From contig NZ_FNKA01000002.1 in NCBI RefSeq assembly GCF_900101335.1, positions 806,001 through 870,000 of the forward strand: 64,000 nt of DNA, read 5' to 3'. The notes under the pieces are model-generated. The model saw nothing but the letters and a program-made list of their open reading frames with translations. It was not told the DNA's origin and did no database searches. Below are positions 1 through 64,000 of the stretch, one piece after another; positions within the stretch are counted from its first letter, which is position 1, and each line of letters starts with the position of its first letter. The translations under genes and the position numbers were made by a program. The DNA is from Quadrisphaera sp. DSM 44207 (GTDB lineage: Bacteria > Actinomycetota > Actinomycetes > Actinomycetales > Quadrisphaeraceae).

Positions 1-161
1 CCGGTTTCCCGGAGTTATCCCAGAGTCAGGGGCAGGTTGCTCACGTGTTACTCACCCGTTCGCCACTGATCACCCCCAGCAAGCTGGAGGATCACCGTTC
101 GACTTGCATGTGTTAAGCACGCCGCCAGCGTTCGTCCTGAGCCAGGATCAAACTCTCCGTT
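1..161 (-). rRNA. 16S rRNA, 5' end only (left rRNA operon, cut by window edge)
   Basis: The minus strand carries the conserved 16S start AGAGTTTGATCCTGGCTCAG, and the sequence is identical to 15567-15727 in the complete operon. Only the first ~160 nt are inside the window; the remainder of this operon lies beyond position 1. The 5' boundary is placed by homology and may be off by a few bases. Confidence 0.97.
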
Positions 162-382
162 GATGTCCGCACCAGCCCCCGCACGACACGGAGACCGGAC
201 ACTGGAACCAGCCCACCGAAGCGGACCAGAGATCGATCTGGCCTGAAAACACGCCCCTCCGACCCACCCGGGCCGAAGAGACCTGATCCATGCCACACAA
301 AGTCCCGACACTCCCCACCCAGCCCCATCCAGGGAACCGAGCACCAAAGCACCGACACCCATGGCATCGACATGTGACACGC

Positions 383-403
383 TGTTGAGTTCTCAAGGAA
401 CAG
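383..403 (-). promoter_or_regulatory. Conserved actinobacterial rRNA leader element (copy 1)
   Basis: On the transcribed strand this reads CTGTTCCTTGAGAACTCAAC, the block widely conserved in actinobacterial rRNA leaders and linked to antitermination and processing. Related blocks lie before 23S (about 13793-13815) and before 5S (about 10545-10570), as expected for processing sites within one transcript. The function is inferred from family knowledge. Confidence 0.7.
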
Positions 404-450
404 ACGCACACCGACCACGGCCTCCCAGCCGATCGCGGGGCAACTTCCCT

Positions 451-479
451 AGCGTAACCGAGTCGTCCGGCTCCGTCAA
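451..479 (-). promoter_or_regulatory. Promoter of the left rRNA operon
   Basis: The minus strand has TTGACG (474-479), a 17-nt spacer, then TACGCT (451-456), a good housekeeping sigma promoter. It lies just outside the shared leader block, so initiation here would give a leader of nearly 300 nt. The other operon has its own promoter at the equivalent position with a different sequence. Confidence 0.7.
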
Positions 480-912
480 CGACTTGCGCCGTTCCGGTCC
501 CCGACTCGGTAGGACCAACAGTACCGCACCGCGGGAGCCGTCCTCGACGAGGTCGAGGTCCTCGGCCTTCCAGAACCGTCCGGGGCTGCTGCCCGACGGC
601 AGCGGCCCCGGCGGCTGTGCTGAGCACTGCCGACGGGGTGTTCAGCGCCGCGGCCCTCGCCGTTGTTCCCGCGCTCGACGTGCTGACGTGCGGTCCCAGC
701 TCAGCCAGGCCGCCCGCACCGCCGTGCCCGCGAGGCCACCGACCCCGAGCGCGCCGCCGGCGCCCGACCGCCGCGGCGGCCGGCGTCCCGGCCGAGCACC
801 AGCACCCGTGCGGCGATCGTGGCGCGGGCGGGACGGCTGTGCCAGCACCTGGGCGCGACCGTCACCCGTGCGGCGCGGCGACCCGGCCAGCGGTGAGCGG
901 TCCGCAGCCGGC
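480..912. other. Intergenic stretch, no recognisable gene
   Basis: This 430-nt GC-rich stretch lies between the rRNA promoter and the end of the MazF-like gene. Open frames exist on both strands but are Arg/Pro-rich with no recognisable motif or ribosome binding site. No tRNA or strong terminator was seen. It may be decayed accessory DNA. Confidence 0.5.
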
Positions 913-1242
913 TCAGAGCCCGAGGTAGGTGCCGAGCTGGCGCCCGAGGCGGCCCAGCTCGGCTCGCGCCAGCAGGCCCCTGCGCGCCAGGAGCCGGCTG
1001 CGGTGGACGGGCTGGAGCGCGGTGACGTCGGCGTAGGACTCGTCGTAGCGGGTCAGCCCGGCGTCGCCGGTGAGGGGGATGTGCGTCGCCTCGGGGCCCC
1101 GCGTCCCCGTCACGGGCACCACCGCGACGTGGCCGAGGCGCGTGTTCAGCGCGTTGATGCTGACCACGACCGCCGGGTGCATGCCGAAGTCGGCGAAGTC
1201 GACGTCCCAGACCTCGCCGCGGAACGGCTCAGGCAGGGGCAC
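913..1242 (-). CDS. MazF/PemK-family toxin (endoribonuclease)
   Basis: The 109-residue product matches the MazF/PemK fold: an N-terminal beta strand GEVWDVDFADFGMHPAVVVS, a middle VAVVPVTGT strand, and a C-terminal ALQPVHRSRLL followed by a closing helix. MazF proteins are mRNA interferases that cleave single-stranded RNA when their antitoxin is lost. The GTG start at 1242 is chosen because it overlaps the antitoxin gene by 14 nt, typical of coupled toxin-antitoxin pairs. The same frame stays open far upstream to 2061 through a hydrolase remnant, so automatic annotation may predict an over-long fusion. Family assignment is fairly secure; activity is not shown. Confidence 0.8.
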   Translation of the reverse strand: MPLPEPFRGEVWDVDFADFGMHPAVVVSINALNTRLGHVAVVPVTGTRGPEATHIPLTGDAGLTRYDESYADVTALQPVHRSRLLARRGLLARAELGRLGRQLGTYLGL

Positions 1243-1492
1243 CGGGGGCCTCGCCGCTGCGCGCCGGCCGGACGCCGACGGGCAGCGGCGGGGTCTCGTC
1301 CCCGTAGAACGCCTCCACGCTGCGCGCCATCCGCTCCTCGGCCGCGCGGCGGTGCAGCAGCTCCAGCGCGGCCCTGACGATCTGGGTGCGGCCCTCCAGG
1401 CCGAGCACCTTCGCGTCGTCGCGCAGCTGCGCCGCCAGGTCGTGCCCGATCCTCGCCTGCCAGGTCTCCGAGGCCCCCGTCGTCGCCGCCAT
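1229..1492 (-). CDS. MazE-like antitoxin (probable ribbon-helix-helix type)
   Basis: This 87-residue protein directly precedes and overlaps the MazF-like toxin. Its N-terminal half (TWQARIGHDLAAQLRDDAKV, then GRTQIVRAALELLHRRAA) reads like a short strand plus two helices, as in ribbon-helix-helix DNA-binding antitoxins. The C-terminal part is charged and Pro-rich, suited to wrapping a toxin. By family precedent it would neutralise the toxin and repress the pair's promoter. It starts with ATG at 1492. Assignment depends largely on position next to the toxin. Confidence 0.65.
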   Translation of the reverse strand: MAATTGASETWQARIGHDLAAQLRDDAKVLGLEGRTQIVRAALELLHRRAAEERMARSVEAFYGDETPPLPVGVRPARSGEAPGAPA

Positions 1493-1523
1493 GCGTAGAC
1501 GATCTGCCGTGCAGCCGCGGTGG

Positions 1524-2061
1524 TCAAGCGGCGAGGGTCGCGGGACGCCGGCCGCTCCTCAGCGGGCGCCGGCCGGGCGTCGAGGAAGTCGAGGGCGTCG
1601 AGCACCCGCCGGGTGAGCAGCGACGCGGCGGCCGGCTCGTACGACGGCAGCGAGCGGTCGGCGAAGAGGTGCTGGTCGCCGGGGTAGAGGAACAGCTGCG
1701 CGCCCTCGGCCTCCTCGACGAGCGCGCGGGCGGCCTCGAGGTCGCCCTCGTCGACGAAGAACGGGTCCGCCTCCATCGCGTGCACCTGCACCGGCACTCC
1801 CGCAGGCCAGGCCGGGCCGAACGCCGACGCCGGGACGCAGGAGTGGAGCAGGAACGCCACCCGCGCTCCGGGCCGGGTCTGCGCCAGCTCCTGGGCCGGC
1901 AGCACGCCGAGGGAGGAGCCGGCGTAGACCAGGTCGGCGGGCAGCCCCTGCACCGCCCGCTCGCCGCGCTGGACCACCTCGTCGAACCCGATCTCCCGCA
2001 CGTGGCGCAGCCAGGACTCGACGATCCACGGTGTTCCAGGACTGCGCGGGCCTTCGGGCAC
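1524..2061 (-). pseudogene. Dienelactone hydrolase family fragment (5'-truncated, no own stop)
   Basis: The frame encodes the C-terminal two thirds of a dienelactone hydrolase-type alpha/beta hydrolase: a GSSLG nucleophile elbow, GVPVQVHAMEADPFFVDEGD with the acid residue, and FLYPGDQHLFADRSLPSY with the catalytic His. The first ~50 residues, including the usual N-terminal strand, are missing; the sequence upstream of VREIGFDEV does not fit the family. There is also no stop after the domain; the frame reads on through the antitoxin region into the toxin frame. The simplest reading is a decayed gene cut at both ends, consistent with rearrangement next to a recombinase. Confidence 0.65.
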
Positions 2062-2103
2062 GCGGACGCGGCCCGGGCACCGCCCCGCGCGTCCGGACGG
2101 GGG

Positions 2104-2481
2104 TCAACGCGCCAGGGGGTCCGGCAGCACGCTGGTGCGGGGGACCTCGACCACGTCACCGGCGAGGTCGCGCAGGCGGGCGCTCCGGGCGGTGAGCGCG
2201 ACGACGGTCCACGGCTGGGCGCGCCCGGCGCGCACCACGGTGGCCCCGGGCGCGGGCAGGTGCCCCTCGACGCCGGTGGCGTGCACCACGTGCAGGGCGG
2301 TAGCGGCTGCGGCGTCGGCGGCCAGGGCCGCGGCGTCCTCGGGATCGGCCGCGGCCGGCACCGCCAGGGTGAGCAGCACGGTGACCAGCCGCTGCTCCGG
2401 CGGCCGGTCCGCCGCTCCGTCGGCGGCCCCGCCCGCAGGTCCGCCGGCAGGTCCGCCCGGGTCGGCGTCCGGCGGGCTCAC
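2104..2481 (-). CDS. Hypothetical protein coupled to recombinase gene
   Basis: A 125-residue protein of unknown function. Its ATG (2481) overlaps the stop of the upstream recombinase gene as ATGA, so the two are probably translationally coupled. The first ~30 residues are Gly/Ala/Asp-rich and likely disordered. The rest alternates short hydrophobic strands (RLVTVLLTLAVP, GATVVRAG, WTVVALTA) and has no Cys, transmembrane helix or known motif. I do not recognise the family. Context suggests an accessory gene travelling with the recombinase. Confidence 0.5.
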   Translation of the reverse strand: MSPPDADPGGPAGGPAGGAADGAADRPPEQRLVTVLLTLAVPAAADPEDAAALAADAAAATALHVVHATGVEGHLPAPGATVVRAGRAQPWTVVALTARSARLRDLAGDVVEVPRTSVLPDPLAR

Positions 2482-3161
2482 CAGCGGGCCCGCCGACCGC
2501 CCGAGCGGACGGGACGGGCACCGTCCACCGGCGCGGCCCGGGACGGCGCGGGTGCAGCCGTCCCGGCGCTGTCACGGCCGAGGGAGCGGTAGACGGTGCT
2601 GCGCGAGACCCCCAGCAGCGCCCCGATCTCGGCGACGGTGTGCTCCCGCTCCTCGTACAGGCGCCGGGCCACGGCCCGCTGGGCGCCGGTGAGCTTGGCC
2701 GGGCGCCCACCCGTGCGGCCGCGAGCGCGGGCGGCCGCCAGGCCGGCCAGGGTGCGATCCCGGATGACCTCGCGCTCGAACTGGGCCAGGGCGCCGAAGA
2801 GGTGGAAGACCAACCGGCCACCGGGCGTGGTGGTGTCGATGGACTCGCGCAGGGAGCGGAACCCCACCCCGCGGGCCTCGAGCTCGGTGACCACCTCGAT
2901 CAGGTGGCGCAGGGAGCGGCCGAGGCGGTCCAGGCGCCAGACCACCAGGGTGTCCCCCGGACGCAGCGCCTCCAGCACCTGCTCCAGCGCCGGGCGGTGC
3001 TGCAGGGAACCGCTGGCGCACTCGCTCCAGGTGCGCCAGCACCCGGCCGCGGCCAGCTCGTCGGTCTGCAGGTCCAGGTTCTGCTCCGCGGTGGAGGCGC
3101 GCGCGTAGCCGAGCAGGTGCCCGCTGAGTCGCCCCGTCGGTCGCCCCGTGGGTGTCGCCAT
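2478..3161 (-). CDS. Serine recombinase (resolvase/invertase family)
   Basis: The 227-residue protein has the small serine recombinase layout. The N-terminal catalytic domain contains LGYARASTAEQNLDLQ with the nucleophile at about Ser23, then DTLVVWRLDRLGRSLRHL with the conserved arginines, and GRLVFHLFGALAQFEREVIR leading into the long E helix. The C-terminal DNA-binding domain ends in a helix-turn-helix (VAEIGALLGVSRSTVYRSL). Such enzymes cut and rejoin DNA through a 5'-phosphoserine link at short inverted sites. ATG 3161 is chosen because the family motif begins about 17 residues later. No transposase or paired res sites were found nearby, so its substrate is unknown. Confidence 0.9.
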   Translation of the reverse strand: MATPTGRPTGRLSGHLLGYARASTAEQNLDLQTDELAAAGCWRTWSECASGSLQHRPALEQVLEALRPGDTLVVWRLDRLGRSLRHLIEVVTELEARGVGFRSLRESIDTTTPGGRLVFHLFGALAQFEREVIRDRTLAGLAAARARGRTGGRPAKLTGAQRAVARRLYEEREHTVAEIGALLGVSRSTVYRSLGRDSAGTAAPAPSRAAPVDGARPVRSGGRRARW

Positions 3162-3363
3162 GGCCGCTGACCGTGCCAGGAGCGTCCGACAGCCCCGCAC
3201 CCGGGCCGCGCGTCGCGGACGGGCGTCCAGTGGGCAGACTGGTCCACCCAGTGCGTCGAGGAGGATCCCGGTGTCCGACCGTGCAGGCCGGCGAAGCGCG
3301 GCGGCCGGTCCGCGTCCGCGAGCTGGCCCTGCGGCTGGTGGACGCCGCCGCCGGGGACGCAGC

Positions 3364-4434
3364 GTGAGGCGCAGCACGAGGCACGGCGCGGGCCACGGCG
3401 CGGCGTTCGGCAGCGGGTGCGTGCTGGCCGCGGCCGTGCTGTGGGGAACGACGGGCACCGCGGCGGTGCTGGCACCCGGTGTCGGCTCGCTCGCGGTCGG
3501 GGCGGCGGCGATGGGCGTCGGCGGCCTGCTGCAGGCGGCGGTCGCGCTCGGCGCGGTGCGCGCCCACCGCGCCGGCCTGTCGGCGCAGCGGCGCACGCTG
3601 GCGGTGGCCGCCGCCGCGGTGGCGGTGTACCCGCTGGCCTTCTACTCCTCGATGCGCCTGGCCGGGGTCGCGGTCGGCACGGTCGTGTCCATCGGCTCGG
3701 CGCCGGTGGCGGCCGCCCTCGTCGAGCGCGTCGTCGACCGCAGGCCGCTGTCGCGCCGCTGGGCGCTCGGCGCCGCTGCCGGCGTGCTCGGCGTCCTGGC
3801 GCTGGCGATCGCCCGTGCCGGCCAGGAGGCGGTGACCGGCGCTCCTGGCGCTCCCGGCGCGCGGCCGGTGCTGGGCATCGCGCTCGGTCTGCTGGCCGGA
3901 GCCACCTACGCGCTGTACTCCTGGGCCGCCGCGCGGATGATGCGCCGCGGACTGCCCTCCCGCCCGGTCATGGGCGCGGTCTTCGGGTCCGGCGGCGTCC
4001 TGCTGCTGCCGGTGCTGCTGCTCACCGGCGCTCCCGTCGTCGCGTCCTGGTCGAACCTCGCGGTCGTGGCCTACCTGGCCGTCGTGCCGATGTTCCTCGG
4101 CTACGTGCTGTTCGGCCGGGGCCTGGCCACCGTCCCCGCGAGCACCGCCACCTCCCTGTCCCTGCTCGAGCCCGCCGTGGCCGCGGTCATCGCCGTCCTG
4201 GTCCTGCACGAACGGCTGCCGGCCCTGGGCTGGGCGGGGATGGCGGTCCTGCTCGCCAGCCTGGTGGTGCTGACCTCGGGCCCGGGCCGGCAGCGCCGGG
4301 ACCCGGACCGGCAGCACCCGGCCGCGGCGCCGTCGAGGCACGCTGTCGCAGAGACGGACGTCGTCGCGACACGGTCGGGGACCGCGCCAGCGGCGGACCC
4401 GCCGAGCACGCAGGCGTGTCGCGAAACCCTGTAG
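3364..4434 (+). CDS. EamA/DMT-superfamily transporter
   Basis: A 356-residue membrane protein with about ten hydrophobic helices arranged as two EamA repeats. The first repeat runs from VLAAAVLWGTTGTAAVLAPG to LGVLALAIARAG. The second runs from GIALGLLAGATYALYSWAAA to the end of the membrane region, including STATSLSLLEPAVAAVIAVL, the family's typical final-helix motif. EamA carriers export metabolites or drugs; the substrate cannot be told here. The GTG at 3364 is used because the frame upstream is low-complexity Arg-rich. The last ~60 residues are polar and likely a cytoplasmic tail. It is transcribed divergently from the recombinase. Confidence 0.8.
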   Translation: MRRSTRHGAGHGAAFGSGCVLAAAVLWGTTGTAAVLAPGVGSLAVGAAAMGVGGLLQAAVALGAVRAHRAGLSAQRRTLAVAAAAVAVYPLAFYSSMRLAGVAVGTVVSIGSAPVAAALVERVVDRRPLSRRWALGAAAGVLGVLALAIARAGQEAVTGAPGAPGARPVLGIALGLLAGATYALYSWAAARMMRRGLPSRPVMGAVFGSGGVLLLPVLLLTGAPVVASWSNLAVVAYLAVVPMFLGYVLFGRGLATVPASTATSLSLLEPAVAAVIAVLVLHERLPALGWAGMAVLLASLVVLTSGPGRQRRDPDRQHPAAAPSRHAVAETDVVATRSGTAPAADPPSTQACRETL

Positions 4435-4517
4435 CGGGATCGACGTCGCACCAGCGCCGCACCGGGACGTTCGCGGCACGGGGCCCGGGAGCACCGGCCC
4501 GCCGGGCCGCTCACCGC

Positions 4518-5945
4518 TCACCGCACCGCGACGGCCTGCTGCGCCTGCGGCAGCCGGACCCGGCGCTGGGTCACGGTGGTCGCCAGCGCGTCGTCGTGGG
4601 TGATGAGGACGAGGGCGCAGTCGTGGCGGTCGAGCTGCTCGAGCAGGCAGCGGACGGTCTCCTCCTGGGTGATCAGGTCCAGGCGGGAGGTCGGCTCGTC
4701 GGCGACGACGAGCGCCGGGTCCGGCAGCACCGCGCGCACGACCGCCAGGCGCTGCAGCTCGCCGCCGGAGACCTGGCCGGGGCGGCGCTCCAGCAGGGCC
4801 GCGGACAGCCGCAGCGCGGCGAGCAGCTGCTCCACGCGCGCGGGGTCGACCCGGTGGCGGCGCACGACGTCGCCGAGGGCGTGCCGCAGCGCGACCCGCG
4901 GAGGAAAGGCGAGCGCCGGGTCCTGGTAGAGCTTCTGCGCCCGCCCGCCGCCCAGCACCGGGTCGTGGTGCACCCCTCCGGCGTCCGGACGCCGCAGGCG
5001 CAGCAGGACGTCGCCCAGCGTCGTCTTGCCCGAGCCGCTGGGACCGGTCAGCGCCACCCGCTCCCCGGCGCGCACCTGCAGCGCCAGGTCGGTGAACAGG
5101 ACCTCGTCGCCGTGCGCCGCGGTCAGCCCGGACGCCGCCACCAGCACCCGGCCCTCCCCCGCGCTCCGGCCGTCCGCGCTGCGGTCGGCCGGTGCCCAGC
5201 GGGCGGGCTCGGCGGCCAGCAGCCGCCTCGTCCAGGGGTGCTCCGGGCGCTCGAGCACCGAGGAGGCCTCCCCGCGCTCGACGACGGCGGCGTCGCGCAT
5301 CACGAGGACCTCCCCGCCGAGGCCGCGCGCCAGGTCCAGGTCGTGGGTGATGGTCAGCAGCGCGCCGCCGCGCTCGACGTGCCGGCGCAGCAGGGCGAGC
5401 AGGTCCGCCCGGGCGAGCTCGTCGAGGCCCTTGGACGGCTCATCGGCGAGGAGCACGCGGGCGCCGCCGGCGGTGGCGGCGGCGAAGGCGACCCGCTGGG
5501 CCATGCCGCCGGACAGGGTGTGCGGGAAGGCCCGCTCCTCGCGGGCGAGGCCCACCGCGGCGAGCGCATCGCGGGCGCGTCCGCGCGCGGTGCGACGGTC
5601 CCGCAGCACCACCCTGGCCCCCTCGGCCACCTGCGACCCCACCCGCATCGTGGGGTCAAGGGCCAGGACCGGCTCCTGCGGCAGCAGGGCCAGCTCGCGC
5701 CCCCACAGCCGGCGCCGCCGCGCCGCGTCGGCGAGGTCGTGGGCGGCGCCGTCGAAGGCGGCGCGCCCGGTGACCGCCAGCTCCGGGGGGAGGGTGCCCA
5801 TGACCGCGTGGGCGAACAGGGACTTGCCCGAGCCGCTCTCCCCCACGATCGTCGTCGCTCGCCCCGGCTCGAGGCGCACGTCGGCGACCTCGGCGAGCAC
5901 GCGGCCCTGCGAGCGCACCAGGACCTCGTGCACGTGCACGCTCAC
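4518..5945 (-). CDS. ABC importer ATPase, two fused nucleotide-binding domains (DppD-DppF type)
   Basis: A 475-residue protein with two complete ABC domains. The first has Walker A GESGSGKS, signature LSGGMAQR and Walker B VLLADEPSKGLDE. The second has Walker A GPSGSGKT, signature VSGGELQR and Walker B LVVADEPTSRLDL. Each is followed by a switch His (TITHD, LITHD). Oligopeptide/nickel importers usually use two separate ATPases; here they are one chain. The GTG start (5945) overlaps the stop of the upstream permease gene by 4 nt (GTGA). As last gene of the importer operon it would power uptake at the inner face of the membrane. Confidence 0.9.
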   Translation of the reverse strand: MSVHVHEVLVRSQGRVLAEVADVRLEPGRATTIVGESGSGKSLFAHAVMGTLPPELAVTGRAAFDGAAHDLADAARRRRLWGRELALLPQEPVLALDPTMRVGSQVAEGARVVLRDRRTARGRARDALAAVGLAREERAFPHTLSGGMAQRVAFAAATAGGARVLLADEPSKGLDELARADLLALLRRHVERGGALLTITHDLDLARGLGGEVLVMRDAAVVERGEASSVLERPEHPWTRRLLAAEPARWAPADRSADGRSAGEGRVLVAASGLTAAHGDEVLFTDLALQVRAGERVALTGPSGSGKTTLGDVLLRLRRPDAGGVHHDPVLGGGRAQKLYQDPALAFPPRVALRHALGDVVRRHRVDPARVEQLLAALRLSAALLERRPGQVSGGELQRLAVVRAVLPDPALVVADEPTSRLDLITQEETVRCLLEQLDRHDCALVLITHDDALATTVTQRRVRLPQAQQAVAVR

Positions 5946-6793
5946 GGGACGTCCCCGCGCAGACCGAGCAGCCCGACCAGCACGGCGGCCAGCACGAGCA
6001 CGGGCGCCAGCGCCGTCCACGGCGCCTCGGACCAGAACGGGAAGGCCTCCGTGACCATCAGCCCGAGCTCGGGCGTCGGCGGTGGCGCACCGACGCCGAC
6101 GAAGCCGAGCGTGGACAGCGCGAGCACCGAGGTCCCGACGCCGAACGCGGCCATCGCGGCCAGCACCGGGCGCAGGTCCGGCCACAGGTGCCGGCGCACG
6201 ACGTGAGCGGGGCCGAGGCGCAGCAGCCCGGCCGCCTGCACCGCCGGGCTGGCGAGCACCGCTCCCGAGCGGGCCCGCACGACGCGGAAGTACTCCACCC
6301 ACTGCGCCAGGGCGAGCCCGCCGAACAGCGCCCACAGGCTCCCCCCGGCGGCGGCTGAGGCGATCAGGACGACGAGCAGGAGCGGGAGCGCGACGAGCAC
6401 CTCCGAGATCCCGCGCAGCGCCGCGTCGACGACCCCGCGCCGCCACGCGGCCAGCACGCCGGCGCCGGCGCCGAGCAGCGCCGCGACCGCCACGGCGAGC
6501 AGGGCCAGGGAGAGGGACAGGCGCGTCGCGGACACCAGGCGCGCGGCCACGCTGCGGCCGAGGTGGTCGCGCCCGAGGGGCTCGGCGAGGGTCGGTGCCT
6601 CCAGGGAGCGGGCGAGGTCCTGCGCGGTCGGGTCGCGCCACACCAGGGGGCCGAGCAGCGCGAGCAGGACGAGCCCGGCGAGCACCGCCGCCGCGAGCAC
6701 CTGGCTCCCGGTGGCCCGGGGCAGCGACACGGCCCGGCGCAGCGACACGGCCCGGGGCAGCGCCCGGACCAGCGGGGGGGTCCGGCGGCCCAT
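5942..6793 (-). CDS. ABC importer permease (DppC/NikC type)
   Basis: A 283-residue permease with about six helices. It has the DppC-family N-terminal helix and the following GRDHLGRSVAARLVSATRLS segment. The EAA coupling loop reads SPAVQAAGLLRLGPAHVVRRHLWPDL, and the family's C-terminal TLGFVGVGAPPPTPELGLMV is present. It would pair with the DppB-type protein encoded just upstream to form the membrane channel. The ATG (6793) overlaps the stop of the upstream gene by 1 nt. N-terminal residues contain a short Arg/Leu/Ser-rich direct repeat (RAVSLRRAVSLPRA). Confidence 0.88.
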   Translation of the reverse strand: MGRRTPPLVRALPRAVSLRRAVSLPRATGSQVLAAAVLAGLVLLALLGPLVWRDPTAQDLARSLEAPTLAEPLGRDHLGRSVAARLVSATRLSLSLALLAVAVAALLGAGAGVLAAWRRGVVDAALRGISEVLVALPLLLVVLIASAAAGGSLWALFGGLALAQWVEYFRVVRARSGAVLASPAVQAAGLLRLGPAHVVRRHLWPDLRPVLAAMAAFGVGTSVLALSTLGFVGVGAPPPTPELGLMVTEAFPFWSEAPWTALAPVLVLAAVLVGLLGLRGDVP

Positions 6794-7749
6794 CACGCGA
6801 TGCCGGCCCGGGCGCGCGGTCGCGGGTCGAGCGCGAGCGTCGCCAGGTCGACCACGGCGTCGATCGCCACGACGAGCAGCGCGAGCGCGAGCGCGGTCGC
6901 CTGCAGCACCGGCACGTCGCGCCAGAAGACCGCGTGCACCAGGGCGTGCCCCAGGCCCGGCCACGCGAACAGGCTCTCCACGACGACCACGCCCTCGACG
7001 AGCACCAGCGCCTGGGCACCGAGGTAGGCGACCAGCGTCACCCCGGTGTTGCGGGCCACGTGGCGCACGAGCACCGCACGGGGCCGCAGCCCCTTGGTCT
7101 CGGCGAAGCGGACGTGCTCGCTCGCCATCACCTGCCCGACGGCGTCCCGCGCGATCCGGGCGAACAGGCCCGACAGGCCGACGGCGAGCGTCAGCGCCGG
7201 CAGCACGACGCTGCTGCGCTCCGCGTGCCCCCCGACGGGCAGGACGCCGAGGTGCACCGCGAGGACGAGCACGAGGACCAGCCCGAGCAGGAACGGCGGC
7301 AGCGCCCGGGCCCCGGCCACCCACAGCGACGTCAGGCGGTCCAGGGCACCGCCGGGGCGCAGGGCCGCGAGCGCGCCGAGGACGGTGCCGGCGCCGAACG
7401 CCGTCGCCAGGGCCACCGCCGCCAGGTGCGCCGTGCTGGCCAGCGCCAGGGACAGCTCGTGCCAGACGCCCGCCCCGGTGACGAGCGAGGTGCCCAGGTC
7501 GAAGCGGGCGAGGTCGCCGAGCCAGGCGAGCAGCTGCTGCCAGGCGGGCCGGTCCAGGCCCAGCTCGGCGCGCACGGCCTCGGCGCTCGCCGCGCTGACC
7601 TGGTCGTAGCCGTAGCGGCCCGCGGCGATGCGGAAGGCGACGTCGCCGGGCAGGCCCTGCACGATCGCGAAGCAGGCCACCGCGACCGCCAGCGCGACGG
7701 CGACGCCCTGCGCGGCCCGCTGCGCGAGCACCCGCGCCGCGCCGCTCAC
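6793..7749 (-). CDS. ABC importer permease (DppB/NikB type)
   Basis: A 318-residue permease of the DppB family: an N-terminal helix followed by the large extracytoplasmic loop (GDVAFRIAAGRYGYDQVS, LGLDRPAWQQLLAWLGDLARFDLGTS), five further helices, and the EAA loop ASEHVRFAETKGLRPRAVLV. The C-terminal VVVESLFAWPGLGHALVHAV is a strong family signature. The GTG start at 7749 overlaps the binding-protein gene's stop as GTGA, so the four importer genes form one tightly coupled operon. Confidence 0.9.
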   Translation of the reverse strand: MSGAARVLAQRAAQGVAVALAVAVACFAIVQGLPGDVAFRIAAGRYGYDQVSAASAEAVRAELGLDRPAWQQLLAWLGDLARFDLGTSLVTGAGVWHELSLALASTAHLAAVALATAFGAGTVLGALAALRPGGALDRLTSLWVAGARALPPFLLGLVLVLVLAVHLGVLPVGGHAERSSVVLPALTLAVGLSGLFARIARDAVGQVMASEHVRFAETKGLRPRAVLVRHVARNTGVTLVAYLGAQALVLVEGVVVVESLFAWPGLGHALVHAVFWRDVPVLQATALALALLVVAIDAVVDLATLALDPRPRARAGIA

Positions 7750-9338
7750 GACGCCCACCGGACGTCGCTGAGCCGCCAGCTGCGCTCCAGCGGGTCCAGG
7801 ACCAGGCCGTCGACGCGGTCGCTGACCACCGCGTTCTGCCGGTACCAGGCGACGGGGATGACCGGCAGCTGCTCCTGCAGGACGTCGGCGACCTCGGTGC
7901 GCAGCGCCGCCGCGCGCTCGCCCTGCGCTCCGGCGGCGAGCTCGTCCAGCGCCGCGGTGACCCTGCGGTCCGACCAGCCCATCGCGCCGAAGCCGGCTCC
8001 GGTGGGGCCGAAGTCCTCCAGCAGCGTGACCAGGGGGTCCGGCACGAGCGCGAAGCTGCGCGCGTACAGGCCGAGCTCGAGGGAGCCGTCCTGGTGCCCG
8101 GCCGGGATCTCGCTGGAGCTGCCCACCTGCACGGCCAGGGCGATCCCGACCTCCTCCAGCGCCGACTGCACCGCGGTGGCGATGACCGGCAGCTCGGGCC
8201 GGTCGGGGAAGGTGCGCAGCTCCAGCTCCAGCCGCTGACCGTCGCGCTGCAGGACGCCGTCCTCGCCCGGCGTCCAGCCCGCCTGCGCGAGCAGGGCGCG
8301 GGCCGCTGCGGGGTCGTGCCGGAGCGGCGCGACGGCGTCCGAGTGCCACTGCTGCAGGGACGGCGGGAACAGCTGGGTCGCGGCCATCTCGGGGTCGCGC
8401 AGCAGCGCCCGGGCCATCGCCTCGCGGTCCAGGGCCAGGCTCAGCGCCCGCCGCACCCGCACGTCGCCGAGGACGGGGTGGTCCCCGTCCACCTTGACCT
8501 GGATCGTGCGGGGCAGGGTGACGGACTCGACGTCGAGGCCGTCCGCGTCCCGGACGCGCGCCAGGCTCACCGGGTCCATGCCGAAGGTGACGTCGGCCTG
8601 GCCGCTCTCGGCCATCAGCGCCCGGCTCTCCGCCCGTCCGACGGCCTGGTAGCTGATCGCCTCGACCGCCGGCGGCCGCCCGTCCCAGCCGTCGAAGGCG
8701 ACGACGTCGATGCGCGACGGCTGCTGCAGGTCCGCCACCCGGTACGGCCCGGAACCGACGACCTCCCGCACGGCTCCGTCGGGCCCGTAGGCGGAGGGCG
8801 CCAGGACCTGGGCGCTGGTGTGGGCCAGCACCGCGGGCAGCGGCGCGAACGGCTCGGACAGCTCGACCACGACGCTCCCGCCCTCGGCGCGCACCGTCGC
8901 GACCGGCACCTCGGTCAGCGGCGTCCCGGCCTTCTCGCGGGCGACGTCCAGGCAGGCCGCGACCGCCTCGGCCGTGACCGGCGTGCCGTCGTGGAAGCGG
9001 GCGCCCTCGCGCAGCCGGAACGTCCACGAGAGCCCGTCCGGCGCCGGCTCCCACGCCGTCGCCAGTCCCGCTCGCAGGTCCCCGCGCTCGTCCGCGTCGA
9101 CCAGCGTCTCGGCGACCTCGAGCCGGGTGAAGAAGCCGCCGCTGGTCGACGGGTCGAGGCTGTGCACCTCGAACGGGCCGACGGCGGAGAGCTCTCCGGC
9201 CCCGGCGGCGCCGCTCGTTCCCGTCCCGTCCCCGCCGGTCCCGCCCGCGGTGCAGGCCGTCAGCGCTGCCACCAGCGCGAGGGCGGCGCCCGTCGCTCCT
9301 GCTCCGCCCTGCCCCGTCCGTCGTCGCACCCGTCGCAC
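7746..9338 (-). CDS. ABC importer substrate-binding lipoprotein (peptide/nickel type, SBP family 5)
   Basis: A 530-residue exported lipoprotein. The N-terminus has Arg residues, a hydrophobic core and lipobox LTAC, placing the lipidated Cys at about residue 29. The body fits SBP family 5: DPSTSGGFFTRLEVAETLVD, SWTFRLREGARFHDGTPVTA, VRRALSLALDREAMARALL, and a C-terminal LPVIPVAWYRQNAVVSDRV. Family members bind oligopeptides, nickel or metal chelates; the substrate cannot be decided here. It is the first gene of the operon. The start is GTG 9338 or GTG 9329, both in frame. A palindrome about 45 nt upstream may control it. Confidence 0.88.
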   Translation of the reverse strand: MRRVRRRTGQGGAGATGAALALVAALTACTAGGTGGDGTGTSGAAGAGELSAVGPFEVHSLDPSTSGGFFTRLEVAETLVDADERGDLRAGLATAWEPAPDGLSWTFRLREGARFHDGTPVTAEAVAACLDVAREKAGTPLTEVPVATVRAEGGSVVVELSEPFAPLPAVLAHTSAQVLAPSAYGPDGAVREVVGSGPYRVADLQQPSRIDVVAFDGWDGRPPAVEAISYQAVGRAESRALMAESGQADVTFGMDPVSLARVRDADGLDVESVTLPRTIQVKVDGDHPVLGDVRVRRALSLALDREAMARALLRDPEMAATQLFPPSLQQWHSDAVAPLRHDPAAARALLAQAGWTPGEDGVLQRDGQRLELELRTFPDRPELPVIATAVQSALEEVGIALAVQVGSSSEIPAGHQDGSLELGLYARSFALVPDPLVTLLEDFGPTGAGFGAMGWSDRRVTAALDELAAGAQGERAAALRTEVADVLQEQLPVIPVAWYRQNAVVSDRVDGLVLDPLERSWRLSDVRWAS

Positions 9339-9380
9339 CCGCCTTCCGCGCCATCGTCCCGGTCCCTCAGGGCAGCATGC

Positions 9381-9400
9381 TAACGGTAACAGTTATCAAT
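9381..9400. promoter_or_regulatory. Candidate operator of the ABC importer operon
   Basis: The AT-richest spot in this intergenic region contains GGTAAC-A-GTTATC (9385-9397), an imperfect inverted repeat (5 of 6 pairs), with an extra TAAC half-site just before it. It sits about 45 nt upstream of the binding-protein start. Metal-uptake operons often carry such sites for Zur/Nur-type repressors, but the motif does not clearly match a consensus I know. The regulator is therefore unassigned. Confidence 0.4.
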
Positions 9401-9734
9401 CTAGCGACAGAGTCGTGGATGCCAGCGCCCTCGGGCGCCCACGAACCACGGCGAGTGCCCTGAGGACGGCGGGCTCCGACCGGGGTCAGCGGGAGAGCAG
9501 ATGCGGTGAGGCGCGACCGGTGGCGCAGGAGTCTGCGAGCGGGATGGTCACCGCACAGCCGCGGACCGCCGAGGAGGCCGCCCAGGCCGAGGACGCGATC
9601 ACGGGTTCAACCACGCTGCGTAGGGGAACAACACGCCACAGCAACGGACGGGAGGCTCCACCGCTCGGGAACGCACCGAGGAGAGCTGGGGCCGGGACAC
9701 AGCGAGGAGATCCGGTGGTCGTGGACGAGCGCCC
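9401..9734. other. Intergenic region between divergent genes
   Basis: About 330 nt between the importer operon and the plus-strand ATPase gene. Frames here are interrupted or lack motifs. Part of it presumably carries the plus-strand promoter, but I see no convincing -35/-10 pair. No repeats or RNA genes recognised. Confidence 0.4.
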
Positions 9735-10178
9735 GTGCGACTGAGGCTGCCCAAGGACGCGAAGGCCCCCCTGCTGGCGCGGGCCTTCGTGCGGACCGCG
9801 ATGTGCGAGAAGCACTCGCGCGAGGCGCGGGACGAGGTCGAGCTGCTCGTCTCCGAGCTGGTGACCAACGCCGTGGTCCACGGCGGGTCCCTGGTCACGA
9901 TGGAGGTGGACTGCGAGGGACCGCAGGGCATCGCGGTGACCGTCAGAGACAGCAGCCCCTCCTGGCCGGTCAGCCGCTCCGCCGGCCCGCTCGACGAGGG
10001 AGGGCGGGGCATGGCGCTGGTGGAGCTCATCAGCGACGCCTGGGGCGTGCACGAGGCGGGCCTTCCGCAGGCGCCCGATGACGGGCAGGCCGCCTCCGCG
10101 GGACCGGTGGACCAGGTGCTCGCTCGCGTGCCGCGCCAGGCGCAGGGGAAGGCGGTGTGGTTCCGGCTGGCCGGCTGA
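9735..10178 (+). CDS. Anti-sigma/anti-anti-sigma regulatory ATPase (RsbW/HATPase_c family)
   Basis: A 147-residue single-domain GHKL ATPase. Visible motifs are the N box SELVTNAVVHGG, the DSSPSWP segment of the G1 box, the G2 box DEGGRGMALVELISDAWGV, and a closing QGKAVWFRL. Streptomycete and related genomes encode many such small kinases, which sequester sigma factors or phosphorylate STAS-domain partners. No STAS or sigma gene is adjacent, so its partner is unknown. It resembles the 128-residue protein at 31864-32250. The GTG start fits the beginning of the conserved domain. It is one of few plus-strand genes here and converges on the rRNA operon. Confidence 0.8.
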   Translation: MRLRLPKDAKAPLLARAFVRTAMCEKHSREARDEVELLVSELVTNAVVHGGSLVTMEVDCEGPQGIAVTVRDSSPSWPVSRSAGPLDEGGRGMALVELISDAWGVHEAGLPQAPDDGQAASAGPVDQVLARVPRQAQGKAVWFRLAG

Positions 10179-10296
10179 CTGCCGCCGTGTGTGGTCGTCC
10201 TCCGCGGGACTGCTGCCGCTGGCTGGGTGCTGGCCGGGTGCTGGCCGGGTGTGGGGGCGGTGGGGTGGTGGGGGTATGGGTGTGGGCCACCCCCGG

Positions 10297-10324
10297 CCCC
10301 TCACCACTCTTCAGCGGTGAGGGG
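10297..10324. terminator. Hairpin between ATPase gene and rRNA operon 3' end
   Basis: A perfect 9-bp stem CCCCTCACC/GGTGAGGGG with a 10-nt loop lies between the 3' ends of two converging transcription units. It is about 30 nt beyond the 5S 3' end. No T-tract is obvious, as is common in high-GC actinobacteria. It could terminate both strands. Confidence 0.6.
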
Positions 10325-10352
10325 ACCAGGAATGGCCCACATCCTAGATCGG

Positions 10353-10471
10353 GTCCGGCGGTGACCTACTCTCCCACGCAGCTTCCCACGCAGTACCATC
10401 GGCGCTGGTGGGCTTAGCTTCCGGGTTCGGAATGGGACCGGGCGTTTCCCCACCGCTATGACCGCCGAAAC
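10353..10471 (-). rRNA. 5S rRNA
   Basis: The minus strand reads TTTCGGCGGTCATAGCGGTG... through CCCATTCCGAACCCGGAAGC to GGGAGAGTAGGTCACCGCCG, the standard actinobacterial 5S with pairing ends. Length is about 119 nt. It is the last gene of the 16S-23S-5S operon. Ends are estimated by homology. Confidence 0.95.
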
Positions 10472-10591
10472 ACTCTCGAGTTGAACCGGACACCCCACCC
10501 ACCACCACTCACCCGGTGACAGGCTGGTGACAGACGAGGGCCGACCGTTCCTCGGGAACCGCACAGTGGACGCGACACACCCGTTCCGCAC

Positions 10592-15727
<5,136 letters not shown>

Positions 15728-16128
15728 GATGTCCGCACCAGCCCCCGCACGACACGGAGACCGGACACTGGAACCAGCCCACCGAAGCGGACCAGAGATC
15801 GATCTGGCCTGAAAACACGCCCCTCCGACCCACCCGGGCCGAAGAGACCTGATCCATGCCACACAAAGTCCCGACACTCCCCACCCAGCCCCATCCAGGG
15901 AACCGAGCACCAAAGCACCGACACCCATGGCATCGACATGTGACACGCTGTTGAGTTCTCAAGGAACAGACGCACACCGACCACGGCCTCCCAGCCGATC
16001 GCGATGGCTCATGTGGTGACACAGATGCTAACGGCCCCTCAGGCCGGTTCATTCCATGTCGGTGATCCGCTCCGTGGGGACCGGCCACCTCGTGGTGTCC
16101 GTTCCTCCCTGCCGTGCGAACGACGAGT

Positions 16129-16157
16129 ACGTTACGCCAGCCCGGACGCCGGGTCAA
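16129..16157 (-). promoter_or_regulatory. Promoter of the complete rRNA operon
   Basis: The minus strand has TTGACC (16152-16157), a 17-nt spacer and TAACGT (16129-16134). This promoter lies about 400 nt before 16S and about 125 nt outside the shared leader block. That is farther out than the corresponding promoter of the left operon, so additional promoters closer in are possible. Confidence 0.65.
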
Positions 16158-16239
16158 ACCGGGGTGTCACGCTCCGCGCCCTGCCGGTGGCGGTGCGGTG
16201 ACGAGTGGGTCGACCACCTCCCGGGCCGCGGTGTTCCTC

Positions 16240-16269
16240 CCGGCGCCGGGCCGCGACCGGCCGCGCCGG
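16240..16269 (-). terminator. Possible terminator after tyrS
   Basis: Inverted arms CCGGCGC (16240-16246) and GCGCCGG (16263-16269) with further internal pairing lie about 15 nt past the tyrS stop on the minus strand. They would separate the arginine operon from the rRNA promoter. There is no T-tract, so this is tentative. Confidence 0.35.
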
Positions 16270-16283
16270 GCCCTGCGCACCCC

Positions 16284-17552
16284 TCAGGACGGGACGACCT
16301 CGACCGCACCCAGGGTGCGCCGTCCCCGCCGCAGGACCAGCCACCGCCCCTGGAGGAGCTCGGAGGCGTCGAGCGGGGCGTCGGCGTCGCTCACGCGGTC
16401 GTTGTTCACGTACGCGCCCCCCTCCGCCACCGCCCGCCGCCCCGCCGACACGCTGGGGACCACCCCGGCCGCGGCCAGCAGGCGCGGCACCTCCAGGGCC
16501 TCCCCCGCACCGACGCGGGCCACGGGCAGCTCCGCCACGGCGTCGGCGAGGGTCCGCGCGTCGAGGGCGCGCAGGTCCCCGCGGCCGAACAGGGCGGCGC
16601 TGGCCGCCTCGGCGCGGGCCGTGGCCTCGGCGCCGTGGACGAGGGTCGTGACGTCGCGGGCGAGCGCCCGCTGCGCGGCGCGGGCCTGGGGCCGCTCGGC
16701 CGCCTCGGCCTCGAGGGCCTCCACCTCCTCGCGGCCGCGGAAGGTCAGGGCCCGCAGGTAGGTGCCCACGCGCTCGTCCTCGGCGGCGAGCCAGAACTGG
16801 TAGAAGGCGTAGGGGCTGGTCAGCTCCGGGTCCAGCCACACCGCTCCGGACTCCGTCTTGCCGAACTTCGTGCCGTCCGCCTTGGTCAGCAGCGGGGTCG
16901 CCAGGGCGTGCACGCGCTCGGCGTCGACGCGGCGGATCAGCTCGGCGCCGGCGGTGATGTTGCCCCACTGGTCGCTGCCGCCCAGCTGCAGCCTGCAGCC
17001 GTGCCGGCGGTGCAGCTGCAGGTAGTCGTTGCTCTGCAGGAGGACGTAGCTGAACTCGGTGTAGCTGATGCCGCCCGCGGCCAGGCGCGCGGCGACGGCC
17101 TCGCGGTCGAGCATGCGGTTGACGCTGAAGTGCCTGCCGACGTCGCGCAGCAGCTCGATCGCCGACATCGGCGCCGTCCACTCCAGGTTGTCCACCATCC
17201 GCGCGGCCGCCGGGCCGGTGAAGTCCAGGAACGGCTCGATCTGGCGGCGCAGGCGCTGCGTCCACCCGGCCACGACCTCCGGGCTGTTCATCGCCCGCTC
17301 CCCCGAGGCCTTCGGGTCCCCGATCAGGCCCGTGGCCCCGCCGACGAGGGCGAGCGGGCGGTGGCCGGCGTCCTGCAGGCGGCGGGCGGTGAGGACCTGC
17401 ACCAGGTGGCCGACGTGCAGGCTCGGCGCCGTGGGGTCGAAGCCCACGTAGTACGCGACCGGCCCGGCGGCGAGCTCGGCGGCCAGCGCGGCCTCGTCGG
17501 TGGCGTGCGCCACCAGGCCCCGCCAGCGCAGCTCCTCCAGGATGTCGGCCAC
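16284..17552 (-). CDS. tyrS: Tyrosyl-tRNA synthetase
   Basis: A 422-residue class I aminoacyl-tRNA synthetase that charges tRNA-Tyr. Visible features are YYVGFDPTAPSLHVGHLV with the HIGH-like motif (HVGH near residues 46-49), GGSDQWGNI in the tyrosine site, and the KMSKS-like loop KFGKT. The C-terminal S4-like RNA-binding domain reads RRAVAEGGAYVNNDRV. The length is typical. GTG 17552 is chosen because the conserved ADILEELRWRGL start follows at once. It is the last gene of the arginine operon strand, 58 nt after the glycosylase gene, a neighbourhood common in actinobacteria. Confidence 0.97.
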   Translation of the reverse strand: MADILEELRWRGLVAHATDEAALAAELAAGPVAYYVGFDPTAPSLHVGHLVQVLTARRLQDAGHRPLALVGGATGLIGDPKASGERAMNSPEVVAGWTQRLRRQIEPFLDFTGPAAARMVDNLEWTAPMSAIELLRDVGRHFSVNRMLDREAVAARLAAGGISYTEFSYVLLQSNDYLQLHRRHGCRLQLGGSDQWGNITAGAELIRRVDAERVHALATPLLTKADGTKFGKTESGAVWLDPELTSPYAFYQFWLAAEDERVGTYLRALTFRGREEVEALEAEAAERPQARAAQRALARDVTTLVHGAEATARAEAASAALFGRGDLRALDARTLADAVAELPVARVGAGEALEVPRLLAAAGVVPSVSAGRRAVAEGGAYVNNDRVSDADAPLDASELLQGRWLVLRRGRRTLGAVEVVPS

Positions 17553-17610
17553 GGTGCTCCTCCGCTCCGGCGGGCCGCCCGCCGGCCCGCGCGGCGACCA
17601 GCCTGCCCGA

Positions 17611-18288
17611 TCAGGTGCGCGGGCGCCGACGCGGCACCGCGGCCCGGTAGGCCGAGACCGTCGCCTCGCCGTCGAGCCAGGAGCGCCACGGGAAGGAGGC
17701 GGCGTCCCCGCCGGGACCGGCCACGCCCACGCGCGCACCGGTGCGCACGGCGGCGCCCGGGACGGCCGCGCCCGCCAGCACGCGCAGCGCGGCCGCGGGA
17801 GCGCACAGGTCCGCGCCGTCCAGCGCGCGGTCGACCCCGAGGGCCGCCGCCAGGCGGGCGGGGCCGCGGGCGAGGTCGCGGTCGGTGCGCGCGCTGGGGC
17901 GCCGCGCCCGCGCCAGCGCGCGGCCCTCGACGACCTCCCCCGCGCGCACGAGCACCGCGGACGCCCGGCCCGCGGGGCCGCAGACGAGGTTCAGGCACCA
18001 GTGCATGCCGTAGCTGAGGTAGACGTAGGCGTGCCCGGGCGGGCCGAACATCACCGCCGTGCGCGGCGTGCGCCCGCGGAAGGCGTGCGAGCCGGGGTCG
18101 TCCTCGCCGGCGTAGGCCTCGACCTCGGTGAGGCGGACGGCGACCGCGCCCTCGACCGTCCGGTGCTGCAGGACGCGGCCCAGCAGGTCGGCGGCCACGT
18201 CGAGCACCGGGCGGTCGAAGAACGCGCGCGGCAGCACGGCGGACGGCTCGAGCGGCTCGGGGTGCTCGGTCGGCTCGGGCGGCGGCAC
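17611..18288 (-). CDS. DNA-3-methyladenine glycosylase (AAG/MPG family)
   Basis: A 225-residue base-excision repair enzyme. The family signatures are [20 protein letters not shown], the catalytic [22 protein letters not shown] segment with the active-site Glu, and [20 protein letters not shown] with the base-intercalating Tyr. It removes alkylated or deaminated purines by hydrolysing the N-glycosidic bond. The first ~15 residues are Pro/Glu-rich. GTG 18288 lies 7 nt after argH, so it is probably co-transcribed with the arginine genes. A link to tyrS downstream is positional only. Confidence 0.93.
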
Positions 18289-18295
18289 GGGGCGC

Positions 18296-25856
<7,561 letters not shown>

Positions 25857-26672
25857 TCAGGCGAGCGGGTCGTCGGGGCCGTAGGGGAGCAGGCCCAGGG
25901 TGCGGGCGCGCTCGGGCAGCCCGGCCGCGGCGCGCTCGCGCAGCGCCGGGGCGGTGTCGACCCCGGCGCGCAGCATCCGGCCCGACCAGGGGTCGAGCTG
26001 GCCGCGGGCCATCGCGACGACGAGCGCGACGACGTCCTCGGGCTCGGTCCACTCGGTGCGGCCCTCGTGCACCGGCATGGCCGCCGTCATCGGGGTGCGC
26101 ACCACGCCGGGTGCGAGCTCGAAGGCGCGCAGGCCGCGCTCGTACCCGGCGGCGTGCAGCGCGCCGCCGACGCGGAACAGCCCGGCCTTCGCGGCGCCGT
26201 AGGCGGAGTACAGCGCGTTGTCCTTGACCCCGGCGCCGGAGTTGAGGTCGACCACCCGCCCGCCGCCGCGCTCGAGCATGCCGGGCACGACGGCGCGGGC
26301 GCAGTGGAACGGCCCGAGCAGGTCGGCCTCGACGACCGTGCGCCACTGCTGCGGGTCGGCCTCCCAGAGGGGGACCTCCTCGGCCTCGATCACCCCGGCG
26401 CTGCTGACGAGCAGGTCGATCGGGCCGAGGGCGGCCTCGGCCCGATCGACGGCGGCGCGCACCTGCTCGACGTCCGTGACGTCGGCGGTCACCACCGCGC
26501 ACCGGGCGCCGGCGCCCTCGACGTCCGCGGCGGTGGCCGCCAGCCGCTCGGCGTCCCGGCCGTGCACCGCCACCGCGAGCCCGGCGCGGGCGAGTCCTGC
26601 GGCGATGATGCGGCCGAGACCGCTGGAGGCCCCGGTGACCAGGGCGGTGCGGGCGGGCGGCGGCGCGCTCAT
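25857..26672 (-). CDS. Short-chain dehydrogenase/reductase
   Basis: A 271-residue classical SDR. The cofactor site is TALVTGASSGLGRIIAAGLA (TGxxxGxG), followed by HGRDAER, which suggests NADP preference. Next come DVTDVEQV and SSAGVIEA in place of the usual NNAG, and the catalytic Tyr-x-x-x-Lys in SAYGAAKAGL. The substrate is unknown. ATG 26672 starts shortly after the remnant VapC stop. Ending 75 nt before argC, it sits between the phe and arg genes, where it is probably a lineage-specific insertion. Confidence 0.88.
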   Translation of the reverse strand: MSAPPPARTALVTGASSGLGRIIAAGLARAGLAVAVHGRDAERLAATAADVEGAGARCAVVTADVTDVEQVRAAVDRAEAALGPIDLLVSSAGVIEAEEVPLWEADPQQWRTVVEADLLGPFHCARAVVPGMLERGGGRVVDLNSGAGVKDNALYSAYGAAKAGLFRVGGALHAAGYERGLRAFELAPGVVRTPMTAAMPVHEGRTEWTEPEDVVALVVAMARGQLDPWSGRMLRAGVDTAPALRERAAAGLPERARTLGLLPYGPDDPLA

Positions 26673-26682
26673 CGCAGGGACC

Positions 26683-26924
26683 CTAGCGAGGAGCCAGGAC
26701 CGCGAGCGCGGACAGGCGGGCGGCCTCGGCCATCCGGTCGTCGTGGGTGACGACGGCCCCCAGCTCCTCGCCGAGCTCGAGCGCGGTGGCGACGTGGATC
26801 GCGTCCGGCGGCCGCGGTCCGTGCGGGCCGTCGCGGGCCTGTCCGCGAGGACGCGGCGCAGGGCGGGGGCCTCCGCCTCCGGCAGGACGAGCTCCACGAG
26901 GGCCGAGGTGTCGAGGGAGAGCAT
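26683..26924 (-). pseudogene. VapC-type PIN-domain toxin, decayed
   Basis: The N-terminus MLSLDTSALVELVLPEAEAP is a clear PIN start with the first catalytic Asp. The C-terminal half (PPDAIHVATALELGEELGAV, then VTHDDRMAEAARLSALAVLAP) is present in another frame, ending at a TAG at 26683. Together they make only ~85 residues, against about 130 in the family, so roughly 45 central residues, including a catalytic acid, are gone and the frame is shifted. The toxin should be inactive. Confidence 0.7.
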
Positions 26925-27060
26925 CAGCAGCGCTCGTCGGCGCGCACCTCGGCCAGGACCTCGCTCAGCGTCGGCCCCTCCCGAGCGGGAGCGGGTTCGA
27001 CGTCCGGGAGGTCGCCCGTGGCCTCGACGAGCCGCCCCTGCGCCCGCAACCGCTCCACCG
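26924..27060 (-). pseudogene. VapB-type antitoxin remnant
   Basis: The frame ending at 26924 encodes VERLRAQGRLVEATGDLPDV and then a GPTLSEVLAEVRADER tail. This is the C-terminal toxin-binding part of Phd/VapB antitoxins that accompany PIN toxins. The N-terminal DNA-binding domain is absent because pheT ends at 27079. Its stop overlaps the vapC ATG by 1 nt, the original operon arrangement. With only about 45 residues it cannot bind DNA normally. Confidence 0.55.
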
Positions 27061-27078
27061 CGGACTCCCTGACCGGCG

Positions 27079-29702
27079 TCAGGTGCGCAGCACCGCGCCG
27101 GTGCGACGGGCGGCCTCGGCGACCGCGGCCTCGCGCACGGCCGCGGTGTCGGCGGCCGTCAGGGTGCGGTCCGGGGCGCGCAGGCGCAGGGAGAAGGCCA
27201 GCGACTTCGAGCCCTCGGGCACCGGCGGGCCCGTGTAGACGTCGAAGGCGCGCACCTCCTCCACCAGCTCCGCGCGCCCGGCCGCGCCGATGCCCGCGAG
27301 CAGCGCGGAGCGCACCTCCTCGGCGGGCACGGCGGCGTCGACGACGAGCGCGAGGTCCTCCTTGGCGGGCGGGAACGCCGACAGGCGCGGCGCCGGCACC
27401 GCCTCCGGAGCGGCCGCGACGAGGGCGTCGAGGTCGAGCTCGAACGCCACCGTCCGCGGCGGCAGCTCCAGGGCCGCCACGACCGCCGGGTGCAGCTCCC
27501 CGGCGTGCCCGGCCGGGGTGCCGTCGGGCAGGGACAGCGCCGCGCACCGGCCGGGGTGCCAGGGGGCGTGGACGTCGGCGCGCACCGACAGCGGCACGCG
27601 CAGCACCTCGGCGACCCGCAGCGCCGCGGCGAGGGCGTCGGTGGAGTCCGCGGCCCGGCCGGGCCCCCACCACCCGGCGCGCTCGGCCCGCCCGCTGAGC
27701 ACCCCGGCCACCCGCACGGGCTGCGGCGGCACGGCAGCCTCCAGCGCCGCGAGCTGCTCCGGGCTCGGCCGCGCCTGCACGCCGAGCCGCGGCGCGGGCG
27801 GGGCGCCGGCGAGCGGCCGCGTCACCCGCCCGACCTCGAACAGGGCGACGTCGCTCGCGCCCCGGCCGGTGTTGCGGCGCAGCGCGTCCACGAGCGCGGC
27901 GAGCAGGCTGGTGCGCAGCAGCGGCTGCTCCTCCGAGAGGGGGTTGGCCACGCGCAGGGCCCGCCGGCGCGGGTCGGCGGCGTCCAGCCCCAGCTCGTCG
28001 GCGCGCTGGGGAGAGGTGAAGGGGTGGGTGATGACCTCCACGAGCCCGGCCTCGGCGAGCGCGGCGGCCACCGCGCGCCGTCCGCGCTGGGCGGGGGTCA
28101 GCCCGCGCCCGGGCGGCGCGACGGGCAGCACCGAGGGGATCGCCGCGTACCCGTGCAGGCGCCCGACCTCCTCGACGAGGTCCGCCGCCCGGGCGACGTC
28201 GGGCCGCCAGCTCGGCGGCGTGACGAGCAGCTGCGCGCCGGGGGCGTCCGCGCCGTCGGGCGAGGCCTCGACGGCCACCCGGCAGCCGACCTGCTCCAGC
28301 AGCGCGACGACGCGCCCGGCCGGCACGTCGACCCCCAGCAGCCGGGACGGCGCGTCGGCGGGCATCCGCACCGGCGCCGGCTCCGGCACGGCGCCGGGGG
28401 CGACGACGTCGGTCACGGCCGGGTCGGCCACCCCGCCGCCGTGCTCGACGAGCAGGCGCACCGCCAGCTCGGCCGCAGCGGCCTGCAGCCGGGGATCGAC
28501 CCCGCGCTCGAAGCGGCGGCTGGCCTCGCTGGGCAGCTTGTGCCGGCGGGCGGTGCGCGCGACCGTCACGGGGTCGAAGTGCGCGGCCTCGACGAGGACG
28601 TCGCGGGTGCCCTCGCGCACCTCGGTGGCCGCCCCGCCCATCACGCCGGCGAGGCCGATCGCGCGGGCCCCGGGACCGGAGGCGTCCTCGCCGTCGGTGA
28701 TGAGCAGGTCCTCGAGGTCCAGGGCGCGCTCGACCCCGTCGAGGGTGGTCAGCCGCTCCCCCGGCCGGGCCCGGCGCACCACCAGCGCCCCGTCGACGGC
28801 CGCGAGGTCGTAGGCGTGCAGCGGCTGCCCGACCTCGAGCATCACGTGGTTGGTCACGTCGACCGCGAGGGAGATCGGGCGCACGCCCGCCTGCTGCAGG
28901 CGGCGGCGCAGCCACCACGGCGAGGGCGCGGCGGGGTCGACGCCGCGCACGACGCGGGTGACGAGCCGGGAGCAGCCGGGGCGCCCGTGGATCGGGGCGC
29001 CGTCCGCCAGGTGCACCGGGAAGCCCTCGCCGACGCCGCCGGCGCCCGGGACCGGCACCTCGACGTCCGCGGGGTCGTGGAAGGCGGTGGCGACGTCCAG
29101 GCCCGCGCCGTGGGCGTACTCGCGGGCGAGGCCGCGCACGCTCAGGCAGTACCCGCGGTCGGGGGTGACGTTGACCTCGACGACCTCGTCGCTCAGGCCG
29201 AGCAGCGCCAGGGCGTCCTGGCCGGGCGCCGCCCCGCCCGCCCCGGGCCCGAGGAGGCGCTGCAGGACGACGATCCCGGCGTGGTCGTCGCCGAGGCCCA
29301 GCTCGCGCGCCGAGCAGATCATGCCGTCGGAGACGTGGCCGTAGGTCTTCCGCGAGGAGATCGGGAACGGCCCGGGCAGCACGGCGCCCGGCAGGGCGAC
29401 GACGACGAGGTCGCCCGCGGCGAAGTTCGACGCCCCGCACACGATGCCGCGCCCGGAGCCCGCGGGCCCGTCGGCGGCGCCGTCCCCGACGTCGACGGAG
29501 CACCAGCGGATGGTCCTGCCGTTCCTCTGCGGCTCCTCGGCGACGGCGAGCACGCGGCCGACGACGACCGGGCCGCGCACGCCGCCGCCGTGCAGCCCCT
29601 CCTCCTCCAGGCCCACGCGCACCAGGTCGGCCGCCACCTGCTCGCCCGTGGCGCCGACCGGCACGTCGACGCAGGCGCGCAGCCAGCTCAGCGGGGCGCG
29701 CA

Positions 29703-29703
<1 letters not shown>
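27079..29703 (-). CDS. pheT: Phenylalanyl-tRNA synthetase beta subunit
   Basis: An 874-residue subunit of the heterotetrameric PheRS. In order it has an N-terminal domain MRAPLSWLRACVDVPVGATG and a tRNA-binding OB fold (VVVGRVLAVAEEPQRNG to VSDGMICSARELGLG). The B3/B4 editing domain includes SRLVTRVVRGVD and the HVMLEVGQPLHAYDLA motif, followed by B5. A catalytic-like core (RPDVARAADLVEEVGRLHGY) leads to a C-terminal anticodon-binding FDX-ACB domain (FPPAKEDLALVVDAAVPAEE). Length is normal. ATG 29703 overlaps the pheS stop by 1 nt. Confidence 0.97.
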
Positions 29704-31854
<2,151 letters not shown>

Positions 31855-31863
31855 GGCCCGACC

Positions 31864-32250
31864 CTACTGGCGCGGCTCCTGGCGCGCGGCGGACAGCTCG
31901 AACCAGACGACCTTGCCGATGGCGTCGTCGCGCACGCCCCAGCGGGTGGCGAGGAGGTCGACGATGAACAGGCCGCGCCCGTCGAGGGCGCCGTCGTCCG
32001 CCGGCTGCAGCGTGGGGTGGCGCGAGTTGTCGTCGCCGACCTCGATGCGCACCCGCCCCGCGCTCGTCGTCACGGTCAGCCGCACCTCGCTGCGCCCGTG
32101 CACGATGGCGTTCGTCACCAGCTCCGAGGTGCACAGCAGCGCGCTGTCGCGCCCGTCCTCGCTCAGCTCCGCGCGGCCGCAGGCGTCGTCGACGATGCGG
32201 CGCGCCTGCCCGGCCGCCTCGGGCCCGCAGGGCAGGGTCACCTCGCTCAC
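31864..32250 (-). CDS. Anti-sigma-type serine kinase (HATPase_c, RsbW-like)
   Basis: A 128-residue GHKL ATPase: N box TSELVTNAIVHGRSEV, G1 VGDDNSRHP, G2 DGRGLFIVDLLATRWGV, and the closing GKVVWFEL. Its GTG start (32250) overlaps the stop of the PP2C phosphatase gene, a pairing typical of partner-switching modules in which the kinase and phosphatase act on a shared STAS-domain anti-anti-sigma factor. No STAS gene is in the window, so the target must be encoded elsewhere. Confidence 0.85.
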   Translation of the reverse strand: MSEVTLPCGPEAAGQARRIVDDACGRAELSEDGRDSALLCTSELVTNAIVHGRSEVRLTVTTSAGRVRIEVGDDNSRHPTLQPADDGALDGRGLFIVDLLATRWGVRDDAIGKVVWFELSAARQEPRQ

Positions 32251-35036
32251 TGCTCGCCCTCGCGCTCGTCCTCGGGCCCGTCCTCGGGCTCGCCCTCGTG
32301 CTGGGGCTGCCGCGGGCGGACGGCGACGAGGGCGACGTCGTCCTCGGGGTCCTCGGCGAGCACGGTCGCGAGCACGCGGTCGCACAGCTCGTCCAGCGGC
32401 AGCGCAGCCAGGTCGCCCAGGATGCGCGCGAGGCGCTCCAGGCCCGCGTCCAGCGGCTGCGAGCGCCGCTCGACCAGCCCGTCGGTGAACAGCATCAGCG
32501 TCGCTCCCAGGGGCACCAGCGCCTCCTCGTCCGCGCGGTCCGTCGTCGGGTCCAGGCCCAGCAGCAGCCCCGGCTCGCTCTCGAGCACCCTCACGCCGCC
32601 GTCGGGCAGCAGCAGCAGGGGCGGCGGGTGGCCCGCCGAGTGCCACCGCAGGCGCCACGCGCCGGGCCGCTGCGGCGAGGGCCGGTGCAGCTCGGCGGTC
32701 AGCACGGTGGCGTAGGTGCCGACCTGCAGCACCTGCGCCGCCCGGTCGGCGCGGCTGAGCACCGCGGCGGGGCCCTCGGGGCGGTCGCTGGCGAGGGCGC
32801 GCACGAGGGAGCGCACCTGGCCCATGGCGGCGGCGGCCGCGGTGTCGTGGCCCATGACGTCGCCGATGACGAGGCGGGTGGTGCCGTCGGGGGTGGTGAA
32901 GGCGTCGTACCAGTCCCCGCCGACGCGCGCGTCGGCCACGGCGGGCACGTAGCGCACCTGCAGGTCCAGGTCCGGCACGCGCGGCGGGGAGGTGAGCAGG
33001 CTGCGCTGCAGCGCCTCGGCCACGCGCTGGGTGCGGTGCAGCAGCCGCGCGCCGTCGATCGCGGCGGCGGCGCGGCGGGCGACCTCGCGGGCGGTGGCCA
33101 GCTCGTCGGGGGTGTGCGGCCCGCGCCCGGACGTGGTGACGAGCGCCAGCGACCCGAGCAGCCGCCCGCGGGCGACCAGGGGCAGGACGACGGCGCCGCC
33201 GGGGTCCAGGGCCCGCACGGCGTCCACGAGGCCGGGCTCGGGCAGCAGCCGGTGCACGACCTCGTCGGTCAGCGCCGGGAGCACCAGCGGCTCCCCGGCG
33301 CTCAGGCGCTCGACCACCGGGCCCTCCAGCCTCGCGGCGACCGCAGTGCCCAGCGCCGCGCAGCGGCGAACGGCCTCTCCCCGCGCGGGGTCGCGGTGCG
33401 ACCAGCCGACGTCGTGCAGACGCCCCGCGTCGTCGGCCAGGGTCAGCACGCTCCAGTCGGCCAGCTCGGGGACCACCGCCTCGGCCAGGCGGCGCAGGCC
33501 CCGCCGGCCGTCCTCGTCGTCGAGGGGGGCGAGCACCTCCCCGATCTCGACGAGCAGCGAGAGCCGGCGGGCCGCGGCCTCCGCGGCCGCCCGCGCCGCC
33601 TCCCGCGCCGCGTCGGCCCGCACCCGGGCGAGCGCCTGCGCGGCCTGCGCGGCCAGGCCCTCCACGACCTGCAGGTCCTCCGCCTCCAGCGGCTGGGGCT
33701 GCGCCCACCGCAGCAGCAGGGCCCCCAGGGGGCGGCCGGCGTGGCGCAGGGGCGCGGCGACCAGCGCCTGCGTGCCGGTGCGGCGCACGAGGTCGGCCAG
33801 GGAGGGGTAGCGCCGCAGCAGCTGCTCGCGGTCGCCGAAGGCGAGCACCTCGCCGGTCGTGGCGGCGGTGACGACGGGCAGGTCGGCGTCGAGCGGGGCG
33901 GTCGCGAGGTCCTCGCGCACGCTGGCGTCGAAGTCGCCCGTCAGGGTCAGGCGCGCCACCCCGGCCGCCTCGTCCAGCAGGCCCACGATGCCGCCCACCG
34001 CTCCCAGGGTGGCCGTGCCCTGCCCGAGCACGGCCTCGAGGACGTCGGGCTCGGTCTGCGCGCCGGTGAGGGCGAGGGCCACGCGGGCCAGGCCGGTCGC
34101 GCGGCGGCTGGCCTCCAGGCGGCGGCGCACGCCGGTGCGCGACTCGGTGACGTCGATGTTGACGCCGAGCATGCGCCGCGGCCGTCCCGAGGCGTCCGCG
34201 ACCGTGCGGCCGGCGGCCAGCAGGGAGCGCACCGCGCCGTCGGCGTGCACGACGCGGAACTCCACCTCCAGGCCCCCGCCGGAGGCGGCGGCCGCGGCGA
34301 GCGCGGCGTGCACCTGCTCGACGTCGTCGGGGTGGATGCGGCCGAGGACGTCGTCGAGGCCCAGGTCCTGCGCCGGGGCGCCCGCGCCGTACAGGGCGAG
34401 GCTGCGGGCGTCCCAGACCACCGCGTCGGCGAACAGGTCCCACTCCCAGGTGCCCACGCGCGCCGCGGCGAGGACCAGCTCCAGGCGCGCGCGGTCGACC
34501 TCCCGCTCGCCGGTGAGGGCCGACAGCTCCAGCTGGGCCACGGCGGCGCGGGCGAGCTCGGCCAGCAAGCCGCGGTCGTGGGTGCCCCAGGCGCGGGGCG
34601 CGTCGCAGGCCACCCCGAGGGCGCCGACCACCCGCCCGTCCTGGTCGACCAGGGGCGCACCGAGGAAGGCGCGCGGGGCTGCGCGGCCCCGGCCGAGCAG
34701 GGCGCGGGCCGCCGCGTCGGCGGCGGCGTCGGCTGCTCCGGCGCCGGTCGCTCCGGCTGCGTCGGTGGGGACGTCGGCGGGAGGGTCACCGACGGCCAGC
34801 ACCCGGCCGGTCGCCGCAGTGGCCGCGCACAGGGCCGCCACCGCGCCGCCGTCCCCGACGCCCTCGGGCAGCAGCCACACCCGGCCGGCGGTGCCGCCGA
34901 GCAGGCGGGCGGCCACCTCGCCGAGGCGGGCCATGGCCGCACCGGTGCCCGGCGAGGGCAGCAGGCGGCGGGCGGCCGCCGCGCCGGCCGGGCCGTCCGG
35001 GGGGCCCGCCTGAGCGGGCACGGCGCGGACGGTCAC
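32247..35036 (-). CDS. Multi-sensor PP2C (SpoIIE/RsbU-type) phosphatase
   Basis: A 929-residue cytoplasmic sensor-phosphatase. Rough order: a GAF domain (about 25-180), a PAS domain with PAC tail (about 200-315; GTWEWDLFADAVVWDARSLA ... MLGVNIDVTESR), a second GAF (about 330-490), and a coiled linker rich in Ala/Arg. A third GAF-like region (about 520-690) and the SpoIIE domain (about 700-910) follow. Catalytic metal-site motifs are VGGDWYDAF, VIGDVMGHD, a late MLFTDGLVE and DDVALV. Such enzymes dephosphorylate STAS-domain regulators under stress. GTG 35036 overlaps the stop of the methyltransferase gene. Ligands are unknown. Confidence 0.87.
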   Translation of the reverse strand: MTVRAVPAQAGPPDGPAGAAAARRLLPSPGTGAAMARLGEVAARLLGGTAGRVWLLPEGVGDGGAVAALCAATAATGRVLAVGDPPADVPTDAAGATGAGAADAAADAAARALLGRGRAAPRAFLGAPLVDQDGRVVGALGVACDAPRAWGTHDRGLLAELARAAVAQLELSALTGEREVDRARLELVLAAARVGTWEWDLFADAVVWDARSLALYGAGAPAQDLGLDDVLGRIHPDDVEQVHAALAAAAASGGGLEVEFRVVHADGAVRSLLAAGRTVADASGRPRRMLGVNIDVTESRTGVRRRLEASRRATGLARVALALTGAQTEPDVLEAVLGQGTATLGAVGGIVGLLDEAAGVARLTLTGDFDASVREDLATAPLDADLPVVTAATTGEVLAFGDREQLLRRYPSLADLVRRTGTQALVAAPLRHAGRPLGALLLRWAQPQPLEAEDLQVVEGLAAQAAQALARVRADAAREAARAAAEAAARRLSLLVEIGEVLAPLDDEDGRRGLRRLAEAVVPELADWSVLTLADDAGRLHDVGWSHRDPARGEAVRRCAALGTAVAARLEGPVVERLSAGEPLVLPALTDEVVHRLLPEPGLVDAVRALDPGGAVVLPLVARGRLLGSLALVTTSGRGPHTPDELATAREVARRAAAAIDGARLLHRTQRVAEALQRSLLTSPPRVPDLDLQVRYVPAVADARVGGDWYDAFTTPDGTTRLVIGDVMGHDTAAAAAMGQVRSLVRALASDRPEGPAAVLSRADRAAQVLQVGTYATVLTAELHRPSPQRPGAWRLRWHSAGHPPPLLLLPDGGVRVLESEPGLLLGLDPTTDRADEEALVPLGATLMLFTDGLVERRSQPLDAGLERLARILGDLAALPLDELCDRVLATVLAEDPEDDVALVAVRPRQPQHEGEPEDGPEDEREGEQ

Positions 35037-35956
35037 GCCGATGATCCTGCTGCAGCCGCGGTCGCAGCGCCACGGCGGCGCTGCCCGCGGGCGCTGGCGT
35101 ACAGGCACACCGCGGCCGCGGTGGCCAGGTTCAGGCTCTCCGCGCGTCCGTGCAGCGGCACGCGCACCACGGCGTCGGCGAGGGCGCGCTCGTCCTCGGC
35201 CAGCCCGTGCGCCTCGTTGCCGAACACCCACGCGGCCGGGCCGGCCAGGGGCCCGCGGCCGGCGGAGGCGTCGTCGAGGAGGTCGTCGAGGTCGAGGGCG
35301 GCGGGGTCCCCGCCGTCGGCGGCGAGGACGACCAGGCCCGCGGCGCGCAGCGCGGCCACGGCGGCGGCCGGGTCGGCGTCCTCGACGACGCCGAGGTGGA
35401 AGAGGCTGCCGGCGGTGGAGCGCACGCACTTGGGGTTGTGCACGTCGACGCTGCCCCGGGTGAGGACGACGGCGCCCGCGCCGGCGGCGTCGGCGGCGCG
35501 CAGCACCGTGCCGGCGTTGCCGGGGTCGCGCACCTGGGACAGGACGGCGACCAGGGCCGGGGCGGGCGAGAGCGCGTCCGGCAGCGGCCGGCTGACGAGC
35601 GCGCACACCGCGAGCAGGCCCTGGGGCGTGAGCGTGTCGGCCATGGCGGCGAGGACCTCCTCGGTGCACCGGCGCACCGGCACGCCGGCGGCGAGCGCCG
35701 CGCCGATCACGTCGCGGTGCCGGGACGCGCCGTCGTCCGTCGCGTACACGCAGCGCACCAGCGCCGCACCGGCGTCGGCGCCACCTCCTGCCCTGAGCCG
35801 CGCCGCCTCCAGGACGGCCTCGCGCACGGCCTGGGGGCCCTCGGCGAGGAAGGTGCCCGAACGCAGCCGTGCCGAGCGCCCGGCCAGCGCCCGCACCGCC
35901 CGGACCCGCTCGGAGCGGGGGTTGGACAGCGCGTCGCCTCCCGGGACGCCCGGCAC
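35033..35956 (-). CDS. SpoU/TrmH-family RNA 2'-O-methyltransferase
   Basis: A 307-residue SPOUT methyltransferase. Its substrate-binding N-terminus (NPRSERVRAVRALAGRSARL, GTFLAEGPQAVREAV) matches 23S rRNA methyltransferases of the TsnR/RlmB group. The knotted SAM domain shows LSQVRDPGNAGTVLRAADAAG, WVFGNEAHGL and the closing VPLHGRAESLNLATAAAVCL. Its location after rplT is a conserved actinobacterial arrangement and suggests rRNA as target. GTG 35956 lies 23 nt after the rplT stop. The exact nucleotide modified cannot be stated. Confidence 0.9.
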   Translation of the reverse strand: MPGVPGGDALSNPRSERVRAVRALAGRSARLRSGTFLAEGPQAVREAVLEAARLRAGGGADAGAALVRCVYATDDGASRHRDVIGAALAAGVPVRRCTEEVLAAMADTLTPQGLLAVCALVSRPLPDALSPAPALVAVLSQVRDPGNAGTVLRAADAAGAGAVVLTRGSVDVHNPKCVRSTAGSLFHLGVVEDADPAAAVAALRAAGLVVLAADGGDPAALDLDDLLDDASAGRGPLAGPAAWVFGNEAHGLAEDERALADAVVRVPLHGRAESLNLATAAAVCLYASARGQRRRGAATAAAAGSSA

Positions 35957-35979
35957 GGCAGGAGCGGTGCCGGCGGGGC

Positions 35980-36372
35980 TCAGGCCGCCGAGCCCTGCGC
36001 CTGCGCCACCGGCTGGGCCGGCAGCGCCGCGCGGGCGGTCTCCACGAGCGCGGAGAAGGCCGCGGCGTCGTTGACGGCGAGCTCGGCCAGCATGCGGCGG
36101 TCGACCTCGACCCCCGCGGCCTTCAGGCCCTGGACGAAGCGGTTGTAGGTGATGCCGTTCGCGCGGGCGGCGGCGTTGATCCGCTGGATCCACAGGCGGC
36201 GGAAGTCGCCCTTGCGGGCGCGCCGGTCGCGGTAGGCGTAGACGAGCGAGTGGGTGACCTGCTCCTTGGCCTTGCGGTACAGCCGCGAGCGCTGGCCGCG
36301 GTAGCCGCTGGCGCGCTCCAGGGTGGTGCGGCGCTTCTTCTGGGCGTTGACCGCCCGCTTCACGCGTGCCAC
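35980..36372 (-). CDS. rplT: 50S ribosomal protein L20
   Basis: A 130-residue L20 with the canonical basic N-terminal helix ([20 protein letters not shown]) and [20 protein letters not shown]. The globular domain runs [20 protein letters not shown] to [15 protein letters not shown]. It binds 23S rRNA early in 50S assembly. The C-terminal ~12 residues are a short Ala/Gln extension. GTG start; it follows rpmI by 61 nt. Confidence 0.97.
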
Positions 36373-36433
36373 GTGGTGCTCCTCTGGTCGTGCTGTCGTC
36401 GGGGCGCGGCGCCGGGAGCGGCGCCGCGGGGGC

Positions 36434-36628
36434 TCACTTGGCGAGCAGCCGCTTGATCTTCTTGGCGTCCGCGGGCGCGGCCACCGCGTCGACCTGCAGG
36501 CGCCGCACGCGCCGGCTCGACTTGCCCTCGAGCAGGTGGCGCAGGTTGGTGCGCTCGCGCACGACCTTGCCGGAGCCGCTGATCTTGAAGCGCTTCTTGG
36601 CGCCGCTGTGGGTCTTCATCTTCGGCAT
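36434..36628 (-). CDS. rpmI: 50S ribosomal protein L35
   Basis: A 64-residue L35 starting [20 protein letters not shown], with the conserved [16 protein letters not shown] block. ATG 36628 is preceded by a purine-rich GAGGACGAGG stretch. It is the middle gene of infC-rpmI-rplT. Confidence 0.97.
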
Positions 36629-36758
36629 GGCTGCCTCGTCCTCTTCCTGGCGCCGGGCGAGGCCCGGCAGCCGTGCTGCGGTGGACCGCCCGGGGAGGGT
36701 GCTCCCGGGCGGGCGTGCTGGGCAGGACCGGGCCGCGCAGGGCCCGGCCCGCGCAGGG

Positions 36759-37769
36759 TCAGACCTGCGCGGTGCGCCCCGGTGCTCCCTGCCGCGGCCC
36801 GGGTCGCGCCGGACCGGGCCGGGGGGCGGCCGGCCGCGGAGCGGGCTGGGCGGGCGCGGCGGTGGTGCGGGCCGGCGGCTGCGGGACCGGCGCCTGGGCC
36901 GGCTGGGCCGGCCGCGCGGACGGGGCCGGTCGCGCGGCCGGAGCCGGCGCGGGCCGGGCCGGTCGGGCGGCGGGCGCCGGGGTGGGCGCCGGTGCCGGTC
37001 GTGCGGGCTGGCCCGGCCGGGGCGCCTGCTGGGCCGGCTGCGGAGCGGGCTGGGCGGCCGGAGCGGCCGGAGCGGGCTGCGCAGCGACCGGAGCGGGCTG
37101 AGCGGGCTGCTGGGCGGGGGTGTCCGCCTCCTGCGCGTCGGCGGCCGCGGCGCGGGCCTCGTCGGCGAGCTGGCCCGCCGCCTCCTCCTGCACCCGGTGC
37201 CCGCCGGCGCTGTCGCGGCGACGCCGCTGCTCGGCCTTCGCGCCGGCCTTGACCTCGGCCTTGCGGCGGTGCGGACCGATGACCATGACCATGTTGCGGC
37301 CGTCCTGCTGCGGGTTCGACTCGATCGACCCGAGCTCGTCCACGTCGCCGGCGAAGCGCTGCAGCAGCCGGTAGCCCATCTCCGGGCGGGACTGCTCGCG
37401 ACCGCGGAACATGATCATGACCTTGACCTTGTCCCCCGACTCGAGGAACTTCTGCGCCATCCCGCGCTTGGTCTCGTAGTCGTGCGGATCGATCTTCAGG
37501 CGCAGCCGGACGGTCTTCAGGACGGTGTTGGCCTGGTTCTTGCGGGCCTCGCGGTCCTTGATCGCGGACTCGTACTTGAACTTGCCGTAGTCCATGAGCT
37601 TGCAGACCGGGGGCTTGGCCTGCGGCGCCACCTCGACGAGGTCGAGGTCGGCCTCCTGGGCCAGCCGCAGCGCGTCCTCGACGCGCACGATGCCGACCTG
37701 CTCGCCGTTGGGACCGACCAGCCGCACCTCGGGGACGCGGATGCGGTCGTTGATGCGCGGTTCGCTGAT
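36759..37769 (-). CDS. infC: Translation initiation factor IF-3, AUC start, long Pro/Ala tail
   Basis: IF-3 keeps ribosomal subunits apart and polices start-codon choice. The conserved N-terminus [20 protein letters not shown] is in frame with an ATC codon at 37769-37767, preceded at about 8 nt by AAGGAG, so translation most likely begins at AUC. The next usable codon (GTG 37727) would delete 14 conserved residues. IF-3 genes elsewhere use AUU/AUC starts for autoregulation. The normal two-domain factor ends near residue 190 ([20 protein letters not shown]). A further ~145 residues are Pro/Ala/Gln/Arg low complexity of unknown role, giving 336 in all. Confidence 0.93.
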
Positions 37770-38051
37770 GGAAGAGCTCCTTCACGGTGTCCTCGGGACC
37801 ACCGCGGGGTGGAGGGGGCCCCCACCCGCGAGCGCTCGGCGAGCAGGCCAGACCCGGACCTCCGGCGCCGTCGTTCGACGGCGCCCGGGGAGGCGCCCGC
37901 AGCGCCCCGCGAGGGGCGCTGCGGCGGACCGGAACCCGACGGCCCGGGGGCCGCGACGGGTGGGAGGCTGGCCTCCGCTTCGCGCACCGGTGCGGCGTCG
38001 TCCCGGTCGGGCGACAGCAGCACTGGTCGGTCGTTCTGCAACAGTAGCAGC
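37770..38051 (-). promoter_or_regulatory. infC leader region with two strong hairpins
   Basis: The 282-nt divergent region before infC has two near-perfect stems on the minus-strand transcript. One is an 11-bp stem closed by a tetraloop (37898-37923; GCAGCGCCCC arm). The other is a 9-bp stem with tetraloop GAAC (37864-37885). They precede the ribosome binding site by about 85 nt. infC operons are commonly controlled in their leaders by L20 or IF-3, so these may be regulatory structures. No T-tract follows either stem. The region also holds the promoter of the plus-strand DUF1844 gene. Confidence 0.5.
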
Positions 38052-38417
38052 GTGAGCACGCACGTTCCCATTCCCGAGCCCGAGGGCGCCGAGGACGCCG
38101 CCCGCGACATCGCCGACGTCGCGGCGGTGGAGGTCATCACGACCGCCGCGGTGCACCTGATGAGCGCGGCGGCGGTCAAGTGCGGGCTCGCCGAGGACGC
38201 CCAGGAGGCCGGCCACCTCGACCTCGGGGAGGCGCGGATCCTCATCACGGCGCTCGCGGGCCTCGTCACGGCGGCGGCCCCGGAGGTCGGGAACCAGCAC
38301 GCCCGGGCCCTGCGCGACGGCCTGCGCACGCTGCAGCTGGCCTTCCGCGAGGCCTCCCCCTTTCCCGACGCCCCCGGCCAGGGGCCCGGCGAGAAGCTGA
38401 CGGGCCCGGTCAGCTGA
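38052..38417 (+). CDS. DUF1844-domain protein
   Basis: A 121-residue protein matching DUF1844: VITTAAVHLMSAAAVKCGLA, then HLDLGEARILITALAGLVTA, and a C-terminal LRDGLRTLQLAFREAS. The conserved core is alpha-helical without transmembrane segments or catalytic motifs. The function is unknown; the family is often encoded next to infC, as here in divergent orientation. GTG 38052 follows directly on the leader region. Confidence 0.8.
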   Translation: MSTHVPIPEPEGAEDAARDIADVAAVEVITTAAVHLMSAAAVKCGLAEDAQEAGHLDLGEARILITALAGLVTAAAPEVGNQHARALRDGLRTLQLAFREASPFPDAPGQGPGEKLTGPVS

Positions 38418-38461
38418 GCACCGCCGCCCCCGCTGCCGGAGCGGCCGCGCCGGTCGCGCGC

Positions 38462-39151
38462 GTGGTCGCCGGCGGCCGGTCCGACGGGCCGACCGTCGTC
38501 CTCGTGCACGGCATCGGCGTCTCCCGGCGCTACTTCGCGCCGCTGGCGCGCGAGCTGTCCACGCGCGCGCGGGTGCTCGCCGTCGACCTGCCCGGCTTCG
38601 GCGGCGCACCGGGGCCGCTCTCGCTGAGCGTTCCCGAGCACGCCGGCGCGGTGCGGCGGGCCCTGGAGCCCCTCGGCGTGCGGGGCGCGCTGCTCGTGGG
38701 CCACTCGATGGGCTGCCAGGTGGTGGCGCACCTGGTGCGCGGGCACCCGCACCTGGCCGCCGGAGCCGTCCTGATCGGGCCGACCGTCGACGAGCGCGCG
38801 CGCTCGGCGCCGCGCCAGGCCCTGCGGCTGCTGCGCGACAGCGCCGCCGAGCCGGTCGCCTTCAACGCCGTGCTCGTGCGCGAGTACCTGCGCTGCGGCC
38901 CCCGGCGCTACCTGGCGACCGCGGCGCACATGCTCGCCGACCGCATCGAGGAGGTCCTGCCCGCGGCGGCCGTGCCGGTGCTGGTCCTGCGCGGGGCCCA
39001 CGACCCGATCGCGCCGCGGCACTGGACGGAGCACCTGGCGCGGCGGGCCCCGCTCGGGCGCGCCGCGCAGCTGGACGGCGGGCGCCACGGCATCCAGTGG
39101 AGCCACCCGCAGGAGGTGGCGCGGGCGTGCCTGGAGCTGGTGCGGGCGTGA
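38462..39151 (+). CDS. Alpha/beta hydrolase
   Basis: A hydrolase of at least 229 residues. It has VVLVHGIGVSRRYFAPLARE with the oxyanion HG, the nucleophile elbow VGHSMGCQ, the acid in LRGAHDPIAP, and the catalytic His in GGRHGIQWSHP. The substrate is unknown. The start is uncertain. GTG 38462 is the first standard codon before the core, but a CTG at 38414 overlaps the DUF1844 stop and would add 16 residues. It is coupled (GTGA) to the next hydrolase gene. Confidence 0.8.
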   Translation: MVAGGRSDGPTVVLVHGIGVSRRYFAPLARELSTRARVLAVDLPGFGGAPGPLSLSVPEHAGAVRRALEPLGVRGALLVGHSMGCQVVAHLVRGHPHLAAGAVLIGPTVDERARSAPRQALRLLRDSAAEPVAFNAVLVREYLRCGPRRYLATAAHMLADRIEEVLPAAAVPVLVLRGAHDPIAPRHWTEHLARRAPLGRAAQLDGGRHGIQWSHPQEVARACLELVRA

Positions 39152-39858
39152 GCCGGCGCGTCGTGCGGGCCGCCTCGATCGCGTGGTGGTTCCTCGCCGA
39201 CTGGGTCTACGCCGTGCGGCGGCAGGCGGTGGGCCTGGCGCGCGGACAGTCCGCCGAGCGGTACCGCACGCCGCCGGGCCCCGGGCCGCACCGCCTGCCC
39301 GTCGTCCTCGTCCCGGGCGTCTACGAGTCGTGGCGGTTCCTGGAGCCGCTGACCGAGGCGCTGTTCACGGCCGGGCACCCGGTGCACGTGGTGGAGGCGC
39401 TCGGCCACAACACCGGTGAGGTGCCCGCCATGGCGCAGGCCGTGCGGCGCTTCGTCGACGACCAGGGCCTGACCGGCGCGGCCCTCGTCGCCCACAGCAA
39501 GGGCGGCCTGATCGGCAAGCACCTGCTGGTGCACCACAACGGCGACGGCGCGCTGCGCCACCTGGTCGCGGTCAACACGCCCTTCTCCGGCTCGCGCTAC
39601 GCCCGGTTCCTGCCCGGACGCACCCTGCGCGTGTTCGCACCAGGGGGTCCGCTGCTGGTGGAGCTGGCGTCGAGCACGGGCGTCAACGGCTCGATCACGT
39701 CCGTCTTCAGCGAGGTCGACCCGAACATCCCCGGCGGCAGCCACCTGCCCGGGGCCACCAACGTGTGCATCCCCGGCGCGGTGGGCCACTTCCGGGTGCT
39801 CAGCGACCCGCGCGTGCAGGCCGCCGTGCTCGCAGCGCTGGAACCGCTGCCGGCCTGA
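39148..39858 (+). CDS. Lipase-like alpha/beta hydrolase
   Basis: A 236-residue protein with an N-terminal hydrophobic/aromatic helix (AASIAWWFLADWVYAV) that may anchor it. The hydrolase core follows: PVVLVPGVYESWRFLEPLTE, nucleophile VAHSKGGLIGK, VNTPFSGSRYARF, and a late GAVGHFRVL with the probable catalytic His. It resembles triacylglycerol-lipase/PGAP1-like enzymes. The GTG (39148) overlaps the previous stop, so the two hydrolases are co-translated. It ends 91 nt before the CRISPR array trailer. Confidence 0.8.
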   Translation: MSRRVVRAASIAWWFLADWVYAVRRQAVGLARGQSAERYRTPPGPGPHRLPVVLVPGVYESWRFLEPLTEALFTAGHPVHVVEALGHNTGEVPAMAQAVRRFVDDQGLTGAALVAHSKGGLIGKHLLVHHNGDGALRHLVAVNTPFSGSRYARFLPGRTLRVFAPGGPLLVELASSTGVNGSITSVFSEVDPNIPGGSHLPGATNVCIPGAVGHFRVLSDPRVQAAVLAALEPLPA

Positions 39859-39903
39859 CCTGAACGCTCGCCATCACACGCGCTTAGGTACACGAGCACC
39901 GCC

Positions 39904-40044
39904 TACGCGGGCAGCGCGCTGCCTTGAGCAGGCGGCACAGTCATGGCACCGCCCATCCCCGCGTACGCGGAGAGCACGCGCCGTGGGCCGGGGACGTGGT
40001 CAGCTACCGCGGCTCATCCCCGCGTACGCGGGGAGCACCTGGCG
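39904..40044 (-). repeat. CRISPR trailer-end block, copy 1 (array end)
   Basis: This holds a degenerate repeat half, the last 32-nt spacer-like segment (gctgccttgagcaggcggca...), the degenerate terminal repeat and the first regular spacer. The same ~140 nt recur at 42344-42484. Left of 39904 the sequence is non-CRISPR, so this copy is the true array end. Confidence 0.9.
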
Positions 40045-43000
40045 TGCGTGGGCATGGCCCATCCGCGCCTTGGGCTCATCCCCGCGTACGCGGGGAGCAC
40101 ATCCCCGAGGCCGCCTTCCGAGCCCGCTGCACGGGCTCATCCCCGCGTACGCGGGGAGCACGCCGTGGTCGACGCCGAGGAGTGCACCCTGCGGGGCTCA
40201 TCCCCGCGTACGCGGGGAGCACGTCGTCTACGTCCACGCCGACGACCTCGCCACGGGCTCATCCCCGCGTACGCAGGGAGCACGACGCCCCCGCCAACGT
40301 GCTGTGGGCGGTGGAGGGCTCATCCCCGCGTACGCGGGGAGCACGGATGGTTGGAGGAGAACGGGACCCTGGTCGCGGGCTCATCCCCGCGTACGCGGGG
40401 AGCACTCGAGGGTGGTGCCCGGGGAGGCCAGGGTCACGGGCTCATCCCCGCGTACGCGGGGAGCACTACCCGAGGTGGCGCACCTTGATCCCGGCGGTGG
40501 GCTCATCCCCGCGTACGCGGGGAGCACGAGGTCGTCGTCACCAGCTGCGAGATCGGGGAGGGCTCATCCCCGCGTACGCGGGGAGCACGGGAGGTCGACC
40601 CGGTCCTCGGCGTGGGCGAGGGGCTCATCCCCGCGTACGCGGGCAGCACTACCCGAGGTGGCGCACCTTGATTCCGGCGGTGGGCTCATCCCCGCGTACG
40701 CGGGGAGCACCACCTGCAGGCCGCCGGATGGGTGCGTGACCCCGGCTCATCCCCGCGTACGCGGGGAGCACCCCCCGCCGAGCCAGATGTGCGCGTTCCG
40801 GGGGGGCTCATCCCCGCGTACGCGGGGAGCACTCCCGGGACGCCACCCGGCTGAAGGACCCCGCCGGCTCATCCCCGCGTACGCGGGGAGCACGCGCTGT
40901 ACATCGTCGTCGCCAACGGCTCCAAGGGCTCATCCCCGCGTACGCGGGGAGCACCTCGGACTCGAGGGCGCCGGGGTCAGGGTGGCGGGCTCATCCCCGC
41001 GTACGCGGGGAGCACCGCTGGCTGTGGACCAACGTCCTCGCCCCGGTCGGCTCATCCCCGCGTACGCGGGGAGCACCACGATCGACGAGTGAGCGAGCGA
41101 GCCCACTAGGGCTCATCCCCGCGTACGCGGGGAGCACCCGCCCTTCATCCGCGCGGCCTGCTCCAGGGACGGCTCATCCCCGCGTACGCGGGGAGCACGG
41201 CGTCCGCCGGCGCGCCGAGCGGATCGGCCGCGGCTCATCCCCGCGTACGCGGGGAGCACGAAGGGTCTCCTGTCGGTTGATTTATCGGGCCGGGCTCATC
41301 CCCGCGTACGCGGGGAGCACGTCAGACGCGCCAGCTGGCGCAGCACGCTCTCCGGCTCATCCCCGCGTACGCGGGGAGCACTTCTTCATCCGCCAGACCG
41401 GTGAGATGAACATCGGCTCATCCCCGCGTACGCGGGGAGCACTGGAACCACAGAACCCAACCGGGCTTGTGCTTGGGCTCATCCCCGCGTACGCGGGGAG
41501 CACTACCCCCTCGTACAACGCAACTCCTACAAGGGGGGCTCATCCCCGCGTACGCGGGGAGCACCAGCCGGCGGTCCAGTCCTTCAGCGTCCGGCCGGGC
41601 TCATCCCCGCGTACGCGGGGAGCACTTCGGGGACGCCGTGGACCGCCTCCTGGCCGGCGGCTCATCCCCGCGTACGCGGGGAGCACGGCGTTGCCGCCGC
41701 GGGCCCGGACCGTGCCGCCGGGCTCATCCCCGCGTACGCGGGGAGCACCCCTGCTGGCAGGGCCGCGGCTGCTGCGTGTCGGGCTCATCCCCGCGTACGC
41801 GGGGAGCACCCGTAGGCGGGTGCGCCGTCCCCGATGCCGGCGGGCTCATCCCCGCGTACGCGGGGAGCACGCCGCCCTCCCCGAGGAGGCCGGCCTCGAC
41901 GCCGGCTCATCCCCGCGTACGCGGGGAGCACTACCGCTCCGTGAACGGCAAGCCGCTCAAGAGGGCTCATCCCCGCGTACGCGGGGAGCACTACAGCCCG
42001 CGCGGCAACACGAGCAGCGTCGAGGGCTCATCCCCGCGTACGCGGGGAGCACCGCAAGGTCGGCATGGTCGGCCTCGGCTACCTGGGCTCATCCCCGCGT
42101 ACGCGGGGAGCACCCGAACCTGAGCGGGGACAAGGGGTCGACGTCGGGCTCATCCCCGCGTACGCGGGGAGCACGGGCCGGTGGTCGGCGCGGAAGTGCT
42201 CGACGAGGGCTCATCCCCGCGTACGCGGGGAGCACTCCGCCACGGACTTCGCGCAGGCGATCGTGCAGGGCTCATCCCCGCGTACGCGGGGAGCACTAGG
42301 ACACCCCGACCCGCCAACAGTTGATCCCGGGCTCATCCCCGCGTACGCGGGCAGCGCGCTGCCTTGAGCAGGCGGCACAGTCATGGCACCGCCCATCCCC
42401 GCGTACGCGGAGAGCACGCGCCGTGGGCCGGGGACGTGGTCAGCTACCGCGGCTCATCCCCGCGTACGCGGGGAGCACCTGGCTGCCGGGCTTGGGGAGC
42501 CTGCCGGTGGACGGCTCATCCCCGCGTACGCGGGGAGCACCTCGACCAGCCCGACCCGCCCCTGTCCCCGGCCGGCTCATCCCCGCGTACGCGGGGAGCA
42601 CGCCACTGCCGAGGGGACCCGCACCATGACCCAGGGCTCATCCCCGCGTACGCGGGGAGCACGCTCTGCCGACAAGAGCGCTCAGATCGCTCGGAGGCTC
42701 ATCCCCGCGTACGCGGGGAGCACACCGGGGGGTCGCCGCGGAGGACTCCGACGCCGGCTCATCCCCGCGTACGCGGGGAGCACGCGGCGGACGGCGCGCC
42801 GATGGGCGCGGGCTTGGGCTCATCCCCGCGTACGCGGGGAGCACGACGCCGGCCCCGCCCCGGCCGTGCCGGTGCGGGGCTCATCCCCGCGTACGCGGGG
42901 AGCACTGCGCGCGGTCCAGCCGCAGCCCGACCGGCAGGGGCTCATCCCCGCGTACGCGGGGAGCACTACCCGTCCTGGAGCGCCTACGTCGAAGGGGAGG

Positions 43001-46000
43001 GCTCATCCCCGCGTACGCGGGGAGCACACCTGGGACAGGCCATCGGCGACCGCGCCGAGGGGCTCATCCCCGCGTACGCGGGGAGCACGTTCGCGCTGGC
43101 CAGCGCGATTGACCTGCATCGGGCTCATCCCCGCGTACGCGGGGAGCACGTCGTGGACATGGGCACCACCTCCGAGCTGCGCGGCTCATCCCCGCGTACG
43201 CGGGGAGCACAGCCGCGCCGGGGTCACCGACGCCACACCAGCGGGCTCATCCCCGCGTACGCGGGGAGCACGCGATCGCCGCCGCGGTCGGCGCGCTGAT
43301 CTGGGGCTCATCCCCGCGTACGCGGGGAGCACCGGTTGAAGATCCTCATCCGGCCGTCCCGCTCGGGCTCATCCCCGCGTACGCGGGGAGCACCTGCGCA
43401 AGCGGAAGCAGGCGCAGCCGTGGATGGGCTCATCCCCGCGTACGCGGGGAGCACGTCTCTTCCGTCGACCTGCCCGGGGACAGCCTGGGCTCATCCCCGC
43501 GTACGCGGGGAGCACGCCGGACCCTCCAGGACCCACGTGTCGGCGGTGGGCTCATCCCCGCGTACGCGGGGAGCACCGCTGCCCTCGGCCAGCAGCACGT
43601 GCGCGAGGTCCCTCATCCCCGCGTACGCGGGGAGCACCGAGCGCTGGAGGCGCGCGCGGCGTTGATCCGGGGCTCATCCCCGCGTACGCGGGGAGCACCG
43701 CGGAGGTCATCGCCAACCACCGCCTCGCGGCGGCTCATCCCCGCGTACGCGGGGAGCACGCCGCGGCCTCCGCTGCCCGCGCCCTCGGCGCGGGCTCATC
43801 CCCGCGTACGCGGGGAGCACGAGGGTGCCCACTTCCCGCCGAGGCCGGACCAGGGCTCATCCCCGCGTACGCGGGGAGCACCGAGGAGCCGGCCGCATGA
43901 CCACCGTGTCCATGGGCTCATCCCCGCGTACGCGGGGAGCACCCCTGGAGTCCGGGTGGGGCGCGAACCGGATCGGGCTCATCCCCGCGTACGCGGGGAG
44001 CACCCCCAGGCGAGGTTGCGGCGGGCCTCGGCAGCCGGCTCATCCCCGCGTACGCGGGGAGCACCGCGCCGCGATCGCCGCCGCCGACGGGTGGCTGGGC
44101 TCATCCCCGCGTACGCGGGGAGCACAAGGGCGCCGCCATGCATGCGGCGATGAGGAGGGGCTCATCCCCGCGTACGCGGGGAGCACAACGGCGTCCCCGT
44201 CCTCGCCGGATGGGCCGTGGGCTCATCCCCGCGTACGCGGGGAGCACGTCGCGCAGGTGCTCGCCGAGAAGCACCTCGACGGCTCATCCCCGCGTACGCG
44301 GGGAGCACTTGCCCCACTGCCCCGTGGCGCGGGTGTTTGCGGGCTCATCCCCGCGTACGCGGGGAGCACAACAACAACGCGCTCCCGTTCGGCTCGTTGT
44401 AGGGCTCATCCCCGCGTACGCGGGGAGCACTCGGCCCGAGGCGGCGCCGACTTGAGACCCAGGGGCTCATCCCCGCGTACGCGGGGAGCACGGCGGGCCG
44501 TAAGTGATGGGCAGTGCGGAGGAGGGCTCATCCCCGTGTACGCGGGGAGCACGGCCTGCAGTGGGCGTTCGCCACGGACGCGAACGGCTCATCCCCGCGT
44601 ACGCGGGGAGCACTCCAACCTCGCCCGCGACCGCGGCTTCACCGGCGGCTCATCCCCGCGTACGCGGGGAGCACCCTTTCACGGAGGCGCGCGCGTATAG
44701 CAGCGCGGGCTCATCCCCGCGTACGCGGGGAGCACCCAACCAGGCGGCGCGGGGTGAGCAGGTTCGGGGGCTCATCCCCGCGTACGCGGGGAGCACAAGA
44801 TCCAGGATGAGCAGGAGGTCATCCGGTGGGGCTCATCCCCGCGTACGCGGGGAGCACTCCGAGCCGGCAGCCGGGTAATCCGAGGACCCGGGCTCATCCC
44901 CGCGTACGCGGGGAGCACCGTGGACGAGGACCATCGGGTGATCGCTACCGGGGCTCATCCCCGCGTACGCGGGGAGCACGATGTCGGCGCCACCGGGTCC
45001 GTAGGGCCGCAGGGCTCATCCCCGCGTACGCGGGGAGCACTTGCCCTCGAGCTGGGCGACCTCCTCGGTGAGGGGCTCATCCCCGCGTATGCGGGGAGCA
45101 CCGGGTATGGCAGGCGAACGACTTGGACGGGGAGGGCTCATCCCCGCGTACGCGGGGAGCACGTGGGGCCGACGAAGATCGTGGTCATGACGTCGGGCTC
45201 ATCCCCGCGTACGCGGGGAGCACCTGCTCAACCATCGACAGCAGCAGCGCCTTGTCCGGCTCATCCCCGCGTACGCGGGGAGCACCTAGGTGCCCACCCG
45301 CGCCGCCGGGCACTACGGGGCTCATCCCCGCGTACGCGGGGAGCACATGAGCGCGACCATCCGCACTGAGCACGGTGAGGGCTCATCCCCGCGTACGCGG
45401 GGAGCACGTGCAGGCCACAAGGCTGCGCGCCGCGGAGCTGGGCTCATCCCCGCGTACGCGGGGAGCACCCCTCGGCGAGCTGCCCGAGCAGGTCCCAGGA
45501 GGGCTCATCCCCGCGTACGCGGGGAGCACGACGCCCTCTCCGAGCGGCTGCAGGTGGAGGACGGCTCATCCCCGCGTACGCGGGGAGCACCGCCAGCAGG
45601 ACCGGCAGGGCCGGTGGGTCCGGGGCTCATCCCCGCGTACGCGGGGAGCACCAGGACTTCCACGACCCCCGCCTGGGCCAGCTGGGCTCATCCCCGCGTA
45701 CGCGGGGAGCACACGGGCCAGTCCCTGACCGGCAACGGGCACGCCGGCTCATCCCCGCGTACGCGGGGAGCACCCCCTCCGCCGGCAGCCGAGCGGCTGC
45801 CTCCCGGGCTCATCCCCGCGTACGCGGGGAGCACGTGGGCGGCGCCCGTGACTTCCAGGTCACCGTGGGCTCATCCCCGCGTACGCGGGGAGCACATCGC
45901 CGCGACGCGCCTGGCTGAGGCGGACCTGGGCTCATCCCCGCGTACGCGGGGAGCACGTGGAAGGTGCCGAGGTCGTAGTGGGCGCTGCGGGCTCATCCCC

Positions 46001-48153
46001 GCGTACGCGGGGAGCACGCGCCCCAGCACTCGAGCTCGACGGCGTCCCCGGGCTCATCCCCGCGTACGCGGGGAGCACGACGAGCCGAGGCGGGCACGTC
46101 ACCACATCCCGGGCTCATCCCCGCGTACGCGGGGAGCACAGCACCCCGGAGATCCCGGAGGACAGGGTGCTGGGCTCATCCCCGCGTACGCGGGGAGCAC
46201 TCGAGCGTCGCGTTGGCTCTCACGTTCTCATTAGGCTCATCCCCGCGTACGCGGGGAGCACTCGATGTTGTAGGCGTAGGCGTTGCCGAGGATGGGCTCA
46301 TCCCCGCGTACGCGGGGAGCACTTGGTGCCGAAGGCGTCGGCGAGCTTGTTGAAGGGCTCATCCCCGCGTACGCGGGGAGCACGCGGAGCGCTGCACCGC
46401 GGTGGCGGGGTCGTAGGGCTCATCCCCGCGTACGCAGGGAGCACTGCACCGACGGCGACCCCAGCAAGCACCGCGACGGCTCATCCCCGCGTACGCGGGG
46501 AGCACCCGCTCCTACCTGGCCCTGGACTGGCTGATCCGGGCTCATCCCCGCGTACGCGGGGAGCACAACGGCGTCTACGTCGCTGCGACCGGGGCATGGG
46601 GCTCATCCCCGCGTACGCGGGGAGCACGTCGAGGAGGTCGTCGTACTCGGCGAGGGACAGGGGCTCATCCCCGCGTACGCGGGGAGCACGGGGTGGGCAG
46701 GTTCGGGTTGACGAGGACGGCGGGCTCATCCCCGCGTACGCGGGGAGCACGTCCTGCTCCGCCCGGGCAGCACGGGCGTGGGCGGCTCATCCCCGCGTAC
46801 GCGGGGAGCACAAGGGCAGCGAGTACGCCACGATCCCGGTCCAGGGCTCATCCCCGCGTACGCGGGGAGCACTCGATCCTCGGCGACGAGGACGAGAAGA
46901 TCACGGGCTCATCCCCGCGTACGCGGGGAGCACTGTGCCGCGGCCAGGTCCACGATGCGGCGCAGGGGCTCATCCCCGCGTACGCGGGGAGCACCTGGCG
47001 TACCTGACCTGGGTCGGCGAGCTCGAGGGCTCATCCCCGCGTACGCGGGGAGCACGTGCGGCGCTGCAGCGAGGAGACGTGGGCGCTGGGCTCATCCCCG
47101 CGTACGCGGGGAGCACACAAGGCCAAGGCCGAGAACAAGACGCTGTGCAGGCTCATCCCCGCGTACGCGGGGAGCACATCGACCGCGAGAAGGTCTACGA
47201 GCCGTTCCAGGGCTCATCCCCGCGTACGCGGGGAGCACGCCGCATGGGCGGTGGACAAGAGCGCGGGGACGGGCTCATCCTCGCGTACGCGGGGAGCACG
47301 CCGCATGGGCGGTGGACAAGAGCGCGGGGACGGGCTCATCCCCGCGTACGCGGGGAGCACCGCTTGAGCGCGTAGCGCATCGAGGCGAGGATGGGCTCAT
47401 CCCCGCGTACGCGGGGAGCACCTGCTCGTGCGGCGGCTGCTTCGTTCGGCACGGGGCTCATCCCCGCGTACGCGGGGAGCACCGGGTGATTCCTGCCAGT
47501 GCTCGGAACGCGGCGGGCTCATCCCCGCGTACGCGGGGAGCACGACGGGCAGCTCGCCGCGAACAGCTTCCGGGCGGGCTCATCCCCGCGTACGCGGGGA
47601 GCACCGGCCGTGGCGCTGCATCATGTGCACGGCGGCGGGCTCATCCCCGCGTACGCGGGGAGCACGATGAGACGCTTGTTCGCTCCCACGGTGACACGGG
47701 CTCATCCCCGCGTACGCGGGGAGCACAGGCCCTCGGCGTGCGCGCGGGCGACGTCGAAGGGCTCATCCCCGCGTACGCGGGGAGCACGCGAGCTTGTTGA
47801 AGTTGTCGATGAGGGCACCGGGCTCATCCCCGCGTACGCGGGGAGCACGGGAAGTTCGACGGCGTCCCGACGCTGGCCCTGGGCTCATCCCCGCGTACGC
47901 GGGGAGCACAGCACGGCGTTCATCTGCCCGGCGATGAGGTGGGGCTCATCCCCGCGTACGCGGGGAGCACTACGCGCGCATCAGCCCTCCCTGCCCGCAG
48001 AGGGGCTCATCCCCGCGTACGCGGGGAGCACGTGCCCGGCTGGGAGACCCGCGGCTCGGCCTTGGGCTCATCCCCGCGTACGCGGGGAGCACTTGCCCTC
48101 GGTCTTGGCCTTGGTGATCCAGTACGGCTCATCCCCGCGTACGCGGGGAGCAC
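39950..48153 (-). CRISPR. Type I-E CRISPR array, about 135 repeats and 134 spacers
   Basis: The 28-nt repeat, in transcribed (minus) orientation, begins GTGCTCCCCGCGTACGCGGG and ends GATGAGCC, with a palindromic stem CCCCGCG/CGCGGGG. Spacers are 33 nt (a few 32 or 34), so the unit is 61 nt. Counting the first spacer base as repeat base 29 gives the usual 29/32 split. That base is C in roughly three quarters of spacers and G in about a fifth (hand tally). The leader is at the right, next to cas2; the oldest end is at the left. The terminal repeat 39950-39977 is degenerate, with a further half-degenerate one at 39890-39917. Variant internal repeats are near 40262, 40622, 42330, 43610, 44525, 45073, 46416 and 47272. 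Long open frames here are repeat artefacts. Confidence 0.98.
42344..42484 (-). repeat. CRISPR trailer-end block, copy 2 (inside the array)
   Basis: Identical to 39904-40044 at an offset of 2440 nt, exactly 40 units of 61. The repeat at 42330-42357 is a hybrid. Its left part is the normal consensus and its right part (gggcagcgc) is that of the degenerate terminal repeat. The hybrid marks the crossover that inserted an array end into the interior. Confidence 0.9.
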
Positions 48154-48225
48154 TCTTGCTGAGCTGCAACGACACTGACCGAGGGGCCAGGTCGGCATCA
48201 CTTCTCAATGCACGCGTCAACGTCG
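48154..48225 (-). promoter_or_regulatory. CRISPR leader
   Basis: The 63 nt between the last repeat and the cas2 stop, plus a little of the cas2 end, form the leader by position. It is less GC-rich than its surroundings. A TTGACG (48215-48220, minus) overlapping the cas2 stop could be a -35, but no good -10 follows at 17 nt. The array may also be read from the cas operon. Confidence 0.6.
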
Positions 48226-48561
48226 AGCACGACGGTAGCGGCTCGTCCTGCTCCATCCCGGCCTTGCATCGGCGGGCCTCGCGGACTCGTCGGCCGGGCG
48301 GCGCATGAGGTAGACGCCGTCCACGTCGACGGGCTCCCACTCGTGCCGGTGCACCTTGAAGGCGAGGCGCTGCTCTCCCCGCGTGGCATAGACCATGATC
48401 GCCCGCCCGTCCTTGGCGAGCTCCACCACGCGGTCCCACATCAGGTCCCTGACCCGCGAGGTGAGGACACCGACGAAGACCCCCGGACCGATCTCGAGGA
48501 GCCAGCGCGTCAGGTGACCGCGCAGGCCGGCTGGGCATGCCGTGAGGACGATCACCACCAC
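48217..48561 (-). CDS. cas2: CRISPR-associated endonuclease Cas2, type I-E
   Basis: A ~114-residue Cas2e. It shows VIVLTACPAGLRGHLTRWLL and EIGPGVFVGVLTSRVRDLMW, the diagnostic type I-E Cas2 segments, plus GRAIMVYATRGEQRLAFKVH and a longer C-terminal tail. Cas2 dimers bridge Cas1 dimers in the spacer-integration complex. Three consecutive GTG codons (48561, 48558, 48555) could start it; 48561 fits the family's N-terminus, and 48555 would overlap the cas1 stop by 4 nt. It is the last cas gene and abuts the leader. Confidence 0.93.
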   Translation of the reverse strand: MVVIVLTACPAGLRGHLTRWLLEIGPGVFVGVLTSRVRDLMWDRVVELAKDGRAIMVYATRGEQRLAFKVHRHEWEPVDVDGVYLMRRPADESARPADARPGWSRTSRYRRARR

Positions 48562-49505
48562 GGTTCGTCGTCCCCGTAGCTGGCGCCGCCTGCGACGCGC
48601 CCGCGGGCGCCGTCCCACAGCTGCACCACGTCGATGTCCGGTTGAACCTCGTCAGGCTCCTCACCCGGCAGGAGGAGGCTGCGGATGTCGCGCGCGCACC
48701 GGCTCAGGATCGCGCCGTCGTGCACAGCGTCGCGGACGGCGCGGCGCGTCTCGGCAGGCAGGTCCTCGGTCTCGCGGACTGCGACGTCGAAGGCCACCGG
48801 GACGGCGACCTCGGCCTTGTACAGGTCGGCGATGTCGAAGACGAAGGAGCGGACGTGCCCGGTGTGCACGAAGCCGAGCCCGGGTGAGCACCCGAGGGCC
48901 ACGACGACGGCGTGGACGATGCCGTACAGGCACGTGGTCGCGGCCGACAAGGCCTGGTTCACCGCGTCACCGGAGGCGAAGTCCGCCACGTCGTAGTCCC
49001 GACGCTGCCACTCGACCCCGGTCCGCGCGGCGTGCTCCCGGTAGAGCCGGCGCACCCGGGCCCCTTCACGCCCCCGCAGCTGCTGCATGGTCAACGCCGA
49101 CACGTCCTCGTCCGGGAAGCGCATGGCGTACATGTCACGAGCGACGCGCAAGCGCGAGGACTGGTTCGTCACCGCTGCCGCCTGCGCCTCCAGGAGCCGG
49201 GACGACCGGGCGAGGGAGCGGCCGTGCGCGTAGTAGCGGACACCCCGCTCCCCCACCCACACCGCTGTGGACCCGCTCTCCGCCAGGAGGACCATCGCCT
49301 GGTGGCTGACGCTGGTGCCGGGTCCCAGCAGCAGCGCGCCGAGAGACGCCGCTGGCACGTGGACCGTCCCGCGCTCATCGGTGGCGGTGATGGCGTTGGC
49401 GTCCCGGTGGACGACGCACCGCTCCAGGTACAGGAAGCTGAGTCGGTCCTCCGCGCGGACGAGCTCGTTGAGCTTCGGCGGCGGCGTGCCCGGTACCGGC
49501 TTCAT
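48552..49505 (-). CDS. cas1: CRISPR-associated integrase Cas1, type I-E
   Basis: A 317-residue Cas1e. Its N-terminal beta domain (NELVRAEDRLSFLYLERCVV, VHVPAASLGALLLGPGTSVS) precedes the helical catalytic domain with REGARVRRLYREHAARTGVE, the conserved His/Asp segment GFVHTGHVRSFVFDIADLYK, and ETRRAVRDAVHDG. It catalyses spacer integration at the leader-proximal repeat with Cas2. ATG 49505 is chosen because it overlaps the cas6 stop as ATGA, with a typical Cas1e beginning right after it. Confidence 0.95.
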   Translation of the reverse strand: MKPVPGTPPPKLNELVRAEDRLSFLYLERCVVHRDANAITATDERGTVHVPAASLGALLLGPGTSVSHQAMVLLAESGSTAVWVGERGVRYYAHGRSLARSSRLLEAQAAAVTNQSSRLRVARDMYAMRFPDEDVSALTMQQLRGREGARVRRLYREHAARTGVEWQRRDYDVADFASGDAVNQALSAATTCLYGIVHAVVVALGCSPGLGFVHTGHVRSFVFDIADLYKAEVAVPVAFDVAVRETEDLPAETRRAVRDAVHDGAILSRCARDIRSLLLPGEEPDEVQPDIDVVQLWDGARGRVAGGASYGDDEPWW

Positions 49506-50170
49506 GGCACAGGAGCCAGCGTGAGCAGGCCGCATCCGTAGCCCTTGGCCCGGCCGACGCCGCGGACCAGTGCAGTCCTCAGGGCGTCAGGGTCGAGGAC
49601 TTCCAGAACGCCGTCGAAGGTCGCCATGGCCACGGTGACCGTCTTGCCCTGCCGCGTGAAGCGCGCCGTCCGCCGGTCGCGGACGACGACGCCGGGCTCG
49701 CCTCGTGCTCCTGCGGCGACGTGGAACCCCAGACGCTCGGTGCGGTCGATCAACCACTGCTGCTGCTGCGCGGCGGTGACGTGCGCCAGCGGCTTGGTGT
49801 CTTCGCCGTCCCGGACCCTGGCGCTGTGGACGGGGTTGGCCGTGAGGCGGAAGACCCACCGCTGGCCGGCCTGCACCCGGTACAGCAGCGGTCGGTAGTC
49901 ACGGGTCTGCCACGTCTGCGTCGCGGGCCACCCCGCCTGCTCCACCAGGTGCGTCAGGTCGGGTTGGGTCGGGCTGGCCAGGTACAGGTCCGCCCTGTGC
50001 TGCTCTCCTCGGTCGACTCTCCAGAGGACCCTGCCGTCCTGGGCGGCACCGGACGCCGCTCCCGGAGGGAAGGCGGCCAGGACGGCTGCGTGCATGGCCT
50101 GCGGGGAGGCCAGCAGCGTCCAGCTCCCTCGACGAGCTGGGTTGATCGCGAACCGCGTCAGGTACATCAC
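49502..50170 (-). CDS. cas6e: CRISPR RNA endonuclease Cas6e (CasE)
   Basis: A 222-residue Cas6e that cuts pre-crRNA at the repeat stem and stays bound as a Cascade subunit. Family features are MYLTRFAINPARRG with an early catalytic-type Arg/His region, RVLWRVDRGEQHRADLYLAS, WVFRLTANPVHSAR, and the C-terminal Gly-rich loop GVGRAKGYGCGLLTL. Two adjacent Met codons could start it. The ATG overlaps the cas5 stop. Confidence 0.93.
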   Translation of the reverse strand: MMYLTRFAINPARRGSWTLLASPQAMHAAVLAAFPPGAASGAAQDGRVLWRVDRGEQHRADLYLASPTQPDLTHLVEQAGWPATQTWQTRDYRPLLYRVQAGQRWVFRLTANPVHSARVRDGEDTKPLAHVTAAQQQQWLIDRTERLGFHVAAGARGEPGVVVRDRRTARFTRQGKTVTVAMATFDGVLEVLDPDALRTALVRGVGRAKGYGCGLLTLAPVP

Positions 50171-50874
50171 GCGCCTCCGAGCGCAGCGAGGAAATCCACC
50201 CGGGAGCGGGCCCCCGGAGCGGCGTCCGTGTTCGTGATCCGTGCCGGCTCACCGTGGACGACGGTGCGCCATCCGTACTCCCTGCGCTCGGGGTCGTAGC
50301 TGATCGGCTGGTCGCGGACGAGGTCACCGGGCTCCGCCGGGTCCGCAGCGTCGCGGACGATCGGCAGGTCTAGCCGGGGCCCCTGGCGCTTCCGCCACCA
50401 CAGCGCCGCCTGCCACGGCTCACCCTGCAGCACCTCCTGCAGGCCGCCCTCGCGGACGCCCAGGCTGACCTGCCCCGAGGGGGGACAGGATCGCCGGCCC
50501 AGGAACAGCGGGAACACTGGCGCTCGCAGCGCTTCGTCGAGCCCGTGCAGCAGTGACGGACCCCCTTCCACTCCGGCGAGGAAGACGGCGTCCGCGAGGT
50601 AGAAGCGGTAGGACAGGGGCATCGTGCGTGTGCCGTCCAGGCTGCGCGCGGTCTGGAAGTCGCGGACGAGGCGGCCGGGCTGATCCACCCGCACACCGAA
50701 GGAGGTGCGCGCCAGGTCCTCGACCGGGTCGGTCCGTCGACGGCCCTCGGCAGCAGCCAGCAGGCCGAGGACGCCGCTCTTGGTCGGCTCGTGACGCGTC
50801 TCGCGACGGACGAACCGGCTGGCGGCCCCCCACGACTGCAGCGGCGCCGCCAGGCGCAGGAGCAGGACGCTCAT
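50167..50874 (-). CDS. cas5e: Cascade subunit Cas5e (CasD)
   Basis: A 235-residue RAMP protein that caps the crRNA 5' handle. It begins MSVLLLRLAAPLQSWGAASR, the classic Cas5 N-terminus, then FVRRETRHEPTKSGVLGLLAAAEG, RFYLADAVFLAGVEG and VFPLFLGRRSCPPSG. The start overlaps the cas7 stop by 4 nt. Confidence 0.95.
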   Translation of the reverse strand: MSVLLLRLAAPLQSWGAASRFVRRETRHEPTKSGVLGLLAAAEGRRRTDPVEDLARTSFGVRVDQPGRLVRDFQTARSLDGTRTMPLSYRFYLADAVFLAGVEGGPSLLHGLDEALRAPVFPLFLGRRSCPPSGQVSLGVREGGLQEVLQGEPWQAALWWRKRQGPRLDLPIVRDAADPAEPGDLVRDQPISYDPERREYGWRTVVHGEPARITNTDAAPGARSRVDFLAALGGA

Positions 50875-52025
50875 ACGGCTGCCCCGGCGCGGTCGCGCAC
50901 CTGGTCGCCGACCGCTGTCACGAGGTCGTCGATCCCGACGACCTCTCCCAGTGCCTCCAGCGGTTCGGTCGCCGTGCCCACTCGCACGACCCAGCTGGCC
51001 ACGGGCGCACCGCCGTAGGCGTCGTCGACATCGCGGCTGTGCTGCGCCAGTCGAGCGGCGGCCTGCGCGAGCCGGCCGCCGGCCTCACCCGCGCGGACAG
51101 CGTCCTCGAAGGCACCCACCAGGTTCACGGGCTGCTTCTCGCGGACCTGCACCAGCACCGCATCAGGCAGGGTGCGGTGGGCGAACGTGTTCTGCTTGCC
51201 GGTCGGCATGCTCGTGACGAAAGCGCGGAGGAACGCCTCGACGGCTGCTGACGTGGCGTCCGCGTCACCGTCCGCACCGGCGAGGCTCCTGCGCAGGGCG
51301 TCGACGTCGACGGTCGCGTACCGGTACAGGGTCGAGGAGTTGAACTCCACCGTGCCGATCATGCCCGCCCCGGCGTTGTCCTCCGGCGCTCGATCGTCCA
51401 CGGCCGTGAAGTAGTCGAACTCGTTGTCGACGGCGTGGACGCTGATGGCGTGGGCCACCTGCGCGGCGGCGTCCACGTTGATGTCCGTGGCGTCAGCGAC
51501 CATCCGACCGAACAGCGCCACGTCGACGCTGTGGCTGGAGTCCGCAGCGGCCTTGGCGGCGCTAGCACTGACCTTCGTGCCGGATCCTGCGGCCTCCACC
51601 GCCAAGCGTGCCAAGTTCTGCACCTGTCGCCGGCTGAGGAAGATCAAGTAGCTTGACTGCGCCACTTCGTCCTTCGCGTCATCGCTGTCCTTGCGCTTCC
51701 TCTCGGGCCTCTTCAGCTCGAGCTTCGGCATGGCGGCGTTGAGGACTGCGACAGCATGCTTCTGCGGCTCGTCCAGGTCGGGCGACAACGCCACGATCTC
51801 CTCGGTCACGAGCTCGACCACGCGCTTGGTGCGAACGCCGAGCTGGTCGCGGTCCAGCAGCTCGTCGAAGGCCTTGCGGGTGGCACGCTTCCACGCCTGG
51901 CTGGAGACGCGGGCCCGACGGACCCCGCCGTAGTAGGCGGTCTTGGGGCTGCCGGTGTCGTCGCGGTTGAGGTTGCTCGGGGGCACGGTCTGCAGCACGT
52001 GGACGTCGAGGAAGGTGCGCGGCAT
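50871..52025 (-). CDS. cas7e: Cascade backbone subunit Cas7e (CasC/Cse4)
   Basis: A 384-residue Cas7e that forms the six-copy crRNA backbone. Hallmarks are FLDVHVLQTVPPSNLNRDDT, PKTAYYGGVRRARVSSQAWK, SVDVALFGRMVADATDINVD, HAVDNEFDYFTAVDD and TSMPTGKQNTFAHRTLPDAV. It starts at ATG 52025, overlapping the cse2 stop by 1 nt. A Lys/Arg-rich insertion near residues 105-120 (LELKRPERKRKDSDDAKD) is likely a surface loop. Confidence 0.96.
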   Translation of the reverse strand: MPRTFLDVHVLQTVPPSNLNRDDTGSPKTAYYGGVRRARVSSQAWKRATRKAFDELLDRDQLGVRTKRVVELVTEEIVALSPDLDEPQKHAVAVLNAAMPKLELKRPERKRKDSDDAKDEVAQSSYLIFLSRRQVQNLARLAVEAAGSGTKVSASAAKAAADSSHSVDVALFGRMVADATDINVDAAAQVAHAISVHAVDNEFDYFTAVDDRAPEDNAGAGMIGTVEFNSSTLYRYATVDVDALRRSLAGADGDADATSAAVEAFLRAFVTSMPTGKQNTFAHRTLPDAVLVQVREKQPVNLVGAFEDAVRAGEAGGRLAQAAARLAQHSRDVDDAYGGAPVASWVVRVGTATEPLEALGEVVGIDDLVTAVGDQVRDRAGAAV

Positions 52026-52666
52026 CACTGCTCTCCTGTCGTGGTCGAGGCGTCGAGGTCTTCGGGGCGCGTCGCCCGGTGGTAGTCCCGTCCCCAGGCC
52101 AGACGGACGCGGTCGGCGGTGCGCGGGTCCTGGAGCCGGCGCAGGTCTCGGGCGAGGCGGCCGTAGTCCAGGGGGATGCCAGCGGCGCGGAACTGGGTCA
52201 CCAGACCCCGCAGGTGGTGCAGGGCCTCCGCGAACGACGACGCGGTGCCCAGCGCGTGGAACCGCCGCCGCACCGCTTCGTCCGCCCCCGTGCGCTGACC
52301 GAGCTGCCGGACGGCGGAGCCCACGCCCTGATCGGCACGGTGCATGTCGGTGGTCTGGGACTGCTGGTGGAGCGCGAACACCGTGATCGCCGAGTGGGCT
52401 GCCCGCTCGTAGGCGGACGGCTCGTCGCCGCGACCCATCAGCGGCTCGGGCAGGCCGGCCAGGGTCTCGGCCCACACAGCGGGGTCGGCGCCAGGGTCCG
52501 TGGTCACGGCCCGGCGCAGGCGGGCCAGTGCTCCCACCGCGGCGGACCGGTCGGCCCGGTACCCGGCCTGCAGGGCGGCCACGCGAGCGCCGACGTACCG
52601 CTCCAGCTGCTCGTCCCTGCTGCCGGGAGGCGCTCCTGCAGCCGCTGGCGGCCTCACCGTGCTCAT
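52025..52666 (-). CDS. cse2: Cascade small subunit Cse2 (CasB)
   Basis: A 213-residue helical protein with Cse2 features: DRSAAVGALARLRRAVTTDP, ERAAHSAITVFALHQQSQTT, RRRFHALGTASSFAEALHHL, and GIPLDYGRLARDLRRLQDP near the end. Two copies bridge the crRNA backbone and stabilise the R-loop. ATG 52666 overlaps the cse1 stop as ATGA. Confidence 0.93.
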   Translation of the reverse strand: MSTVRPPAAAGAPPGSRDEQLERYVGARVAALQAGYRADRSAAVGALARLRRAVTTDPGADPAVWAETLAGLPEPLMGRGDEPSAYERAAHSAITVFALHQQSQTTDMHRADQGVGSAVRQLGQRTGADEAVRRRFHALGTASSFAEALHHLRGLVTQFRAAGIPLDYGRLARDLRRLQDPRTADRVRLAWGRDYHRATRPEDLDASTTTGEQ

Positions 52667-54348
52667 CGGGTGCTCCTCTCCTCGACGATCTCGTCGCCGG
52701 CGGCGTCGGCGTGTGCGGAGCTCGGTCCGGCCGCGAGCACGAGCGCTCTGCGCAGGGCCGCGAGGAACCAGGCCTCGGCCAGGGCCGAGGTGACGTGGTG
52801 TCCGCGCACCTCGCGGCCGACCCACGCCGGCGAGCCGGCGTCAGCGAGGAGCTCGTCACCGATGACGCGCACCGCGTGCCACACGAACCGCTCCCAGGCC
52901 TCGCGTCGCTGCTGCGGATCCACGCTCGGCTCCAGGGAAGCGAGCCAGAGCCGGTAGGGGGCGTCGAGGACGAAGTACGCCTGCTCCCTCGCCCGGTCGC
53001 GCGGCCCCTCAGGCTCACCTCCGGCGGCCGCTGCGAGGTTGCCGGCGAGGTTCGCGAGTGCGAGGGCGGCAGCGTCCGCGGCGCCGACAGCGTCGATGGC
53101 GGCGCGCCGCAGCTCCCGTCCCTCGTGGCCGAGCAGGACGGCGTGGACGAGCAGCGCGTCGTCCACGATCTCGTCGATGACCGAGCTGTTGCTGCCGTAC
53201 CGGACACCGATGGCGCGAGTGCGCACGCTGTAGCGATCGGACAGGTGCTCCTTGTCGCGCAGGAGAGCGAGCCAGTCCAGCACCGCTGGCGCGAGGTCCC
53301 GTGACGCGTCACCGGGCGTGCCGCCTCGTTCCGTCTGCGGTAGCAGAGCGGGCAGTCCTCGCCACAGGGCCCGCTCGGGTTGGTGAGTCCGGGGCATGTA
53401 GACCGGTGACTTCTTGACGGTCCTCTCCTGCGCCTCGCTGCGCCGCCAGGCGGTCATCGTCTCCAGCAGGTGCTGGTTCTGAGGCCGCAACGGGTCGCCG
53501 TTGGCGATGAGCACTCCGGTGACCGCGTCGCCGTCCCGCAGCAGGCGGATGCGCCGGCTCTGCCAGGTCAGCAGGTCGGCGGGACCACCGGGATGGCGGC
53601 CCTCGGCTTCCACCGCCGGGCCGTGGGGCGCTCGCTCCCACACCGCGGTGTCGCTCGCGGACCACGGCTGCTCGTCGCGGTCGACCAGGACGAGGTTCAG
53701 GAGCAGGGTCTCGAGCAGGTCGGCCCCCTCGACCAGCAGGCCGCCGAGCTGGCCGGACCACCCAGTGCCGATCGGGTAGCCCTTGCCGCCCTTGACCCGT
53801 GGGTCCCCCACGGCGCCGGACTTGATGCCGGAGGGGTCGAAGGCCTGGGCGTGCACCAGCCAGCGCGCTGCCTCCGCGAGGCCGATGCTCCGCAGGCTCC
53901 GCCCGGCGCGCGTGGTGAAGTACTGGGCGTTGTTCGGCACATCGGCGATCAGGGACGTCAGGCCCGAGGCCCCGTCCTTGGCCGTGCGCAGGTCGGCGAC
54001 CTGGAAGAAGGGCGTCGTGGGCGAGAGCAGGTCGAAGCGCTCGGCGTGCCCCTCGAGGTGGGCCCGGACGTGCTCGGCGAGATCGACCTCCCCGTTCCAG
54101 GCCGCAGCCCAGTGGGCGACCGGGTCGTCCCGGTCCCACGGCACCGCCCGGTGCAGGAGGGCGAGCAGCAGGCGGTACAGGGCGACGCCCTGCGTGGGCA
54201 CCTCACCGGTAAGCCCCTGCAGCTCGCGGGCCCGCACGAAGGCGTCCAGGAGCGAGACCCCCTCGAGGTCCCCGGCCAGGGTCCGCACGAGCAGCCACGG
54301 CTGCGTGCGCAGGTCGAACGTCGTGCCGTCAGCCGTCGCGTGGGACAT
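52663..54348 (-). CDS. cse1: Cascade large subunit Cas8e (CasA/Cse1)
   Basis: A 561-residue Cse1, which recognises the PAM and recruits Cas3. Features are FDLRTQPWLLVRTLAGDLEG, ERFDLLSPTTPFFQVADLR, and NNAQYFTTRAGRSL from the L1 region that contacts the crRNA handle and PAM. HAQAFDPSGIKSGAVGDPRV and a C-terminal four-helix bundle (REAWERFVWHAVRVIGDELL) follow. ATG 54348 overlaps the cas3 stop by 1 nt (TGATG). PAM preference cannot be read from the protein, but array data suggest AAC/AAG. Confidence 0.96.
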   Translation of the reverse strand: MSHATADGTTFDLRTQPWLLVRTLAGDLEGVSLLDAFVRARELQGLTGEVPTQGVALYRLLLALLHRAVPWDRDDPVAHWAAAWNGEVDLAEHVRAHLEGHAERFDLLSPTTPFFQVADLRTAKDGASGLTSLIADVPNNAQYFTTRAGRSLRSIGLAEAARWLVHAQAFDPSGIKSGAVGDPRVKGGKGYPIGTGWSGQLGGLLVEGADLLETLLLNLVLVDRDEQPWSASDTAVWERAPHGPAVEAEGRHPGGPADLLTWQSRRIRLLRDGDAVTGVLIANGDPLRPQNQHLLETMTAWRRSEAQERTVKKSPVYMPRTHQPERALWRGLPALLPQTERGGTPGDASRDLAPAVLDWLALLRDKEHLSDRYSVRTRAIGVRYGSNSSVIDEIVDDALLVHAVLLGHEGRELRRAAIDAVGAADAAALALANLAGNLAAAAGGEPEGPRDRAREQAYFVLDAPYRLWLASLEPSVDPQQRREAWERFVWHAVRVIGDELLADAGSPAWVGREVRGHHVTSALAEAWFLAALRRALVLAAGPSSAHADAAGDEIVEERSTR

Positions 54349-57197
54349 CAGCGCTCCTCACCGGTGGTCGTCACGAGCAGTCCGCGGTCGCGGTGGTACT
54401 CCAGCCGGTGGCCTGGCAGCTCAGCCGACAGGTCGGCGTCCAGCTCCAGGACGAGCTGGCCGGACAGCCAGTGCGAGTCCTGCCATCCCGGGTACCAGGT
54501 CTTCTCCAGGGCCCTGATCACCGCGTCCGCGTGACGGCCGTTGGACAGGTGGACCGGCAGCCGCAGCGTGCAGGTCGCCGCCGCGCGCGCGACGTCGTCG
54601 CCGGGTCGGAACTCGGTGGGGATCGCCTGACCGGCGTGGTCGGTCGTCCACGGCAGGAGCCGCACAACGCCGTCCACCCGGTGGACGACGACGACCTCGA
54701 TGCCGTCCTCGCTGTCGCGGACCTGCCCCTGGCCCTGCGGGGTGTCGTCCGTCTCCCCGGCGGACCCCTGCAGCCACCCGACCAGCGACTCACCCGTCCT
54801 CTTCACCGGACCGAGCTGGAACTCGCGCGCCCTTCTGTCCTGATCCGCCTCGCGCTCGACTCGTCGAGCTTCAGCGTCGGCGTAGACCTGCTCCCATCCG
54901 TCCGGGGGCACGAGGTCCTGGGCGTAGGCCGCCTGGACGAGCGGCGCGATGTCACCGGGGAGGTCGAGGTGTCCTCGCTCGAAGCGGTCCTCGAGCACGG
55001 CGAGGGACCTCAGGAGCGGCGCGCGGTGGTACACGGTCTCGGAGCCGCGCACGAGCACCGGTGGTCGCGCCGTCCAGTCGGACACGCCGGTCACGAGGCA
55101 CCGAGGCTGCCGCACGGACGCTGGCCGCTCGCTCTGGTCCTGTCCTCGCTCGTGCCGGTGCAGCCGCCCGAGGCGCTGCAGCACGAGATCCACCGGGGCG
55201 AGGTCGGTCACCATGAGGTCGAGGTCGACATCGAGGGACTGCTCGATCACCTGGGTGCCCACGACGACGACGCGCTCCGGGCGCCGTCGACCGGCGGCCG
55301 CCACCGTCTGCGGCGGGCCCAGGCGCTGCAGGAGCTCCCGCTCGCGGGTGGCGCGGTCGACGGCGATGAACCGGGAGTGCAGCAGGAGCACTTCGCAGTC
55401 CAGCCGCTCACGCAGCAGGTCGTACGTGGCCTGAGCGCGACCGACGGTGTTGCGGACGACCGCTGCGCACCCGCCGCCAGCGAGGGCCTCGGTCAAGACC
55501 GCCAGGAGCGACTCGTCGTCGTCGGCGAGCCTCTGCAACCGGACTCGCTGCGTGCGGGCGCCGTCCCGAGGCACCTCGACCTGCGGCACGCCTCCGGTGG
55601 ACGCCGTGATGACCGGGTACCCGACGTCCCCGTCGAGCACGTCGTAGGCCGCCTCCGCCACTCGTGGACCGCGACCAGCGACCGTGCGGCCCCGGTCGTA
55701 GGCGGCGACGAGGGCGCGGCGCTGGGCAGCTGGCAGGGTGGCCGAGAGCACCACGGTCGGCACGCCGTAGGCGCCCAGCCAGTGCAGGACCCGATGCAGG
55801 TAGCTGCCCATGAAGACGTCGACGGCGTGGACCTCGTCGATGACGACGACCTTGCTCACGAGCGCCAGGTGGCGCAGCGCCAGGTGGCGGCTGCGCAGGG
55901 CGGCGAACAGGACCTGGTCGATGGTGCCGACCACGAAGGACGACAGCGGTCCCTTCTTCCGGCCGCGCAGCCAGGCGTGGGCGATGGCCGTGGCCCGCTG
56001 GTGGCCTCCGCCGCCGCTCGAGTCCTCGTCCGGTGCCACCGCGGCAGGACCGCCGGTGCGCCACAACTCCTGCGCCTCGGAGTTGAGCGCCGCCTTGCCG
56101 TGCGCCAGGAACAGGGTGAGGTCGGCGTCCGGGCCTTCGACGGGCAGGCGCTGCACCCACCGACGCACCCTGCTGAACATCGCGTCGGACGTCGCCATGG
56201 TGGGCAGGGCCACGAAGACCCCTCCGGCGCCGACGCGATGGGCGAAGACCTCCGCCGCGGCGAGGGCCGCCTCGGTCTTGCCCACCCCCATCCGGTCCTC
56301 GATCACGAGCAGTCCCGGTACCTCGGCGTTGCGAGCGGCGACCACCGCGGCGCGCTGCACCGGTCGCAGGCTCGCACCCGCCGGGAGGTCGAAGCGGTCG
56401 GAGAACAGGTGGTCGTCGTCCTCGGGTGGCGCCTCCGGGTGCCACTGCGCCGGCAGGTCCAGGTCAGTCCATGCAGCGGCAGCCCGCTCGAGGGAGGACC
56501 GGTGCTCGCCGTACGGAAAGAGGTCGCGGTTGCTGGCGAGCCAGTCCGCCACGATGACGGCCGCGCTGAGGAGCACCTGAGCGGGATAGGGCAACGGCGT
56601 CTGCGACCACACCGGTAGTCGGTCGGCCACGCAGGTCAGCCTCGTCATGTGGTCGAGCAGCTCGTCCTGCACCGAGACCCATGCGTCGCGGCCGATGAGG
56701 CTGCTGCGCTCGGCAGCCGCCTGCAAGTGTCCGCGCTCGGGCGGGGAGCCGTGGTGGCCACCCACGATGACCGCGTACGTGCTCGCGACGCGCCGACTCC
56801 ACCCTGACGCCTGCAACCACCGGGTGAGCACGAGCTGACCTGCCATGTCGTGACGCAGGAGCGCCCGGTCGGCTAGGACGGGAGGCATGTCCAACCCCGC
56901 CGCCCTCATGCGTGCGGTCAGGTACGGAGCCTGCTTCTCGACTTGGACAGCGAACGCCGGAGTCGCCTTGCCGATGTCATGGACTCCGGCGAGCCACGTC
57001 AGGAGCAGCCGACCGTCCGCGTCACCACCGGGGAGGGCCTGAGTGATCTCGTAGCGCACTGCCGTGGGGAGCCACCGGTCCCAGAGGAGGCCAGCCACCG
57101 CCGCGGAATCATGGAGGTGCTGGGGCAGTGACAGCCATGCGTCGTCCTCGGGGCTGGACTTGGCCCACACGCTCTGCGCTGCTGTGCTCAGCTCCAT
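54348..57197 (-). CDS. cas3: CRISPR-associated helicase/nuclease Cas3
   Basis: A 949-residue Cas3 with fused domains. The N-terminal HD nuclease has HLHDSAAVAG, the HD pair in LAGVHDIGKATPAFA, RHDMAGQ, and GGHHGSPP. The SF2 helicase has Walker A DRMGVGKTE, DEVH box VVIDEVHAVDVF, LSATLPAAQR and motif VI VLQRLGRLHRH, with TQVIEQSLDVDLDLMVTDLA before it. A C-terminal domain follows (LPVHLSNGRHADAVIRALEK). It degrades DNA opened by Cascade. ATG 57197 is chosen over GTG 57224 because GGAGG stands 6 nt before it. First gene of the cas operon. Confidence 0.96.
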   Translation of the reverse strand: MELSTAAQSVWAKSSPEDDAWLSLPQHLHDSAAVAGLLWDRWLPTAVRYEITQALPGGDADGRLLLTWLAGVHDIGKATPAFAVQVEKQAPYLTARMRAAGLDMPPVLADRALLRHDMAGQLVLTRWLQASGWSRRVASTYAVIVGGHHGSPPERGHLQAAAERSSLIGRDAWVSVQDELLDHMTRLTCVADRLPVWSQTPLPYPAQVLLSAAVIVADWLASNRDLFPYGEHRSSLERAAAAWTDLDLPAQWHPEAPPEDDDHLFSDRFDLPAGASLRPVQRAAVVAARNAEVPGLLVIEDRMGVGKTEAALAAAEVFAHRVGAGGVFVALPTMATSDAMFSRVRRWVQRLPVEGPDADLTLFLAHGKAALNSEAQELWRTGGPAAVAPDEDSSGGGGHQRATAIAHAWLRGRKKGPLSSFVVGTIDQVLFAALRSRHLALRHLALVSKVVVIDEVHAVDVFMGSYLHRVLHWLGAYGVPTVVLSATLPAAQRRALVAAYDRGRTVAGRGPRVAEAAYDVLDGDVGYPVITASTGGVPQVEVPRDGARTQRVRLQRLADDDESLLAVLTEALAGGGCAAVVRNTVGRAQATYDLLRERLDCEVLLLHSRFIAVDRATRERELLQRLGPPQTVAAAGRRRPERVVVVGTQVIEQSLDVDLDLMVTDLAPVDLVLQRLGRLHRHERGQDQSERPASVRQPRCLVTGVSDWTARPPVLVRGSETVYHRAPLLRSLAVLEDRFERGHLDLPGDIAPLVQAAYAQDLVPPDGWEQVYADAEARRVEREADQDRRAREFQLGPVKRTGESLVGWLQGSAGETDDTPQGQGQVRDSEDGIEVVVVHRVDGVVRLLPWTTDHAGQAIPTEFRPGDDVARAAATCTLRLPVHLSNGRHADAVIRALEKTWYPGWQDSHWLSGQLVLELDADLSAELPGHRLEYHRDRGLLVTTTGEER

Positions 57198-57247
57198 CGC
57201 CGCCTCCAGACGACCGCAAGCCACTGTCGGACCTGATCCGTACCGTT

Positions 57248-57276
57248 GCGATACGTCCGGTCACTCAGCGCAGCAA
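57248..57276 (-). promoter_or_regulatory. Candidate cas operon promoter
   Basis: On the minus strand TTGCTG (57271-57276) and TATCGC (57248-57253) are 17 nt apart, placing transcription start near 57241, about 45 nt before the cas3 ATG. The match is moderate. The pseudo-spacer target described below lies 30-60 nt upstream of the -35. A GGGACT-TC-AGTCCC palindrome (57301-57314) lies between them. Confidence 0.4.
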
Positions 57277-57305
57277 AGCAGACTCCCGCCTCCCTGGATA
57301 GGGAC

Positions 57306-57340
57306 TGAAGTCCCCCTCTCCCTCCCCCTTGGTGCATGTT
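57306..57340 (-). promoter_or_regulatory. Putative self-target (PAM plus protospacer) of the crRNA-like element
   Basis: The minus strand reads AAC (57338-57340) then ATGCACCAAGGGGGAG. The first 8 bases match the pseudo-spacer at 57383-57402 exactly, and 14 of the first 16 match. AAC is the PAM inferred from two overlapping array spacers. Complementarity stops after position 16, a pattern that permits Cascade binding without full interference in known cases. Confidence 0.55.
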
Positions 57341-57354
57341 GGTCTGCGCCGAGC

Positions 57355-57434
57355 AGGAAAGCCCCGCGTGCGCGGGGAACATGCAGCTCCGCCCTGGTGC
57401 ATCGGATCACCCCCGCGGTCGTGGCGGGGACGTC
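57355..57434 (-). ncRNA. CreR/CreA-like crRNA-type RNA: two degenerate repeats around a 20-nt pseudo-spacer
   Basis: On the minus strand there is a first pseudo-repeat (about 57403-57434) with stem CCCCGC/GCGGGG and enlarged loop, ending GTGATCCG (array handle ATGAGCC plus C/G). The pseudo-spacer ATGCACCAGGGCGGAGCTGC (57383-57402) follows. A second pseudo-repeat (57355-57382) keeps the full CCCCGCGCACGCGGGG stem. The latter matches the array repeat at 18 of 21 core positions. It is far from the array, directly upstream of cas3, and the pseudo-spacer targets the DNA between itself and cas3. By analogy with known crRNA-like regulators it would guide Cascade to repress the cas operon. No promoter for it was confidently found. 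Confidence 0.6.
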
Positions 57435-57647
57435 GGTCCAGCTGCACGTAGAGGGTGTCACGGCGCAGCCGGCAGCCTTCTCGAGCCTGCCTCGTCGAGG
57501 CGCATCCAGCGGGCTGTGAAGACATCCCGCCGAGGGACCGTCGTCGCCGGGCCTGCTGCGTGGTGGTCCTGCCGGTCGCCGGGCGTCCGACCGCGAACCG
57601 GGCGTGCAAGATCACCGCGGGAAGGCGCAGGCTCCTAGGCTGCGCCG
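57435..57647. other. Intergenic stretch upstream of the crRNA-like element
   Basis: About 210 nt between the crRNA-like element and a decayed plus-strand gene. It should contain the element's promoter (minus) and the old promoter of the pseudogene (plus). No clear -35/-10 pair, repeat or gene was recognised. Confidence 0.4.
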
Positions 57648-58068
57648 ATGAGCGACGTCGTCGACACCATCCGCGACCTCACCGCCGACCAGCGCACCGA
57701 GACCCTCGTGGCGACGCTGCTGGACGCACACCACCCTGCGCGGGCAGGGCTGGGTGGTCGCCGAGGTCTCCCTCCACGAGGCGGACCTGGACTGGTCGGC
57801 GCTGACCGAGCCCGACGAGGTCGCGGGCGTCCTCGACCTCCTCGGCCGGGCCACCGCGAAGATCCACTGCGTCTCGGACGAGGGCAGCGACCAGGCCCTG
57901 GTGCGCTTCTAGACCGAGGAGGCGGTCAGCGACGTCGTCGACGCCAGCCCCGGCGGGGACGACGGCTTCGTCGACTTGGTCGACGTCGGCCTCTCCTGCG
58001 GCCAGCTCGTGCGCGACGACTCCCGGCTGTTCGTCGCCTTCCGCGACGGGCGCGTCCCGGGGCTGTGA
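57648..58068 (+). pseudogene. Decayed gene, possibly a DUF2252 fragment
   Basis: An ATG frame (MSDVVDTIRDLTADQRTETL, then VATLLDAHH) shifts by one base near 57734 into LRGQGWVVAEVSLHEADLDW and TEPDEVAGVLDLLGRATAKI, then HCVSDEGSDQALVRF. There a TAG (57910-57912) stands where Gln would fit before TEEAVSDVV. The frame continues to DDSRLFVAFRDGRVPGL and a stop at 58068. The KIHCVSDEGSDQ...LFVAFRDG pattern recalls the C-terminus of DUF2252 proteins, but I am not certain. Frameshift, internal stop and missing N-terminal bulk mark it as broken. Confidence 0.5.
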
Positions 58069-58168
58069 GCGCGCGGCGCACGGACGGCGCCGGCCACCGA
58101 GGACCCTGTCCTCGGTGGCCGGCGCCGTCCGTCGTGCCGGGCCGCTGCGCCCGGCGTCGCAGCCGCGG

Positions 58169-59200
58169 TCAGCCCTGCGCGGCCGCCTTCGCCTGCTCGA
58201 CCACCTTCTGCGGGACCACGGCGGTGCCGCCGAAGACCCAGCTGCGCCCGGTCAGGTCCGCGGCGTGCTTCATCAGGTACCCCGACGTCGCCGCGCCGAG
58301 CTCGTCCTTGGACTCGATGAACAGCAGCGGCGTGCCGGTGGCCCCGGCGGCGGGGGCCGCCACCAGCGCGTCGGCCGGCACGTCGCCGGCGGAGACGAGC
58401 GCGGCGTTGGAGCGGGTGAAGTGCTCGTCCGCGATCGCGTCGTCGGCCACCAGTGCGGCCGTCTCCTGCCGGTTCGCCCCGCCGAGGCGGGCCGTGCCCT
58501 TCAGCGCGGCGTAGGTGCTCTCGGAGACGACGGCCGTGCCGCCGAGCACGGTGCGCGTCTGCGTGCCCAGGTCCTCCAGCGCCTTCGCCGTCGCGCCCGG
58601 CACGCCGTCGACCCTGGTCAGCAGGATCGGGTAGGTGCGGGCGTACGCCACCGGGCCCGCGGCCAGCGCGTCGGCGTAGGCGGTGCCCGAGGCGATGTAG
58701 ACCTCCTCGGGAGCGAACTCGCCGGCACGGGCGACCGCGGCGGCCGTGGCGTAGCGGTCCTCGCCCCAGAAGCGGATGACGGAGCGGTCCGCCTCCAGCG
58801 CGTCCTCCTGGTGCTGGGAGACCATCGCGGTCCCGCCGATGATCCACACGTTCTCCGCGCCGAGGCGGTCCATCTCCCGCTCGGTCGCCGCCGGCACGCT
58901 GTCGACGTCCGTGTAGAGGATGGGGGCGTTCTTCAGGCCGGCCACGTAGGAGGCGGTCAGGCCGTCGACGAGGGCGTCGCGGTTGACGAGGACGACGTCC
59001 GTGGCGGGCACGCCGTCCGGGTAGAGCGCCTCGGACGCCGCCACGGCGGTGTCGACGCGGGTCTCGCCCGCGACGCGGGTGCTGAAGTCGAAGCCGGCGG
59101 CCGCCTGGGCCGGCGCGGCGACGGCGCCGAGGCAACCGGCGCCCGCCAGGACGGCGAGGCCGAGGCGGGCGGCGCGCCGCCGGGAGGGGGTCGAGGTCAC
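58169..59200 (-). CDS. Secreted protein with cell-wall-binding repeat 2 motifs
   Basis: A 343-residue exported protein. The signal peptide has RRRAARLGLAVLAGAGCLGA with probable cleavage after APAQA (about residue 34). The mature part holds three CW_binding_2 repeats starting RVAGETRVDTAVAASEALYP, RFWGEDRYATAAAVARAGEF and RLGGANRQETAALVADDAIA. Each is followed by the typical VVLVNRDALVDGLTAS/VYIASGTAYADALAAG and GGTAVV elements. Such modules attach proteins to anionic wall polymers. There is no other domain, so it may be a wall-bound structural or adaptor protein. Start GTG 59200. Confidence 0.88.
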   Translation of the reverse strand: MTSTPSRRRAARLGLAVLAGAGCLGAVAAPAQAAAGFDFSTRVAGETRVDTAVAASEALYPDGVPATDVVLVNRDALVDGLTASYVAGLKNAPILYTDVDSVPAATEREMDRLGAENVWIIGGTAMVSQHQEDALEADRSVIRFWGEDRYATAAAVARAGEFAPEEVYIASGTAYADALAAGPVAYARTYPILLTRVDGVPGATAKALEDLGTQTRTVLGGTAVVSESTYAALKGTARLGGANRQETAALVADDAIADEHFTRSNAALVSAGDVPADALVAAPAAGATGTPLLFIESKDELGAATSGYLMKHAADLTGRSWVFGGTAVVPQKVVEQAKAAAQG

Positions 59201-59247
59201 AGAGGGCTCCTGAGCGGGTGGGAGGGGGCGGGAGGGGGCGGGGCGGC

Positions 59248-60198
59248 TCAACCGCTGACCCTGACGTCGCCGTTGACGCCGGCGGGGAAGAAGCCGCCCT
59301 TGTCGACCTTGCCGGGGTTGAGGTAGACGACGTTGAGCACCTGGCCGGGGCTGCGGCTGAAGGCCACGCCGCTGGCGTCGGTCGGCACGATGTTCGCCCG
59401 GTTGGTGCGCGCGGGACCGCTGGTGGCGCCCTGGTCCAGGTCGCTGGTGCCGTCCAGGGAGTCGCGGGCGTCGGAGATCGCCCGGGTCGCGGCGCCGAGC
59501 TCGCGCTCGTACAGGACGCCGCGGACGAGCCCCGCGTGGTAGGCCTCGACGGCGAGGATGCCGGCGGCCGCCTCGAGGTAGACGTCGTTGTCGATGAGCG
59601 GGCTGGCGCCCTTGTAGGCGGTGACGCCGACGTCCTCGAAGAGGAAGGCGGCGAGGAGGAAGTTGTTCTCGTTCGCGTAGGGGTCGAACGCCTCCCCCGC
59701 CTTGATCAGGCCCGCGGCGCGGGCGGCGGCGGTGAAGCTGTCCTGCAGGTCGATCGCGGGGCGGGAGACCGCCGCGGAGCCGAGGTTGGTGCGCAGGAAC
59801 TTCACGTGCGCCAGCTCGTCGCCGGCGATCTCCTCGGCGTACTGCTTGATGACGCGGCTCTCGAACGGCACCCGCCGCCCGCCCTTGACCCCGCCGCGCG
59901 TGCCGGTGCCGGTGGTCAGGGCGTTCTCCAGGCCGTGCCCGAAGGCGGCGTAGGAGTAGAACTCCGCCTCCAGGTACTCGAGGTTGAGCGCGAAGTTGAG
60001 GACGGTCGCGTCGCTGACGCCGTCGTCGTCGAGGCCGTTCGCGGCCGCGGCGGCCGACGCGGCGGTCGCGGTGCCGGCGACGCCGGCACCGAGGACCCCG
60101 AGGCCCATCAGGCCGGCGCTGCGCAGGAAGCGGCGGCGGTCGCTGGGTGTCTCCGCGCTCCTGGTGATCATGTCTGCGACCAAGGACTTGCCGAACAT
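59248..60198 (-). CDS. Tat-exported ferritin-like domain protein
   Basis: A 316-residue protein with a twin-arginine signal (SDRRRFLRSAGLMGLGVLGA, cleavage near ASA). A ferritin_2/desiccation-related (PCC13-62-like) domain follows: NFALNLEYLEAEFYSYAAFG, IAGDELAHVKFLRTNLG, AFDPYANENNFLLAAFLFED, and AAAGILAVEAYHAGLVRGVL. Regular Glu/His spacing could bind a di-metal centre, but function in this family is unclear. ATG 60198 is preferred, with GAGGG upstream. Encoded directly before the wall-binding protein, with which it may act at the cell surface. Confidence 0.87.
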   Translation of the reverse strand: MFGKSLVADMITRSAETPSDRRRFLRSAGLMGLGVLGAGVAGTATAASAAAAANGLDDDGVSDATVLNFALNLEYLEAEFYSYAAFGHGLENALTTGTGTRGGVKGGRRVPFESRVIKQYAEEIAGDELAHVKFLRTNLGSAAVSRPAIDLQDSFTAAARAAGLIKAGEAFDPYANENNFLLAAFLFEDVGVTAYKGASPLIDNDVYLEAAAGILAVEAYHAGLVRGVLYERELGAATRAISDARDSLDGTSDLDQGATSGPARTNRANIVPTDASGVAFSRSPGQVLNVVYLNPGKVDKGGFFPAGVNGDVRVSG

Positions 60199-60435
60199 GC
60201 ACGACCCTCGTTCCCGTAGGAGTCGCTGCAGGCGCCGGCCCGGTCGAGCACGTCGGCGTGCAGCGCTGACTGCCGCCTTCGGCGACCCGGACACCATCGC
60301 CGCTGCAGGGCCGCGAGCGCGGGAGGCGGCGCGGCGTGTCGCACGCGACCCGATCGCTCCGGGGGCGGTGGCCAGCGGGCGGTCGCCGGGGGCCGTCGCC
60401 CGGCGTGCGGTCGCCGGGGTGGTGCGGGCGGCGCC

Positions 60436-61176
60436 TCAGGCGGCGCCCGCGGCCTCCGGGGCGAGCTCGAGGGAGTCCACGCGCTCGGCGACGACCTCGT
60501 CGGCCGCCAGCGCCGCGGACGCCGAGCGCACGAGCGCCTCGAGCCCGCGCGCGTCGAGCCCGGCGTCGAGGACGAGGACGACGCGCAGCTCGGCGCGGCG
60601 CCCGGGCTCGCAGCGCACCGCCCGCACCGGGGGCAGGGCGGCGAGCAGGGCCCGCTCGACGGCGGCGAGCACCTGCGGGTCGCGCGGGGACGGCGTCCAG
60701 GGCAGGTCCTGCGCCAGCGCCCACAGCGCCGGGCGCGGCAGGACGGCGGTGCCCGGGCCGGCGGCGTCGAGGACGAGCAGCTGGTGGCCCTCCTCGACGG
60801 CGGAGACGGCGGCGCGCCGGGCCTGCACCGGCACGGGGCGGGCGGTGGCGTCCCAGCGGGCCAGCGCCGCGACGCCGGAGAAGACCGGCAGGGCCGTGCG
60901 CCCGTCGGGGGCGCGCAGGCTCGGCAGGGCCATGTCGGCGCCGGTGTCGCCCCCGGTGCGGTCGTCCGTGCCGCCCGCGAGGGCCACGACGGGGACGAAC
61001 ACGCGCGCGCCGCGCAGCGCCTCGAGCACGGCGACCGGGTCGAGGGGCGAGGCGGCCAGTGCCGCGGCGAGCGCCCGGTCCGGCTGCCCGTCGTCCCCGG
61101 CGAAGGGCGTCGGGGTGAGGGTGCGGCCGGCCCACGGCACGCCCGCGGAGTCGCCGTCCGGCGTCCCGGCCCTCAC
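60436..61176 (-). CDS. SseB-family protein
   Basis: A 246-residue cytoplasmic protein with the SseB N-terminal fold: ALAASPLDPVAVLEALRGAR, VFVPVVALAGG, then MALPSLRAPDGRTALPVFSG and LLVLDAAGPGTAVLPRPALW. A C-terminal SseB-like half (PPVRAVRCEPGRRAELRVVL) follows. The molecular role is unknown. In actinobacteria it is commonly encoded after priA in the histidine cluster, as here, with a 22-nt gap. Start GTG 61176. Confidence 0.8.
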   Translation of the reverse strand: MRAGTPDGDSAGVPWAGRTLTPTPFAGDDGQPDRALAAALAASPLDPVAVLEALRGARVFVPVVALAGGTDDRTGGDTGADMALPSLRAPDGRTALPVFSGVAALARWDATARPVPVQARRAAVSAVEEGHQLLVLDAAGPGTAVLPRPALWALAQDLPWTPSPRDPQVLAAVERALLAALPPVRAVRCEPGRRAELRVVLVLDAGLDARGLEALVRSASAALAADEVVAERVDSLELAPEAAGAA

Positions 61177-61198
61177 CTGACCCCTCCGGGCGCGGCGG

Positions 61199-61957
61199 TC
61201 ACGGGCGGCCGGCGACGTCGAGCGCCTGCGGCAGCGTGAAGGCGCCCGCGTACAGGGCCTTGCCGACGATGGCGCCCTCGACGCCGGTGGGCACGAGCGC
61301 GCGCAGCGCCTCCAGGTCGGCCAGGGAGGAGATGCCGCCCGAGGCGACCACGGGCGCGCGCGTCGCGGCGCACACCTGCTGCAGCAGGTCGGTGTTCGGG
61401 CCGCGCAGGGTGCCGTCCTTGGTGACGTCGGTGACGACGTAGCGGGAGCACCCGTCGCGGTCCAGGCGGGCGAGCACCTCCCACAGGTCGCCGCCCTCGC
61501 GGGTCCAGCCGCGCGCGGCGAGCGTGGTGCCGCGCACGTCGAGGCCCACGGCGATCCGGTCGCCGTGCTCGGCGATCGCGCGCGCCGTCCAGGCCGGGTC
61601 CTCCAGGGCCGCGGTGCCGAGGTTGACCCGGCGGCAGCCGGTGGCCAGCGCGCGCTGCAGCGACGCGTCGTCGCGGATGCCGCCGGACAGCTCGACGGCG
61701 ACGTCGAGGCGGCCGACGACCTCGGCGAGCAGGTCGGCGTTGGACCCGCGCCCGAAGGCGGCATCGAGGTCGACGAGGTGGATCCACTCCGCCCCGCCCT
61801 CCTGCCAGGCCAGCGCGGCGTCCAGCGGCGAGCCGTACGACGTCTCGCTGCCCGCCTCGCCCTGCACGAGGCGCACCGCCCGCCCGTCGGCGACGTCGAC
61901 GGCGGGCAGCAGCTGCAGGCGGGGGGCGGCGGACGCCGGCGGGGTGCTCTCGCTCAC
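61199..61957 (-). CDS. priA: Bifunctional phosphoribosyl isomerase A (HisA/TrpF)
   Basis: A 252-residue (beta/alpha)8 isomerase. Key segments are [20 protein letters not shown] with the first catalytic Asp, [40 protein letters not shown], and [20 protein letters not shown] with the second catalytic Asp. [16 protein letters not shown] binds phosphate. In actinobacteria one PriA serves both histidine and tryptophan pathways, and the arrangement here fits that. GTG 61957 overlaps the stop of a small upstream gene by 4 nt. Confidence 0.94.
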
Positions 61958-62106
61958 GGGGCGATCATCGCAGCGAGCACGAAGCACCCGAGCGCCAGGA
62001 CGGCGACGAGGAGCACCAGCGGCAGCGGCGCGCGCTGGCCGCGCAGGGACAGCGCGCCGCCGAGCAGGACGCCGCCGACCGCGACGGCGAGCAGGGTCAG
62101 CGCCAC
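61954..62106 (-). CDS. Small two-helix membrane protein coupled to priA
   Basis: A 50-residue frame from GTG 62106 to TGA 61954, whose stop overlaps the priA start as GTGA. The product begins [20 protein letters not shown], continues with a short basic loop (RGQRAP), and ends with a second helix [20 protein letters not shown]. Two hydrophobic helices joined by a positive loop indicate an inner-membrane hairpin. The function is unknown. Exact overlap with priA and membrane-like composition support a real gene, though its small size leaves doubt. Confidence 0.6.
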
Positions 62107-62149
62107 GGCGCGGGGCTGGCGCGGCGCCGGGCCAGCCGGGTGAGCCGGG

Positions 62150-62803
62150 TCACAGCGAGCGCACCCAGTTGCGCAGCAGGGCCGCGCCGGCGTCGCCGGA
62201 CTTCTCGGGGTGGAACTGCGTGGCCGACAGCGGCCCGTTCTCCACCGCGGCGACGAAGCGGCCGCCGTGCTGCGACCACGTGACGAGCGGAGGGCGGCGG
62301 CGCAGCGAGCCGTCCTCGGCGACGTCGTCCTCCAGCTCCCAGCGCTGCACGCCGTAGGAGTGCACGAAGTAGAACCGCTCCTCCTCGACGCCGGCGAACA
62401 GGGTCGAGCCCTGCGGCACCTGCACGGTGTTCCAGCCCATGTGCGGGACGACGGGGGCGGCCAGGCGCTCGACGGTGCCGGGCCACTCCCCCAGCCCCTT
62501 CGCGGGCCGGTCGTGCTCGACGCCGTCCTCGAACATCACCTGCATGCCGACGCAGATGCCGAGCACCGGGCGCCCGCCCGCGAGGCGGCGCCCGATCACC
62601 TCGTGGCCCCGCACCCCCTCGATGCCCTCGACGCAGGCCTCGAAGGCGCCGACCCCCGGCACGACCAGGCCGTCGGCCTCGCTGGCCGACCGGCGGTCGG
62701 CCGTCAGCTCGACGTCCGCACCGACCCGCTCCAGGGCCCGCACGGCCGAGCGGACGTTGCCGAAGCCGTAGTCGAGGACGACGACCTTCGGGGCGGTGCG
62801 CAT
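62150..62803 (-). CDS. hisH: Imidazole glycerol phosphate synthase subunit HisH
   Basis: A 217-residue class I glutamine amidotransferase supplying ammonia to HisF. Motifs are [33 protein letters not shown], nucleophile Cys84 in [32 protein letters not shown], and the His/Glu pair in [13 protein letters not shown] 62803 follows GGAGG at a good distance. hisF is not in the window. Confidence 0.96.
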
Positions 62804-62850
62804 GCCTCCAGGGTACGGACCGGCTCCGGCGCGCCACCCCGCCCGCCCGC

Positions 62851-62919
62851 GGCGCTCGAGGTGGCACCAGACGGGGTCTGCGAGGGCTCCAGACCCCACC
62901 TGGTGCCACCTCGAGCGCC
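62851..62919. repeat. 30-bp inverted repeat upstream of hisH
   Basis: Arms 62851-62880 and 62890-62919 are 30 nt each, matching at 28 positions, with a 9-nt loop (cgagggctc). The left arm starts GGCGCTCGAGGTGGCACCAG. It stands between a membrane-protein gene and hisH on the same strand. It could be a terminator/attenuator, a protein-binding site, or a dispersed palindromic element. No T-tract follows. Confidence 0.85.
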
Positions 62920-62980
62920 CTTCCCTCCCGCGCCCACGATCACGCGGGGGGCGGGGCGGACGTCAGCGCTCGGTCGGCGC

Positions 62981-63586
62981 TCACGAGCGCTCCGCGCGGC
63001 GGCGCCGGAGCAGGCCGCGCAGGCTCGCGCTCCAGAACAGCGCCACGAGCGGCCAGGCGACGGCCTGCACCCAGCTCCACACACCGCGCTCGCCGAGGAC
63101 GACGTCGGCGACGGCGGCGGCGGAGAGCAGGACGGCGATGACGACGAGCGCGCTCGCGAGGACGACCTGCCAGGTCGTCACCGGCCCCACGGCGGCGGCC
63201 AGGGCGGCGCGGGCGGCGGTGCGCTGGTCCACGCCGTCCGTGCTCGCGACCCCGGCGGCCTCCTGCACCGGCAGCCACCCGAGCAGCACGCGCTCGGCGT
63301 CGCCGTCCACGCCGCCGACGAGACCGTACGCCGGGGTGTCGACCAGGCGACCGGCGCGCCAGCGCTCCACCGCGACGCGCTCGTCGGCCAGGCGCAGGGC
63401 GAGGACGTCGGCCGAGCGCAGGGTGCGGGAGGCGCGCTGGACCTGCTGCTCCTCCAGCGCGCCCGAGCGCGGCAGCACGAGCGCGCCGCGCGAGCACGGG
63501 ACGGCGTCCGCGGACATCCCCAGGGACGCCGCGAGCGCCGCCGCCTGCGCGGCCGAGGCGATCGGCAGGAGCAGGCCCGAGCGCAC
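62981..63586 (-). CDS. Hypothetical membrane protein in the his cluster
   Basis: A 201-residue protein whose first ~140 residues form a soluble domain with alternating strands (RGALVLPRSGALEEQQVQRA, ADVLALRLADERVAVERWRA, RVLLGWLPVQEAAGV). It ends with two transmembrane helices (WQVVLASALVVIAVLLSAAA and VWSWVQAVAWPLVALFWSAS) and a basic cytoplasmic tail. I do not recognise the family. It lies between hisB and hisH, where actinobacteria often have an uncharacterised membrane protein. Start GTG 63586. Confidence 0.65.
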   Translation of the reverse strand: MRSGLLLPIASAAQAAALAASLGMSADAVPCSRGALVLPRSGALEEQQVQRASRTLRSADVLALRLADERVAVERWRAGRLVDTPAYGLVGGVDGDAERVLLGWLPVQEAAGVASTDGVDQRTAARAALAAAVGPVTTWQVVLASALVVIAVLLSAAAVADVVLGERGVWSWVQAVAWPLVALFWSASLRGLLRRRRAERS

Positions 63587-63645
63587 GAGCCCACCGGTCG
63601 GGGCGTCCTCCGACGCGCCGTCCGGGCCGCCGTCCGGGCCGCTGG

Positions 63646-64000
63646 TCAGAGCGCGCCCTTGGTGGAGGGCACGCCGCTCACGCGCGGGTCGGCCTCGACG
63701 GCGGCGCGCAGGGCGCGGGCCACGGCCTTGAACTGCGCCTCGACGACGTGGTGCGGGTCGCGGCCGCCGAGCACGCGCACGTGCAGCGCGACGTGGGCGT
63801 GGTGCGCGATCGACTCGAACACGTGCCGGGTCAGCGACCCCGTGTACGGCACGCCGCCCGCGCCGCCGCCGATGAGCGCGAGCTCCTGGCCCGCGGGCTC
63901 CCCGGTGTGCACGCAGTAGGGGCGCCCGGAGACGTCGACGACGGCGTGCGCGAGCGCCTCGTCGAGCGGCACGGTGGCGTCGCCGAAGCGGCGGATGCCG
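63646..64000 (-). CDS. hisB: Imidazoleglycerol-phosphate dehydratase, C-terminal part (cut by window edge)
   Basis: The last ~117 residues of HisB: a beginning [52 protein letters not shown], and the metal-binding [20 protein letters not shown]. The end is GVPSTKGAL, the standard HisB C-terminus. It dehydrates imidazoleglycerol phosphate in histidine synthesis. The frame is open to the window edge; the start lies beyond 64000. Confidence 0.96.

Follow-up and report, generated by a model that had tools for sequence, protein, structure and literature searches.

What does a lone pair of degenerate CRISPR repeats do immediately ahead of a type I-E cas operon? In the window (the whole 64 kb stretch of DNA analysed here) NCBIfam models assign the genes from cas3 to cas2e to a type I-E operon, in agreement with the first-pass annotation, whose figure of 134 array crRNAs likewise agrees with the 134 spacers counted here among 135 repeats (Table 1). 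That annotation had also described, upstream of cas3, a crRNA-like unit with a target between itself and the operon, and had compared it to CreR. Having examined the locus together with its counterparts in other genomes, we posit that the unit very probably encodes a guide of the CreR type. Such a guide would bring Cascade to a site upstream of cas3, and the Cas proteins would thereby repress their own operon.

Control of this type is itself already known. CreR (Liu et al. 2023, Cell Host Microbe), in the accounts given by citing papers, has been described for I-B, I-E and V-A systems and proposed as a sensor of crRNA abundance and of anti-CRISPRs (PMC13131331, PMC12737573, PMC12948488), so that the comparison drawn in the annotation was right (PMC13131331). 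As in those accounts, the unit would encode a crRNA-like mini-CRISPR RNA that is partly complementary to sequence ahead of the cas operon to which it belongs. It departs from CreR as described there in the degeneracy of its two repeats and in a guide of 20 nt, and its expression and repressive action are predictions from sequence.

Table 1. Window coordinates of the pseudo-CRISPR unit, its target, the cas operon and the main array
Feature	Coordinates	Strand	Remarks
psi-repeat 1	57404..57431	-	GTCCCCGCCACGACCGCGGGGGTGATCC; folds as hairpin
psi-repeat 2	57355..57382	-	ATGTTCCCCGCGCACGCGGGGCTTTCCT; 3' hairpin TTCCCCGCGCACGCGGGG
pseudo-spacer, 20 nt	57383..57402	-	ATGCACCAGGGCGGAGCTGC; between the two psi-repeats
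target (protospacer)	57322..57337	-	ATGCACCAAGGGGGAG; psi unit on one side, cas3 on the other
PAM AAC adjoining target	57338..57340	-	precedes target
cas3	54348..57197	-	TIGR01587, TIGR01596 above cut-off; first gene of operon, presumed controlled gene
cas8e (cse1)	52663..54348	-	TIGR02547
cas11 (cse2)	52025..52825	-	TIGR02548; listed ORF, real start probably more internal
cas7e	50871..52025	-	TIGR01869; 5' end approximate
cas5e	50167..50874	-	TIGR01868
cas6e	49502..50170	-	TIGR01907
cas1e	48552..49535	-	TIGR03638
cas2e	48217..48618	-	TIGR01873
main CRISPR array	39950..48153	-	135 repeats, 134 spacers, PAM AAC; 3' of cas2

The pseudo-CRISPR unit, its target and the PAM

The two degenerate repeats reported around a 20-nt pseudo-spacer are indeed present, each with 8 of 28 positions mismatched to the array repeat GTGCTCCCCGCGTACGCGGGGATGAGCC, which served as reference, and psi-repeat 2 lies about 160 nt from the cas3 ATG (57197). 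The hairpin of psi-repeat 1 (CCCCGC/GCGGGG) has a lengthened loop, and this repeat contributes the 5' handle GTGATCC together with one further base; psi-repeat 2 has a 3' hairpin with a fold energy of -12.1 kcal/mol and a degenerate handle of its own (CTTTCC). A single base, 57403, separates psi-repeat 1 from the pseudo-spacer and equates to the PAM-derived 29th nucleotide of normal units; array spacers extend 31-33 nt beyond that base, and the pseudo-spacer is 12 nt, or two Cas7 steps, shorter. As CCG precedes the pseudo-spacer, the unit presents no PAM of its own.

The target begins a few bases 3' of psi-repeat 2. On re-deriving the alignment we recovered the claimed match of the first 8 bases, and of 14 of 16 overall, to the AAC-preceded site, the mismatches falling at positions 9 and 12; with the flipped positions 6 and 12 omitted, 13 of 14 readable positions match. 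That AAC is the PAM of this system, also an earlier claim, is backed by three agreeing lines: the overlapping array spacers 5/29 and 23/55, the presence of C at base 29 in 103 of the 134 array units, and an array spacer identical to a gene of the Streptomyces phage Thestral, where AAC flanks it. When both strands of the window were scanned, this target was the sole AA-PAM site with at least 11 of 14 readable positions matched, and the 3.2 Mb genome has no second copy of its PAM-plus-seed pattern AANATGCANCANGG. A control of 2.38 Mb of other loci yielded no sites at 13 or more and four at 11 or more, with about 0.001 expected per 740 nt. Thus, the locus shares with CreR a mini-CRISPR of two repeat-like units and a spacer accompanied by cognate type I-E effector genes, and a partial, PAM-proximal complementarity with the correct PAM upstream of its own cas operon.

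Solitary repeat units borne by mobile elements are known to act as decoys of the RNA anti-CRISPR (Racr) type that sequester Cas proteins (PMC10651486), and the psi-repeats might be taken for such mimics. This reading is extremely improbable: the unit sits in the cas locus rather than being a mobile-element mimic devoid of a matched target, its target is both matched and PAM-flanked, and a PAM-matched guide-target pair before cas3 in many lineages is unexpected of a decoy.

A further alternative is that the guide serves a second type I-E system or takes part in cross-regulation with it. The same genome has a second effector operon (cas3, cse1, cse2, cas7, cas5, cas6e; contig C1, L220:3400-15250) with its own array of 45 repeats (GCCGTCCCCATGCACGTGGGGGTGATCC), and the handle of that repeat, GTGATCC, is that of psi-repeat 1, giving 7/7 identity versus 5/7 to the cognate array. 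The psi-repeat 2 hairpin, which would be the part read and kept by Cas6e, nevertheless has the closer likeness to the cognate repeat, at 8 mismatches against 12, and handles one or two bases off those of their own arrays are seen in other genomes too, which weakens the assignment of psi-repeat 1. Our detector found no trio of psi-repeats, spacer and target before the cas3 of the second operon. We consider an involvement of the second system unlikely. That the psi handle and the handle of the cognate array disagree at 2 of 7 bases counts against the proposed CreR-type function.

Recurrence and covariation in other genomes

We surveyed 188 non-redundant cas3 upstream regions, mainly of Actinomycetota, with a detector that called an RTGRNCC handle followed 16-39 nt on by a GTGYTCCCC-like start, and took as target the best AA-PAM match to spacer bases 1-16 in the same region, positions 6 and 12 being ignored; as a control, spacers were swapped onto the cas3 upstream regions of other genomes. 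At a threshold of at least 12/14 there were 32 candidates against 0.40 with swapped spacers, at most four of the 32 being repeat artefacts (28-30 without these), and at 13/14 or more there were 19 against 0.05, up to three of which are repeat artefacts. Upon lifting the PAM condition, AA was present in 23 of 27 strong matches, the other four being duplicated array spacers. The set accepted for the comparisons below comprises 35 trios with scores of at least 11/14, drawn from partly related genomes and curated by removing six artefacts (L076, L087 on the minus strand, L125, L031, L112 and L120), in which the supposed target was repeat, array or gene sequence.

Within the order, 24 of 54 cas3 loci have a trio, three of them (L148, L150, L204) detected at relaxed thresholds only. 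No member sampled from the window's own family has this cas3, and the conservation of the guide-target match, another trait of CreR, is seen in relatives from the order and class. These comparisons across many genomes support Cascade-guided self-control as a common feature of actinobacterial type I-E systems. No convincing trio was recovered at clostridial cas3 loci by this detector, which was built on repeat ends of the actinobacterial type. A Thermomicrobiales MAG of the Chloroflexota (L105) has a candidate trio about 365 nt before cas3, and the arrangement may therefore extend outside Actinomycetota. In Microbacterium suaedae (L006/L049) a psi unit about 270-360 nt before cas3 is followed by a second, intact repeat, the sequence of which is unlike that of the nearby array repeat; strain YZYP 306 (L049) is among the trio carriers.

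The targets lie about 60-190 nt from the cas3 start in most relatives. This placement bears on the idea that the unit is a CreA-like antitoxin guide, repressing a toxin, either a small RNA or a peptide, from the gap of about 125 nt between target and cas3, with control of cas3 being incidental. CreA guides are built alike, and the toxin CreT is itself a small RNA (PMC12737573); yet, in the window, no gene besides cas3 is evident after the target, and the proximity of targets to cas3 in most relatives also speaks against such a toxin. We hold this version to be very unlikely, though a very short toxin RNA might still fit into the gap.

Covariation is clearest in the congeners L203 and L204, which are alignable through the psi unit and the target. 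Between them the spacer changes from ATGCGATGC to GTGTAGTGC and the target from ATGCGTTGC to GTGTATTGT, with seed positions 1, 4 and 5 altered in both alike and position 6 in the spacer only. In another pair (L016 and L208) the spacers are identical, and the sole target difference within positions 1-12 is at position 6. The first-pass annotation had set co-varying seeds among relatives in favour of its reading and independent drift against it: we find three seed positions changed on both sides in the former pair, and the opposite of independent drift at about 35 loci, which have matched but differing pairs in numbers far above the swapped control. Such seed covariation is evidence of selection on the guide-target pairs.

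The match profile and the lengths of the guides

Across the 35 trios, matching is high at positions 1-5 and 7-11 (1-5, 7 and 8 being nearly invariant, in part due to the selection of the trios), drops to 5/35 (14%) at position 6 and 8/35 (23%) at position 12, and is near background from position 17 on; positions 6, 12 and those from 17 on played no part in trio selection. As every sixth base is unpaired in the E. coli type I-E system (PMC13122317), the lack of matching at positions 6 and 12 bears the signature of a Cascade guide. The low value at position 6 is all the more worthy of note because this position is matched in 45% of E. coli off-target sites (PMC5904413). Together, these comparisons indicate that constraint is confined to the positions that Cascade reads.

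The psi-repeats, as aligned across the trios, decay asymmetrically and retain the parts used in a crRNA: in psi-repeat 1 the handle is preserved and the 5' end lost, psi-repeat 2 shows the converse, and the stems remain paired. The detector selected for the psi-repeat 1 handle and the start of psi-repeat 2, and the loss of the opposite halves is an unselected observation. These patterns are pertinent to the alternative that we are looking at a decayed mini-array, or a spacer accidentally taken from the DNA upstream of the operon, with no present function. The degeneracy of both repeats and the shortness of the spacer are what it would lead one to expect. Against it stand the covariation of seeds in congeners, the retention of the psi-repeat 1 handle and psi-repeat 2 hairpin while unused parts decayed, and the existence of some 35 trios matched at readable positions and independent at 6 and 12, a combination not to be expected of either a recent copy or decay. 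We accordingly regard it as highly improbable.

The flipped positions of the target have a bias of their own. Position 6 is A or T in 32 of 34 targets (background 51%, p = 6e-8 with trios treated as independent; chance sites give 49%). For position 12 the figure is 27 of 34 (p = 6e-4, on the same treatment). Counted over 35 trios, A occupies position 6 in 23 and T does so in 10, and pairing offers no explanation for this since the base is flipped out. The guide is GC-richer than the target at both positions, and the window's own target, with C at position 6, is an exception. The preference amounts to a testable rule on how Cascade reads DNA.

Guide lengths likewise fall into steps, with 14 of 34 trio spacers being 20-21 nt long, 2 being 26-27 nt and 13 being 32-33 nt; 29 of the 34 deviate by no more than one base from 20, 26 or 32 (p = 1e-8 when compared with a flat range, trios treated as independent). 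The matched stretch is alike in short- and long-spacer trios. The relation L = 6N - 4, linking spacer length to Cas7 number, has been given for type I-F1 (PMC7296934), and if carried over would equate guides of 20, 26 and 32 nt with four, five and six Cas7 subunits. We found no description of the length steps or of the A/T rule in the literature covered, in which Liu 2023 and Shmakov 2023 are represented through citing papers; both the A/T rule for flipped positions of the target and the short guides stepped by 6 nt may be new. We tentatively suggest, as a conjecture somewhat short of even likelihood, that actinobacterial type I-E CreRs have a code of their own, in which guides come in Cas7 steps (20, 26, 32 nt), mini-Cascades with four Cas7 subunits act as dedicated repressors, and unmatched A/T at positions 6 and 12 marks regulatory as opposed to immune sites. 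If short guides do form four-Cas7 complexes, they would be natural templates for repression-only Cascade tools.

Proposed mechanism and comparison with known systems

In the mechanism that we favor, the psi-repeat/spacer/psi-repeat unit would be transcribed as a crRNA-like guide, and Cas6e would cut both degenerate hairpins to leave the handle GUGAUCCG, the 20-nt guide and the psi-repeat 2 hairpin. By the rule of 6 nt per Cas7, this guide is predicted to assemble a short Cascade with four Cas7 subunits, which would dock at the AAC-flanked target lying ahead of cas3, on the 3' side of the psi unit, with about 13 readable positions paired. Such pairing would be above what Cascade needs for binding and below what is needed for recruitment of Cas3. 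The bound complex would then block transcription of cas3 and the rest of the operon, thereby repressing its own production, and array crRNAs or inhibitors that draw Cascade away may lift this repression.

About 5 bp suffice for Cascade binding in E. coli, and interference and priming require more than 18 bp (PMC5904413); in Haloarcula, spacers of up to 24 bp repress without cutting (PMC10989794). Pairing over about 13 positions therefore fits a bind-only guide; being long enough to bind by the E. coli figures and too short to cut or prime, such a match explains how a guide can safely target its own genome. Two observations run counter to this: type I-E Cascade shortened by 6-12 nt can still license slow Cas3 cleavage of matched targets (PMC7296934), and weak off-target binding in E. 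coli left transcription unchanged (PMC5904413).

The promoter is the weak point of the repression reading, because no sigma-70-like promoter was recognised in 57150-57700 of the window and the excess of overlaps in relatives is modest, with targets overlapping the best predicted promoter in 11 of 34 cases versus 6.1 under uniform placement. In four relatives (L003, L004, L012, L209) good promoter matches reach into or directly adjoin the target, and in several with strong -35/-10 boxes the target is over, or just upstream of, the -35 box.

Regulatory mini-arrays derived from CRISPRs, mostly of type I and with a spacer partly matching cas promoters, have reportedly been described by Shmakov et al. 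2023 (NAR gkad495). Going by that description, the present unit resembles them in being a stand-alone repeat pair with a spacer. It is also akin to CreA of the CreTA system of Haloarcula hispanica (type I-B), a crRNA-like RNA that, as a seed-only guide (11 bp, PMC10989794), represses without interference, but CreA silences a toxin gene and the neighbour here is cas3. A more distant parallel is the natural single-guide tracrRNA of type II-A systems (Workman 2021, cited in PMC10651486), in which a natural guide reportedly likewise directs the effector to repress its own operon; it works with Cas9 and a long tracrRNA, in contrast to Cascade and a mini-CRISPR here.

The main array displays some features of its own. 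In its 132 distinct spacers, positions 3, 6, 9, 12, 15 and 18 are occupied by G or C in 85-92% of cases, and the spacers seem to have been taken up in the coding frame, with the AAC PAM as a sense-strand Asn codon. The spacer at 44796-44829 is identical to the immunity-repressor gene of the Streptomyces phages Thestral and TinaBelcher. The identical or near-identical spacer pairs 13/14, 93/133 and 122/125 (numbered from 48153 downwards) suggest duplication or repeated acquisition.
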